From the NCBI RefSeq assembly GCF_949628265.1, contig NC_088789.1, positions 21,817,883 to 21,881,882 of the forward strand: a stretch of 64,000 nt of DNA, written 5' to 3'. The DNA comes from Cloeon dipterum (Eukaryota > Arthropoda > Insecta > Ephemeroptera > Baetidae). Positions 1 to 64,000 of the stretch are shown piece by piece; the stretch's first letter is position 1, and every line of letters begins with the position of its first letter. The notes below the pieces were generated by a model. It was not told where the DNA came from and did no database searches. It saw only the letters and a program-made list of their open reading frames with translations. The position numbers were made by a program, and so were the translations under genes.

Positions 1-3000
1 GAAAATTCTTTTTTGAAATACACTTCTGTTAAAAATTGGGGATAAGCTCAAATACACCTAGAGCTAGTGTGGTTTAAATTTGCAAGAAAAGCTGCTCCAT
101 AGTTTACATGCTAATTAAGCGGTGAGAACAGTCTCTCTATTGAAAATCATGATTTATTTTGCCAGAAGGGAAATTTGCCTCAAAATCCACCCATCATCAT
201 CAGAAAAAACGGAAGTTTAACTACTTGGTATCCTGATTTCATTATTGCTCATTATAGAGATAAACGGTTGTTAAATTCCACACAAAAATGGACTCAGTGT
301 TGACCTTAATAACTTGGAATGAAAATTTGCTGTACTGGGGGCTGCTAAAATTTTTAAATTGAAGGGTTGGAACCTATTTCTAAATTTTCGATGGTCTAAA
401 TAAATTTTCATTCATCACATGGAATTAGCTCATCGGTTCAAATTTCCCTCAAATTCAAAGAACAAAAAAATATTAAATGGCTCTCCTCTTGTGCGGATTT
501 GATTTATTTAATTTAAGAGAAGATACTGGCTTTTTTCTAACTCAGCTCATCTCAGGCCTCAGCAGCAGAACTTTTAAGGAAATTTTGAATCACTGTATGG
601 CCAAAGAAAACAATTTGCTGCACTCATTCTGCTGAGTGAACACAGTAAAAAGGAAAGAACGTGTTCCTAAATCTTGTGGAAACCCCCGCCTCTCGTTCTC
701 CCTGCGATAAAACTCCTTTGTAAATCATTCGCAAGAGCACAAAATTCCACATGCACGTATCAGCTATATTAGTGCCTCTCCTCTCGCACGCTTTGTATTA
801 AGGATTAGCATGTTTATTACTCATCATTATTCTCGTTGTGCTCGTGAGTAATTAGTATGTAATTTCAACAGCTCCGCATGATTAAGTTCAACAATAGGAT
901 TTTATTTTTTACATTTTTAGATTTAGAGTAATTCAATTTAAGTAACATGAATAAATTTCAACTGAAATACAACGTATTGTAATATGAAGTTAATTTATCA
1001 TCTCGTTATTGAATAAAACATGAGAGTTATTTTCATTTCCCATATGAGTAGCTAAATTTGAATTTATAGCGTTTATAAACTGTTTAGAGTGACGGCAACA
1101 CGTTTGGCTTCAGCTTTTTGGCACCTCTATTTCACCTTCGCTTTTTATTCAGACAACAAAATTGCCCGAGTTTACAAAACATCAATTGCGTGCCTGCGTG
1201 GTGCAAAACTGCGCTGGCCTAATTCTGACAAAAATCACTCAGAATCACTCACAATCGCATATAATAGCGTGTGTGAGCCAGAGCCTCCCCCGCCTGAACT
1301 CCATCCCCCGGTCGGCCGGCCGAGCTGATTGTGAGGAGGAAGCTGGAAACAGTTGTTTCTGTCAAAGGCAGGTTCCGCTTCACCTGTGTGATTGACACAT
1401 TCCTAAGGGTTGTTTAACCATCACGCGCAGAGCAGTTTTGCACCTCCAACTCCTCGTCTGCGTTCCAAGCAGCATAACAAGCGGAGGTATGCTGCTCGCG
1501 TGACTTGATTAGCAATGCTGACTGCCCATCCTGCTCTTGCTTTTTTTCTCTGGTGCGACGCGAGTGGCGTGTTTGCAGCTGCACACGGGAGGCAGAAACA
1601 AGACGTCCTCAACCCTCAACCACTCACTGCCCCTAATACGCCGCCTCCATAAATTTGGAGGAAAAGGCCGAATTTCGCGTTTCAAGGGGGTTTGTCAGCT
1701 TGCACGAGAGCGAATATAATAAATCAGCTTCACGCACACGTGTCGATTTGTGCCTCTCAGAGTTTTCGATCCTAGTCGCTAACAATTTGTTAAAAATAGA
1801 AAGGAGAATAAGAATATCATCCGCACCGTAGCACACAATGCATAGTAATAATTGCCTTTTTAAATTTTTAAAGACAAGCTACACAGAAAAATTTGTGGAA
1901 AATCTTTTTTAAATTTTACTTGAATTGCTGTCTAAAAATTTAAAAAAGAGCTTCAATTTTCCGAGGTGCCATTTAAACTTGCGAGGAAATCGTCTGCAAA
2001 GATTGTTCGTTAATCAAGCGGCAAGCATTGTCTCCTTATTGAAAATCCAGATCGCCAGCAGGGAAATTAGTCTCATAATAATTTCTACACCATTGCATAG
2101 GTCGCAGCGAGAGATTTTGTTAATATCAATATTTACAAAGAGAGAGAAATCGAGTGAAAAATTATAAACAATATAATAAAACCGATTAATTTTTTGAGAA
2201 ATTGGGTAACAATGTAAAATGTTAATTATTGACCTGTATATTTCGCAAACAAAAATACTTGTGCCTTTTCTATTATTTTTAAAGATGTCTTTAGTGGTTA
2301 AATTCAGAGCCCCTATAAAGAAGATTAAAATTCACAACCCTTTATGGCAGGAATGAGCTGTTGGAGTGCCGAGTTCGCGTTACAAATAATGTCGTTTTCG
2401 AGCATGTGATTACCAAAGTTTCGAGACCAGAAATAGGCAACGAAATAATACGTCACAGAGTAAGTTTGTTCTTCACGCGAAATAATTCTATTTCGCCTTC
2501 ATTAGTCGGCTTTACAACTTCCAATAAATCAAAGTGGCGCGCACAGCATGCATGCGACGGGTGCATAAAATCAGTTTTCGCATCACGATTGCCGCAGTTT
2601 GCTCCACTCTCGTGTGTTTATGTTTATTTATTTTATTACACTCAATAGCCTTGCTTCTTTTTTACGTTCTGTGTGAGAAAAGTCACAAATTGCTTTTAGT
2701 CCGAGCAGGGAAATTCGCGTCGTACGGTTAGCGCAAAAGTTTGCTCGCAACCGAAAAAGCGAAAAAGTAGACACACACACACATGAGGGAGGATGAAATA
2801 TTGGCCAAGCATGAAAACGAAACCAGCACAATTTCCATCAATCTGCGAAACGGTTAGCGAGCATGCACGGAAACGTATCGATTCACTCCCAATCGAATAG
2901 GGCAAATTGTTTCGAAAACGCGACGTGCGGAGTATGTCAAAACAGCGCAAAAGTGTAATAATTGCGATACACACAATCCTCGGCGAATAAAAATTCATGT

Positions 3001-4865
3001 CGTGCCGCCGGGAATAGCTTGACACGAACCGAACCACGCGACTGCTGTCTCTTTCTTTATGCACACAGGTGCAGCTCGATGCATTTTTAATGCGTGGGAA
3101 ATAAAGGACGCCTCACTTTTTTACATTTGCATCATAATGGCCTCTTTGATGCCTCGGGTGTCAGCGGCTTTTGTGCGGCCTTTCTTGGGTGGGAAGCGCA
3201 GCCAGATGTTTCGTCGCGATTTATGACGTTTAAAAGTACTTTCATAAGCACGCGGAACTGCTGTTTCTTTTTCCACAATTCAGTCTTGTGCTTGTGTTGA
3301 GAAATATTTTGTCAAATAGTGCATTTTGCTTAAATTTAAATTTAAAAATTCTTCTGACGTGGCTTATAATTTTTAAAGAGATAGCTATTTTTCAACAATT
3401 TTTAATATTAACAATTTTATAAGTTAAAATTAACATAAATAGAATTCCATAAAAATGGTGGTTTGATCCCAGTTTGAATTTAATTTTTAGTCTGCTTAAA
3501 AATTCTGATATTAAAATTTAAAACTTACATCTTACGCGGTTAAAAGGTTTTAGATGATTCTCTTTTTTAGACGGGGATCTGGTTCGATTTTCTTGCAATG
3601 GGGCCTGTGCTGGAGTAATAGTTATTTGAGTCAACTGATTGTGAGTGGACTGAGTAAAAACATAAAAATGTCTTGTCATGAAAATCTAAAGTAATAAAAG
3701 TGTGCCTAAAACACGTCATGGTCTGAAAACGGAAGATGAATTTTGCAAAAACATCTAGTGATAATTAAGATAACTAAATTTTCAATTGGAGCAAGGAGCA
3801 AATAGAGTAAGTTATTCATTATAAAATTTCCCTTTTTTGACAGCACTCGCTTTTCAGTGGATTAAGTGTATAATTGTTTGAATAGAATACATTTTTAAGA
3901 GGATATCTAGCAGTTTAAATATCGAAATCAGATACAACTTTATCATTTGGGTGCGTTTGCGTTGGATTAAATATGGTAAAAAACTTTAGTTTTATTGGAT
4001 CTTCTACTTATTTAAATGAGTATAGCATCTCCTTTACTAGAACTTCCAATTGTAGAACCCCCTCCTCGCTGAAAAGGAAACCACTCTAACAAGCAACACA
4101 AATTTCAAATATGAAAAATACAGCAGCAAGAAAAATAATTAAGTTTAGCTTCTATAATTTTAGAGATTTTATTGAATTTTTGAAGATGATGGTAAAATTC
4201 AGGAAATTACTCATCATCAATCGATTTGTTCCGTCAAGGTAGTTCTCTACCAAAAATTATCATGATCGAACAGAAATTTTAATATAGGTAATTTTAAATT
4301 GATTTTCGGCGTTTCCCTATAAAAATATATCCATTCCATTAACTCGAAAACAATGCTAAATTGGATTTAAACATCACAAAAGTGAACACGTGTTTGAGGA
4401 AAAAAGTACGTTAAGGTAAAAAGAACCCAAGGGTTCCCTTTAGAGACGATACAAATAATTACAGGACAAATAGGATATTTGTTCAAAATATTATTGGAAA
4501 ATCTTTTTATTATTTTGATCGAACAACTCACGAAAACTCCACGTACCAATAACATCCAATGGGCGCAAGACTAATTTATTTTCAATTATATTTTTATTTT
4601 GAAAGTTTCTGTTCATTTTAAAATGTAAAGTAAAAATTTGCTATCGATGCTTGCTTTTATTTTTCATTCATTCAGTGTTTAACTCATTTTTGCAAGTAGC
4701 GTTCATTTTTAACTTCTTGTTGTTAATTTCAGAATGTTTCGTGCATGTTGTTAAAAATAACAAATAATATGCGTCCATTTTTTTCTTGAAAATCGGAAAC
4801 CTATAGAAAGATATAAAACATCACAATTGCTCTCAGCGCTTGTAAAATAAAAAATCATTACTCAC
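1..4865. other. AT-rich non-coding stretch
   Basis: No reading frame here looks like a conserved protein, and no splice-consistent exon could be built. A short AC microsatellite lies at 2771-2783. Weak similarity between about 85-185 and 1950-2070 suggests an old diverged repeat. If the candidate exon at 4866-5011 is real, this stretch would be its first intron or downstream sequence. Confidence 0.5.
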
Positions 4866-5011
4866 TGTACAAGTTTGGTGCGTTGCCGTTCGAGCAAGAG
4901 GTAATAATTTTTGAGTCTCCACGTGCGGTCGCTGGGGGCCTTGCGTTTGGCCAAAGTGTCAGGCGAGGAGAATTCGCTGCCGGGCGCGCAGGGTGCGACG
5001 CTGGTGCTCAT
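4866..5011 (-). CDS. Candidate first coding exon of a leftward gene, unrecognised
   Basis: On the minus strand an ATG at 5011-5009 opens 48 codons that run straight into a strong donor (GTGAGT) at 4865-4860, leaving two bases over. The predicted peptide starts MSTSVAPCAPGSEF and then has a basic, charged part (KRKAPSDRTWRLKNYY, then LLLERQRTKL). GC content is far above its surroundings, and two CRE sites lie 170-215 bp upstream, which fits a 5' exon. I do not recognise the protein and found no following exon between here and position 1. The product is therefore unknown, and the exon could be spurious. Confidence 0.35.
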
Positions 5012-5060
5012 GTCACCCACGGCGCACCCTTCTGAGGTCGACTGCCACGGCACTTGAGCT

Positions 5061-5225
5061 GACTGACTTGAGAAAAAGGGCTGCTACCGCCGCGTGCGTT
5101 TTATTCGTGCGCATGTCAATCCGATTTTCATTTATTCGCGAAATATACAGCGTCTTTTCCGACTTGGGCCGACCCACACTCTGACGTCACGCATTTCTCC
5201 AACAAACACTGACAAGCTGACGTCA
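5061..5225 (-). promoter_or_regulatory. Putative promoter with two consensus CRE sites
   Basis: Two perfect palindromic CREB/ATF sites (TGACGTCA) lie at 5182-5189 and 5218-5225. An AATAAAA element (5105-5099, minus strand) and an initiator-like TCAGTC (5066-5061) lie between them and the candidate ATG at 5011. Their spacing is somewhat longer than a canonical TATA-to-Inr distance. The arrangement points to a CRE-driven leftward promoter. Confidence 0.4.
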
Positions 5226-5373
5226 AACCTGTTGATGTCCAAGCCGAATTCGCCAATAATAAAATTGTCAATCCAGGCTATGAAAACGCAGATGTGGTGG
5301 ATTATACAGAGAGAAAAATATTTTTTGTCTGTAAATCATTTAGACCAATGACTGCTCCTTGAATGCTAATGGA

Positions 5374-5517
5374 AAGAGTTTATGGCGAAAGTTAAAAGTT
5401 TAATAACAAGGAAGAATGACTGAATCAAGTTTATTGAGAATTTTAACAACTTTGTTTTGCCCTTCTTGAAAAAAATTATAGAACAAAATAAATGAGAATA
5501 CTTTTGGGCAGAGCAAA
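5374..5517 (+). repeat. 144-bp direct repeat R1, copy a
   Basis: It is nearly identical (two visible mismatches) and equal in length to 5895-6038. The two copies flank the 369-bp repeat R2a. No coding content is visible. Confidence 0.85.
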
Positions 5518-5523
5518 TTATTA

Positions 5524-5892
5524 TTCACATACATATTCTTGCATCATAGATCATAGTTGTTTTATGTGAGGCAATCACTGGATGTATGTGATGGTGCTAG
5601 TAGTTTGTGTGTACAGCTTTATCTCTATATATATTGTAAATTCTCGTGAGTAGAGCTTTTCTGGAGTTTTTTTTTTATCAAAAATTAGTTTGAAACAAAA
5701 TTATTAACTGAAAAGCTACTTAAAACATAAATAATCAAGTTTCTGTCAATAATGAACTGTTGTCGCTTAGAATAAAATTGTGAAACAAGGCTTCAAAACA
5801 ACTAATAGTCAAAATTTATAATTATTTTTATATTCTCTCTACTAGTAAAATAGAAAAATTAAATCAAAATTAATGACCTGCTAAAATGGGTG
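5524..5892 (+). repeat. Interspersed repeat R2, copy a (369 bp)
   Basis: This block recurs at 9556-9923 inside intron 1 of the TFIIA-L gene in the same orientation, with scattered substitutions and small indels. It starts TTCACATAC and ends near TAAAATGGGTG. I see no strong terminal inverted repeats, no reading frame and no clear RNA polymerase III boxes, so the class is undetermined. Confidence 0.8.
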
Positions 5893-5894
5893 GC

Positions 5895-6038
5895 AAGAGT
5901 TTATGGCGAAAGTTAAAAGTTTAATAACAAGGAAGAATGACTGTATCAAGTTTATTGAGAATTTTAACAACTTTATTTTGCCCTTCTTGAAAAAAATTAT
6001 AGAACAAAATAAATGAGAATACTTTTGGGCAGAGCAAA
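5895..6038 (+). repeat. 144-bp direct repeat R1, copy b
   Basis: This is the second copy of R1, flanking R2a on the right. An R1-R2-R1 sandwich looks LTR-like, but R2 occurs without R1 at 9556. A long duplication accompanying R2 insertion is the simpler reading. Confidence 0.85.
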
Positions 6039-8848
6039 AAATCTTAACTTTAAGTGTGATCTAACAAAACACGCACACTCGCTTGCGACACAAACATAAC
6101 GAAATGTTTACACTATGTTTCTTCTATTTATTGTTATTAATATTTTGTTGTTTGAGACTCATTTGTAAATGTACGGACAGAAATGGAGAAGCTTCGATTT
6201 TTGTACCGCTGTGTAATACAAATAAAGGAAAGTTAAGTTAAGTGAAAAAAAAAGACAAAAAGCAGTCTGATACTAGAGATTAAATCTGGGATTATAGAAT
6301 TTACTTTAAATGATATGCTAAAAAATCTAAACGGCTCAACCAATTGCGATAGAAATGTCAGCAAAGATTTTTCATCTTGGAAAATTATTTTTTAGTTTAT
6401 TTTCAGCTTAACTTCAGGAAAGGCGAGTTAGGACATTTTTATATTTTTTTCTAGATCTAATTTTAATAATCTTGTATAATGAAATGGAAAATTCCGAAAA
6501 TACTACACTAGTTTGATTTCGTCCAGCATTTTCTGAAGAACAAGTTATTCTTTAGACTCGCCTCTGCTACATTTTTTCTATGTGATTTTAAAAAAAGAAG
6601 CTGAAATATAAGACTGTTTGTATTTAAATTATGTTAAATAGACGAATCCGTTCATAATTTTTTATCCAATTAAATCATATTAGTCACTTTCAAAGCTGGT
6701 CATTTTCACAAAGTTGTCAGCTGATTGAGACACTGCTTGAGAGGACAAAGAAATAGGCCCAGAGCCCAGACTGTCATATTCATCAATAAATAACTTGCTT
6801 AAAAATGTGCCTTACAAAGGGTGGGAAATTGTGCCGCATAACCTCCATCAGTGCAGGTGCTATCATTTATTTTCAGCCCTGTCGCGACACGAAAATCGAA
6901 CCATTATGGATCGATAATATTGTTTCATTACTTTGAAAAAATATAAGATAAAAATATTTTTATGTTTTTGTGCTTTCACAGCTGTCATGAATTATTTTAT
7001 TTTGTAAAAGTAAAAAAGGAATAAATCGATTCCTCTTTTAATTTCCATTTTTATCTTAAATCCTGTGGTAAAATTGGAATTTCAGCCTTTATCTAACAGT
7101 AATAATTATTTTATTGCTCCGACCTTATTTTCAAGATAACTTTGCCAATAAAAGGTTGCTGTTATTGAAATTCAGTCATGCTGAGATAGCATTTCAGAGC
7201 CTTAGTGATAGCAAGAAAATGCACACACGACTCAAGTTTCAATTTTTTGATTTGAAAATGCAGTAAACACTTCAAGTCACGTGAATCATACCACATCAAT
7301 CAATAAAAAAAATAATAAATGACATAGTGTTGGCCCAGCAATATTTAACCGAAACTAATGCGGCTGAATCCGTCAATTATCAGTTTTATTGAAAATCATC
7401 TTCAGTAAGCGATAATGTGAATCGCTTTTGCAAAGTGCCCAACTTTTGATAACAAAACAATACACTTTATCAGGCGTGTTATCAATGACTGTCATTTGCT
7501 GAGACTCTGCTGTCAATATTATAAAAGCCAAAAACACTCTCTGCACAACGTTCAGTAGCTCCGCGCTTTTTAAACACTGAACTGGACTATGCATAATTAA
7601 CGAGAAAAATAATTACTTTGGCATTAGAAAGCGACGAAAATAGTCAGTTTTGAAGCCACACTTTAAAATCAATTAATAATTAACACTTTTATAAGGACAC
7701 ACATCTATTCAAATCGCTTGAATAAAATGATGCGACTTTCCTGCACCCCCGACTGTGCACTGCATTCAAAAGAAAAATTCGACGAGGAAAACCCTAGCCG
7801 CAATTGCCGTCAAAAAACTCATTTATCATTTGCGGCTATTTAAACTCGCGGTTATTAAAAGGAGCGAATTAATGACTTTCCTTCGACTCCGCGGCTCATC
7901 AAAAATAATTCGGCCTCTCCGCAACACCTGCGGCTAACTATTGTACACGGTAGATTGCAAAGTATTGATTTTCCGCGCAAATAATGCTGAAAAATAAATT
8001 AGGATCCGGCGGGCTCACCTGCTTTTCACTTCCATTTTCCGATACGGCAGGCGAATATTCGAGGCACTCGAGGTCAGCGTGGATTTACGGCCCTTGAGAA
8101 GCGATGGATTATTTTATGGCCCTTATCGGTGTTATTCAAATTCGATTCTTGCCTTGATTATGGTGTTATTAGAGAGAGCGGAGAAAGCTCCGAGAGTGCA
8201 ATCACGCCATGCAATATAACTCCAACTAAGCCGATCGCAGCATTAAACACATAAACACCCCTTCTCCACCCACCAACCCCGCATACATATACGTATTGCG
8301 GGCATAGCTCTCCACCCTTTCGGGGGAGGCACGAGTTCGCGCGCCCTGCTGCGCTGCTTTAATTGCCCTCATAACGTGAAGACAGGCTCGATAACAAGAG
8401 CCTGTCATTTTTATGATGGATCAGAAACAGAACTACAGACCAAATGGAATGGAATAAGGGTTTTCTGTCAAGGGTTGGTGGTTGGGGTCAAATTATCACT
8501 TCATTTCATCCGGGCAGGCTGACTTTAATTTCCTGTTGTGTTTGAATCGTTTAATAGTGGATTTCCAATGGCATAAAAGACGCTTTATAGATTAAAATCA
8601 TAAAATTAGTGTAAATTTCATGCCAATCACACGGTTAAAAAGCACTGAATTCTTCAAATTCATATCAAATTGGTATCAAAAAGCATCAAAACATTCAAAA
8701 CAGTAGAAAATTTGGGCCATGTAGATCTGCAATGACAGAAATTCATTCCCAAACATCAATTTCAACTACAAAATTCCCTCGAGAGTCATTCCCTTCTTGC
8801 CTTATGCGCACTGTGCATCTCTAGTAAGAGCAAAGAATTTCCCTTCGC
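6039..8848. other. Intergenic AT-rich DNA with a possible retroelement tail
   Basis: No supported gene. About 6170-6250 ends in AATAAAGG, a doubled GTTAA motif and an A-run, resembling the 3' tail of a non-LTR retroelement. The remainder has short frames only. GC content rises from about 7900 toward the TFIIA-L promoter. Confidence 0.4.
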
Positions 8849-9018
8849 GCCAATTTGGCCAAACGCGCGGCGCAGACGCATTGGAGAGTTTACCAAGCCC
8901 TCTGATTGGCCAGTTATGCGCAAAGGGCGTTGTGATTCAACATGGCCGCCTAATAGAAAGTCGGGCCATTTTGTGGTGACACCGCATTATAAAAGGAGCA
9001 GCCGACGAGTGAACATCA
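8849..9018 (+). promoter_or_regulatory. TATA/Inr promoter of TFIIA-L
   Basis: A TATAAAA box lies at 8988-8994 and an initiator-like ATCAGC with its A at 9018, exactly 30 bp downstream. Upstream are CCAAT-type sites at about 8851 and, inverted, 8904, plus a YY1-like ATGGCCGCC near 8942. The predicted 5' UTR is about 60 nt, ending at the ATG at 9078. Confidence 0.65.
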
Positions 9019-9077
9019 GCTGGCCGCGATTCGACGGCGATCAGCTCAAAAAGTACACCGCGGATCGAGAAACGAGC

Positions 9078-12000
9078 ATGGCTATCTGTCAAACGTCTGT
9101 GGTGAGTGCCGAGCGGAGAAAAATGCGGCCGAAATGGCGAAAAACGAGTCGGCGGCGCCGTGTCGTCGGCGACCGCCATGAGTGCGGCCCCCGTGCCCCA
9201 ACCCGTTCTTTTCCTCCTCCATCGCCTCGAGAATGCGAATAAAATTGCAAAAATAAATTGCATTACTAGGCTGATGCCTTCGGCAGGAAAGCCGTTTGTA
9301 ATGGAGAACCCCTGGCCGGGGCACATCTCGACAATTTATTTTCGTCCTCGACGATGTTTGATTTTCAGTCCGTCACCTTGCGGCAGAGTGACAAAACCAT
9401 TTTTATCACATGATTCGGTGCAGTTTTTTTCTCTTGCCATTCTTATCACCAAGCAAATTTATTTTATTCTCGACTTTTTAAAAAAGTGATAGCAGGGCTA
9501 TTTTTAGGCATATAAAATTAATTACTTTGTTGGTTCGACATAAAAAAATGTGCTGTTCACATACTTATTCTTGCATCATAGATCATAGCTGTTTTATATG
9601 AGGCAATCGCTATGGATGTGTGTGCTGGTGCTGGTAGTTTGTGTGTACAGCTTTATCTCTATATATTGTAAATTCTCGTGGGCTGAGCTTTTCTGGAGAG
9701 TTTTTATATCAAAAATTAGTTTGAAACAAAATATTTAACTGAAAAGCTGCTTAAAACATAAATAATCAAGTTCCTGTCAATAACGAACTGTTGTCGCTTA
9801 GAATAAAATTGTGAAACAAGGCTTCAAAACAACTAACAATCAAAATTTAAAATTATTTTTATATTCTCTCTACTAGTAAAATAGAAAAATTAAATTAAAA
9901 TTAATGACCTGCTAAAATGGGTGAATTTTTTCGCCTTTAAAAGATTATTTTTCTTCCTTAATTTTCTTTCCCAATTTTTAAGAAAAGAAATTTAATTTTA
10001 GAAGAAGACATACCAAACGTTCACTATCTCATAGTTACAAAGATATGAAGTCTCTTTGTTTGCACGGATCGCACAGCAGCGCGGGATCAGTTAGTAATTT
10101 ACGGTCGGTGCCGCCGTGACACCTGTTGCCTGAGGCGCCGCTTTAGCGCGGCACCGCTAGATGAGAGCACGCCTTGCAATGACTTACCTTTTACGCTCCG
10201 CTGTTGCAGAAACGCTTGTACCAAAGTGTCATCGACGATGTCATCACAAACATTAAGGACACCTTCCTCGACGAAGGCATCGACGATCAGGTAATAATTA
10301 AACTTTACTTTTTTAATTCCTAAAAAATTCTCTTTGCATTAAATTATCGATTTTCTATTAGTAATTGAACAGTTTTTACCTGTATATTGGTTTGCAAATT
10401 AATCAAAATAGCTAAAAATACAAATTTAGTTCCTTTTGTAAAAAAGGATTTCTAAAATAAGCTGAGAAAAAATTATACTCTCTTGCCTTGATTCTAAATA
10501 AATATTTTCCCATCAGGTTTTGACCGAGTTGAAGCAGATGTGGGAAGCAAAACTGTCGAGCCTGAAGGCGCTGGAGCCGCTGCCGGAGCCGCCAGAGCCG
10601 CAACCACCCACCCTGAGCACCCACATGCGGGCGACGAACGTCACCAGCAACGCGGTGAAAAACACCACTTTGATTCCCCACCAGACTGTCACCAAAAGTA
10701 GGATAAAGGTTTTTATCCTAAACCATGGTTTCGAATTTTTGCGATTTCAGCCGCCGCCCCAGCGTTGGTCGCCGCCACCTCGAATGCGACACCGACCACG
10801 GCCACCAACTCGACGGTCCTGCAGACGGCCGCGATCGCGAACATCGCCGACCTGGGCAGGATGGTGCCGATCCAGATCACCCTGCCTCCTCAGCCGGGCA
10901 GTACCGAGACACAGCCCAGAGTCCTCAACATCCAAGTTCCTGCTGCAGCTCTTCAAGGTAAAAATCGCCATGAAATTATCAATAAAGGAAATTCTAGCAC
11001 ACTGTTGACTACCTGAAAAATTGGAAAAATGTAAAATTGGAACTAGGCTAAATCTCTAGTAGCTCATCAGTGATATCATCACTTAAGTCTCTAAAATTTT
11101 GGCCAGAGATAAAGGAACTGATAGGATTAGTTGAAACGAGGCGGAAAGAGGCAAAAAAATATTGTTACGTCTTTGATTGCAAAAAAATCGTTTTTAGTTA
11201 CAACCAACCATTTTTTTCTGATTTTCCAAACGTTGCGGGGCTAACTAATGAGCACAAATAATAATGAAATTTTATGCAATATGAACCAATGGCAATTTCT
11301 TATATTATATCATTGGCACCAGTAGTTTTTAGCTCTGATTTTAATTTTTCATAACAACTAAATCAATACTAATTCTGCCCTAAAAAACTTTCAGCCTCAA
11401 AGCTTTCCATTATTTGCTTTGGGATTATTTTATATAAATTATTAACAAAATACTATAATAACTGGATTTTTCTTGTTGTATTTTTTCTCTATAAAAACCC
11501 GACTGGATAAATTCCTGGAGCTATCCATCTATGTATAGACTAAATTTTCACTTTTTTCGCAACAAGCATTTAGAAATAATGTTCATGGTTTTTGATGCAA
11601 TTAATTTTTTCCAGGCAACCAACTACATCAAATTTTGTCGGGCCCAGTGATGACGGCCACCCTGGCACTGCCCCCTGCCGTTGCTTCCACTCTGCTGCAG
11701 AACCACATTATTGCTGCTCTCTCAGGGCAAGCACAAGCCAACTCAGGTATTTATCTTAAAAGAAATAAAAAAATGTCATTTAATATGTTATCCACTCAAG
11801 TGCGGATGGTGACCGCCCAGGCTGTGCCAGTCACGCAAGCTGCACCGAACCTGGCCGCCGCCTCCACTGTGGTACGGCCGCCAAATTCAAAGGAATTTTT
11901 AAAGAAATTGACAGTAATTTTAATATTGCAGGCGCAGCAGCAAGGGCAACATCGAGTGTTTCAGGTAGATGGGCTTGGTGACTCGTCTGACGATGATGTG

Positions 12001-12405
12001 GACGATGATGACGCTGAAGATGATGATGACGATGACGTAGACTCTGCCAAAGACGACTCCGCTGGCGAGGAGTCTGGTGGAAACGAAGAGGTACGGTTTT
12101 TCTATAGGGTTAAAAATTTATGTGACAGATTTTCTGTAATAATTTCAGGAGCCTTTGAATTCCGGTGATGATGTTAGTGATGAAGATGTAGCTGAACAAT
12201 TCGACACAGACAACGTGGTTGTGTGCCAATATGACAAGGTATAAGAAAAAAGAAATCATCAAATGCAAATAATATAATAAAATAATTCGCCTTCCAGGTT
12301 ACCCGCAGTCGTAACAAGTGGAAATTTTACTTGAAAGACGGCATCATGAATCTCAACGGCCGAGATTTTGTGTTCCAAAAGGCTAATGGTGATGCGGAGT
12401 GGTAA
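9078..12405 (+). CDS. TfIIA-L: Transcription initiation factor IIA large subunit (alpha/beta precursor)
   Basis: Precursor of the TFIIA alpha and beta chains, which stabilise TBP on TATA DNA in the nucleus. Nine exons fit GT-AG rules and phase: 9078-9101, 10210-10290, 10517-10697, 10751-10957, 11615-11746, 11801-11871, 11932-12090, 12149-12238, 12298-12405. They give 350 aa, close to the usual 366-376. Residues 9-50 are the conserved N-terminal helix region (KRLYQSVIDDVI through ELKQMWEAKL). The middle is Ala/Gln/Thr-rich. A Taspase1-type site QVDG precedes a long Asp/Glu run. The C-terminus (NVVVCQYDK, RNKWKFYLKDG, ending GDAEW) forms the TBP/DNA-contacting beta barrel. Exon 1 is short (8 codons), and repeat R2 sits in intron 1. 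Start chosen from the TATA/Inr spacing. Identification is firm. Confidence 0.95.
9556..9923 (+). repeat. Interspersed repeat R2, copy b
   Basis: It matches 5524-5892 along its full length and is inserted in TFIIA-L intron 1. It lacks the flanking R1 repeats. Confidence 0.8.
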
Positions 12406-12803
12406 AGCCTGCAGAGTCGAGTGTGTGTCAAATCGATTTTCGAGTCGCAGAAATTTCGCATCGCATAATTGTTGTCCAAAGATTCTTAAATTAATTTGGT
12501 TGTGCTGCTCTTATTTACGAGAACAACGACACCACCGGCGCATCATTGTGCTTTTAGTTATACCAGGGTAAATTTGCAATGAACCTTTTAAAGTGCTCCT
12601 GAGTTGTCTTTTGTTACTTAGACTACTGATTAGAATTTTGAATGGAGGAGCATCTGAAAAAATATCCAACTGGATGATATGTTGAGCTGTTGTGAATGAA
12701 TTACACGGGAATCATTATGTCTGAACCCCCCAATTGCGCAGTATTTCTTAACATGACTAAATTAATATAATGTTCACAACTTGCTGTAAATGTATTAAAA
12801 AGA

Positions 12804-12809
12804 AATAAA
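12804..12809 (+). terminator. Poly(A) signal of TFIIA-L
   Basis: AATAAA about 400 bp after the stop codon, followed by a T-rich stretch. Confidence 0.6.
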
Positions 12810-13317
12810 AATATTTTTGTTTCTGCATACAATTTTCTTATTTTATAAAACGGCAATGAAAAGCTAATTGCGGCTACAATTTTATACCTATTTTCAGTGC
12901 ATTCTTGTTTGAATTTGAAAAATAATTTAACTTTCTGTGTGCTACACAGAATTTTTGAAATTTTTAATTCTTTAAAAAATAGTGCTGAAAGCTGTTAAAT
13001 TTCTCATCTTAAAAAGGCATGATCAGGGCATGGTTAAAATATTGAAACACAATAATATATTAAGATTCATAATTAAATTTAGATGCTAAAAAAATGTTCA
13101 TTGAGAAACATAAATTCCAGTCATCCTCACTGTTCTCTGCGCTGTGCTCTCTGTTCTGCTTTCGACGTAAAGGGGGCGTGACCATTGTTATTGTCGATGT
13201 CAAGTACGTCAAGTAGTCAAATTATGTCATGAGACTCAAGTTCGTGCCAAGAAGCTTAAATTTTTGAGTGCAATTTTCACCGCATTAGACCAGCTGTGAT
13301 AAAAACTTCTCATCAAG
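12810..13317 (+). promoter_or_regulatory. Intergenic region containing the AP-3 mu promoter
   Basis: AT-rich spacer. About 13130-13260 is more GC-rich (GGGGGCGTGACC near 13172), which fits a TATA-less promoter for the downstream gene. No other gene is visible. Confidence 0.4.
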
Positions 13318-15625
13318 ATGATCCACAGTCTTTTCATAATTAATCCCTCTGGGTAAGATTTCTAATTTTTGATATTTTGTGTATTATTATCATACATATC
13401 CTCGCATCAAGATGATCTCCCTTTCCCTGCTCCAAATCGAATAAAAAGTCCCGGTGTTTGAAATGCAAGAGGTTAATTATTAATTTAATCTCAATTTCAT
13501 TTTAAATTAAGATGCCTTTGTCTTATGTCTAGCTTTCTTGTCTGCAACATTATTTTATCAATAAATGATCACTTACAATATTTTGATATTTTTAGGGATG
13601 TCTTTATGGAGAAGCACTGGAAAAGTGTAATATCGAGGTCTGTGTGCGACTATTTTTTCGACCACCAACGTAAAGCATCGTCCCCAGAAGACATCCCCCC
13701 GGTGATCGCCACACCGCACCATTACCTTATCAGTGTTTACAGAAGTTCCATGTTCTTCGTGGCAGTCTGCACGACTGAAGGTAATTTTAACAATGAAAGC
13801 AAGTTATGTATTTAAATATCACTTTCATGTTATTTTCAGTTGCCCCTCTTTTCGTCGTTGAATTTTTGCACAGGGTTGTCGACACGTTCGAAGACTACTT
13901 CAGCGAGTGCACTGAATCCATAATTAAAGAGCACTACGTTGTCGTCTATGAAGTATTATTTATTTTAAATTCTAATATAGTTCAGGTTTAATTTGGTTGT
14001 TAAGCTTTTAGACGAAATGTTGGACAACGGATTTCCTCTGGCCACGGAATCGAACATTCTGAAAGAACTAATCAAGCCGCCCAATATCCTGCGAACCATC
14101 GCCAACACAGTCACGGGCAAATCCAAGTAAAGTTCTCAATTAGACTCTTTCTGACGACAGTAAGGAACATAGCTATTTCAGTGTCAGCTCCATCCTGCCG
14201 AGCGGCCAGCTGTCCAACATTCCGTGGCGCCGCACCGGCGTCAAGTACACAAACAATGAGGCTTATTTTGACATGATTGAAGAGGTCGACGCCATCATCG
14301 ATAAATCTGGCTCCACCGTGTGCGCCGAGATCCAGGGATATGTGAGGGATTCAGACTCTCAGTGATTCATTTTAAATAAAATATGATATTAACAGATTGA
14401 CTGCTGCATCAAGTTGAGCGGAATGCCTGATCTGAGTTTGTCGTTTGTAAACCCCAGACTGTTTGATGACGTCAGCTTTCACCCCTGCGTTCGCTTCAAG
14501 AGATGGGAGGTAAATCGATTAATCCAATTTTTTTCAAATTTAAATACAATTACAATTTCAGTCAGAGCGAGTTCTGTCATTCATTCCGCCCGATGGCAAC
14601 TTCCGCCTGATGAGCTACCACATTGGCTCGCAAAGCATCGTCGCCATTCCCGTCTACGTCCGCCACTCACTCAGCCTGCGAGAATCTGGAAGCGGGGGCC
14701 GTCTGGACATTACTCTGGGCCCAAAGCAAACCCTCGGCCGAACAGTATAGAGTTGCAATATTGTTAACCTGTCCTTTTTAAACTTTTTGTGATCAGATCG
14801 AGAATGTCGTGCTTGAAATTCCAATGCCCAAGAGCGTCCTCAACTGTGGCCTGGTCACAAATCAGGGCAAATACACGTTTGACCCTGTGAGCAAGCTGCT
14901 TGTCTGGGAAGTAGGTCGTATTGACGTGACAAAGCTGCCAAACATCAGAGGAACGGTAACTAATTGTCACTTCAGTGCTGTATATTTCTAGCTGAATATT
15001 GGGACCACTGGTTGGATTGCTTTTTTAATTTTATTAATTAAAACTTAGGAATTTTTATGACAAACTGAATTAGTAGATAATTTTTGAACGCCAAATAAGA
15101 GCAAGCTTTTTCTTTAGGTTAGACCAAGATTGAGTCTTTAAATTTGTAAGGTCCCTGTGCCTTTTGAACTTTGCCTATTAATTATTGACAAGGATTATCC
15201 CATACTCAGTAAAATGTATAATATTTTGGAATTTAGCATTTTTTAATTAGTATCAAGTTCAATATGACATGTGCTTTTTTAATATTTAACAAAGTGACAA
15301 ACATAGAAAAAAAGCATTGGGGAAGCCAATAATTAACCATTCATTTGATTATTTGAAAAATTATTAAAACTTGAAATACATTTTTAGATTTCCTTGCAAA
15401 GTGGTTCTCCACCTGTGGAAGCAAACCCATCGATAAATGTAAGTTGAGTATTTTTTATCATTGCGTGTGGTTAAATTATTTTGTGTCTAGGTCAAGTTCA
15501 CGATTAACCAACTAGCTGTTTCCGGCTTGAAAGTGAACCGTCTGGACATGTATGGAGAGAAGTATAAACCCTTCAAAGGCGTCAAGTACATTACCAAGGC
15601 TGGGAAATTCCAAGTGCGAATGTAA
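13318..15625 (+). CDS. AP3M: AP-3 adaptor complex mu subunit
   Basis: Medium chain of the AP-3 coat, which sorts membrane cargo from endosomes/TGN to lysosomes and related organelles and binds tyrosine-based signals. Ten exons: 13318-13352, 13596-13780, 13840-13952, 14005-14126, 14182-14341, 14396-14509, 14562-14744, 14797-14955, 15388-15438, 15491-15625. They give 418 aa, the length typical of the animal protein. The N-terminal longin-like domain starts MIHSLFIINPSGDVF. The linker contains NILRTIANTVTG. The C-terminal mu-homology domain starts around IPWRRTGVKYTNNEAY, and the protein ends GVKYITKAGKFQVRM. All phases join cleanly. It converges on CutA, whose stop codon is only about 115 bp away. 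Confidence 0.95.
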
Positions 15626-15628
15626 AAC

Positions 15629-15712
15629 TTTATTTACTGTTTCATAATATTCGGATCTGATTTTCTATTTATTTTCTGTTGGGAAAAGCAAAATATAACA
15701 TTTAACATTAAA
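15629..15712. terminator. Overlapping convergent poly(A) signals (AP-3 mu and CutA)
   Basis: A minus-strand AATAAA at 15634-15629 for CutA lies just after the AP-3 mu stop (another at 15673-15668). A plus-strand ATTAAA for AP-3 mu lies at 15707-15712. The two mRNAs would overlap in antisense at their 3' ends. Confidence 0.5.
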
Positions 15713-15740
15713 GTAGAATAATCATTGTTTGTTTACAAAA

Positions 15741-16452
15741 TCAGTTCTTCTCCTTCACTGCTTCTCCAAGCCACTTCAAGTAAGGGGGGTTTCCACTTTG
15801 GATCTGGACAATTTTAAGAAAATAATTTAAAGCGTTATTTGAGTGGATCTAAAATCATAACTTACAGGCAAAGTGATAACTTCGCAAACTTCATAGGGGT
15901 GATTCTCACTGAAATTTAAAAATAAAAGTTGTCAAGTCTCAAAAGAATTCTATAGTTGAAGTCCTCACCGAACATATTTTGTCAACTCCTCAATAATGCT
16001 TGTTCGTGTTTTGATCATCTGTAAATGAGCAAAACGTTAATGACTGATTTAATTTATAGTATTTTTCAATTACCATCAAAACTTCACTGTCTTCCTCAAT
16101 TTTGTCCTTCCATTCATAGCTGGTGAAACAGAGAAACAAAATTAAACTCGAGTACAGATATAAAAAATATGACATTATACATAGAGGTTATCTGGGGTAT
16201 GATGTTAACGCAGGCAGCCAATTTATTTTCCACGAGCCCGCGAGCAATCTTCTTCGCTGTTTCGTCGTTTGGCGCCGTGACATAGGCTACACTGTGGGTG
16301 CCTGGCTCGTACTCCATTCTGCTGCTTGTTGAGCTTGTGGAAGCTGGACACACAGATGCCGCAACGAATGGAAACAGACTCGAAAGGGTTGCTGTTGCAG
16401 CAGACAGAAAGCACAGCCGAGAGCAGAGCAAACTGCTTTTTCTGAGGGACAT
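15741..16452 (-). CDS. CUTA: CutA-family protein with N-terminal hydrophobic leader
   Basis: Small trimeric CutA fold. Bacterial members are linked to divalent-cation tolerance; animal CutA has been linked to acetylcholinesterase anchoring and copper binding. Five exons: 16452-16181, 16119-16074, 16018-15969, 15908-15866, 15803-15741, encoding 157 aa. Residues 1-45 form a basic then hydrophobic leader (LCFLSAATATL) that could be a signal peptide or mitochondrial presequence. The core runs from GTHSVAYVTAPND through LAACVNIIPQITSIYEW, KIEEDSEVLMMIKTR and ENHPYEVCEVITLP to GNPPYLKWLGEAV. The ATG at 16452 precedes the leader; an internal Met46 could give a cytosolic form. The gene follows ESCO on the same strand. 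Confidence 0.92.
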
Positions 16453-17005
16453 GCGAGGAAACCTGAACCCAAAACGAGTCAGAAATTCAGGTTGAAACGT
16501 TTGACGTTTTGAGATTTTGTCTGGCACTGGCAGCAGCCCCTGCCGGTTTGTTTTGATCAGTTCACAGCGTATATGATTGGTTTTTGCTGCCACTTTTTTT
16601 GAAGTTGAGCGGGAAAGGTGCGTGGTACTGTTTTAGCAGGATTTCTATTACAATGTTAGCAGCATAATCATGAATAAGATCAAGGATGAATAATTAAAAA
16701 GTAGGGTCAGAAAATTCAAATGAAATATTAGTTTAAAAGTGAATAACGAGTTTTAATTAAATGTCACTTTACAATTAATACTCAATTTTGTTCCTTGCAA
16801 ATACTAACAGCAGCTGATTTAATTAAAAAAGATGCTTGCAATACATATGATTCAAATCTTAACCTACTCAGTCTTGAGAATTAAAACAACTTTGCTATCT
16901 ACTTTAAATCCCTTCTTAAGGTATTGATAAATAATGCATCTTCTGTCTCCTTAAACAAAGTTAGTTTTGAGATTAGATAAAAATTCAGATCTGCTTTTAA
17001 GAGAT
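16453..17005 (-). other. Spacer between ESCO and CutA
   Basis: It holds the ESCO 3' UTR (possible ATTAAA signals near 16754 and 16816, minus strand) and the CutA 5' flank. It is AT-rich with no further gene. Confidence 0.45.
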
Positions 17006-19452
17006 TCAGTAAACTAGAAAGCTTGAGTTTCCAGTGTACTTCGTGGCGAATTCTCGACCTGATGAACTCGATGGGGTTGTAAAAGCAAACTCGTCCACAG
17101 CAAGGGTCATGCGGGGGTCGAAGGTCTCCCTGAAAAATTGCAGATATTAGATTCAAACCATGGTCAGATTTTATTTTCACCATACCGCATAGTGTTGACT
17201 AACTTGGTGGCCACGCCTGTTCTCCTCGCATGTGCCACGGTCCAAAGTCTTGAGATTCCGCAGAGGACTGGATAAGTCTCCTCAGAGCAAAGAATTTCAG
17301 ATGAGTCGAGCATCCTGTGAGCCTGTGATATGTCCTCAGCCAGCAAAAAGCCCACTATCTGCTTTTTCTGGACGTACATGTACACCTATTCAGAAGGCAG
17401 TGATTTATCAAGACTTAATTAGTGCTGTAAAATGTAAAATTACCGTGCAGTTTTTGTGCTCTTCCAGATCTTCGCCACCGACGATTCCCAGCTCAAAGTC
17501 AATGGTGACCAGAACTTCTTTGATTCGGCGCCACCACAATGATGGATCGCTTTTTATTATTTGGATTACTCTTCCCTCATTAGGGCAGAGCGTTACAATT
17601 CGTTCGTTCTTCCAACCCTGGAGAGTGATTTTGTTTCAGATTGGGAAAGTAAGAATTGTTTTCACAATTCATAAAAATAAAAAAGGCATTTTTAATTTAA
17701 ACCCACCAAGATGTAAAAAGTATAAATTAAAGAAGAAATAAAAACACCTGAATTTATTTCTATGGGCAAATCAATTAATTGGTTTATTAATTTTTGGTCC
17801 CAGATTTTCATCTAAAACAGTTAAAATTTGCCAATGAAGCCAACAGAAATTGACCTAGTTTTTCCAGCGACAATAACAAGTTAGGGACAAATTTTGATTT
17901 CTGGAAATGTGGTGTTAACAGAGGGAAAGCGCTCAGTAAAATTATTACTTTAATTATTCCTCTTTTATGGTCAACAAAAATTCATCTAAATAATAAAATT
18001 AAAGTAGTATCTTAAATGTAAGGGTACCTTATGTCGAAGAATCACATTGTTCCTGTTGTGATATTCCAGGTGGTTTTCCACGTCTTTCCGGTCATCAGGA
18101 TCGTAAACACAGCCGCATTTCTGACATTCCACCTGTCCATACTTCTTCTGACCTGCGTCGAGAATCATTTGTTCCTTGTCCCCAGAGTCTTTGTAAGGCA
18201 GCACCGTGGAAGATTTGCTCAGATTTGAAGATTTCAAAGAAGACCTGTTTTTCTACATTAATATTCATTGCATTGAATTTAGACAAATAACTTACTCTAG
18301 ATACTTGTTTGTCGCTCCTTTGATGAACACGGGAAAGAGTTTCTTATTGTTAGTCTCCTCCTCCTCCTCGGCAAACAAATCGGTCTCAGGGGTACTGTCC
18401 ACCCTGCTGACCACTTGCTCAAAATCCCTGAGTTCAGGTTCAGGCAGCATGCAGTTAGGCTGAGGACTTAAAAGGGTCTCGCAGCCGAGTATTTTGTCAA
18501 TCAGCAGGTCCATTTCACTGTCATCAAGCACTTTGGCTGCTTCTTGAGGTGTGTTTTCAACAACAGGATTTTCCACGATGTTAATGAGTTTGTTTATTTC
18601 TTCCATCCGCACATTCAGATGTTTTTCCTCCTGCAACGGCTCCGCCAGGGCGCCCAACAAACTGTTTACCTGAGTTTGGATTTGCACGACGTCCTTGTCA
18701 CTGTTTGTGCTGATGGCGAACGCCTTTTTCTTCTCAAGAATGGCTTTCACACTACAAAAATTAAATTAAAACATAATCTTCTTTAATATATTAAAAATAA
18801 ATACAAATTATTTTAACAGCTTTAACACAAAATTTGATCAAGGCAGAGAACTTTAAATGATCTTACTTGTCGCTGAGGGCAACTGGACTGTTGACACTGT
18901 GCTTTGGACGCTTGATCGCGTGGCCAATATTGGATTTTCGCCTCTTGGTCGCAGACTTACGGGTGGCTGGAGATACTTTCTTGCTCACGTTTCCCAATTT
19001 TGGCGCAGGTTTCTTTTGATTAAATAACATACTCAAATTTCTAGCCGCTGAAACTTTTTTGTTTGCCTCCTGATTTTCTGAGCATCCAGGAACTGTAACA
19101 TTGGATTTTTCTCATTTTATTGGATCATCTCAAACTTAAAAAATCAACTGTGTATTTTTGTTAATTAATATAATATGTACATATGGTAATTTGTTATTGT
19201 GAATTTTAAATTTCAAAGGATGATAAAATACACATTCATGCAACTGTTCAGGAATAGATACAAATTATGATATACTGCACCTTTTAATAAATTTCTAAAC
19301 TCAGGAAGGAGTCCTGGTGTTTCTGTTTCAATTGATTTCACAGGAGTTTCTGGAATAACGATCGGATCTGACATTGAGTGTTGTTCTGGTGAACTGGGTG
19401 AACTGCAGTTTATATTGGACATGTTGAGCACCTTTCCTTTTGCTTCTATCAT
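17006..19452 (-). CDS. ESCO: N-acetyltransferase ESCO1/2 (establishment of cohesion)
   Basis: Acetylates the SMC3 subunit of cohesin to establish sister-chromatid cohesion in the nucleus. Seven coding exons: 19452-19281, 19092-18867, 18751-18296, 18244-18028, 17617-17444, 17385-17186, 17129-17006, giving 522 aa with consistent phases. The N-terminal half is disordered and basic (ATRKSATKRRKS). Around residues 318-348 is the ESCO zinc finger (CQKC, then HLEYH). The acetyltransferase domain follows (GWKNERIVTLCP, then VVGFLL-like IVGFLLAEDI, CGISRLWT, RRTGVATKLV acetyl-CoA loop, ending FATKYTGNSSFLVY). Start: the first ATG in the 5'-most supported exon; an upstream ATG near 19590 would only make a short upstream frame. 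Odd: where human ESCO has FSDP, this reads FTTP. Confidence 0.9.
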
Positions 19453-19957
19453 AACCTCATCCTGAAAAAAAAATATGGAAATCAGGGAAACAGACATACT
19501 TAAACTTAGACATTCCCTGACTGAGAAAATAATGACATTCTGCAATCATAAATCTCACCTTAACTTAATAAAATCAATAAAAAGCATGGTTCAGGTTTGT
19601 TGTCCAAATTAAATGTCTCTCGAAAAAAATAACAAAGAGTCAGATGATTCTTTCGAGAAAGCATGCATTACTCGCATTACTGTTGTGTCTTGTTCCCGCG
19701 TATCTGCCGAGCTGCCAGCTCTGGGCCAGCTGGAGGGAAAATGACGTCATTCGTTTTTGTTTTGACAGACAGTCCGCTGTTGGGGTGGGAAATCAAAGAA
19801 GAGAAAAGAGCAGGCCAAAACACTAACATGAAGACTCGACTTTCACGCTGAATTTTTAGCTTTTTAAAGCAACTTTAGGATTAATTGTGCTCAACAATTT
19901 TAAAGCCAGACTCTCAACTTATAGAAGACGCCAAATTTGTATAAAATAAGAACGAAA
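19453..19957. promoter_or_regulatory. Divergent promoter region of ESCO (-) and KLHL (+)
   Basis: The start codons of the two genes are about 500 bp apart and head to head. A perfect CRE (TGACGTCA) lies at 19742-19749 in a locally GC-richer stretch. The ESCO 5' UTR is interrupted by an intron whose acceptor is next to 19461. No TATA box is obvious. Confidence 0.5.
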
Positions 19958-22900
19958 ATGGCTGAAGAGAAGACAAGTGTGGAGACGATTGAGGTGATGA
20001 ATGCCTCCTCCGACGAAAGTGTGGTTTCAATGTGAGTAAAGCTGTAAATAAATAAAACACGAAAAATCCTTTTTACACTATGTATGTATTATAATAATTA
20101 TTGTTCTCTCTAAAAATTGGGAAAGAGCTAAATGTCTCTTAAAATATTAAATTTAACCTTTTTACTGGACAGGCAAGATGCTGTGGAGAGCCCCCAGGAT
20201 GAAAGTTTTCGGTGCTCTGACCACGCTGAACGCAGCCTGCAGCGGATGGAATTTTGCCTGCAGAATCTACAGCTCACAGATATCGTTCTCTGCGTTGGTA
20301 GTATCTAATTTTCTTTACCTGAAAAATGGAGACACTGACCACGTCATTAATTAAACAAGGGGATCACCGTATTCCCGCTCACCGTTTGGTGCTAAGCGCG
20401 TGCAGCGAGTACTTTGAAGCCATGTTTTCCAATGGACTGAAGGAATCATTCCAGACTGAGGTGGTGCTGCGAGACATTGACCCTGACTGCCTGCAGGAGC
20501 TGGTCCACTATTGCTATACAGGTTTGCGACTATTGTCTATTGATAGAACTTTGATGACATTCAATTTTATTTAATTAGGGTGCCTGGATTTGAAAGAGGA
20601 CACAGTCGAGTTGATGCTCGCTACTTCTTCTCTTCTGCAAATTACACAAGTGCGTGGTTCATTTGTAAAAATTCGGATGTAATTAGTAATGAATTTGTGG
20701 CCAGGTTACCGACGCGTGCAGCAAATTCCTAGAAAAGCGACTGGATCCATCCAACTGCATCGGAATCACCCTGTTCGCTGACACGCAAAGCTGTCTGAGC
20801 CTGCTGGAGAAGGCGCACAACTTCACCACCGAGCACTTCATGGAAGTGGTCGGCAACCAAGAGTTCCTGCAGCTAGACGCTGAAACTTTCGCCAAACTGA
20901 TCGCCTCTGACGATTTAAATGTGCCAAATGAAGAAGATGTTGTCAATGTAAAATACTCTCTTTCATTAAGCAGCTGAGATTAGTTTTTATTCTCTCAAAG
21001 GCACTGATAACTTGGCTCAAATTCTCCCCGGATGCGAGGAAGGAGCACGTCTCTAAACTGCTGGAAAACGTGAAGCTGCCCCTTCTTCCGCCATCGGTAG
21101 GTTGAAAGGATTCCAGATTCTGAAATCAAACTCAAAATTGGACTTTTCAGTTTGTTGTTGACCGCATTGAAAGCAATCCCCTCTTCAACGAAGACCCTAA
21201 ATGCAAAGAACTGATCATGGAGGCAATGAAGTTTCACCTGCTGCCAGAGCGAAAGGATACCTTCTCCTCAGCCAGGACCAGACCCAGAAAGTCCACTGTG
21301 GGCACACTGTGCGCAGTGGGTGGAATCGACTCAAGCAAAGGTACAGAATCATATGGCATAGTTTTTTAAATGCAACCTCTTGATTGGCATTTGGGTGAAT
21401 TTAAAATGCTCAGTCATGAAACTTTTCTTTGGGACATCTCTTGAAATTTGATTCTTTAATTCATAAATTACGCCACAGCTGAGAAGCCGCACAATTCACA
21501 TAATTCACAGAATAATTTTATTTTAATTATATCCATTCATTTTTAATTGAAAAATTCTTAGTTTTTCTCTTTTTTTTGTAAATGGTTGAACTCTGTCTGA
21601 AAATTGGTTTCATTTGCGGTGAAAAAACTTTAATATTCCTTCACAATAAATAGACAGGTGATCTACTAAAAACTAATTAATTTTTTACTACAAATCACTT
21701 GCAACCCTTTGAACTTAAGAACTTAAGTTTGGTCCTTGATATTGTCTTTCAAAAGGATGTGCATCTACACAATCAACGTGTTATATTAATAAGAAAGTGC
21801 TAATTTAGTTCTTTAAGTATAACAATTTTATTCATCTTCCTCCCCAAAAAATTAATTAACAAAGTGGATTTCTTTTACATTTAAAATAATTTTTGCAATT
21901 CATATATAATTCATCAAAATTATTTTTTGACTAAACTTTGACTGGGAAATTTTTAAATGATCAAATGTACTCCCACAAGCAAAAAATTCTTCTTTTTACT
22001 TGATTTTGAATTTAATTCAGACAGATTTACTGTTTTTAGAATAGTAAAAATGACTCTCAATGTTTACTGACGTGAACTAATAAGAAATATCATAGTAAGG
22101 CTGGTCTTGTTTGTAAAAATGTTTTTTGTGTGATGAATATGTGAATTTCTACCACTTTTTAAAATGCGAGAAGATCCCATTTACTCTCATGCGTGCAAGT
22201 GAAATGTAATATTATTCTATTCATATCTGTTGTACACCTGTGATGTTTCTTACAATTAGGTAAATTATGTAATTTTATGAAGTGTCCATTTAATGATCAA
22301 TTGACGATTGGTAGATAAAAAAAATGGTTGATCTTCTTAAATTCACAATTTTAGTGTAAACTCAGAATTTCCTACAGGCGCCAATTCAATCGAGAGGTTT
22401 GATCTGCGACTCAACAAGTGGAGCCATGTAGCCAACATGTCTGGCCAGAGGCTACAATTCGGGGTGGCGCTCTTGGATGGCAAAATCGTGGTCGTCGGTG
22501 GAAGGGATGGCTTGAAAACAATGAGCATCGTCGAGAGCTTCGACTTTGCCAGAAAAACTTGGAGCTCGCTGCCCAACATGGCCACACCCCGCCATGGACT
22601 AGGTAATTACGAATTAATCAAATATTTTGTCCACTAATCTGCCGTGAAAGGTGTCGGAGTCCTGGGAGGCCCGCTGTACGCGGTCGGCGGCCACGACGGC
22701 TGGAGCTACCTGAACTCTGTTGAACGCTGGGACCCGCAGACCAGGGACTGGAACTACGTTGCCCCGATGTCGTTCCAGCGGTCCACGGTCGGGGTTGCTG
22801 TGCTTGGGGACAGGTGCGTAAGATTTAAAGACAAAACAGCAAGTTTTGGAAAGCACATGTAAATTCTTATAAAAATGCAGTGCATTGGTAAAAACTGTTT

Positions 22901-24976
22901 TTACCAAATTATGCAATTATCCTATATTCCAGTTAGTTTTGACCTGTTATTTATCATAAAATATTAATATAATATCAGGAGGCAAAAGACCAATATACTA
23001 ATTATACCAGATTTTTATCCTAAAGACCAAGATACAAAATTTAATGGGTCCGAAATAGCTTCCAAAAAAACTTAGCCAGATCAAATCAATTGGGTATATT
23101 GTGTCAAACATTTTTCACTTATGTTTTGTTAATTTAAGAACATGCTCTTGGAGCATTCCTGCGTGTCAAGAAAATGACATGTTAGTGTTTAATAACGTTT
23201 AGGTAAGAACATTGGAAACTGCAAAATTTAAGCAGAAAAACGTGATAATTGGGCTAAAATTGTGTCTCTTAAACTCAGTAACTGTCAAAAGCCGTCTATT
23301 TTGTACCAAACAACAGTAAAAAATAGTCGACTGTGCCTATTTCCCTAAACAAACCATCTTATTTTCACAGCCCTAAATTTTGCTCTATAGATAGAGAAGC
23401 TTTTAAGTGCGGCGTTTGTATAAATATTTTTTTCCTCTATATTTTTACTAAAATAAATTATAAACTAAATTTATGTGTGCAATTTCATGCGCACAAAATT
23501 GGGGAAATTGATTTGTAAAAAACCTGAACCATAACTTGGGTGTTGAGAAACACCAAACGTGATAAAGCAGCTGCTAAATATAACACCAAAAATCTTCTAC
23601 AGACTGTACGCTATCGGAGGCAGAGACGGCAGCGTTTGTCTGAAGACGGTTGAGTGCTATGACCCGTACACCAACAAGTGGACAGCGTGCGCCTCGATGG
23701 CCAAGCAGCGAGGCGGAGCTGGCGTGGTGGCTATGAACGGCTGCATTTATGTATGCGGTGGGCACGACGCGCCAGCCTCGCACCCCTCGGCGGCCAGGCT
23801 CGACTGCTGCGAGAGGTGAGAGAATATTAATATGGTTATATGAAGTACCTCAACTCTTTCATTTCAGGTACGACCCCAAGACGGACACGTGGGCCTCCAT
23901 AGCCCCAATGAGCGTCGGGAGGGACGGCGTCGGCGTCAGCGTTTTGGGCGACAGGCTCGTGGCAGTTGGCGGCCACGACGGCACGCAGTATTTGGATTTG
24001 GTTGAAGCCTATGACCCTCTCACTAACTCTTGGACTCAGGTATACACTTTTATGGTTAATTAAGATTGGGAATTTATAGGAGGGTTCCCCCCCCCCCCCC
24101 CGAAAAATACTTATTTTTATAAATGGTTTTAGACTGGCTTTTCGCGATTTCCCACCAATAATCTATCAATTTTAGTAGTTGCAATTCTTTTGCATTATTT
24201 TTGCATTTACAGTGCCTTGAAATGAAATTCGGTTGGTTTCTCTGTCAAATTTTGGATTGCTTTCGACAGTATAAATTTGTGAATATTTTGCTGTCTCAAT
24301 CTTTTTCTGAGGTCAAGAGGAAACAGGATAACAATTTATTTTAAAGAATTAATAAATTATCCATAGTAAACTATTTTGCATCTCGAAAAAATGGGCAATA
24401 GGAATGTTCAAAATTAATTGGAAATTGTGATTTTATGACAGCTCCACTTTCAAAACCAAAAATGAATGTTTATTCTTTATAAAAATAACCGCCAATGTTG
24501 AGCTTATTTGACTTTTGATTGTATCATATGGGTTTGGGCTTTTGGGCTCTAGGGATGGTTTTAAATTTGGCTGAAAAATCTGAAAATCAATCATTATTGG
24601 AGTCTCTAACTGAAAATTAGACAAATAAATACTCATCTAAAATCCTGAACCATAATTAAAATTTTAAATAAAATTACATAATATTTGTTGATCAGTTAGT
24701 TCCTATTATTGAAGAAATCAAATTTCCCCAAATATCAGCCTACAATTTAATATAAAATCAGAGTTTTTTTTGTAGAAAATAGACTAATATCAAGCGAAGA
24801 TGTTTTAGGTTAATATTTTAATTCGTAAATAAAGTGAAGCACATCAGGGAAACTTGGGACATCATTTAAAAATTGAAATTTTCCTTCTTCATTACTGATT
24901 ATTTTTTATTATTAAACTGTTGCAGATGGCGCCATTGATAATGCGTCGAGCCAGCACCTGTGCTATTGTGATCTAA
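19958..24976 (+). CDS. KLHL5: BTB-BACK-kelch protein of the KLHL1/4/5 group
   Basis: Likely substrate adaptor of a Cullin-3 ubiquitin ligase in the cytoplasm; vertebrate relatives also bind actin. Twelve exons: 19958-20031, 20173-20297, 20360-20521, 20579-20649, 20705-20947, 21001-21096, 21151-21340, 22378-22602, 22651-22813, 23603-23815, 23868-24039, 24926-24976, giving 594 aa. BTB about residues 55-165 ([18 protein letters not shown]). BACK about 165-270 ([14 protein letters not shown]). Six kelch repeats from about 307 to the end, with GGRDG/GGHDG turns and Trp residues ([27 protein letters not shown]). The kelch sequence resembles KLHL1/4/5 most closely, but the N-terminus is shorter than the vertebrate members (about 720-755 aa). 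The exact orthologue within the group is not settled. Confidence 0.92.
22128..22205 (+). repeat. Dispersed repeat in KLHL intron 7
   Basis: This stretch (TGTGATGAATATGTGAA through ACTCTCATGCGTGC) recurs with small changes at about 53701-53765, 31 kb away. It is probably a fragment of an interspersed element. Confidence 0.6.
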
Positions 24977-25638
24977 CCGCGCAAAATACTAGAAAACACC
25001 ACATTTTAACATTCCACGTTGACTAACTGTTTTTTTATACCAGCGAATTGATTTTTACCGGAATTTCCTGTGATTTCCTCTGTAGACTTTTAGAGAGCAT
25101 TTTATCGAATTTTAAAAGGATCTCTTGATGCTGCTTTTAACCATTAGTCTTAGAGTCAAGCAATATAACTTATACTCCTTGTACGCATATATATACTTAC
25201 ATGTCAATTTTGCAGCTAGGAAATTTACTGTACTGCCGAGAAATGTTGTGTACAAAATTTGATGAAGCGCATGATGCGCAATTCTTGAATGCTCATTTAA
25301 CTTACGACATTAATGATTATGCTCTTGCAATAATTATTGTAATATACACATCATTAGTTTGGAACATTCCTTCCCAAGGATATAAATAAATACTTAAAAT
25401 GAATCCATTTTGTGTTACTTAATACTGTTCCCCAGTCTCCTACCAAGTGGCTCAACTCGATTTGTCCCTCTGATCTGCATTGCAGGCCAAAGAGGTAATT
25501 ATTTGATCCTGTTTGCTAACTGGGCGGCTAAATCACGCCAGCACTCGCTGGAAATTGTTTCAACACAAAGTTTTGAAATAAGGGCCATTTAGAGACCCTG
25601 CAGACTGGTTTTCTTACTACATAACCTATCAGTGCAAT
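24977..25638 (+). other. KLHL 3' UTR and spacer
   Basis: The KLHL 3' UTR probably ends after the AATAAA at 25385-25390. The remainder up to the foldback element is non-coding. Confidence 0.5.
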
Positions 25639-25651
25639 GTGCATGTTTGAC

Positions 25652-27219
25652 GTTAGTGAAGTTGGCGATATCGCCAGCCCATTTTTCAAAATTTTTAAAA
25701 GTAGTGAACTTGGCGATATCGCCAAAATTCGATTTCTACAAAAATACGTTCAGAGGGTTGAAATTAGCATCAATACACCACCCCCGAACACACAAGTGGT
25801 TCAAAGGGGTTAAAACACACGTAAAAGCCGTAGAAAAAAGATAAAATGAAAATTAAACACTCAGCAGGGTTTAGCCACCTTGAAACCTCCTCAGGTGGAC
25901 TCCAAATTTTATGTAGAACAAGATAGGATGGGTGCCGAAGTGGCTAAACCCTGCAGTCTACCCTGAAAAAGGGACGAAAGGGTGAAAAACGATGTTTTTT
26001 AGTTTTTTCCGCATTAAAACTATTTTGAACAGTGTCTGCAGGGTTTAGCCACATGGAAACCTCCTCAGGTGGACTCCAAATTTCATGTAGAACAAGATAG
26101 GATGGGTGCCGAAGTGGCTAAACCCTGCAGTCTACCCTTGAAAAGGGACGAAAGGGTGAAACACGATGTTTAACGTATAATTTTTCCACTTTAAAACTAT
26201 TTTGAACACAGTCTGCAGGGTTTAGCCACCTTGAAACCTCCTCAGGTGGACTCCAAATTTCATGTAGAACAAGATAGGATGGGTGCCGAAGTGGCTAAAC
26301 CCTGCAGTCTACCCTTGAAAAGGGACGAAAGGGTGAAACACGCTGTTTAAAGTAATTTTTCCACTTTAAAACTATTTTGAACACAGTCTGCAGGGTTTAG
26401 CCACCTTGAAACCTCCTCAGGTGGACTCCAAATTTCATGTAGAACAAGATAGGATGGGTGCCGAAGTGGCTAAACCCTGCAGTCTACCCTTGAAAAGGGA
26501 CGAAAGGGTGAAACACGATGTTTAACGTAATTTTTCCACTTTAAAACTATTTTGAACACAGTCTGCAGGGTTTAGCCACTTCGGCACCCATCCTATCTTG
26601 TTCTACATGAAATTTGGAGTCCACCTGAGGAGGTTTCCAGGTGGCTAAACCCTGGAGACTGTGTTCAAAATAGTTTTAAAGTGGAAAAATTACGTTAAAC
26701 AGCATGTTTCACCCTTTCGTCCCTTTTTAAGGGTATACTGCAGGGTTTAGCCACTTCGGCACCCATCCTATCTTGTTCTACATGAAATTTGGAGTCCACC
26801 TGAGGAGGTTTCCAGGTGGCTAAACCCTGCAGACACTGTTCAAAATAGTTTTAATGCGGAAAAAACTAAAAAACATCAATTTTCTCCCTTTCGTCCCTTT
26901 TTCAGGGTAGACTGCAGGGTTTAGCCACTACGGCACCCATCCTATCTTGTTCTACATGAAATTTGGAGTCCACCTGAGGAGGTTTCCAGGTGGCTAAACC
27001 CTGCTGAGTGTTTAATTTTCATTTTATCTCTTTTCTTCGGCTTTTACGTGTGTTTTAACCCCCTTTGAACCACTTTTGTGTGTTCGGGGGTGGTGTGTTG
27101 ATGCTATTTTCAACCCTCTGAACGTATTTTTGTTGAAATGGAATTTTGGCGATATCGCCAAGTTCACTACTTTTAAAAATTTTGAAAAATGGGCTGGCGA
27201 TATCGCCAACTTCACTTAC
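25652..27219. mobile_element. Foldback-like inverted-repeat transposon with 175-bp subrepeats
   Basis: A 1.57-kb palindromic element between KLHL and RpL19. Ends are GTTAGTGAAGTTGGCGATA and its near complement. The flanks carry GTGCATGTTTG at 25639-25649 and 27220-27230, an 11-bp (up to 13 with one mismatch) target duplication. Each outer arm (about 200 bp) has two copies of the perfect palindrome TGGCGATATCGCCA (25663, 25711, 27147, 27195). Inside are seven units about 175 bp apart, starting at 25867, 26041, 26218 and 26393 (forward) and 26568, 26743 and 26917 (inverted). Each unit is itself bounded by GGGTTTAGCCAC and GTGGCTAAACCC. Spacer variants show unit 1 pairing with 7, 2 with 6 and 3 with 5. 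No transposase is encoded, so it is non-autonomous. Long subrepeat-containing arms plus a 9-11 bp duplication resemble Drosophila FB/MULE elements. Confidence 0.88.
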
Positions 27220-27350
27220 GTGCATGTTTGTCATTATGCGAACTTAATTCCAATTCAAACTCACTAAAACATTTTGGATAATTATGTAGGCGGAACAATT
27301 ATATTATGGGAGAGCAAAACCAAATACGCGCCAGGTCTCTTATATGCAAT

Positions 27351-27356
27351 TTTATT
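27351..27356 (-). terminator. Poly(A) signal of RpL19 copy A
   Basis: AATAAA on the minus strand, 35 bp beyond the stop codon. Confidence 0.65.
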
Positions 27357-27390
27357 GACAATTTAAATAAACACAGACGAGGGGGAAGGA

Positions 27391-28684
27391 TTACTTCTTG
27401 GCAGGAGCAGTGGTTTCAGTCTCAGCTTCATTCTGATACAGTTGCCGAAGCTCCTGCTTCTTCTGCGAAATCCTCTCTTCCCTTCGCTTTCGTGCCGCCT
27501 TCACCTTCTGCCTGCGGGCCTCAGCCTGGTCTGTCAACATCTTTGTGCGAGTCTTCTCTGCCTTCTTCTTATGGATGTACTCCATAAGAACACGCTTGTT
27601 TTTGAAGACATTACCCTTTGCCTTCATGTAAAGAGCGTGATAGAGATGCTTGTCGATTTTCTTAGCCTCTCTATATTTCTTAAGGAGGCGCCTAAGCACG
27701 CGCATTCTGTCAATCCACAATTGTTTTGTGGGCATACGGGCGTTGGCTGTGCCCTTCCTCTTTCCATGGCCGCAATGCCTGCCCTTTCTGCGGGCCTCCG
27801 TGTTCTTGCGGACGCGCGCCCTGGAGTGCACCGCAACTGGCTTCTTGATTATGAGCCCATCCTTAATGAGCTTACGAATGTTCTGTCCTAAAATTTAATT
27901 CAAATTAGAATCGTTCCCTTGGCAGCATTGTAAGAAAACACTTACTTGAGTTTGCATTGGCAATCTCATTAATCTCGTTTGGATCCAACCAAACTTTCTT
28001 CTTTCCGCAGCGCATAACCGAAGAGGCAAGCCTCTTCTGTAGCTTAAGGGAACTGAAATTAAAAAAAACCCTGATTAGAGATCATTTCATCTTTACTCTC
28101 AGCATTCGGCATGAGTGATGACAAAATATTGTGAAAGACACTGATAACAGACATCGCAGCCTGACAATGGACTTTTGAATTGTACAAAATACCATGGAAG
28201 ACTCGCACTTTCGCTAGGATAGGGCATTTTACATTGATTTTTCCTGTCAGAGGGCGATAAGTAGTATAATGAGTGAGCGGAAAGCGTGAGTCCCCTATTA
28301 TGTATCATACAATACCATAGTTTTCAATGCATGTTTACAAACATACACGACATACACTTTGTAAATAATAAGCAATCCATCTGCCAGAATTTCGACATTA
28401 TCAATTTTTAATCGAAGGCATTTCAATAGAGAGATTCCCTTGGTCCGTAAAGTTTAGCGTTTATCAAACGAAATAAATAAATTTGGGTTGATTTCGACAA
28501 TCGCAAAGCGCATGGCTATGCCGGGCCGATTGTGGATCAAAATATCCACCAATTTCACCGCAACTAGCACTTTTATCGCGAAAAATCGTCTGACAGACGG
28601 TATAATCAATTGATTCAGATTGACTATAAGTGAAATAGTACTCAAAAAGTCTATAAAATAGAAGAAATAATATGCTCACCTCAT
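27391..28684 (-). CDS. RpL19: 60S ribosomal protein L19 (eL19), copy A
   Basis: Structural protein of the large ribosomal subunit. Three coding exons: 28684-28680 (only ATG plus two bases), 28052-27946, 27887-27391, giving 202 aa with the usual eL19 length and order. It opens [15 protein letters not shown], then [52 protein letters not shown], and a long basic C-terminal helix ending TETTAPAKK. The intron right after the start codon is typical of this gene. The 5' leader has a pyrimidine-rich CTTCTCC, as expected for a TOP mRNA. An intact second copy lies about 2.2 kb upstream on the same strand; both retain introns, so neither is a retrocopy. Confidence 0.97.
28440..28560 (-). ncRNA. Conserved block in RpL19 intron 1 (candidate intronic ncRNA or enhancer)
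   Basis: Intron 1 of copies A and B has diverged, but this block and its counterpart at about 30680-30800 stay alignable. In copy A the minus strand can fold an ACAATCG/CGATTGT stem around a GC-rich core. Ribosomal-protein introns often host snoRNAs. I could not place convincing C/D or H/ACA boxes, so the RNA assignment is speculative. Confidence 0.2.
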
Positions 28685-28840
28685 GTTTTCTTAGTAGGAG
28701 AAGGCGTGTTCAACGTGGTACTCCACCACATTGAATGAGGGAGGGAAAAGTTTGCAAGATGGCGTAGGTACTATGTAGGATGATGTGACGTTGCCGCTTT
28801 AGAATTGACGAGATTTAAAATGTGGCGCCAAATGCGTGTG
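28685..28840 (-). promoter_or_regulatory. RpL19 copy A promoter
   Basis: It shares ordered motifs with copy B despite diverged spacing: TTTGCAAGATGGCG (YY1-like, near 28751), GATGTGACGT (28782) and AAATGTGGCGCCAAATGCG (about 28817-28836). The conserved order suggests functional elements. Confidence 0.5.
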
Positions 28841-29726
28841 TCATCATTGCGAAACATCTATTCTTCCTGTCTGTATTGGAAATAGTAATTATGTATTGTG
28901 TTAATCCTGATATAGCCTAAGAGAATAACATAGCCGGACATTTTCAATGATCACTGATCTCTGATTCAGAATTCTCATCAGTAAGCTAAAGCTGTGCTAT
29001 GGTTTTTTTATTACTGCTGAGGTGGTCCGACAATGAACGGCTGATTCAGCAGCTGTTCAGTAAGAGAGCCCATCATTTTTTTCCTACCAGAATTCCATCA
29101 TTTTAAAGCTTTTAGCCTTACGTAAATTTCAATTATTTTCAGCATATTTTACTTATGTAAATTTTAAGATTTTAAAATTTAATTTTGATTTGTGCAGATT
29201 TTTCTCTACTTTACAAATCTCAAAATGTCACTCTGGCAAGCTTTGGCATCAATAAGAAAAACCTCAATTCGTGGATCGACGCAATTACTCCAACTACTGA
29301 AAATCCTTAAAATTGGACTTACTTTCAAGTCCATTATATAAAAAGTAATTTCAGTATGACTTATTTCACAAAATATTATTTTGAAAATGAGATTTTTCAT
29401 TCTTGATTTAAATCTTATTCATCACAAGTCCCATGAATCAAATATTTTAAAAGCCAGAAAAATTGCATTCTTACTCGAGTAATTAATAGCATAAACTTTC
29501 TCATCAAATATGAATTTTGCAAAAAGTTACTATGCATCTCACCTCCATTGTAAGTTATAATTTGTTCTAAACAAATATTGAATTCTGTTAATAATAATCT
29601 GCATTTGATTCCATTCAACTTAATTGTTTGAATGACATAAGAAGTTAACTTAATTTCCAACTAATTTTAAGAGTGAAATCAAAGTGAGGAAGTAGCTGGT
29701 GACAGATTTGATATCAATGGACAAAA
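28841..29726. other. Spacer between the two RpL19 copies
   Basis: AT-rich, with short frames only and no recognisable gene. A segment near 29005-29110 (CTGCTGAGGTGGTCCGACAATGA) is partly repeated near 31400-31490, showing that the duplication unit included 5' flanking DNA. Confidence 0.45.
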
Positions 29727-29732
29727 TTTATT
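29727..29732 (-). terminator. Poly(A) signal of RpL19 copy B
   Basis: AATAAA on the minus strand, about 24 bp past the stop. Confidence 0.65.
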
Positions 29733-29755
29733 TAACAAAGAGCAGGGGAGAGAAA

Positions 29756-30926
29756 TTATTTCTTAGCAGGCGCGGTGGTGGCTGCCTCAGTATCATAAGA
29801 TTGCTGAAGCTCCAGCTTCTTCTGGGAAATTCTCTCCTCCCTTCGCTTCCTTGCTGCCTTCACCTTCTGCCTGCGGGCCTCGGCCTGGTCGGTGAGCATC
29901 TTAGTCCTGGTCTTCTCGGCCTTCTTCTTGTGGATGTACTCCATAAGAACACGCTTGTTTTTGAAGACATTACCCTTTGCCTTCATGTAAAGAGCGTGAT
30001 AGAGATGCTTGTCGATTTTCTTAGCCTCTCTATATTTCTTAAGGAGGCGCCTAAGCACACGCATCCTATCGATCCACAGTTGTTTTGTGGGCATACGGGC
30101 ATTGGCTGTGCCCTTCCTCTTTCCATGGCCGCAGTGCCTGCCTTTTCTGCGGGCCTCAGTGTTCTTGCGGACGCGCGCCCTGGAGTGCACGGCCACCGGC
30201 TTCTTGATGATAAGCCCATCCTTGATGAGCTTACGAATATTTTGCCCTAAAATTTAATTCAAATTAGAATCGTTCCTTAGGCAGCATTGTAAGAAAACAC
30301 TTACTTGAGTTGGCATTGGCAATCTCATTAATCTCGTTTGGATCTAACCAAACCTTCTTTTTGCCGCAACGCATCACCGAAGAGGCAAGCCTCTTCTGTA
30401 GCTTAAGGGAACTGAAATTAAAAAAAACCCTGATTAGAGATCATTTCATCTTTACTATCAGCATTCGCATGAGTGATGAGAAAATATTGTGAAAAGCACT
30501 GATAACAGACATCCATGTGCTCATGGGCTGCCTGTCAATAGACATTTTTTATTTCTGTACCTTTAGACATTTAAATTTTTCAACGCATGTTTATGTATGT
30601 AAAATATACAATCGATCAGCCCGAATAACTACATAATATTCAATTCAAATCAAAAGCATGTACTCATTGGAAAAATTCACTTGGTCCGTAGCGTTTAGCG
30701 GTTATCATACATGCGAAATAAATAAAATTTGGATGGATGGCGACAAACGCCAAGCACATGGCCGTGCCGGCCCGTGTTTAGACCAAAATATCCACCGATT
30801 TCCCCGCAACCAGCACTATTATCATGGTAAATCTTTCTTCGACGGAATAATCAATCGATTAAGACTGACTAGAAGCAAAATAGTACACAAGAAGTCTTTA
30901 AAATAGATGAAAAATACTCACCTCAT
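29756..30926 (-). CDS. RpL19: 60S ribosomal protein L19 (eL19), copy B
   Basis: Tandem paralogue of copy A with the same three-exon structure: 30926-30922, 30411-30305, 30246-29756, giving 200 aa. The protein is almost identical to copy A, except for the residue before HSRARV region context and the extreme C-terminus ([21 protein letters not shown] versus copy A's two-residue longer tail). A 128-bp coding stretch (29931-30058) is identical to copy A (27572-27699) even at silent positions, and the short intron 2 is nearly identical, while adjacent coding DNA and intron 1 differ. The reading frame and splice sites are intact, so both copies are probably functional. Confidence 0.96.
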
Positions 30927-31050
30927 GTTTCCCTAGTTGGTGAAGACGTGTTACTTCACTGAAACAAGAAATTTGCAAGATGGCGCCGAAAGGATGTGAC
31001 GTAAGGTGCTTTAGAGAGTTGGCTAGATTTAAAATGTGGCGCCAAATGCG
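30927..31050 (-). promoter_or_regulatory. RpL19 copy B promoter
   Basis: It contains the same ordered motifs as copy A: TTTGCAAGATGGCG near 30972, GATGTGACGT near 30993, and AAATGTGGCGCCAAATGCG near 31030-31050. The leader has a CTTCACC pyrimidine-rich start. Confidence 0.5.
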
Positions 31051-31836
31051 TATAGTGTGAATTTCAATTGCGGTTCATTATTATTTTTCTCTCATTGTCA
31101 GTCCCTGGTTACAAGAATATTAAGCCTGAATTTGCCTAATTGGCTTAAATTAATTCATACTTGATGATATCATTCAATTTTGAGGATTAAAAATTAATGT
31201 TTAAATCGGTCACCAAACCTGATTTATTTGACGAACAGAAAATTAAAGAAATACACTTAATTTATCATTAAATTTATAATAACGAACTCCCATGCTTATA
31301 GATGAAGCAGAATTTCAACTTGGAAATTAGTTTTTCATTTAAAGGATACTATTTTTTTTGCATATTTTGAATTTGTGAATTTTAGTAAATAATATAAATA
31401 CTGCTGATGAGGTCTGACAATGAAGGGGCAGATCAGCCACTGTGCAGTAAAGAGAGCGTGTCAAAATTTTTCTTATCAGAATTCCATCAGCGTGTAGACT
31501 TGGAGCCATACGATGGTTATATTTTTTGGCATATTTTACTAACTGTTAATGCTTGCAAAAGGAAATTTACAGAAAATTTATATTAAAGCAGATTTTACTC
31601 CATCATATTTTATAAATCAGATGTGAAAGATTTAAAAATATGATTGTGAGTCGTCGAAAAATATCTTGTTTTAAGAAAAAGCTTTTAATTTTTAATTCCT
31701 GTGGGATTTTTTTATTTACTCTATTTTATGGAAAATTATTAACTATTTTTATAGAGCAGAGGATTTTATGGTGTAGGGTGTTAAGTGATCTAAGGAAATG
31801 AAAACAAAGCAGTGTTTGTAAGAGTATGCAAAATAT
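31051..31836. other. Spacer, partly duplicated 5' flank of RpL19
   Basis: AT-rich and non-coding. About 31400-31490 resembles 29005-29110, part of the tandem duplication. Confidence 0.4.
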
Positions 31837-33245
31837 TTTATTGACATATCATATTATCAGTTTCTTACAGTTACGCTGGAACTGTAAGGTTTAGTTTAAA
31901 GTGGAATGATACAGGCCAAAAATTGAAAAATATTCGAATTATTGTTGGATGCCATACCAGATTTCAAGTAAGGAGACAGCCATTACCATTTGAAAAGCTT
32001 GGTAACTTTCCAGCCAATTTTCTCAAAAAATTACAGCGCTTCTTAGGTAAATTTAGGCTTTAACTGAATCCTAAGAGACGAGTTTATGCATAGACAACAA
32101 GCATTTTCCAGGCTTTTGGCTTTTCCAGTATCATTCCTCTTTAATTTCCCCTGGTCCCGGTAAAATTGTGCAACTAACTTTCAACAAACAATCGCGAATT
32201 TCCTTGTTGCAAGAAAAGGTTGAATTCAACAGCGAAAAATTTGTTGAAGCAGATTTTGCCACCGTGACCAGGAAGATTTACAGTCTAATTAAAACTATTT
32301 TTAAAATGATTGTAAATTAGAGATGTAACAATAATATGAAAGTCGTCACTAGATCTTTAAATTCACAAAAATGTGAAAATCAAAACCGGCTTTTTCAATG
32401 TATAATACGTCTTGGTGCCGTAAATAAGTGATTTTCACGAAACGAAAACTATAAAAAACGCCACTCAAAAATGTTCTCAAGAAGTCGAGACAAGTAATTA
32501 TAAACCTGTGAGTCTCTGTCTCCATTACATCAACCTAATTACAAAACTGAGATCCTGATATACGAAATATATTCGAAACGAAAAGCGACAACAAGAGTGG
32601 CGTTGTTGCAGTTAGATTCAATTATGAGCACTCGGTCCTAGCAGCAAATAATGGCATTTCAAACTGCTTAAATTTTAAAAAAGAAATAAAAAAATTGGAG
32701 AAAAGTATATAATGTAAGTTCATGCCATGTTGCTGGAACCATTCAGTCGCGAGCGTCAAACCTAATCTACATTCCGTTAAACTAACTAATAAGAAAAATA
32801 TTTACATAGGAACTTGATACATGGGTAACAAAAAAGCGGACATCTTGTCAACTGGGAAAAAGGTCTGGATATAATTTACAAAATTTTTAGTTGATTAGAC
32901 CATTTCCATTTGGGATTGCACGTTCAAGAGAGAAAAAAAATGTCCGCGTTTTTAATCTGGCAAAATTTATTGCCGAAAAAAATATATTTGGGTGTGTCAC
33001 CATATTTAATCTCGGTTCATGAGCGCTTTTTCACAATGAATATGTGTAAAGAGACAAAATTAGGTAAAAAAATTTACACAAAGTGAACCAATACACAAAA
33101 ATACTCCTAATTGAGAAGACGTCGAACTAGTGAAGGTGCTTAACCACTCAAATGGTCGTTTTAAAAAGTTCCGAAGCTTAATTTTTAGGTGGGGTCACAC
33201 TGGCACCAAATGAGTTTTGAGCGAAGTTTTCAGAGTGTAAAGAGA
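31837..33245 (-). other. 3' UTR of the THAP-MYND gene with poly(A) signal
   Basis: A minus-strand AATAAA at 31842-31837 is the best terminal signal after the stop codon at 33248-33246, giving a 3' UTR of about 1.4 kb. No further coding exon fits. Confidence 0.5.
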
Positions 33246-36200
33246 TCAAGCAGCCTTTGACGACGGCGTATTTGAAGAGGTCTTGGGGGTCTTCTTGGGC
33301 ACGCATTGAAGTTCATGTCTTTCCCAGTCATCTTTCTACAACAAGTAAAAGAATGCTATTAACACCTGCAGAAAAATCTAACTTCAGCGGAAAATTAAAA
33401 TTTGATAACAACCGAAACTATTTTTATGCAACACTATCTATGTAATCAGAGATTGTAGTATTTACTTGGCATTGTCGGCTGCAGTAGCGTCCTTGGCGAC
33501 AGTTACCGCACTCAAACTTAGCCGGTTTTTCATCGCACCTCATGCACATCTCCACCTTGCCATCTGACCTCCATGGCTCACTCGCCGTTGGATCGTCAAT
33601 AACTAGATGGTCACTGTCAAAGTCACCACACAGCCTCTCCACCTGAAACACAACCGCAAGAAAAACTCAACTTTATGCCATCTATGTAAATTCCATTAGA
33701 CAAAAAATCCAACTTTCCATACTTAGAATAACGTGTTTGGTGCAAATAAAAATTACTATTGATTAAAAAATAAAACATTTATCGGTTGTACAAAAGACAT
33801 AAACGGAATTTAGGATACGTACAGTTCTTTGAGATGTTCCCTGCTTCTTGGAGAGTTCTGTTGTGGGGTTTGTGACAGTGATGGTGAGCTCACTGTGGGC
33901 CTAAAAGCAAAGGTGCATGTGTTAACAAACAGAACAGGGGCGTGCGAGAACTTAAAATAAAAGCCTAAAATTCAAAATGTAATCGTGTCTTGCCTTAGCT
34001 GCCCAATAAATTAAATTCATGAATTAAATTTAATTAAATTCAGCATTGCCTTACAACCCAGTTTTAGTAAAATTATTAAAAAAGAAATCAATTTATCTAT
34101 TTGTTCCTTAGTAAAATTCCAACATTTTAAAGACTTAAAAAATCAACCAATTTTAAGAGTAATAATTTCAAAATGCTCTTCCTGAATCAATTTGGACTTA
34201 ATTTTCATCCTACGTACTCATATAGCTCAAGTGGAGGTCAAATGCAGAGATTACTAAAAAAATTATTATAAAATATTAGTGTAACACTGAATTTTTCAAT
34301 CAAATCCCTGAAACACATGATTACCCAAAAAATGGTTCATGATTTTCAAAATTGCAAGATGTTGTGCACGGAAAATCCTTTGAATAATAAAATACTGATC
34401 TATTTTCAATGCATGCCAGTGAATTAAAAAAACAAAATAGAGGTAAAGGCTCACCTTTGAGGAGCCAAGTAGATCGGTGATGGAGACGTTGTGGTCAGCC
34501 GCTAGGTTGGGGATGGGCATGTCACTCAGCCGGTCGCCCTGGTGGCCTGGCTTCTTGGGCTCAGTCAACAACTGCATCAAGGTGGGCGAGTTGTTGTTGG
34601 CCAGGACGGTGTTGCCAGGCGTTTTGGTCAAGATCTTCTGCAGCATGGGAGTGGTGGCGGGATTGACCTGTTGCGGCAGTTGGTGCAAGGTCACGTCAGG
34701 GTAGCTGTGTAGCCTGCGACTCGCTTGGCTGGACATGGGCCCGCAGGTTGATTGCATTCTGTTGTCAATGCGGCTCTGGATAGCAATTCCTTGCAGAATG
34801 TTCTGGAAGTTCGTGTTAGGATCCATCGTTGGCAGGGCGATGGTGCTGCTGTTGGCACTGGTGGTGGTGCTGCTCTGTTCTCGGCGTGGCATCCTGCGCC
34901 CCTGACGTGGGATTTCATCTGGATTGTTTCGCCTGGAAGTGAAAAATTGGTTGTTACTATACGGAGAGGAGAACCACGGTCATTAAATGAAGTCATTTTG
35001 AAAACATTTTGTGCCTTTCTAAAAGGAAAAATAAACCTCTAGATGGAGTGGGGAATTTTTCCAAAAATTATTTATAAAAACTGGCTGAGAGATTAAAAAA
35101 TACATAAAAAAACTGCGGTTTGTTGATATTAAGGTTTGCATATATTTTTTTAATTATTTCAAAACTGGCCTAATCACAATCTTGGAATTCTAGAAAAATT
35201 ATTTCCCATCTTAAAACTAATATGTCTTATCTGAAGAACAAGAATTCTCTTGTATTTTTTGGAGATAATAAAAAATAAATTGCCGAAGGTATTTATTATT
35301 ACCTATGAGTAGCGATGATATGGGACGCTTTGATGATGGGTCCTTGCCGTCCCTCACCGATGGGCAGTTGTTCCTGCAGGCCATTTGCTCGCGGCTTCAT
35401 GGACAGTGGGATCAAACGACGGACGTGTGCCTTGTCCAAGAGCTCGCTCTTCAAGCTCTTCTGGCTGATGTAGCTGTACAGCTCAGCCAGCTTGCAGGAG
35501 ATCACCTGCGTGAGGCTCTCCACCTCCCGACTGGTGTTTTCGATCAGCCGGTTGATCTCTTCCGGAGATCGAGCTTTGTCGAGGATGGCATTGATCTGCC
35601 GTTCCCGACTGTCCGTGAGGGTTTCGCCGTTGCTCAGGCGAGAGAGTTTGGCATCACTCTCGGAACTGCTCTGCCTGTGGGTGCGCTTCAGGCGGGATGA
35701 CGGCTTCATCCTGGGGGCCGCGTCCTCCTCGTCGGATCCACCACCGCTTGAACCAGCTTCGGCTTTCATTGAAAAATGTGCAGTCGTAAGTGAAAATGGA
35801 TATTACTTAGCATTGTGCGCGTTGGCCAAGGCCAAGCTGAGAGGCAGCTTGGTGCAAGGAGAGTGATTCGAAAAAAGTATCAAGCTGCCGTGAAAGCATA
35901 AAAATAAAATCATGGGCAAAATTAGAAATTAAATTAGTATTTAAGCACGCAAAAAATCTCAAGATGAGTTTCAAGATTTAAATTTCTTCACTGGTATTTT
36001 TAAAGAAATTTAGTTTCTCATTGCGTGAATGAGTTGGGAAAATTTTATATTTTGTGTGTTTAAAGGCTGGTTGAAATTAATTTCGACAATTTTCAACGCA
36101 GGAAAAATGGAAACTATAGAACGGAGTTAATAACTTATGTAAGAAATTTAGCTGAAGCACCACCATGGCCAACACGTGTGTTAATACTGTGAAGGACGCG

Positions 36201-39200
36201 AACAGGTGAAACAATGTCGTGTTCTATAAACACAGACGGCATTTGCCTTTGTTTGACCTTTGCGAAAAACAACTCACCTGGCGGCGATATGTGGCCAGCA
36301 GCGGTGAACTCGAGGGGCTTGGCTCCCTCGTCGAACTCAACGTGCACGAGAGCAGCTGCGGTCCTCGCGACGGTCTCCTCGCTGATGATGGAGTCGCAGC
36401 GTTCTCCACCTTCGAGTTGCTGCTGGGGGGCGGCCTCCTCCGCGGCCTCCTCGCTCTCTTCCTGTGCAGGCGGTTGCGCCGCCTGATTTAACGGGCTCAC
36501 TCCCTGCATTACGTGCGGCCTACGAAAAAGCAAAAAATCGGACTCAGTACTCGCGACAGTGAAGTCCGCGGCGCCCCGTTCCGAAGGGCGCAGGCGCACA
36601 CGCACCGCTCGATACTCTAGCTAGCTTTCTCGGCTCGTGTGTGCCCTTTATTGCACATTATTTTTTGCCGAGGGTCGCGCGGATTCCGCTCGGACCTCCA
36701 CTGGAGCCTCTGTGCTCTCACGGTGGCACAGGAGACGGAAATAATTTAATTTTATACAACATGCAATGATTTGTTGGTGGTTGGGAGGAACAGTGAAATT
36801 TACTTGGGAGCAACAGTTAGTTGTTTCACAGAAAAAATCGAGAGAATTAGGCACCGCAAATATTTTGCCAATTTTTTTTAAATTATTCAACGTTCAAAAA
36901 GATTAAAAATTAATTAGGAATTAATAAGATTAAATAAGAATTGTGCAGAAGATATGATATTAAATTTATCTCAACAAGTGAAACAAAATAAATGCCTCTT
37001 TTATTAAGCAAATTAATGTAATATAAACTTTTGCTTTGCAACACACTAACCTTACAAAAACACGCAAGGATTGAAACGTTTCAACAATTTAATGACTTGA
37101 TATGGAGAAATAAAATAAAAATGAGCAGCGCAATAGTTGAATGTTCGTAGCCTGGCTCAATAAATGTATTTAATTTTACAATTTTCGCAGTTTGGAGAAC
37201 TTAATAAAAATTTCCATGGAAAATTATAGGTTGGGAGGAAAACTATAATTCGTTGAATATTTAACTGTGTTTATATATTTAAATACAACAAATCTGAAAG
37301 TGTAGCAAAATGGGGTTGTGAAATTAAGGCACTTTTAGACTAAAATTGTTTAGTTTTTAGGCAGTTTTTTTTAGTTTAATTTTGCCAGAAAAATAGGTGC
37401 ATTAATAAATTTTTCATCCCATAAATATGTAGGTTGCAGAACAGAAATTTAAACATTTTTTAGAATCATTGACGTGTGTGAAAAGCAATTTTAAAATCTA
37501 CGCGAGGTTCATTGTTTTGCGAGCAAGAAATGTGAATAAAATCAATGTTTACGCATAATTATAGTCGGCAATTTGAAAAAGAGTGCAGTTATCAATGCGC
37601 CTTCCCTTGTTTCCAAGTGAGATAAGCAGCAAAGTTATTTGCAAGACGAGAGGTGCGTCAAATGCACAGAGGTCTAGCCCGACGCAACGGAACGAATTTA
37701 TCTTTCTTTGGGAGGGCGAGTAGCTGTGCACCCGGCGCGCACGAGACGAGCATAATATACACACAATAATAATAAAAATGCAACAAAAGATAAGCGAGCG
37801 AGCGAGCGAACGTCTCGATCCAGCGGGCGTCGAAAGTGGGCCAGCAGCCGAAACACGATCAAGACGCGCGTAAAGGAAGTGAGAGAGAAAATCGGGCCCG
37901 GAGAATTGGGCCGAGCGGCGAGGTGAACGACCTGCTACAGGTAGAGCGCGCGCGAGAGCGTGACGCCATCGGGTTCAATGACCCCGTCACTGCCTGGCGC
38001 GGGGTCAGAGGTCAGCGGCCGCGGACCCCGCCGGGGGGTGAGCCCGAAATATTTTCGAGGTGCAACGTCAGACGCATTTGGCACGACACGTGCCGTCTGG
38101 AAGCACGTATATATTATGTACTTTGGCCGGAACTCGATTTCAAACGCTCGGCACCCCTGCGTCCCGAGGTTGTCAAAATCGCCCAATTTTCCAGTCCGCA
38201 GACTGGTTACTGGCTCGCCTTGACCAATAAACAAAACCGCGGCTGAAAGTGAATTTTGCGCCTTATTCGCAGCAACGCCTTTCGCAAATGCGGCCAAAAC
38301 AGACATCACCCCGTTTGTACGTGCGAACCCTTTCCCAGCATAATTGTCCGAAAATAAAACAGGAAACCCCCTGCGTTTGAGACCCCCTGAGGCGGATTTC
38401 GCCTGCCACGCGTGCACCCTGACTCGCTCGACCTCCTTACCCCCTCCCCCTCTCTAACAGAACGAGGGTTCGTCTCAGGGGGCGGCAATCAAGCCCCTAT
38501 CTCACCTGAACAAAAGGAGACGGTATGACGCATGCAGCTCCGCGAGCGCAAACTGCTGCTTTGGCTGTTGTGTGCCAGCGAGCGCGAGCAAAAGAAACTA
38601 GCTATAGCAGCTTCGGGAGACTGCCGCTGCAGCAGCGCCCGGCGAGGTCCTTGACATAGCGGCCAATGACCCTCGTAGAGTGGAGCCGCGCACAAATCAC
38701 CCACACCGACTGTGTTCGCTGTACTGCCGGGGCGGCAGCAGGGTACACCGACCTCTCACCTAAACGGAAATGCCGGAATTCTTTCGCGCTACTTGCCTCG
38801 GGAATTTTATTTAAAAATCGGATTTTGCTTGAACGCAAAAATAAAAGAACGACGTAATCGAAATCAAGAGAAGGTAGTTGTAAAAAAAATAAATAATTCT
38901 TCTCTATCTTTAGAAACAGTTTAAACCGTTCTCACAGCACTTTCACTCGAGCTGCATGCATTGGCTACAATGAGTGGCATAAGGATAACCTATTCGCACG
39001 CATGCTTGCCGCACTCTCCTTCTCGCAGCTAAATAATTATCTCTTTGCGTCGCAGGCAAGGAGACGGGAGACGACAAAACGCACACTGCGCTTATGGGTT
39101 GTGAGACGAACAGGAGACGAACATAATAAATATTCTCCTTATCTTTCGTCGCGTGTTGCAAAATTCATCAGTTGTTAAAAAGGTGTCCCCTATACTGCAT

Positions 39201-40715
39201 ATTTTGGGGATGCACAGTAAAATATGTCATTAAATCTTTAATAAATTCTTAATTTTCTACTGATAAGCTATCTCGGAAGGCAAAAATGGAATTAAAATCA
39301 GTGTTTAACATTTATGTTGTACTGGGAATATAGCTGCTGAAAATCGAAGCACAAATCGGGACAAAGAGCGGTTGAACAACGTGGTAATTTGAATTTTTTT
39401 CGTGCCTTCCCCGAAAAGAACGGAAAGGCAATTTTATTGATTATATATTCACAATCATCGGAAATTGTGCAAAGGCAAAAAAAGACATTCAAATAATCAA
39501 CAATATTTTCAAAATATTCTTACCCGTTGAAGAAGGGGCTGTGCGGCGCTACCCCTGGCGCAGGCAGGAAATTCCGTGTGAGGCCCAGAGCCCCGCAGAA
39601 TTCTTCCTGCGACACGGTAGAAGCGTCGGAGCTGGCCACTGAAGAGATTGAGGCGGCATCGGGGCTAGTCAGAGGCAGCGTAACAAGAGGCGAGTTCGCG
39701 CCAACCGTCTTCTTGAGCCCCGACTTGAAGCCAACCTTCCCGTCATCACCGCTGCGTGGCGCTGCGCGTTGCGGTGGGCCCCATGATTTGGCCTCTTCAA
39801 CAAGAGAGGGCACTACGAACGGGCAGGACAGGGTTGGAGTGCAGCCTCTCAGAAGTCGACGATTGGGAATTTCTTTGTTCCCTGGAGAAGAGTTGGCTCG
39901 CGGAATGATCACATAATATCGACGATCAAAATGTTTGGAACAGATCCTGCACGAAACAGAAAACAAAGGCACGTGGTAAAAAAACGGCGGTAATTATTTC
40001 GTTAGTTTTCAAGTAGTTATACGTTACGGGCAATGCAAACACCCCTAACAAACATTTACAAGGCTGTATTGCCATGCCACACACTAACGAGCTCATCATC
40101 TGCCTCTCTTTTAATACAAATTTATTTTAATAAATTTGGGCTGGTATCCCACCTAACACAATTTGTATTTTTTAAATTTATCTGAAGAGTTAAATTAAAT
40201 ATTTTATTAGGAGTAAACACCAAAAATAAAATAAAATCAACGGTAAAAAGATACGAAAGATACAGAATTGCTTTTCATACTGCAATCATTTTGCCAAACT
40301 TCGTAACAGGGATGCTGCACACGAATTGGCGCCAGAAATAATTAAAAGAAAAATAAATTTTAACAACATCCTTCCATCTATTTTTTTGCGGCTGATCCTT
40401 ATTACCGCATTTGGGCTCCAAACTACAACAAATAAAAAAGGACGTGCCGAACTTGAAAATTGTTAACCTAAGGCCGCGCTGCACTGCTTGACTTTTTTGG
40501 TATATCATACACGCAACGATAATCATAAGAAAATAAACTCACCGCGAGGTTTCGTCGTTGAAATCGCGGCCACATGCTTTGATCCAGTGTCCCCTTACCC
40601 TGGGGTCTTGTGGGAAACGATGATAACTAATCCTATCATCAGGATTTTCAGGGATGCCATCTTTTTTCGTTTTCCTGTGTGAATTGTTACATGTCGAGAC
40701 GGCGCACTGAGGCAT
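33246..40715 (-). CDS. THAP-domain and MYND-finger protein
   Basis: Probable DNA-binding transcriptional regulator, inferred from its domains. Eight exons with matching phases: 40715-40543, 39946-39524, 36519-36278, 35762-35303, 34932-34455, 33900-33823, 33642-33466, 33335-33246, giving 706 aa. Residues 1-90 are a THAP zinc domain (MPQCAVSTCNNSHRK; ligands C4, C9, C60, H63; HRFP; W44; CTPTL in place of the AVPTIF box). Exon 3 is rich in Glu/Gln. Exon 4 has Ser/Lys-rich sequence and a probable helix (about 347-385, EINRLIENTSREVESL). Exon 5 is Gln/Thr/Pro-rich. Residues 651-688 are a complete MYND finger (C651, C654, C663, C666, C672, C676, H684, C688; ending KDDWERHELQC). THAP binds DNA; MYND usually recruits corepressors through proline motifs. 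I know of no named family with both. The 3-kb intron between exons 2 and 3 is the weakest join. Confidence 0.82.
36520..36760 (-). promoter_or_regulatory. Candidate internal promoter before exon 3 of the THAP-MYND gene
   Basis: GC-rich, CpG-containing sequence lies directly upstream of exon 3. Exon 3 has an in-frame ATG (MQGVSPLNQ) within its first codons. A transcript starting here would make a THAP-less, MYND-only isoform. No TATA box was found. Confidence 0.3.
37790..38860. promoter_or_regulatory. GC-rich island with ecdysone-receptor-like sites in the THAP-MYND intron
   Basis: A CpG-rich block of about 1 kb in AT-rich DNA. It contains an IR1 site GGTTCA-A-TGACCC at 37972-37984, matching the EcR/USP palindrome, a DR1 site GGGTCA-G-AGGTCA at 38002-38014, and a degenerate IR1 (AGGTGA-A-CGACCT) at 37921-37933. 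Open frames here (for example 37836-38246) look like by-products of GC content. It could be an enhancer or an alternative promoter. Confidence 0.4.
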
Positions 40716-40815
40716 CGTGGTGTGTATGTAGGGAGCAGGAGCGTCTCACGTCTTCTCACGACTGCTGCTACACGCGCACTGAACTGACACCACTGAGCGA
40801 GAGGCTGATATATAG
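40716..40815 (-). promoter_or_regulatory. TATA/Inr promoter of the THAP-MYND gene
   Basis: On the minus strand CTATATAT lies at 40815-40808 and a consensus arthropod initiator TCAGTT at 40787-40782, with the A about 30 bp from the TATA. This gives a 5' UTR of about 70 nt to the ATG at 40715. Confidence 0.6.
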
Positions 40816-41106
40816 GGAAGCTACACGCACTCTTGCGTTGAAGCCGGGGGTAGGTAGGTGGTGTCCTCTGCTATGCCTTGCTGTTGCTCCTCCGCTTCGC
40901 GTTCTTTTTCAGGCAGCCCCTAGAGAAAACAAGGTCTTTGCTTGTAACTTACAATACGCATTATTCGACGGACAAATTCCCAACGCTGGTAAAACATCAT
41001 GGTAGGGTCCCTTACTCTGTAGGGGGTATCTGCGTCGGAACACAACCAAGGTTGCAAGGTTGACGAGAATTATGGACTCGTTTCTGAAAAGTTTTGAATG
41101 GAACCA
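40816..41106. other. Upstream flank of the THAP-MYND gene
   Basis: No gene seen. The stretch around 41004-41060 resembles 41785-41840 and may be the outer part of the duplicated segment that follows. Confidence 0.35.
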
Positions 41107-41451
41107 ATTTGAAAGGAAATATATTTTTGGTACTTTTTGTCACGGCGTGTAACCAAAATCATTTGCAAGGGCCCCGTCAATTTTAAAGATTTTTCATTTC
41201 AAACGTACGTTCTAATGAGTGTACAAACCAATATTTTTATTTATTGTGTTAGAAGCTTTTGGATCAGAAGACAAAACGTTGAAAAAATTAGTAAAACATT
41301 TTATAAAGCAGAGCATTGAAATCCCCCGATTTTCTAACCTAAAATTACTTTATAATTGTGACCACCAGACCAGCCTCGTTTATTTCCTGTAAAAGAGAAT
41401 GGGAATATTAGTCAATTTTTATATATTATGTAGGATAAAAAAATTGTTTGA
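41107..41451 (+). repeat. Duplicated segment, copy 1 (uninterrupted)
   Basis: It is closely similar to 41898-42230 and continues into the sequence right of the hairpin element (43856-43874). It includes the undisturbed target sequence TATTATGTAGGATAAA. Non-coding. Confidence 0.85.
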
Positions 41452-41897
41452 TAATCACTTCAATATTTGTGCAATGAAATCAATTAAAATGCATTTTACT
41501 TTAAAATCAGTGTTTGACATTTTATGGTGGACATGGACAAAATCAAAAAGCAAAGAAAAGGCAAATATAATTGTTTTTCTCCTGACCACGTAGAGGGAGC
41601 AGTGTTTTCTAAACGAAGCAAGACGAGGCTTGGCGGCAGGAGAGCAGCTACCTTTTTTGGGGTTGGTGTTGGTGCATAGCTCTCTCACGTTCATGCTACT
41701 CCGTACCAATCTTTTTCCTCTTTTGCTACACAAGGCCGGTTTTCTGCCGCGTGACTAAATCACATATGCTCGAAAATCAACAAAGGGTCCAAAACCCTCT
41801 GTAGGTATAGGGTATACAATGCACGTCGCAATATTTTACCACCCAAGGATCAATTCAAAAAAGATTCTGGGTACCTTTGAAGAATTATGACAAGAAA

Positions 41898-42230
41898 AAA
41901 TTTGAAAGGAAATATATTTCTCCTGCTTCTGTCACGGGGTGCACCGGTGCAACCAAAAACATTTGCAAGGACCCCGTCAATTTTAAAGATTTTTCATTTC
42001 AAACGTACATTCTGATGAGTGTGGAAACCAATATTTTTATTTATTGTTTTAGAAGCTTTTGGATCAGAAGACAAAACGTTGAAAAAATTAGTAAAACATT
42101 TTATAAAGCAGAGCATTGAAATCCCCCGATTTTCTAACCTAAAATTACTTTATAATTGTGACCACCAGCCTCGTTTATTTTTCCTGTAAAAGAGAATGGG
42201 AATATTAGTCAATTTTTATATATTATGTAG
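41898..42230 (+). repeat. Duplicated segment, copy 2 (interrupted by hairpin element)
   Basis: Second copy of 41107-41451. It is broken at TATTATGTAG by the 1.6-kb hairpin element and resumes as GTAGGATAAAAAAATTG at 43856. Confidence 0.85.
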
Positions 42231-43855
42231 GGAAGGATCCATATTAAGTGAACCCCTGTTTGGCAAGTGGTCTTCAGATCTTGATGAAATTCGGTGGAGA
42301 TGATGCCCTAGGGAACCTAAGTTAAACCCTAAAATATTAGGTCAAAATTCCAAAAATTGTTCATTTTACAGGGGGTCAAAGTTTGAGATTTTTGAAAAAG
42401 GTGATGTTTTTGGCGATTTGTAACTTGGACTCTGTTTATAGTAAACACAAATATTAGGTATCCAAAATATTTTACGTTTGATGCCAAACAACTTTCCCAC
42501 GATGACCAACTTCGTAGGTCAAAGGTCAAGGTCACTAAATTGGGGTCAAACTTTTCAAAAAAATCCCACATACCCAAGTACATAAAATTTGGGAAATTCA
42601 AAATAGCCAAAATGTGCCTCATATCCATGGTAACAACATATAAAAAATTGGCGATACATTTTTTTTTCGTTTTCGAGATATTTTGAATTGAGTGTTTAAA
42701 ATCGATGTTTTCCGGGTCTTCTGATCATAAATAAAAACACGTTTTCCGCTTAATCTCAGCTTCTATGGGTCCGATTTACAAAAACCGCACACCGTTTGAT
42801 ACGTAATGACCTCCCCTAGGTAATGCAAGTGATCATAAGGGTGCCGACCCCCTTCGAACCCTTAACCACCCCCTGGAAATCCGAAAAAATTATTTTTTCA
42901 TATTTTTAACCTCTATCTCGACAAATTAAGCGTGACACCAATCAAGAATGTCCCAAAATAGTTACAATAATAAATATTATTATTTTCTTTGTAGAGGAAA
43001 CCTTCAAAAAAAATTGCTAATATGAAGATGGTAAAAAAAATTTAGGGTTATTTTAAAAATAGCATTAAATCAGGTTTTAGTTTATTCAAAATAACTTGAT
43101 TAACCTTCATTTATTAATATTTTAAAAATAAATTTAATATTTCACACTGTTCTTTTATTATTATAAATAAATGCAACCACTAATTTATGTGTAACCATCA
43201 TTATTTGGTGCATATTGTGTGCAATTTCAGATATTTGAATTGCTTGCATTTATTAATTTTTTGTTAAAATATTAATAAATAAAGGTTAATCAAGTTATTT
43301 GCGGTTTTTGTAAATCGGACCCATAGAAGCTGAGATTAAGCGGAAAACGTGTTTTTATTTATGATCAGAAGACCCGGAAAACATCGATTTTAAACACTCA
43401 ATTCAAAATATCTCGAAAACGAAAAAAAAACGTGTCGCCAATTTTTTATATGTTACCATGGATATGAGGCACATTTTGGCTATTTTGAATTTCCCAAATT
43501 TTATGTACTTGGGTATGTGGGATTTTTTTGAAAAGTTTGACCCCAATTTAGTGACCTTGACCTTTGACCTACGAAGTTAGTCATCGTGGGAAAGTTGTTT
43601 GGCATCAAACGTAAAATATTTTGGATACCTAATTTTTGTGTTTACTATAAACAGAGTCCAAGTTACAAATCGCCGAAAACATCACCTTTTTCAAAAATCT
43701 CAAATTTTGAACCCCTGTAAAATGAACAATTTTTGGAATTTTGACCTAATATTTTAGGGTTTAACTTAGGTTCCCTAGGGCATCATCTTCACCGAATTTC
43801 ATCAAGATCTGAAGACCACTTGCCAAACAGGGGTTCACTTAATATGGATCCTTCC
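42231..43855. mobile_element. Hairpin transposon, 1.6 kb, 4-bp GTAG target duplication
   Basis: The termini are perfect inverted repeats starting GGAAGGATCCATATTAAGTG. The arms run to about 42790 and from about 43297 (roughly 560 bp each, few mismatches) around a 500-bp AT-rich loop. GTAG flanks both sides, and the duplicate at 41107-41451 has a single GTAG at the empty site. Each arm carries the AGGTCA-A-AGGTCA-AGGTCA array (42516-42534 and, reversed, 43552-43570). It encodes no protein. Superfamily not assigned. Confidence 0.9.
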
Positions 43856-43875
43856 GTAGGATAAAAAAATTGTCC

Positions 43876-44502
43876 CACTTTTATGGGATTCTCATAAGAT
43901 TTGACGAGATGTGTGACTCGGCAGAAACTGTAACTTTTCCATTTGCTGCGATTTATTTTCTCATTTAATTTCATTGGTATTTTTTCTTTACTTATAATGA
44001 TTTTCGTTTTACTTTCTGTCTGATAATTTGAGTGAAATGAAAACCTATCGTTGAAGTCACTGCGCAAGTTTAGTCTCTCACATCTGCGATCATTTCATCA
44101 CGCTCAATATTTTTAGTTGGTTATTATAGGTGCAGTAAAAAAGAAAACGCGTTTTTAAATAGAGGGCCAAAAATTATGCAAAAACCGACTTCCTGCGCTG
44201 CATATTAACATTGAGCGTGGGTGGTGGATCGGCCCGAGGTGCACCCGACGAGGATACATACCCAAGTATTTAAATGCAGGGAAGGGGGTGAAAACCAACT
44301 CCGAAACCTTCGTCTAATGATCGGGCCCAAATTGTTACTTGATTAATAGCATTGGAATCTTTGAAACCGATTTTCTCAAAAATATATTATACGGAAAATT
44401 TCATCTCTTTTTAATAGAGTAAAAGTACACCAAGTTAAGGTAAAACGTTTGCTGTACAATTGGACTTTAATTTAAGCTAGAAACATGTTTTAAGCTTGTT
44501 TT
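43876..44502. other. Non-coding, nothing recognised
   Basis: AT-rich with short random frames only. Confidence 0.4.
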
Positions 44503-44577
44503 TGTAGCGGTATAACAACGCGGTCTTGCTTTTTGTTGGAAGCCAACAATTGTCGGCGGTTTGAATTATTGTAATTT
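44503..44577 (+). repeat. 75-bp direct repeat, copy 1
   Basis: Identical to 45025-45099. It contains the small hairpin TTGTTGG-AAG-CCAACAA. Confidence 0.85.
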
Positions 44578-45024
44578 ATTGTAATCACAAAAAGGTTTGC
44601 CTCATTTGACACGGGTTAAATTCGGTCGCGATTGAGTTTCCATAATTTTAATTCAAAGATAAAATGTGTCACCCAAAGTATTTTCCTTTCTGCTGATGAA
44701 CAAACTCGTTAAAATTTCAGACCCAAAATAATTTCAAACGCGCTGTCCTCGCTGTTGCATTTCTTAAAGTGGAATAGGAGTTCACACTCCTTTCCATTTG
44801 CCCTTGTCTGAACAACGCGTTCGACAATTCCCGTGCAACAGAGTGTACAGTATGACAAAATATTAGATTTTTGGTAGTTGATGATTGCGGTTGGTCTGGA
44901 GCGCAAAGCTCGATCGACACCGCAGTGCAACACCAATGTGCTGGATTAATTACGGCGATTCAAAGTCGGTCCAGTTAAATTTTTCTTGGCTTTCCAAACT
45001 TCCAGTTTATGACCCCCGGACTAA

Positions 45025-45099
45025 TGTAGCGGTATAACAACGCGGTCTTGCTTTTTGTTGGAAGCCAACAATTGTCGGCGGTTTGAATTATTGTAATTT
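45025..45099 (+). repeat. 75-bp direct repeat, copy 2
   Basis: Exact copy of 44503-44577. The two enclose about 450 bp of unrelated non-coding DNA. Confidence 0.85.
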
Positions 45100-45593
45100 T
45101 GCATTATTGTTTAACAGCAGAAAGATGATTTTAAAATAAGAATTCAGTTTTCGTCCGTCAGCCACACGGTGCTGACGTGATTCGTTTAATAGTGCAGAAC
45201 CCGATTCAAAGGGGTGAGTCCAACCGTCAGTTAAACTAAAGAATTTGTAACTTATTATTGTAAACCATTTCAGTTCTTGTATTTGATTAAGCATCCGATC
45301 GGATATCCAACTGTAAACCAATACACCAACCAAATTCTTCATCTGAATTTATCGGTCTTCATCATTTCAAACCCTCTTCATATCCCCCAAATTTTAAAAG
45401 GGGTTAAAAAGTATAAATAGTTTAATTCTATCACAAAATAGTTATTAAGGGGAGAATCGATCATTTTCTCTTTCTATATCCACCAGTACGGTTAGTCACC
45501 AAATCCTCAAAGATGAGATCAAATCAAACAGATTCACCGAGCACCATAATCATGCCACTAACACGCAAATAATATTTTCTCCCGTTTCTTTAT

Positions 45594-45836
45594 GTGAGCA
45601 CGAGCCAGCCGCCGCCGCCGCCGCCGTATATATTCACTGCGCGACCGACCATTGGGGGATCCTCGCACGAGCGGCGAGAGCAGCTGCCCCATAGGAAAAG
45701 TCGACGACAGCTGGCAAGGCACCAGTGCCACCAGTACCCGATCACAGCAGCAGCTGCTGTTCTTTGTGTCGAGCAAAAACCAAAACTTTCGAGCACCAAC
45801 CACCTTTTCCTTAATTTTTGCCGAGCGGATGTAAGT
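45594..45836 (+). promoter_or_regulatory. Candidate promoter and untranslated first exon
   Basis: A GC-rich island in AT-rich DNA: a CCG trinucleotide run (45609-45627), then TATATATT (about 45628), CCATTGG near 45649, CAGCAG repeats, and a strong donor GTAAGT after GAGCGGAT at about 45830. It could be the first exon of a rightward transcript, but no downstream coding exon was found. Confidence 0.25.
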
Positions 45837-46489
45837 CCATGGTGCTTATTAAATCGTGCATATACTAGGACCAGCATAAGACAGCTCATATTACAATGGA
45901 ACGCTTCATAGGGTTTCTCCATTCTGTCCAACAGCTCTACAGCTAATTTAAGAAAATCAGATTGTCTACTACCAAAGTTTTAAACTGGGGAACAACGATT
46001 TCCGTCGATCCTTAATGGGGGTATACACGACAACAATATAATACATAAAAGTGATCAGTGATATTAAATTTTAATTTGCGGCTCAGTGCGGCGTGACATT
46101 TCTTTGTAAAGGATCTCGTTTTAGCTTTCAAAAAAAAATATTTTTTATTTTGATAAATCAAGGTCTAAACTTGAACTGATACTCAAAAAATTTGAGGTTG
46201 TGTTCATATTGGGAATATATGAAAACAGACTTCATCATCGTTGTTCTATTCTAATTCGTCGTTTTAATTCTCGACATCTCGACTACAGTTTCAACGGGAG
46301 GTATATATTTGAGCAGTTCGGAGATCTAATACTGACTACCCAATGTCAGAGATGGCAAAAAGTGGTTAGTTTAGTGACTCGAAATGCTCAAATTGCTCAA
46401 CGGGCTGGGAGGCGCACCAGCGCCGACTCGCTACTTGCTGCTTTGCACCTTTCCAGCATGCGTGATTTGGCTTCACGGGACGAATGTAA
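45837..46489. other. Non-coding, nothing firm
   Basis: A second potential donor (GTAAGT) follows GGGACGAAT near 46488. The open frame around 46200-46544 resembles no protein I know. Confidence 0.3.
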
Positions 46490-46900
46490 GTGTTTCAATG
46501 AAGTCCGGGTTTTATCGGGATTAACCAGGCTAAAAACCCAATAAAACCCACTATTTTACCCAAGGCTCCAATATTTTTAGTATCAAAAATAAAAAAATGC
46601 TGGAAAATAAAAAAATCGTTTTTTAGCTGTTTTTTAACGCTAAAAAGGTAAAACTGCATTTTTGCACATTGAAAAATTGGCAAGTACCGGGGCATGAGGA
46701 TTAAATTTCTTCGTTTCTTGAAAAAAATGCAGTGAATAGCAAATTTGAAAAAACCCGAAAAACCAAAAAAAAACATATTACCCCTCAGGCCCGGACTGGC
46801 ACCAAATTTTTTACCGGGGACTTGATTTTTGCGGCCCACCGAGCCACCGCAGCCCACCCCCCCCCCCCCCCCCCCGAACTTTTATAATTTTCGATTGAAA
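46490..46900 (-). repeat. Dispersed repeat containing GGCCCGGACTGG, with a C homopolymer
   Basis: About 46780-46860, inverted, is similar to 57570-57645 and in part to 48420-48510 (shared CCAGTCCGG(G)CCTGA and GTGGGCCGC pieces). A run of about 20 C follows at 46856-46875. Likely fragments of one decayed transposon family. Confidence 0.55.
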
Positions 46901-47311
46901 TGAAAGGCAGCTTCCTCGGTGGATAGAGAGAGCAGGGTTGCGAAAGACCCGCATTTAAAAAAATTGCATGTCAGTGTTAAAAACCGTTTTTCATTTTTTT
47001 ACCAGTTTCTTGTAGGCCATGTTTGCATCACAGTTTTCAATAATTTTCTAAAATTATTTGCTCATGACCTCGACTTGAATTTTTTTTTTGGAGAAAATGA
47101 GGCAGCAAAAATGGCAATTTTTAAGAAAAAATTTACAGTAGAGGAAATTTTGACCACTACCGATCGAAAATCTTAGATTTTCACAGGGGAATATGGAATA
47201 AATTCATTTCTTGCGCAAGAGATTGTTCAAAATTGAGTGGTATGAACCGTTAAAAACCAGTGGTGAAAAAAATCGGGTGGTATTATTAAAGCAAACACAA
47301 TCCTGATAGTG

Positions 47312-47456
47312 AGCTGTTTATTTTTCCGTATTTCTACAGAAATATTATCCTGCTCAGGACGTGACAGGAACAGGAAGCTCATGAATTAGGACTAGAACCA
47401 GTAGCCGAAACTAACTGAGCAGGATATTTCTGTAGAAATACGGAAAAATATAAAGC
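47312..47456. mobile_element. MITE-like hairpin, about 145 bp
   Basis: Imperfect terminal inverted repeats of about 40 bp (TATTTTTCCGTATTTCTACA and complement) surround a short loop. There is no coding capacity and no clear target duplication. Confidence 0.65.
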
Positions 47457-48329
47457 TGCCTTTAATTTCAACCGATTTTTTTTATTAAACGGATTATACA
47501 TATTTTAGTAGTGCAGTATAAATATATGTCATCTGAAATGGATGGAGTGACGTCAAATGTGTGAATTAATAACCTATTCTGACCTAATTATTTGGGAAAG
47601 CTAGGAAAATCTTGACAATTGAATAAGGTTGCGTTGCTAAAATCTGTGTGTTGCTCAAAATTCTCTCTTGTCAGAAGTTTAGAGTAATGAATTTTTTTGT
47701 CAGATTAATAATACCTTTTTACCTTTTGAACGAATTAGTAGGACATTAATTTTTTTCTTGAAATTTTTTTAAATATTCGATTTCCAAATAGAAATATAAA
47801 TGTATGCTAGAGCACTCAGATCAGCCAGCCTCCCAAAATCTCGGCCAGCCGCTTTGGTTTTAGCTCGCCAGGCACGCCAGCCGCCGGTCAAAATTTCGAA
47901 AATGGAAAAAATAAGTTTTAGCTCCTTCGGCCGTTTGTTGGCCTATTCTCATCAAAAAATCTAATTAAAACGTAGCCCAAAAATGCATTTAAAATGGTCT
48001 CCGCGCTAGTTTGAAACACGCAAAGCGAATTGACTCTCGAAGTGGGGGCCGCCGAGTCCTAGTACCTGATCAAGCTCTCGGTTTAATTTTTATATCTGTG
48101 TGCTAAGACGGAAAAATCAAGGATATGATAGTTTTTCCCGTTTGCACATTCCCCAACAGAAATTTGATGAAATGAATTTAATAAGGAGCGGGCCGAACGG
48201 CCAAAGCGGTGGGCCGGTGGGTATGCTATGCAACAAACGTAACAAAAATGAAACTTTATTTTTCGATTTTTTTAAAGATTTTTTCTTTGATTTTGAAATT
48301 ATTTTAGCCAAAACAAGGAATTGAATAAT
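47457..48329. other. Non-coding, nothing recognised
   Basis: AT-rich with two GC-richer patches; no gene or clear repeat boundary. Confidence 0.35.
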
Positions 48330-48530
48330 AAGAGCGTGTGTTGCCTTCAGCCCAACATGGAAAAGCCTCTAAAAAATATGGGCCGCGACAGCCACAAACG
48401 CGGGCCGCTTGACAGTCTTGGAAATATTGGGCGGTCCAGACGGCCCACTTGGGCCGCGGCCCACCGGGGTTTCGCCCGGTGCGCCCGATTACCAGTCCGG
48501 GCCTGATAACCCCCCAATAAAACCCAGGTG
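48330..48530 (+). repeat. Fragment of the CCAGTCCGG repeat family
   Basis: It shares the terminal CCAGTCCGGGCCTGATA with 57625-57645 and, inverted, 46788-46800. Confidence 0.45.
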
Positions 48531-48599
48531 GGTCGAGAAAAATGTAAAAAACGCGGTTTTTTTCGGAACTCTGCTTATTGGGAGGCGAAAACCCGTAAT

Positions 48600-49406
48600 T
48601 TTTATTACTTTCAAATACAAATTTCATGACGAATATTTTCGCTGTATATGACTGTCGGTGTTTTCAACGTTCTTGAAAATAGTTTTGTGATATTTGGAAT
48701 GCAGTTCTTCAGTGAACCTATGAGAAATATTTAAAAATGAATAGGATGCTGTTGTTTACACAAGTGTAGGGAGCTGGACAATAGAAGAACACCAACGTTG
48801 AGGGAAAATTGGTTTTCGTTAAAATGAAGAGATTTCGCTGGACGTCAACCGAACGCTTCTCCTTTGTTGACTGCAGGAGAGATGAATGAGTCACAGGCTG
48901 CTCGTATATTGTGCGGCATTATGAGGCAGGCACAACATAAGATGCAGTGGGACACTGCTCTGCTCTTCCCCCACTCGGTGCACATTGCAATTCTACTGCG
49001 TGCTATGCACATAACAGATAGAGGGGCATGCAGGAGAGATCGATTCTCCTGCCGTGTACCCCTAAACTCAGCATACGTGCTAGCATGCACTTTAATGTAT
49101 CCGCACGTTCTCCGAAGCCACCGACGCTTCGCAGCCGCCCCTTCTCTCGAGAATTAGTTCTCTTTTATCTCGCAGCATGAATCATTGCATGAAATCGCTA
49201 GAAACGCTCACCAAATTTTCCCTGCGCTCGGTCGACTCACGACTACCACAGCCACCCCTAGGCGAACGCGCGGCAGCTGGCTCGATTGGTCCACCGCTCT
49301 GGCGCGCAAATGGTGCCGCACTCATATTGTTATTTAAATAAAACGCGTCCTCCCCTCAATCAAAGAAAAAATTCTCAATTTGAGACGAAAAAATCGGCTT
49401 TCAACT
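48600..49406. other. Unassigned region with GC-richer patch
   Basis: 48840-49330 is less AT-rich and contains a TGAGTCA (AP-1-like) site near 48886 and a CGATTGGTCC near 49283. It could be regulatory. No protein was identified in frames such as 48864-49157. Confidence 0.3.
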
Positions 49407-50059
49407 GAGAGCGAAATTTTTCGTCTCACTTTGAGAACGAAATGCGGCCGGCCGCTTTTGCTTCTCATGCAGAGAGCCTAAACTGTTTCACGTAGGCCCC
49501 GCAGAACTTTATTTTCAATCCATTTGATGATCCGCTTGGCCGAAAAACTTAAAACGTCGATCACGCACAGCATTATTACCGCACTTTTTGCCGCTTAGGG
49601 ACCATGCACTTGATATAAAACGACCTCAAAACCCGACTAAAAACGCCAGCGTGAGCACTTGCCGCGAAAAATAGACGGACCAGCTGAAATTGAAGCTTTA
49701 AAATGTAAACAATGACACTGATAGACCAATTTTAATTTTTTGGACCAATCACAAATTAGTTCTGGTTATAACCTCACATCCTTGACTGGCGCTAAATCAG
49801 TCTGAAAAAATATAGGAACAAACTAATTTTTTTTCAAATCAAGAGAGATGCCAACAATAATAGTGGAAATAAATTATAAAAAATTACAAAATTATTTAAG
49901 ATAATAAGTGGTATAATAATTAAAATTATGAAAAAGTAAAATATAAATTAATATGGATAAAAGTCATTTAAATTAAATAATTTTCGAGCAAAGTCACACT
50001 CGCAACAATAAAAGTAATCCCGATGGACGCTCTATTTTAAACCGTCTCGATTTAGAAAT

Positions 50060-50240
50060 TAATAATTGCTGCGCAGTTCTCCACGAATTTCAAAATTTAT
50101 TAGACGCGATTTTTTGGCGTTGGAATTTTTATGTGACAATTGACAATTACGTTTGCTTTTAAAATTGAAATTTACACTGCCCAACCTAGTTTTCGACCCT
50201 GGACAACTTTCCATTTTAAAAACATTATTTGCGTGATATC
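50060..50240 (+). repeat. Diverged fragment of the GAGCAGTTATT hairpin family
   Basis: It aligns in order with 54240-54510 (ACGCGATTTTT..., CACTGCCCAACCTAGTTTT) but is shorter and more diverged, so it is an older copy. Confidence 0.6.
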
Positions 50241-50461
50241 CCAGAAGCCTGAAAACAAATTCCCGGGAAATCCCGACTTGCTGGTCAATCTAAAATCTGA
50301 AAATTGAAATCTATGATGTCCCTGTGGCCGACCAGATTGCTAAAGATTTAATCAAAATTAACATTCAAAATTATGGAAGCAATATAACCTGACATTGCAT
50401 TTTACATGTATATTGACTTAGAAGAAAATAAACAAATATAATAATGGTTTAATCTTTTGGA

Positions 50462-51862
50462 CAAAATGCTTAACAAACGTTTGTATTCCTCTCTAATCAG
50501 CTATATTCCATTAAATCAATTCGGCTTTATTAAAGGGAAATCTACTGTACAAGCTGTAAATTTACTTATTTAACATATTCACTCAACAGTAATTGTAAAT
50601 AAGAGACCCCTGTACGCTTTATTTTTAGATTTACAAAAAGCATTCGATTCTATTAGTAGAACATTTATCTTTAAGAAAGTCGTAGATACAAAAATCTTTT
50701 CTTGTGAAGAGCTAAACTTGCTTGCAGAAATTCTTGACGTAAATTTTCTATTAATTAATGATGGTATTTCCGTTTCTGAAGAAATTTTACAGTCAAACGG
50801 GGTTAAACAAGGAGGGTGCATGTCACCCTTCCTGTTCATTTTTGCTATCAGTGATATTAACGATATTATGAAAGATTTCCCTGGCGTTAAATGCATTTTG
50901 TATGCAGATGATATTGTACTTTTAAGTGAAAATTTAAATGATTTTTCCATTTTACTGCCCAGAATTACAGACTACCTAGCTATAAGATGTTTAAAATTAA
51001 ACGAAAAGAAATGCCAAGTCATGAAATTCAGAGCCGGTGGTCATGGTCGTTATAGCAAAGTAGATTTGAACTGGGAAAAACAGAATAAAATTACCTTCTG
51101 CTCTTCAATTAATTATCTAGGAGTCACTTTCCAAACTGCAGGTGTATGTTTTAGTAAACATATTGATAAGAGAGTTAAAGCCTCAATATTTGCTACAGGC
51201 AAAATTAAAAATTTGTCAAAAAGTTCTATTGTTACAGCCAAAAAATTATTTGATTTAGCTATTTCTCCTGTTGCCTCATATGGTATTGAAGCTGTCTGGA
51301 AATACTTGACTTTAAAGGACTTAAATAATCTTGAATGTGCTAAGTCTAGATTTTTTAAGAAAGCCTTATGTGTCGATAAGAGAATGAAATCAAGATTTGT
51401 ATATGATCTAGTTGAGACTGATTATTTTGTAAATGACTTAAAGACAAAATTCTCCCTGCCGGACACACCTGTTTATATTAAATTCTTGGATAATATGATG
51501 CATAAAAAACAAAATATTCACCCTAATTTTTACAATACCCCAGCTATGACAAACAAGAACTGGTGGCTACCCTATTGTAAAGATCGAAGTGTTTTTACGA
51601 GATACTCTTTCCATGGTTATCATTTTCTGTTATGTAAAGACAAACGTTTCCATCTAGATGTTTCTGCTAATTGTGTTTGCCAATTCTGCGATGAAAGCGG
51701 TATAGACATGTATCATTTCCTCAATTGTAAAAATAATACAACTACCTTATTTCAAGCTGCTAAATATAAGAAATTGCAGTTAAATAATATCGTTATATAA
51801 TGTACTCTGTGTTGTACACCGTTGGTGTCTAATATAATAATAAATAATAATAATAATAATGG
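50462..51862 (+). pseudogene. 5'-truncated non-LTR retrotransposon (LINE) reverse transcriptase
   Basis: One frame runs from about 50462 to the stop at 51798-51800, interrupted by a single in-frame TAA at 50571. It contains reverse-transcriptase blocks in order: NQFGFIKGKST, LFLDLQKAFDS, GVKQGGCMSPFLF, and the catalytic YADD (about 50901). These are followed by thumb-like sequence and a C-terminal CQFC...H...C zinc-like motif. The 5' end, including the endonuclease and any ORF1, is missing. After the stop come about 40 bp and a TAA microsatellite tail (to about 51862), typical of LINE 3' ends. The clade was not determined. Not functional as it stands. Confidence 0.85.
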
Positions 51863-52682
51863 TTTAATAAATGTTTATTCCTAAAAGTGTAACTGAGTCT
51901 AGCCATGTATACTTCTTTAAGCCGTGTCCAGTCTACCTGCTATTCGTTTTATAAAGCATGTTATATTCAAGATTTGAATTTAAGAAGTTTTTTTAACAAT
52001 TATTCCTAAAGACTGTATTTATTTTCATGTTTAAATTATTTACTAATTTAATTTAAATGACTTTTATCCATATTAATTTATATTTTACTTTTTCATAATT
52101 TTAATTATTATACCACTTATTATCTTAACTAATTTTGCAATTTTTTATAATTTTTTCCACTATTATTGTTGGCATCTCTCTTGATTTGAAAAAAAAATTA
52201 GTTTGTTCCTATATTTTTTCAGACTGATTTCGCGCCAGTCAAGGATGTGAGGTTATAACCAGAACTAATTTGTGATTGGTCCAAAAAATTAAAATTGGCC
52301 TATCAGTGTCATTCTTTACATTTTAAAGTTTCAATTTCAGCTGGTCCGTCTATTTTTCGCGGCAAGTGCTCACGCTGGCGTTTTTAGTCGGGTTTTGACG
52401 TTTTGAGGACGTTTTATATCAAGTGCATTGTCCCTAACAATAAGTGTCAAAAAGTGCGGTAATAATGCTGTGCGTGATCGACGTTTCAAGTTTTTCGGCC
52501 AAGCGGATCATCAAAATGGATTGAAAGTAAAGTTCTGCTGGGCCTTATGCGATAGCCAATCGTAAGTACTAAACAGTTTAGGCTCTACATGAGACGCAAA
52601 AGTGGCAGGCGGCAGGCCGCTTTTTTCGCTCTTAAAGTGAGACGAATTTTTTCGCTCGAGAAAAGGTCGGCTGGCTCGGCTC

Positions 52683-53029
52683 GGCTGGCTTGCACTTGTA
52701 CTCCACGTGGAGTTCACTCCACGTGGAGTTCACTCCACGTGGAGTGAACGTGGAGTGAAGTTGTTTATTTTTCCAGGCATTGTTGCTTTTGTTGCCCTCC
52801 AACCCATTGAGGCAAAAGGACCCAAAGCTGACATGTCTTGCCATCGAAAGAATATGAAGCTTAAGTCCGGCCGGACTTTTGAAGATTATAGTTATATGGT
52901 TCCATTTGCCTCAATGGGCTGGAGGGCAACAAAAGCAACAATGCCTGGAAAAATAAACAACTTCACTCCATGTTCACTCCACGTTCACTCCACGTGGAGT
53001 GAACTCCACAGTGCAAGTGCAAGCCAGCC
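52683..53029. mobile_element. Small hairpin element with CTCCACGTGGAGT repeats
   Basis: The ends GGCTGGCTTGCACTTG and complement (52683-52698, 53014-53029) enclose variable numbers of the palindrome CTCCACGTGGAG. Inside these is a near-perfect 62-bp inverted repeat (52755-52817 and 52905-52966) around a loop with its own palindrome AGTCCGGCCGGACT (about 52864). No protein is encoded. Confidence 0.75.
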
Positions 53030-53093
53030 GCGCCGATTTTTTCAAATCAAGAGAGATGCCAACAATAATAAAAGTGGAAATAAATTATAAAAT

Positions 53094-53636
53094 GAGCAGT
53101 TATTCGCGAGATTGGAGGTCGATTGGACGCGATTTTGCGGCGTAGAAATTTTTAGGTGGCAGTTATATTTGCTTAAAGTACTTGTTAATAGATGGTGAAA
53201 TTCCAAATTTGAAGCTCGGGAATGGGGGCGTTCCCTATTTTTTCGGTATCTAAAAAATACCCAAAAAACGAATTGTGTGAATGAATTCTAAACTGCAACT
53301 CTTGACTACATTGAGGTATCACCTTGAAATTTTCACTGCCCTACCTAGTTTTTGATCCTGAACAACTTTAGCATTTACAAAAAATTCGCAGGTCGAAGGT
53401 CAAGGTCACCTTTTGCGACCTTTTTTAGAAAATTCAAAATTAAGGGATGATAGCCCCCTACGATTTTTTGGGGTTCAGGGCTGAAATGTAGCCCGTGAAA
53501 TTCTGCACAAGCACACCAAGTTTTATAGGTGCAATCGCGATACTTTTGCTGCAATTTGAATTTGAAGTTTGAAAACCTGCTCGAGACCGCTTTACCGCGC
53601 ATGCACTCAGAGCGGCGATTTCGCCTCGCGATCGTA
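53094..53636 (+). repeat. Solo arm of the GAGCAGTTATT hairpin family
   Basis: It is about 95% similar by eye to 54225-54770 and starts at the same terminal base as the full palindrome, but ends where the family sequence becomes GCGATCG. It carries AGGTCG-A-AGGTCA-AGGTCA at 53390-53408. Confidence 0.8.
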
Positions 53637-54224
53637 AAGTTGATTTTTTTTCGCATTTCACTTGCATATAAACACCGGTTTCGATTGTAAATGTGTAAAC
53701 TGTGATGAATATGTGAAGTTCTACCACTTTTTGCAAGAAGATCCCATTGACTCTCATGCGTGCTATAGTGTACTTCTAGCACACCTAAATAGTTCGTTTG
53801 AATTAGGGTGTATTTATATACCAAACTTTTGTATTGTCTGGAACTTTTCTTGACGAAACTGGTATTGTTCTGCTATTGTTTTTAAAAGGAATATTTAAAA
53901 TTTTCTTGTCTTGTATTGTTTCTCAAACCTTTCTTGTTTTGGTATTGTTTTTTGTTTGAAAAAATTCTGGTTTTTAGAATTTTTTTCTAAAAGACTTCTT
54001 TTTAAGATTTATATTACCAAACCTTGCTTTGGCATTTTAATAAAATTGTCATTTTGCTTGTTAAAAAATATTTTAAAATTGAAACAAAATAGAGGGGGGA
54101 CGGGATTCCCATCCCTGAGGGATTTCCTGTGGGACGGGTCAAATTTTGTGTTTCGAGACAGGGACAATCTTCAGCGAGAAGAGGGACAATTTTATCGGCA
54201 GCAATGGCAGCATTAAAAGCCTAA
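53637..54224. other. Non-coding spacer with dispersed repeat
   Basis: 53701-53765 matches the KLHL intron repeat at 22128-22205. The remainder is T-rich with no gene. Confidence 0.5.
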
Positions 54225-56970
54225 GAGCAGTTATTTGCGAGATTGGAGGTCGATTGGACGCGATTTTTCAGCGTAGAAATTTTTAGATGGCAGTCATATT
54301 TGCTTAAAGTACTTGTTAATGGATGGTGAAATTCCAAATTTGAAGCTCGGGAATGGGGGCGTTCCCTATTTTTTCGGTATCTCAAAAATACCCAAAAAGC
54401 GAATTCTGCTAATGAATTCTAAACTGCAACTCTTGACTGCGTTGAGGTATCACCTTGAAATTTTCACTGCCCAACCTAGTTTTTGATCCTGAACAACTTT
54501 TGCGTTTACAAAAAATTCGCAGGTCGAAGGTCAAGGTCACCTTTTGCGACCTTTTTTGAAAATTCAAAATTAAGGGATGATAGCCCCCTACGATTTTTTG
54601 GGGTTCAGGGCTGAAATGTAGCCCGTGAAATTCTGAACAAGTACACCAAGTTTCCTAGGTGCAATCGCGATACTTTTGCTGCAATTTGAATTTGAAGTTT
54701 GAAAACCTGCTCGAGGCCGCTTTACCGCGCATGCACTTTGAGCGGCGATTTCGCCTCTGTGTGTGTTCGGGAGTCTTTTAAGGGTAATTGTCAATTTTAC
54801 CGACTTTATTTCTCCATCCTGAATTTTACATATGTTGTTAGGGGTGTTTCATAGTGTGTAACCTGAAATTTTGAGCAAAAAATTCGGGGGCTTTTGTTGG
54901 GAAATCGCGATTTTCGAAAACGGAAAATTTCAGATAGTAAATCCGAAATATCAAGGTATCTTCGGTCCAGATTGGAATTTCGATGTAGTTTTTTCACCTC
55001 CACACGTAACTTTTTCAGTAAAACAAATTTGCCATTGGTCAAAAATTTGGAGGTCAAAGGTCAAGGTCACAAATTCGCATGCCAAATGTTTGGTTAAAAA
55101 TATCGCAAAATACGCCCCCTCGGATTTTTTTCATGAAAACGTAAAAAATGTAGCCCTGAATTTTTAGAATCGAATGGTGAAGAGAAATCGATGGAGACTC
55201 TAATAGATCGCGAGATATTTTGAATTTAAGGATTCGTGTCGGGCGTCCGGCACGACGACAATATCATCCGGCGATTTTACTTTCGTAATTTACGTCGGAA
55301 TTTGATAATATGTAACCCACATGTTATGCATATGATTACCTAGAAAAATAAACGAGCTTTCTAGTGGTGCTTAAATTTTGTTTTGGTTTCAAACTTCTCA
55401 AGAAATAGCGGCGCGCGAAAATAAAATATAAATATTTCAAATTTTGATATTTTTGTAAATCTCAAATCTCGGGTTCTAACCATCAGAATTGCAAAAACTA
55501 CCCACCGTTGGACTCGTCTCGACCTTCCCTAACCAGCTGAAAGGTTTAGGGGTGTTTACCCTCCACCCCTAACTGTAAGACGCTACATTTTTTGTTTTTT
55601 TCTAGGGGGTTGAAGTTTAGAAATTTAGGGGTGGAGGGTAAACACCCCTAAACCTTTCAGCTGGTTAGGGAAGGTCGAGACGAGTCCAACGGTGGGTAGT
55701 TTTTGCAATTCTGATGGTTAGAACCCGAGATTTGAGATTTACAAAAATATCAAAATTTGAAATATTTATATTTTATTTTCGCGCGCCGCTATTTCTTGAG
55801 AAGTTTGAAACCAAAACAAAATTTAAGCACACCACTAGAAAGCTCGTTTATTTTTCTAGGTAATCATATGCATAACATGTGGGTTACATATCAAATTCCG
55901 ACGTAAATTACGAAAGTAAAATCGCCGGATGATATTGTCGTCGTGCCGGACGCCCGACACGAATCCTTAAATTCAAAATATCTCGCGATCTATTAGAGTC
56001 TCCATCGATTTCTCTTCACCATTCGATTCTAAAAATTCAGGGCTACATTTTTTACGTTTTCATGAAAAAAATCCGAGGGGCGTATTTTGCGATATTTTTA
56101 ACCAAACATTTGGCATGCGAATTTGTGACCTTGACCTTTGACCTCCAAATTTTTGACCAATGGCAAATTTGTTTTACTGAAAAAGTTACGTGTGGAGGTG
56201 AAAAAACTACATCGAAATTCCAATCTGGACCGAAGATACCTTGATATTTCGGATTTACTATCTGAAATTTTCCGTTTTCGAAAATCGCGATTTCCCAACA
56301 AAAGCCCCCGAATTTTTTGCTCAAAATTTCAGGTTACACACTATGAAACACCCCTAACAACATATGTAAAATTCAGGATGGAGAAATAAAGTCGGTAAAA
56401 TTGACAATTACCCTTAAAAGACTCCCGAACACACACAGAGGCGAAATCGCCGCTCAAAGTGCATGCGCGGTAAAGCGGCCTCGAGCAGGTTTTCAAACTT
56501 CAAATTCAAATTGCAGCAAAAGTATCGCGATTGCACCTAGGAAACTTGGTGTACTTGTTCAGAATTTCACGGGCTACATTTCAGCCCTGAACCCCAAAAA
56601 ATCGTAGGGGGCTATCATCCCTTAATTTTGAATTTTCAAAAAAGGTCGCAAAAGGTGACCTTGACCTTCGACCTGCGAATTTTTTGTAAACGCAAAAGTT
56701 GTTCAGGATCAAAAACTAGGTTGGGCAGTGAAAATTTCAAGGTGATACCTCAACGCAGTCAAGAGTTGCAGTTTAGAATTCATTAGCAGAATTCGCTTTT
56801 TGGGTATTTTTGAGATACCGAAAAAATAGGGAACGCCCCCATTCCCGAGCTTCAAATTTGGAATTTCACCATCCATTAACAAGTACTTTAAGCAAATATG
56901 ACTGCCATCTAAAAATTTCTACGCTGAAAAATCGCGTCCAATCGACCTCCAATCTCGCGAATAACTGCTC
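54225..56970. mobile_element. Giant near-perfect palindrome (foldback element), 2.75 kb
   Basis: The left arm 54225-55572 (1348 bp) and right arm 55624-56970 (1347 bp) are almost identical inverted copies around a 51-bp loop. Differences are very few, for example a 3-bp indel near 55308/55890. Ends: GAGCAGTTATTYGCGAG. TA lies on both sides (a possible 2-bp duplication, if one terminal base differs). Each arm has two triple AGGTCA-type arrays (54521-54539 and 55051-55069; mirrored at 56656-56674 and 56126-56144). Matching open frames in the two arms are mirror images, not genes. A transcript through it would form a very long hairpin. Confidence 0.92.
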
Positions 56971-57159
56971 ATATACATTTTGCATATTACATATTACATT
57001 TTGAAGTTTAGAAAATGCGTTCAAAAGATGTCCCGTGACTAAGGCGATCTACGCAAATTATTTATTGGTGGTAATTTTTTACACTTCTAAACTCGTAAAA
57101 ATTGCAATTTTTCAAATTTCATTATTTTTGCAACCCCAAATTTTGGGGGTTCTTTTAAA

Positions 57160-57645
57160 CCATCAGAATTGCATAAACTTCCCATAATTGGACTCATCTC
57201 CAGGGTTGCAATGCACAAAAATACACCACTGGTTTTTCGCGCAAAAAAACAGCTGAAAAAAACACCACTTTAGGGTTTTTTTACAATTATTTTTCAGAAT
57301 TTAACCCCAAAAGGTCACATTTCACCCAAAAAGCGCCAGAAAATTTGGAAAAATTCGATTAGTGCTAGAATTTTTAGTCTTTGGTGAAACCAGAGGCATA
57401 TTTTTCTGATTTTTAAAGATCCCCATTCATTTATTTTCAATAAAAATGCATTTGTTTTGGAAAAATGCGCAAATTTTCTGAAAAAAGCAATTTTTGCAAT
57501 ATATTGGGTTTTTTTCCGGAAAAATCCGGGTTTTTGGCTTTGGCGAACCCCTTGTGGAGGGGGGGGGGGCGCTGTGGTCTCGTGGGCCGCCAAAATTAAG
57601 ATTGCCCCGGTGAATTTTTCGATACCAGTCCGGCCCTGATTTCAG
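57160..57645 (+). repeat. Decayed transposon fragments
   Basis: 57162-57205 (CCATCAGAATTGCA, TTGGACTC) resembles the palindrome arm at 55483-55530. 57570-57645 belongs to the CCAGTCCGG family also seen at 46490-46900 and 48330-48530. A run of ten G lies near 57560. Confidence 0.5.
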
Positions 57646-60600
57646 CACGTCTAAAAAGCATATTAATTGAAGAATGCACAGTAGCTAGATTGAGTCTGAA
57701 ATCGCAGCGGAAGTGCCTTAAAATTGAAAGTCTACGGTGGCGCCATCTGTTGGTGGCTTCGAACACTTAGGGTTTATGCAAGTGGTCAATTTTTAGTATT
57801 AAGTGCCGTGAGAAACGAGCATCAATTAAAATTCTTCTATCTAGCGTAGCTTACGAATAACAGAGCTGCAAAGATTTCCCAAGTAGTGTTCTAGTGGTAA
57901 AACAAAAATATCATCAAAAGTGTCCGAAAATGTTTGGTTTTTTAAAATCCGAGCATTTTTCGAAAAGTAATACTATTTTTAACAAGTTAATATTTTTAAA
58001 ATTTTCTTTTCTTTCAAAGTACCATAACTTCAGACGCATACGTACCATTGGCTAATTTATCATCTTTTGAATTCTCCTATTGTTGTAGCACACAATGTGT
58101 CCTTTTGTCTAGATGTTTGTAAGAATTTTTCCTTGGTGCATATTGCATATTTGGTCGCACCAGGATTTTTTTTAAACCCAGGTCATTGAGCTTTAGAGAA
58201 AGCTTCATCCCTATTGACACAAAAAGATGACAAATTGCTTTGTTCAGGATACCCTCTGCTCTACACTCAACAGGGGGGGTGCACCTCTTGATTTTTTATG
58301 GAAATTTTTATAGTTCTACCTTGTTTATCCGTTAAGAAAAAAGCATCAGTCATTTACTTTAGTTGAAAGACTATTGTGTATATGGTACGCGATTTTGGGT
58401 TCCTATTGAAAAATTCCTTGCGCTGCTGTACCTATTGAAATCGGCTGCTGGCAGCAACCTTGAAGAACGAATAATACAATACCTAAACTGCATACATGCA
58501 CTAAAAAGCGGTGACTTCGAACCAGGAAATTGTTAGTAGCCCGCCGAGCGAAATACATCCCTATGCTGCTGGAAAAAATCGGCAAAAACGGTCTGATCGG
58601 CGCCAAACCCGGGCGGTCGACGAACGGGGGTGCCAAAAATGAAGTTTCCGATGGTCAAAACCACATTCATTCCCATAGGCAAATTAATAAAAAAAAAATC
58701 AGAAGAAAATTACTCGATTTTTCGGAGTCGGGGGTTGGAGGGGGAGGACGGAGGTGGAAAATTAGCCTATCTTACGCAGAATTGCAGAATTTTGTCCCGA
58801 GTCCGGGGAACACCGATAAAATTCTGATTTATTATTAAAATTTTATATCAATTCTTGTGCATTTTATGCTGTTCAATGTCGATATCCACGTGTGTGCGTG
58901 ATGGAGCTCTGGATCTGGAGCCTGCTCGCGGAGTGGTTTTGCAAGCGCGGCGGCGTTTCCCGCGCTCACAACCTTGGTCAGCGTGCCAATAGTGCACACA
59001 GCACAGCGTTCTCCATTTCTAGGGTGATCACCTTGACTGTTTTTGCAGTTGCAAAACTACAAACTAGATAGGCCGCTGCGCGCGTTTATCGGCTACTCGA
59101 CTCTCTGCACGATACATTAAAAACACCATTTGACCGAGAATGCACTGAAATGCATTCGTCCCCATAATTTGCGAAGTTGCTGACCTCAAGCAATGCGTAT
59201 TACGACTGGAAACAACAAGTCCAAGTGGTTGCGTGCGTTTAGAAACTGCGCGACGGTCATGGACGCATTTTATATATTTACTCTCCAAATCCGAATGTTC
59301 GAGAATCGAGAGGAGAGAAGCGTCGAAATAATATAGCAAGAGCGGAGCACAGAGCTTGGTCCACAACGGGGGTGCACCAGCGGGCTTACGCTTGCCTCCC
59401 CTTTTGTACCCTCCTCGCACCCCAAACGCGCACCCCCCTAAATGTACAGGATGCCACACACGTTTCTTAATTTTTAATCCAATCTCTGGGGGCTTCAAAA
59501 GAGGCACCGAGCATGAACAACAAAAAAAAATTCAGTGGCCGCTTCCTTTGGTGAATAGGCTCAGGTATAGTTTGTAACAAGCGAGCAGGTGGTGCGTTTC
59601 TCAGGTGTGCGCAGTTGGCCGAGCGGTGTGCTTTTGAAGGGATAAATATGAGAGAGCGTTGCGTGGCTGATTTGCCTCTTTACTATGCCTTCCCTGCTTG
59701 TGTGGTCAGTCTCAGGACAATGCCAACCATTCTCGCTGGCGGTTATCATACCTCCAGAAAAACCATTTATCTTTATTTTTTTTACCCTCAAAAGGGCTGT
59801 CCAGGGAATTGTTTATTTTAGTTTATTCTGTTTCCGGCTTGGGATATGTTTTGATTCAAATGCATGGTCGGCATGGTGCGGATGGGGTGCGAAGCATTAT
59901 GGTCGTTATTGCGCATTGCATCCACTGCGAGCTTGTTGCCCACCGCTTCGCTGTCGCCATCCAGGGGGGGTGCATGCTCAATATGGGGAGAGAAAGTCGG
60001 TGGTGCGGCCTTGCAACCCTGTTCCTGCTCTATTGTATGGCTGGCTATACGCAGTGGTGTTTTTCTCCTTTAGCTACGCATTCTACATCCCCCCTGTCGT
60101 GTTATTGGAATAATAGGCGAGGCGAAGCAACTAGCCAGCAAGTACGCCGGTAGAGGACTCCGGGACACTTTAGAAGCGGTGCGCGATCTTTTTCCTCTTT
60201 CCTCTCTCCTCGCCGGTGCATTGGTTGAGCGTTGAGCCGTCGCCGTACGCCATCTACCGTCGAAAAAGCGAGGTTTTACACGGTGCCCTAGCGGACTGGA
60301 AGGGAGTTGTGGCGCGCTCCGAACCACTCCGAACTCTCGCGGCCTCTGACGGAAGGCGTGGGAACAGAAATTCAAATAATCGATAAAGTGGTAAAGGCGC
60401 AGCACGGAATTCGTGTAAGGATAGAAGTAAAAGAAGGAATAAATTGGATTTGGAATTTGATCGATGAAATATTCGATGGCTCACAGGTGTGCATTGCAAA
60501 TCTAATAAAAGGCTTGCTGGCACCTTATTGATTTTCCAAGGCTGCTGCCGAAGCGCTTCACATTAGTGGGGCGCACTACACCCTTGCGAAAATAACGAAA

Positions 60601-61334
60601 TTGGCCGTTGTTTGCTCTCCAACCGCGGCTGAGGCCCCTCGAAAGGTTACAACAACAACAACAAAGAGGAGCAAGCGTTAGAAAGTGCGGAGCTGAAACG
60701 AGATGAAAGATGAGCGGGCGCAGCACCAACGAGCAGAGAGATTGTCGTTCTCGAGGGGGCTCCGCGAATTTACTTAAAAGAAAGTGCCATAATCCCTGAC
60801 TAATGCCCTACCACTTTCAAATACAAATCCCATTCTCTGCGCGACGAAATTCCTAAGCCCCGTTAATCAAATATTATTTTTTTAAATTTCATCAATAATT
60901 CAGATAAAAAAGCTTGCCCTAGAAACGGCTGCTCTGCTGAATATTTGAAAAGCTTAGCCGCCCGCCCGCCAGCCCACCCGCCCGCCACCCCCTGCACCCT
61001 CGCCGTGCGACCCTGATATTTGGAGCAGTTAGGCTCAGCAGGACAAGGTAATGTTGCAATTGAGGGCATTGATTTTTACATTAAAAGAGCGGCGGCAAGA
61101 TAGACGAAATAATAATTTGGTGGAGGCCGCGCTGGCTCGAGCTGCACAAGTTTCGCGCAGGGCAAGTGGCTAAAAGTGAAACACACTCTCTCGGTATTGA
61201 TTATGTTTGTGTGTGCTACGTAGAATTGCGCTGCGCTCTCCCGCCTCGAATCTTCCCATCCAGCAGCAGCAGCAACCCTCGTTGGCAAAAACTAACTCGA
61301 CTGAAATGAAATGAAACGGCACAACTTCACTGTG
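57646..61334. other. Gene-poor spacer with GC-rich patches
   Basis: No supported gene. GC-richer stretches (58880-59000, 59340-59480, 59840-60340, 60930-61020) create many open frames, including 59698-60153 and 60307-60531, none with recognisable domains or splice structure. A TTTCCCGCGC (E2F-like) site lies near 58956. Some patches could be distal regulatory DNA. Confidence 0.4.
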
Positions 61335-61354
61335 TATAATTCTGTACAGGGGAC

Positions 61355-61360
61355 TTTATT
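61355..61360 (-). terminator. Poly(A) signal of the LXXLL gene
   Basis: Minus-strand AATAAA about 500 bp after the stop codon at 61868-61866. Confidence 0.55.
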
Positions 61361-61865
61361 TTAGAAGTACAACCACTGACGTAATAATTTTCACATCAAC
61401 TTTTCGTAGCAACTTTTTTTTCTCGATTTTGTACCCGCGAGTTTTTGTTTTTGGACTGGTCTCGGTTTAGCTATAAAGACACAAATAAAAAATGACCGAA
61501 AAAATGGAAACATAGTTTCTCTCTATTATACGCAGATGAGGGTATATGAACGAAAGACTGGCTTGTTTTCATTCGTCCACGCAGGACTGGCCAGTAGAAG
61601 AGTCTTAAATTATTAATAATATTAAATATTTAATAATTAACGCGATTTATGCTTTGGTATATATGCTCAGTCAGCACCGGCCGCACACAACTGTCATCTG
61701 GCTGTCTCTCTCACTATGTCGTCGCGCGATGAATTTGATTCACACTGTCCGGGTGCAGCCGATGTGTACTGTTCATCAAATGGCACTCAGTGCTGGGCCA
61801 GGTGCTGACAAGTATCACAATGAGGCGAGAGTAGCAGTGTCCCGCCGAAGACAACAACCAACCCA

Positions 61866-64000
61866 TCAGTCGCCGTGAACGGGGACAGTTTTCCTCCAGT
61901 TCCACGAGTCGCTCGTGTGGCTGAAACAAATTAAATAAATTTCTTAACGTATTGCGCGGAAAAAAATGAAGTGAATATGTTTAATCCAAAAAGGGTAAAT
62001 AAACGATATTCACCTTCCAAAAAGGGGATGCCAGAGTTGAGGAAGATTTCTGGTTGCCCCTTGCAAGCCCATAGTGAGACTGGGAGGCGGCGAGACTAGT
62101 GGACCACTCTGTTTGGGGGCCTGCTTGTTTTTCTTGGGCATCAGGTCGCTTAGCGCCTTGCAGGCGATGCGGGGCTTTGGTGGCCCTTGGGCTGGTGGAT
62201 TTTTCATCGGCGCAGCTGCGGCGGGCGTGAATTGCATTTGCTTGGTGGGTGGCGGAGGAGTGTGCCACGTATCCATCGGGGGCGGCACGCAGAAGCCCAT
62301 GGCCGCCAGGTGGAGGGCGGTCAGGTCGGCCGGCGGCCACGCGGGCGGCTTCGGAAGGGCCCAATCGTGCGCGGCCCACGCGAGCAGCTCCGAGTCGGAC
62401 CGCTGGAGCAGCGCCTGCAGCCGGTCCAGGGAAACGGCGATCACGTCTGGCGAGAGGGGTGCAGGGGGCAGGGCGAGCAACCGGGGGATCTCGGTCGCAG
62501 GGCTGGCGAAGAGGGCCGATAGTCTCGACTGGGGGATCAGCAGAGGGTCCGGCACCCTGAGTTTGGACATGACCAGTCTCAGCTGCGCTAACGCGTCCAG
62601 GGGCGCCGCAGGCGCAGGGGGTGGCTGGACCCTCTTGGGGGTGGTGGAATGGTTCGTGATCAAAAGCTCCATCAACATCGACTCCTGCTTCTTCTCCCGC
62701 AGCAGCTCCCTCAGGGTGGGCTCCTGCTTTTGCTTCTTGGCCGGCACCTCGGTGTTCTCGATGGTCCTCTTCATCGGCCTCTCGTGAACGTGGGCTGGCA
62801 GCGGTGACAGCATGGGCCTGGGCACGCCGGGCAAGGCCACTGGCAGGGCCTGGTGCGCCGGACTGGGTGTCCGATACTCGCAGGGAGGCTGCTGCAGGAC
62901 CGGGCTCGGCAGGGGTTTGCGAGGGAGGGGAGGCAGGCGAATCAAGGGGCTGCGGCATGGCAAAGGGCCCGGCTCTCGCTTCTTGGCGCTCAGGTCGGCC
63001 ACCTGCTCGGGGTTGATCACCACTTCCTCTTCTTCCGGAACCTCCATTTTAACACTGTATCCCTTCAGGTTCAACACGGTCACTTTCTTCTCCTTAATCT
63101 CCTCTGGCACCGATTGCGCCGGCTTCTCACTTTTTTCGACCACTGCCGCCTGCTCCCGCGGCTTGTCAACAAATTCGTCCTTGTCCTTGATGGAGCATTC
63201 AGAAGCGTCGGCAACACCGCAGTCCTTCTCAGGTGAAGCTTCTTCGCACTCCGACTCGTCCTCTGCATCGTCCATCAAGGTATCCTCCCCCTCAGGAAGG
63301 TCGGCCGCCTCCTCCTCCTCCTCAGGGTGATTTTCATTTTCATCCGCTTCAGGAACAACAGGTCCAGTCTCGATTTGCGCATGAGCGTCCTCTCGCGCAG
63401 GAAATCCACCTTCCTCGTCGTCATCCTCGTCAGGGACATCCTCCCGCTCAGGGTCGCTCTCAGGGTCGACCTGCACGTTTTGGGACTTGGCCTTGTCCTC
63501 CTCTCGCTCGGAGAGCTCCTCCTCGCTGAAACCAGCGCTGTCGGAGCTGTCCCTGCGGAGGGCGCTCTGCATCTCGGACAGGGTGTTGGTCCGGGGGATG
63601 GCCCTCCAGCCGGCCGGCGTCTTCGTCAGCCTGAGCCTGTTGCGAATGTCGTAATCCTCGCACCACACCTCCCCGATGACGCCCTCCTCGGCCTGTTTGA
63701 CCCACACGAAGATCGGACTGACTCGCGGCCTCTCCTGGTGCTCATGGTGGTGCCTACTTTTCTTCGACTTGCGTTTCTTCTTGCGTCTGACGTGGCTGAC
63801 CGGCGTGTCCAGCCTGTCCACCATGTCCCTGAGCAGGTCGGACACGGTGTCTTGCTCGACGACGCTGGTGCTGTCGTCGCCGCGCACCGAGTCGGGCGGC
63901 GTCGGCAGGCCCATCCGAACGTGCCCGTCCGACGACAACGACTCGAGCATATCCGAGGGCAGCTGGTCGAGCACCACCGTGCACCCTCCGGAGCGCGGCC
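61866..64000 (-). CDS. Acidic/proline-rich nuclear protein with three LXXLL motifs (3' part)
   Basis: Two exons are visible: 64000-62014 (open at the window edge, start codon outside) and 61920-61866, joined by a GTGAAT donor and a TTTCAG acceptor. About 680 residues are present, ending NWRKTVPVHGD. In order: a Ser/Thr-rich start, a basic stretch RRKKKRKSKKSRHHH (probable nuclear signal), a conserved-looking block (SPIFVWVKQ, WCEDYDIRNRLRLTKTP, GWRAIPRTN), a long Glu/Asp-rich region, a proline-rich region, then LRELL (about 62714-62700), LMELL (62675-62661) and LQALL (62420-62406), and a Pro-rich tail. I do not recognise the family. LXXLL motifs suggest contact with nuclear receptors or other cofactors. 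Codon GC is very high compared with the surroundings. Confidence 0.8.

Follow-up and report, generated by a model that had tools for sequence, protein, structure and literature searches.

Gene structure and domain content

The 64,000-nt window of the Cloeon dipterum genome analysed in this study carries, on its minus strand, a chain of eight exons that runs from an ATG at 40715 to a TGA at 33246 and specifies a predicted protein of 706 aa. This chain had been proposed in a first-pass annotation of the sequence and proved to be real, with GT..AG borders and compatible phases throughout. Exon 1 (40543..40715; aa 1–57) holds the THAP ligands C4 and C9 and alone gives a six-frame THAP match above cut-off (36 bits), while exon 2 (39524..39946; aa 58–198) completes the THAP domain with C60 and H63 and continues into a Ser/Pro-rich linker. 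Beyond intron 2, which is 3.0 kb long, lie the Ala/Glu-rich exon 3 (36278..36519; aa 199–279), with an in-frame ATG (M203) ten bases in from which a MYND-only product of 504 aa is predicted; exon 4 (35303..35762; aa 280–432), which starts with an acidic/Ser stretch and continues into a long predicted helix (aa 346–395); exon 5 (34455..34932; aa 433–592), encoding a Ser/Thr/Asn/Gln-rich region; and the short exon 6 (33823..33900; aa 593–618). The MYND finger is divided between exon 7 (33466..33642; aa 619–677), with its first six ligands, and exon 8 (33246..33335; aa 678–706 and the stop), with H684 and C688. Exon 4 is entered in phase 1, as exon 3 leaves, and is left in phase 2, as exon 5 needs, but joint skipping of exons 3 and 4 would also preserve the frame, so phase is weak evidence for these two exons. 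GC3 is 0.49 and 0.59 in exons 1–2, 0.72–0.74 in exons 3–5 and 0.50–0.56 in exons 6–8. By codon usage the assigned frame ranked top of six in exons 3–8 and not so in exons 1–2; as a linkage test, codon usage was set aside because exons 1–2 gave no information.

Extensive work exists on THAP proteins and on MYND fingers, and both domains are complete here, as the first-pass annotation had claimed. The first matches the THAP family (PF05485) at residues 4–97 with 54.2 bits against a curated cut-off of 23.9 (E 2.6e-14, profile positions 1–86 of 87) and, beside its four ligands, has P35, W44 and F64. The second matches zf-MYND (PF01753) at residues 651–688 with 31.5 bits against a curated cut-off of 22.7 (E 1.8e-7, profile positions 1–39 of 39), and its eight ligands (C651, C654, C663, C666, C672, C676, H684 and C688) bring the zinc ligands present to 12 of 12. 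Compared with solved structures, the THAP domain is significantly similar to THAP2 alone (E 4e-5), the values for 2jm3 (0.05) and THAP11 (0.24) not being significant. The MYND finger is nearest to SMYD2 (E 5e-6), followed by MTG8/CBFA2T1 (1.6e-4) and DEAF1 (3e-3). An analogy to corepressor-recruiting MYND fingers had been drawn earlier; since SMYD2 is nearer than MTG8 or DEAF1, the basis of the analogy is the general MYND groove rather than kinship of families. The domains that define the named corepressor-binding MYND families are missing from the Pfam listing, a point in support of the first-pass interpretation. Specifically, SAND, SET, TAFH/NHR1 and NHR2 are not among the five families listed at E ≤ 1 for the 706-aa protein, matches above E 0.1 having mostly been removed by program filters; the further listings, all below their cut-offs, are IQUB (E 0.11, aa 330–385), the ZMYND11/8 MYND model and zf-Mss51.

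The residues with which DEAF-1/ETO bind corepressors are Met512, Glu514, Thr516, Gln529 and Trp533 in DEAF-1 numbering, according to PMC3555993. Judged by an alignment to DEAF-1 made by eye, three of the five are kept (E662 for Glu514, Q677 for Gln529 and W681 for Trp533) and two are changed (Met512 to K and Thr516 to G). Scans of the predicted protein found neither an HCF-1-binding motif ([DE]HxY) nor a motif of the PxLxP, PxDL[ST] or WRPW type, and at no point do three or more K/R residues occur in succession. A single-sequence fold of exon 4 gave helices at 33–43, 48–62 and 66–115 (exon numbering), with pLDDT values of 85–97 in residues 51–100, a mean of 67.6 and a pTM of 0.35. For exon 5 (159 aa), 34 pattern matches in genome_contigs and three in viral_contigs yielded no confirmed relative, as is expected of an animal gene in those collections.

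Splice sites and the exon 2–exon 3 junction

Splice sites were scored with position frequencies set to typical insect values, in a model not trained on the Cloeon genome, and each site was given its percentile relative to every GT or AG on the window's minus strand. Among 3105 GT sites the exon 2 donor (39524) reaches the 99.61st percentile, and among 3458 AG sites the exon 3 acceptor (36519) reaches the 99.86th, so the exon 2-to-3 junction is well supported by splice-site ranks (top 0.4% and 0.2%). The same donor, CGG/GTAAGA, carries an in-frame TAA, so that an unspliced transcript is predicted to give a THAP-only product of 199 aa. The top donor in the model is that of exon 3 (99.97th percentile), exons 6 and 7 have intermediate sites at both ends, as exon 4 does at its donor (90th–95th percentile), and the weakest border is the exon 4 acceptor at 35762 (AATGAAAG), with a score of -3.3 at the 69th percentile. 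The first-pass annotation had singled out 39524/36519 and did not flag this weak point.

Only two acceptors score 7 or more within intron 2 or at its end, namely 36519 and 38505. The latter belongs to a putative recursive-splicing exon (38441..38505, minus strand), at which an acceptor (7.54) and a donor (7.03) are juxtaposed as a ratchet point, TTTTGTTCAG/GTGAGA, with a weaker donor, GGG/GTAAGG (5.15), 65 nt downstream at 38440. If this putative 65-nt exon were retained, the protein would end at 199 aa. On both strands of the window, 38505 is the sole AG/GT site at which both halves score at least 5. With cut-offs of 7, which were set after the site had been seen, the chance rate was 0.0015 and 0.0030 per intron in one run (about one and two sites per 2,000,000 random bases) and 0.0004–0.0008 in the other (with each of three compositions, one to two sites per 8,000,000 bases), estimates that rest on one or two random sites per run; none of the random sites in the 8,000,000-base runs had a weaker downstream donor. 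Ideal ratchet words are rare in the genome, with six occurrences versus two of the reversed word and three and two of two altered words, and this rarity was counted against the explanation preferred below.

Promoters, poly(A) signals and genome-wide searches

Core promoters are recognized by motifs such as the TATA word and the initiator TCAGTY/TCATTY. A predicted core promoter of the THAP exon (40782..40814, minus strand) consists of a TATA word from 40814 and an initiator, TCAGTT, from 40787, a distance of 27 nt, and implies a 5' UTR of about 70 nt. From 36300 to 41100 the minus strand has three TCAGTY/TCATTY sites, of which just the one before exon 1 is suitably spaced from a TATA word. Inside intron 2 there is a CpG-rich block (37501..38750, no strand assigned), a candidate internal promoter. 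Only 4 of 253 overlapping one-kb windows combine a GC content of at least 0.50 with a CpG observed/expected ratio of at least 1; three of them, mutually overlapping, lie in this block, and the fourth is at 59751. The block includes a TATA-like word at 38113, and the motif scan found no TCAGTY/TCATTY initiator within it. A transposon origin was considered and is unsupported, the sole genome match to 37600–38800 being itself in a search that skipped simple repeats and very common words.

AATAAA at 32966..32971 (minus strand), 275 nt past the end of the coding sequence, is a candidate poly(A) signal for the gene as a whole. Another AATAAA at 39433..39438 (minus strand), 85 nt past the exon 2 donor, could serve a THAP-only transcript, but it is not unusual, since a scan of 8.6 kb of this strand found eight copies.

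Six-frame searches of the genome gave at least 29 THAP and at least 14 MYND matches at E ≤ 0.001, the nearest pair among those listed being 0.82 Mb apart; these counts are lower bounds, and the MYND finger of the present gene, split between exons, is absent from the list. If 29 and 15 such domains were placed at random, about 0.009 same-strand pairs of THAP followed by MYND would be expected within 7.5 kb. The observed architecture, two domains in a phased eight-exon chain, is more than chance. A search of the 190-Mb genome with the spliced protein revealed no second copy of the gene. An intronless retrocopy, which would prove the exon 2–3 join, was also sought among the 16 matches at E ≤ 1 and none was present; eight of these were the gene's own exons, seven were weaker matches (E 9e-4 to 0.07) that fell on the MYND end, and the last fell on exon 5 (E 0.9). 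Within the window, Rfam yielded nothing that reached the gathering score. A COX1 search gave one short match below its cut-off, and the RpL19 of this genome is closest to PDB chain 4v6w, from Drosophila, in keeping with an arthropod.

One gene or two

We consider it probable that the locus is a single arthropod gene for a 706-aa nuclear regulator, in which the THAP domain binds DNA and the MYND finger recruits a cofactor, possibly with short products as well. The single transcript, DNA binding, cofactor recruitment, repression and the THAP-only and MYND-only products are all inferred, and support for the single transcript is splice-site evidence. The main promoter would be the TATA/initiator pair before exon 1, and splicing of exon 2 to exon 3 would remove intron 2, perhaps as two successive steps via the ratchet-like site at 38505. 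The N-terminal zinc finger would bind a specific DNA site, the helical segment (aa 346–395) may mediate self-pairing or pairing with a partner, and the C-terminal finger would hold a proline-containing cofactor peptide, most likely of a corepressor, at the bound promoter. The 199-aa THAP-only form would arise if intron 2 were left in, and the 504-aa MYND-only form from an internal start within exon 3; each could oppose the full-length protein. For one gene speak the two domains with their ligands, the phased chain, the strong sites at 39524/36519, the ratchet-like site at 38505 with its weaker downstream donor, the low number of THAP–MYND neighbours expected at random, the three kept groove residues and the lone TATA plus initiator before exon 1. 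Against it stand the CpG-rich block in intron 2, which might drive a separate MYND gene, the in-frame stop of exon 2 with AATAAA 85 nt on, the weak exon 4 acceptor, the frame-preserving skip of exons 3 and 4, the GC3 contrast and the codon usage of exons 1–2. Also against it are the two groove residues of five that are changed in the by-eye alignment and the missing HCF-1, PxLxP, PxDL[ST] and WRPW-type motifs and K/R runs.

The first-pass annotation had also suggested that the GC-rich DNA before exon 3 could drive a THAP-less isoform, and as a possibility this gains support from the promoter-like block together with the in-frame M203. One locus with two promoters, the full THAP-MYND form from one and the THAP-less isoform from the CpG-rich block, is an appreciable though tentative possibility, a variant of the single-gene explanation and compatible with it. 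It draws on every observation that favours two genes and on the exon 2–3 splice evidence besides, while an initiator of the type searched for is missing from the block.

That there are two neighbouring genes appears unlikely. Here a THAP-only gene (exons 1–2, 199 aa, with its stop in GGGTAAGA at 39522) would be followed by a MYND gene starting in the CpG-rich block at 37.5–38.75 kb, with translation from M203 and a 5' UTR exon that is joined to exon 3 through a donor at 38505, 38440 or 38759. The in-frame stop that ends exon 2 and the AATAAA beyond it suit such an arrangement, but this hexamer is frequent on the strand, and a terminal exon would have no use for the strong donor that sits precisely where exon 2 stops. 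Similarly, the block, its TATA-like word at 38113, the donors within intron 2, the ATG ten bases into exon 3 and the different GC3 of exons 1–2 and 3–5 are consistent with a separate MYND gene, yet the block is without a TCAGTY/TCATTY initiator, exon 3 is phase-compatible with exon 2, a first-exon donor leaves the acceptor half of 38505 unexplained, and, by eye, two upstream ATGs that each open a short reading frame would lie in an exon ending at 38506.

It is quite improbable that the exon 3–4 border is wrong and that an extra exon, or a start inside exon 4 (the candidate being an ATG just before 35762), separates an exon 1–3 gene from a MYND gene: the acceptor at 35762 is the lowest in the model, and intron 3 has a TATA word at 36049 and TCATTC at 36032, only 17 nt apart and too close for the usual pair, but the top-ranking exon 3 donor needs a partner, none of the acceptors listed scores above 35762 in the exon 4 open frame down to 35690, exon 4 bridges the phases of exons 3 and 5, and a branch-point-like word (CTTAC, by the familiar consensus) and a T run lie upstream of 35762.

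A bolder form of the single-gene reading is doubtful, namely that the gene belongs to an arthropod class of THAP-MYND transcription factors not described before, in which the two halves are joined via a short, recursively spliced intron and one locus has opposing outputs. Joining would then yield the full-length repressor, retention of the cryptic exon or of the intron a 199-aa DNA-binding THAP-only antagonist, and the internal start a 504-aa MYND-only decoy.

Comparison with known systems

None of the families compared here is known to join a DNA-binding THAP domain to a MYND finger. No description of both in one protein was found in those portions of the literature that the search returned, and the THAP residue pattern had no match in the literature search. 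The pairing is a new combination of known parts.

The ratchet points and RS-exons of Drosophila Ubx, kuz and Bx (PMC8605326) likewise have a juxtaposed acceptor and donor and a weaker downstream donor, the ratchet donor being generally stronger than that of the cryptic exon, and likewise bring in a stop when the cryptic exon is retained. The Drosophila introns span tens of kb, whereas intron 2 of Cloeon is 3.0 kb and its putative site is a prediction from sequence; recursive splicing at 3 kb, if it occurs, would broaden the range of a process for which very long introns have been the main object of study.

The SMYD methyltransferases provide the nearest MYND sequences in PDB (SMYD2, E 5e-6), but no SET domain is in the Pfam listing of the predicted protein. 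The MYND fingers of MTG8/ETO/Nervy and of ZMYND8/ZMYND11 (BS69) dock proline-containing motifs, which the predicted finger would share. The TAFH/NHR1 and NHR2 domains of MTG8/Nervy and the PHD, bromo and PWWP domains of ZMYND8/ZMYND11 are, however, not listed for the predicted protein, which reaches 11.7 of 27 bits with the MYND subtype of the latter pair. Human regulators of the THAP family (THAP1, THAP2, THAP7 and THAP11) likewise have an N-terminal C2CH THAP domain and a later helical segment; the predicted protein differs in being without an HCF-1-binding motif and in having a C-terminal MYND finger. DEAF1 (SAND plus C-terminal MYND) is similar in that its DNA-binding domain lies well upstream of the MYND finger at the C-terminus, and the likeness would extend to its working if the predicted MYND binds N-CoR/SMRT-type peptides. 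Where DEAF1 has SAND, the predicted protein has THAP, with SAND not listed, and its MYND is closer to SMYD2 than to that of DEAF1. If true, the fusion would be a case of domain shuffling involving the THAP domain, and would give a protein that both reads DNA and carries a cofactor dock of its own, parallel to DEAF1 and built on a different DNA-binding part.

Gene model and domain content

The first-pass annotation had proposed a chain of eight phase-compatible exons joining a complete N-terminal THAP domain to a complete C-terminal MYND finger, and both parts of this proposal were borne out. On the minus strand, eight exons with GT..AG borders (40715–40543, 39946–39524, 36519–36278, 35762–35303, 34932–34455, 33900–33823, 33642–33466 and 33335–33246) join in phase from an ATG at 40715 to a TGA at 33246, giving a predicted protein of 706 aa. 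Two Pfam families scored above cut-off in this protein, each over nearly its full profile: THAP at aa 4–97 (E = 2.6e-14) and zf-MYND at aa 651–688 (E = 1.8e-7). All 12 zinc ligands are present (four of four in THAP, eight of eight in MYND), and from the in-phase exons, domains and ligands together the sequence claims are therefore correct. The remainder of the protein gave no significant Pfam or PDB match; a long helix is predicted at aa 346–395 (exon 4) in a single-sequence AlphaFold model of low overall confidence. The gene's 3' half is CpG-depleted at 34001–35250 (o/e 0.22–0.75 in five 250-base windows) and its 5' half (36–41 kb; o/e 0.51–1.56) mostly is not, a pattern that gene-body methylation would produce.

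One gene or two

The junction previously named as decisive, between the exon 2 donor (39524) and exon 3 acceptor (36519), is well supported at the sequence level, in that both splice sites rank high on a score built from typical insect frequencies (99.61st percentile among 3105 GT sites and 99.86th among 3458 AG sites). Counting the acceptor at its end, this 3.0-kb intron has just two that score 7 or more: the exon 3 acceptor and an AG|GT at 38505 (acceptor half 7.54, donor half 7.03). The latter is the sole site in the window, both strands considered, where each half reaches 5. Another donor, weaker at 5.15, follows after 65 nt. This layout matches that of Drosophila ratchet points as described in PMC8605326, where recognition of a cryptic RS-exon is followed by its skipping and the ratchet donor is generally stronger than the other. 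Such a pair arose at 0.0015 and 0.0008 per intron in two runs on random sequence matched to the intron in composition, each rate being based on one or two sites; this favours a real intron. The support is limited in three ways: the cut-offs were set after 38505 was seen, the genome shows hardly any enrichment of ideal ratchet words (6 occurrences; the reversed word has 2, altered words 3 and 2), and the donor half of 38505 might belong to an alternative first exon.

A rival reading is that exons 1–2 and the MYND exons are not linked, with a gene boundary in intron 2. Three of the four qualifying windows for CpG richness (GC ≥ 0.50 and CpG o/e ≥ 1; 4 of 253 overlapping one-kb windows) fall there, mutually overlapping, at 37.5–38.75 kb, and a TATA-like word occurs within this block at 38113; however, no initiator of the type searched for was found in it, and between 36300 and 41100 on this strand the sole TATA word and initiator at the usual distance from each other precede exon 1. 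The exon 2 donor contains an in-frame TAA and is followed after 85 nt by AATAAA, although that word is common (eight occurrences in the 8.6 kb scanned). GC3 is 0.49 and 0.59 in exons 1–2 vs 0.72, 0.72 and 0.74 in exons 3–5 (0.54, 0.56 and 0.50 in exons 6–8), and codon usage ranks the assigned frame first among the six in exons 3–8 but not in exons 1–2. Phase would also be kept were exons 3 and 4 skipped together, and the exon 4 acceptor (35762) is the weakest border (score -3.3, 69th percentile), but no better acceptor is listed in its open frame, and a donor as strong as that of exon 3 requires a partner. On balance, a single transcription unit is probable, with fair confidence; the THAP–MYND model itself is real and well-formed, and it probably represents one gene in an arthropod.

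Genomic surroundings

In the own genome (190 Mb, 10 contigs) no gene-body paralogue or retrocopy was found; the 16 matches to the protein comprised the window's eight exons, seven at the MYND end and one to exon 5 (E = 0.9). Six-frame searches gave at least 29 THAP and at least 14 MYND matches, the window's own MYND being missing because it is split between exons, and the nearest THAP–MYND pair among the listed matches is 0.82 Mb apart. Random placement of 29 THAP and 15 MYND domains would give about 0.009 same-strand neighbours no more than 7.5 kb apart, although domains are not in fact placed at random and this pair was spotted before being tested. Identical scores recur among the THAP matches (three at 8.4e-4, two at 5.5e-4), which would fit domains borne by repeated mobile elements.

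Adjoining the gene is a tandem duplication of ribosomal protein L19 genes (27391–27894 and 29756–30253, minus strand); by eye, the main coding exons are near-identical and the C-terminus differs, and the first copy was matched to eL19. Upstream lie a large inverted repeat that resembles a foldback or terminal-inverted-repeat element (42228–42800 and 43289–43858; arms of 408 nt at 98% and 166 nt at 96%) and, just upstream of the predicted promoter, a direct repeat of about 350 nt at a spacing of about 800 (41085–41434 and 41878–42231; pieces at 76–100% identity). A plus-strand open frame of 408 aa with a YADD motif (50574–51800, by eye) reads as a putative non-LTR retrotransposon reverse transcriptase.

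Predicted function and relation to known proteins

From the established roles of the two domains, the THAP part of the predicted protein would read DNA and its MYND finger would dock a cofactor through a proline-containing peptide. SMRT/N-CoR peptides are bound by the MYND fingers of DEAF-1 and ETO, in the case of DEAF-1 with millimolar affinity. Of the five groove residues listed in PMC3555993, three (Glu, Gln, Trp) are kept, by eye, as E662, Q677 and W681, and two are not. Taken with the known roles of the domains, this makes repression likely. The gene's anatomy further predicts two short products: a THAP-only form of 199 aa, if intron 2 stays in the transcript or the cryptic exon is retained, and a MYND-only form of 504 aa starting at M203, an in-frame ATG in exon 3.

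In the portions available of open-licence literature naming both families, no description of THAP and MYND in one protein was found; they are mentioned separately, mostly in gene lists, and the "THAP" of PMC13234162 is thapsigargin. A protein of the same architecture may well have been deposited already as an uncharacterised orthologue. The sole significant solved relative of the THAP part is THAP2 (E = 4e-5), with 2jm3 (0.05) and THAP11 (0.24) next and not significant, and the MYND part is nearest SMYD2 (5e-6), then MTG8/CBFA2T1 (1.6e-4) and DEAF1 (3e-3). The five Pfam families listed at E ≤ 1 include none of the SET, SAND, TAFH, PHD, bromo or PWWP domains. The protein therefore falls outside the definitions of SMYD proteins (SET), DEAF1 (SAND), MTG8 (TAFH) and ZMYND8/11 (PHD, bromo, PWWP). 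The gene model is a new combination of known parts rather than a new kind of system.
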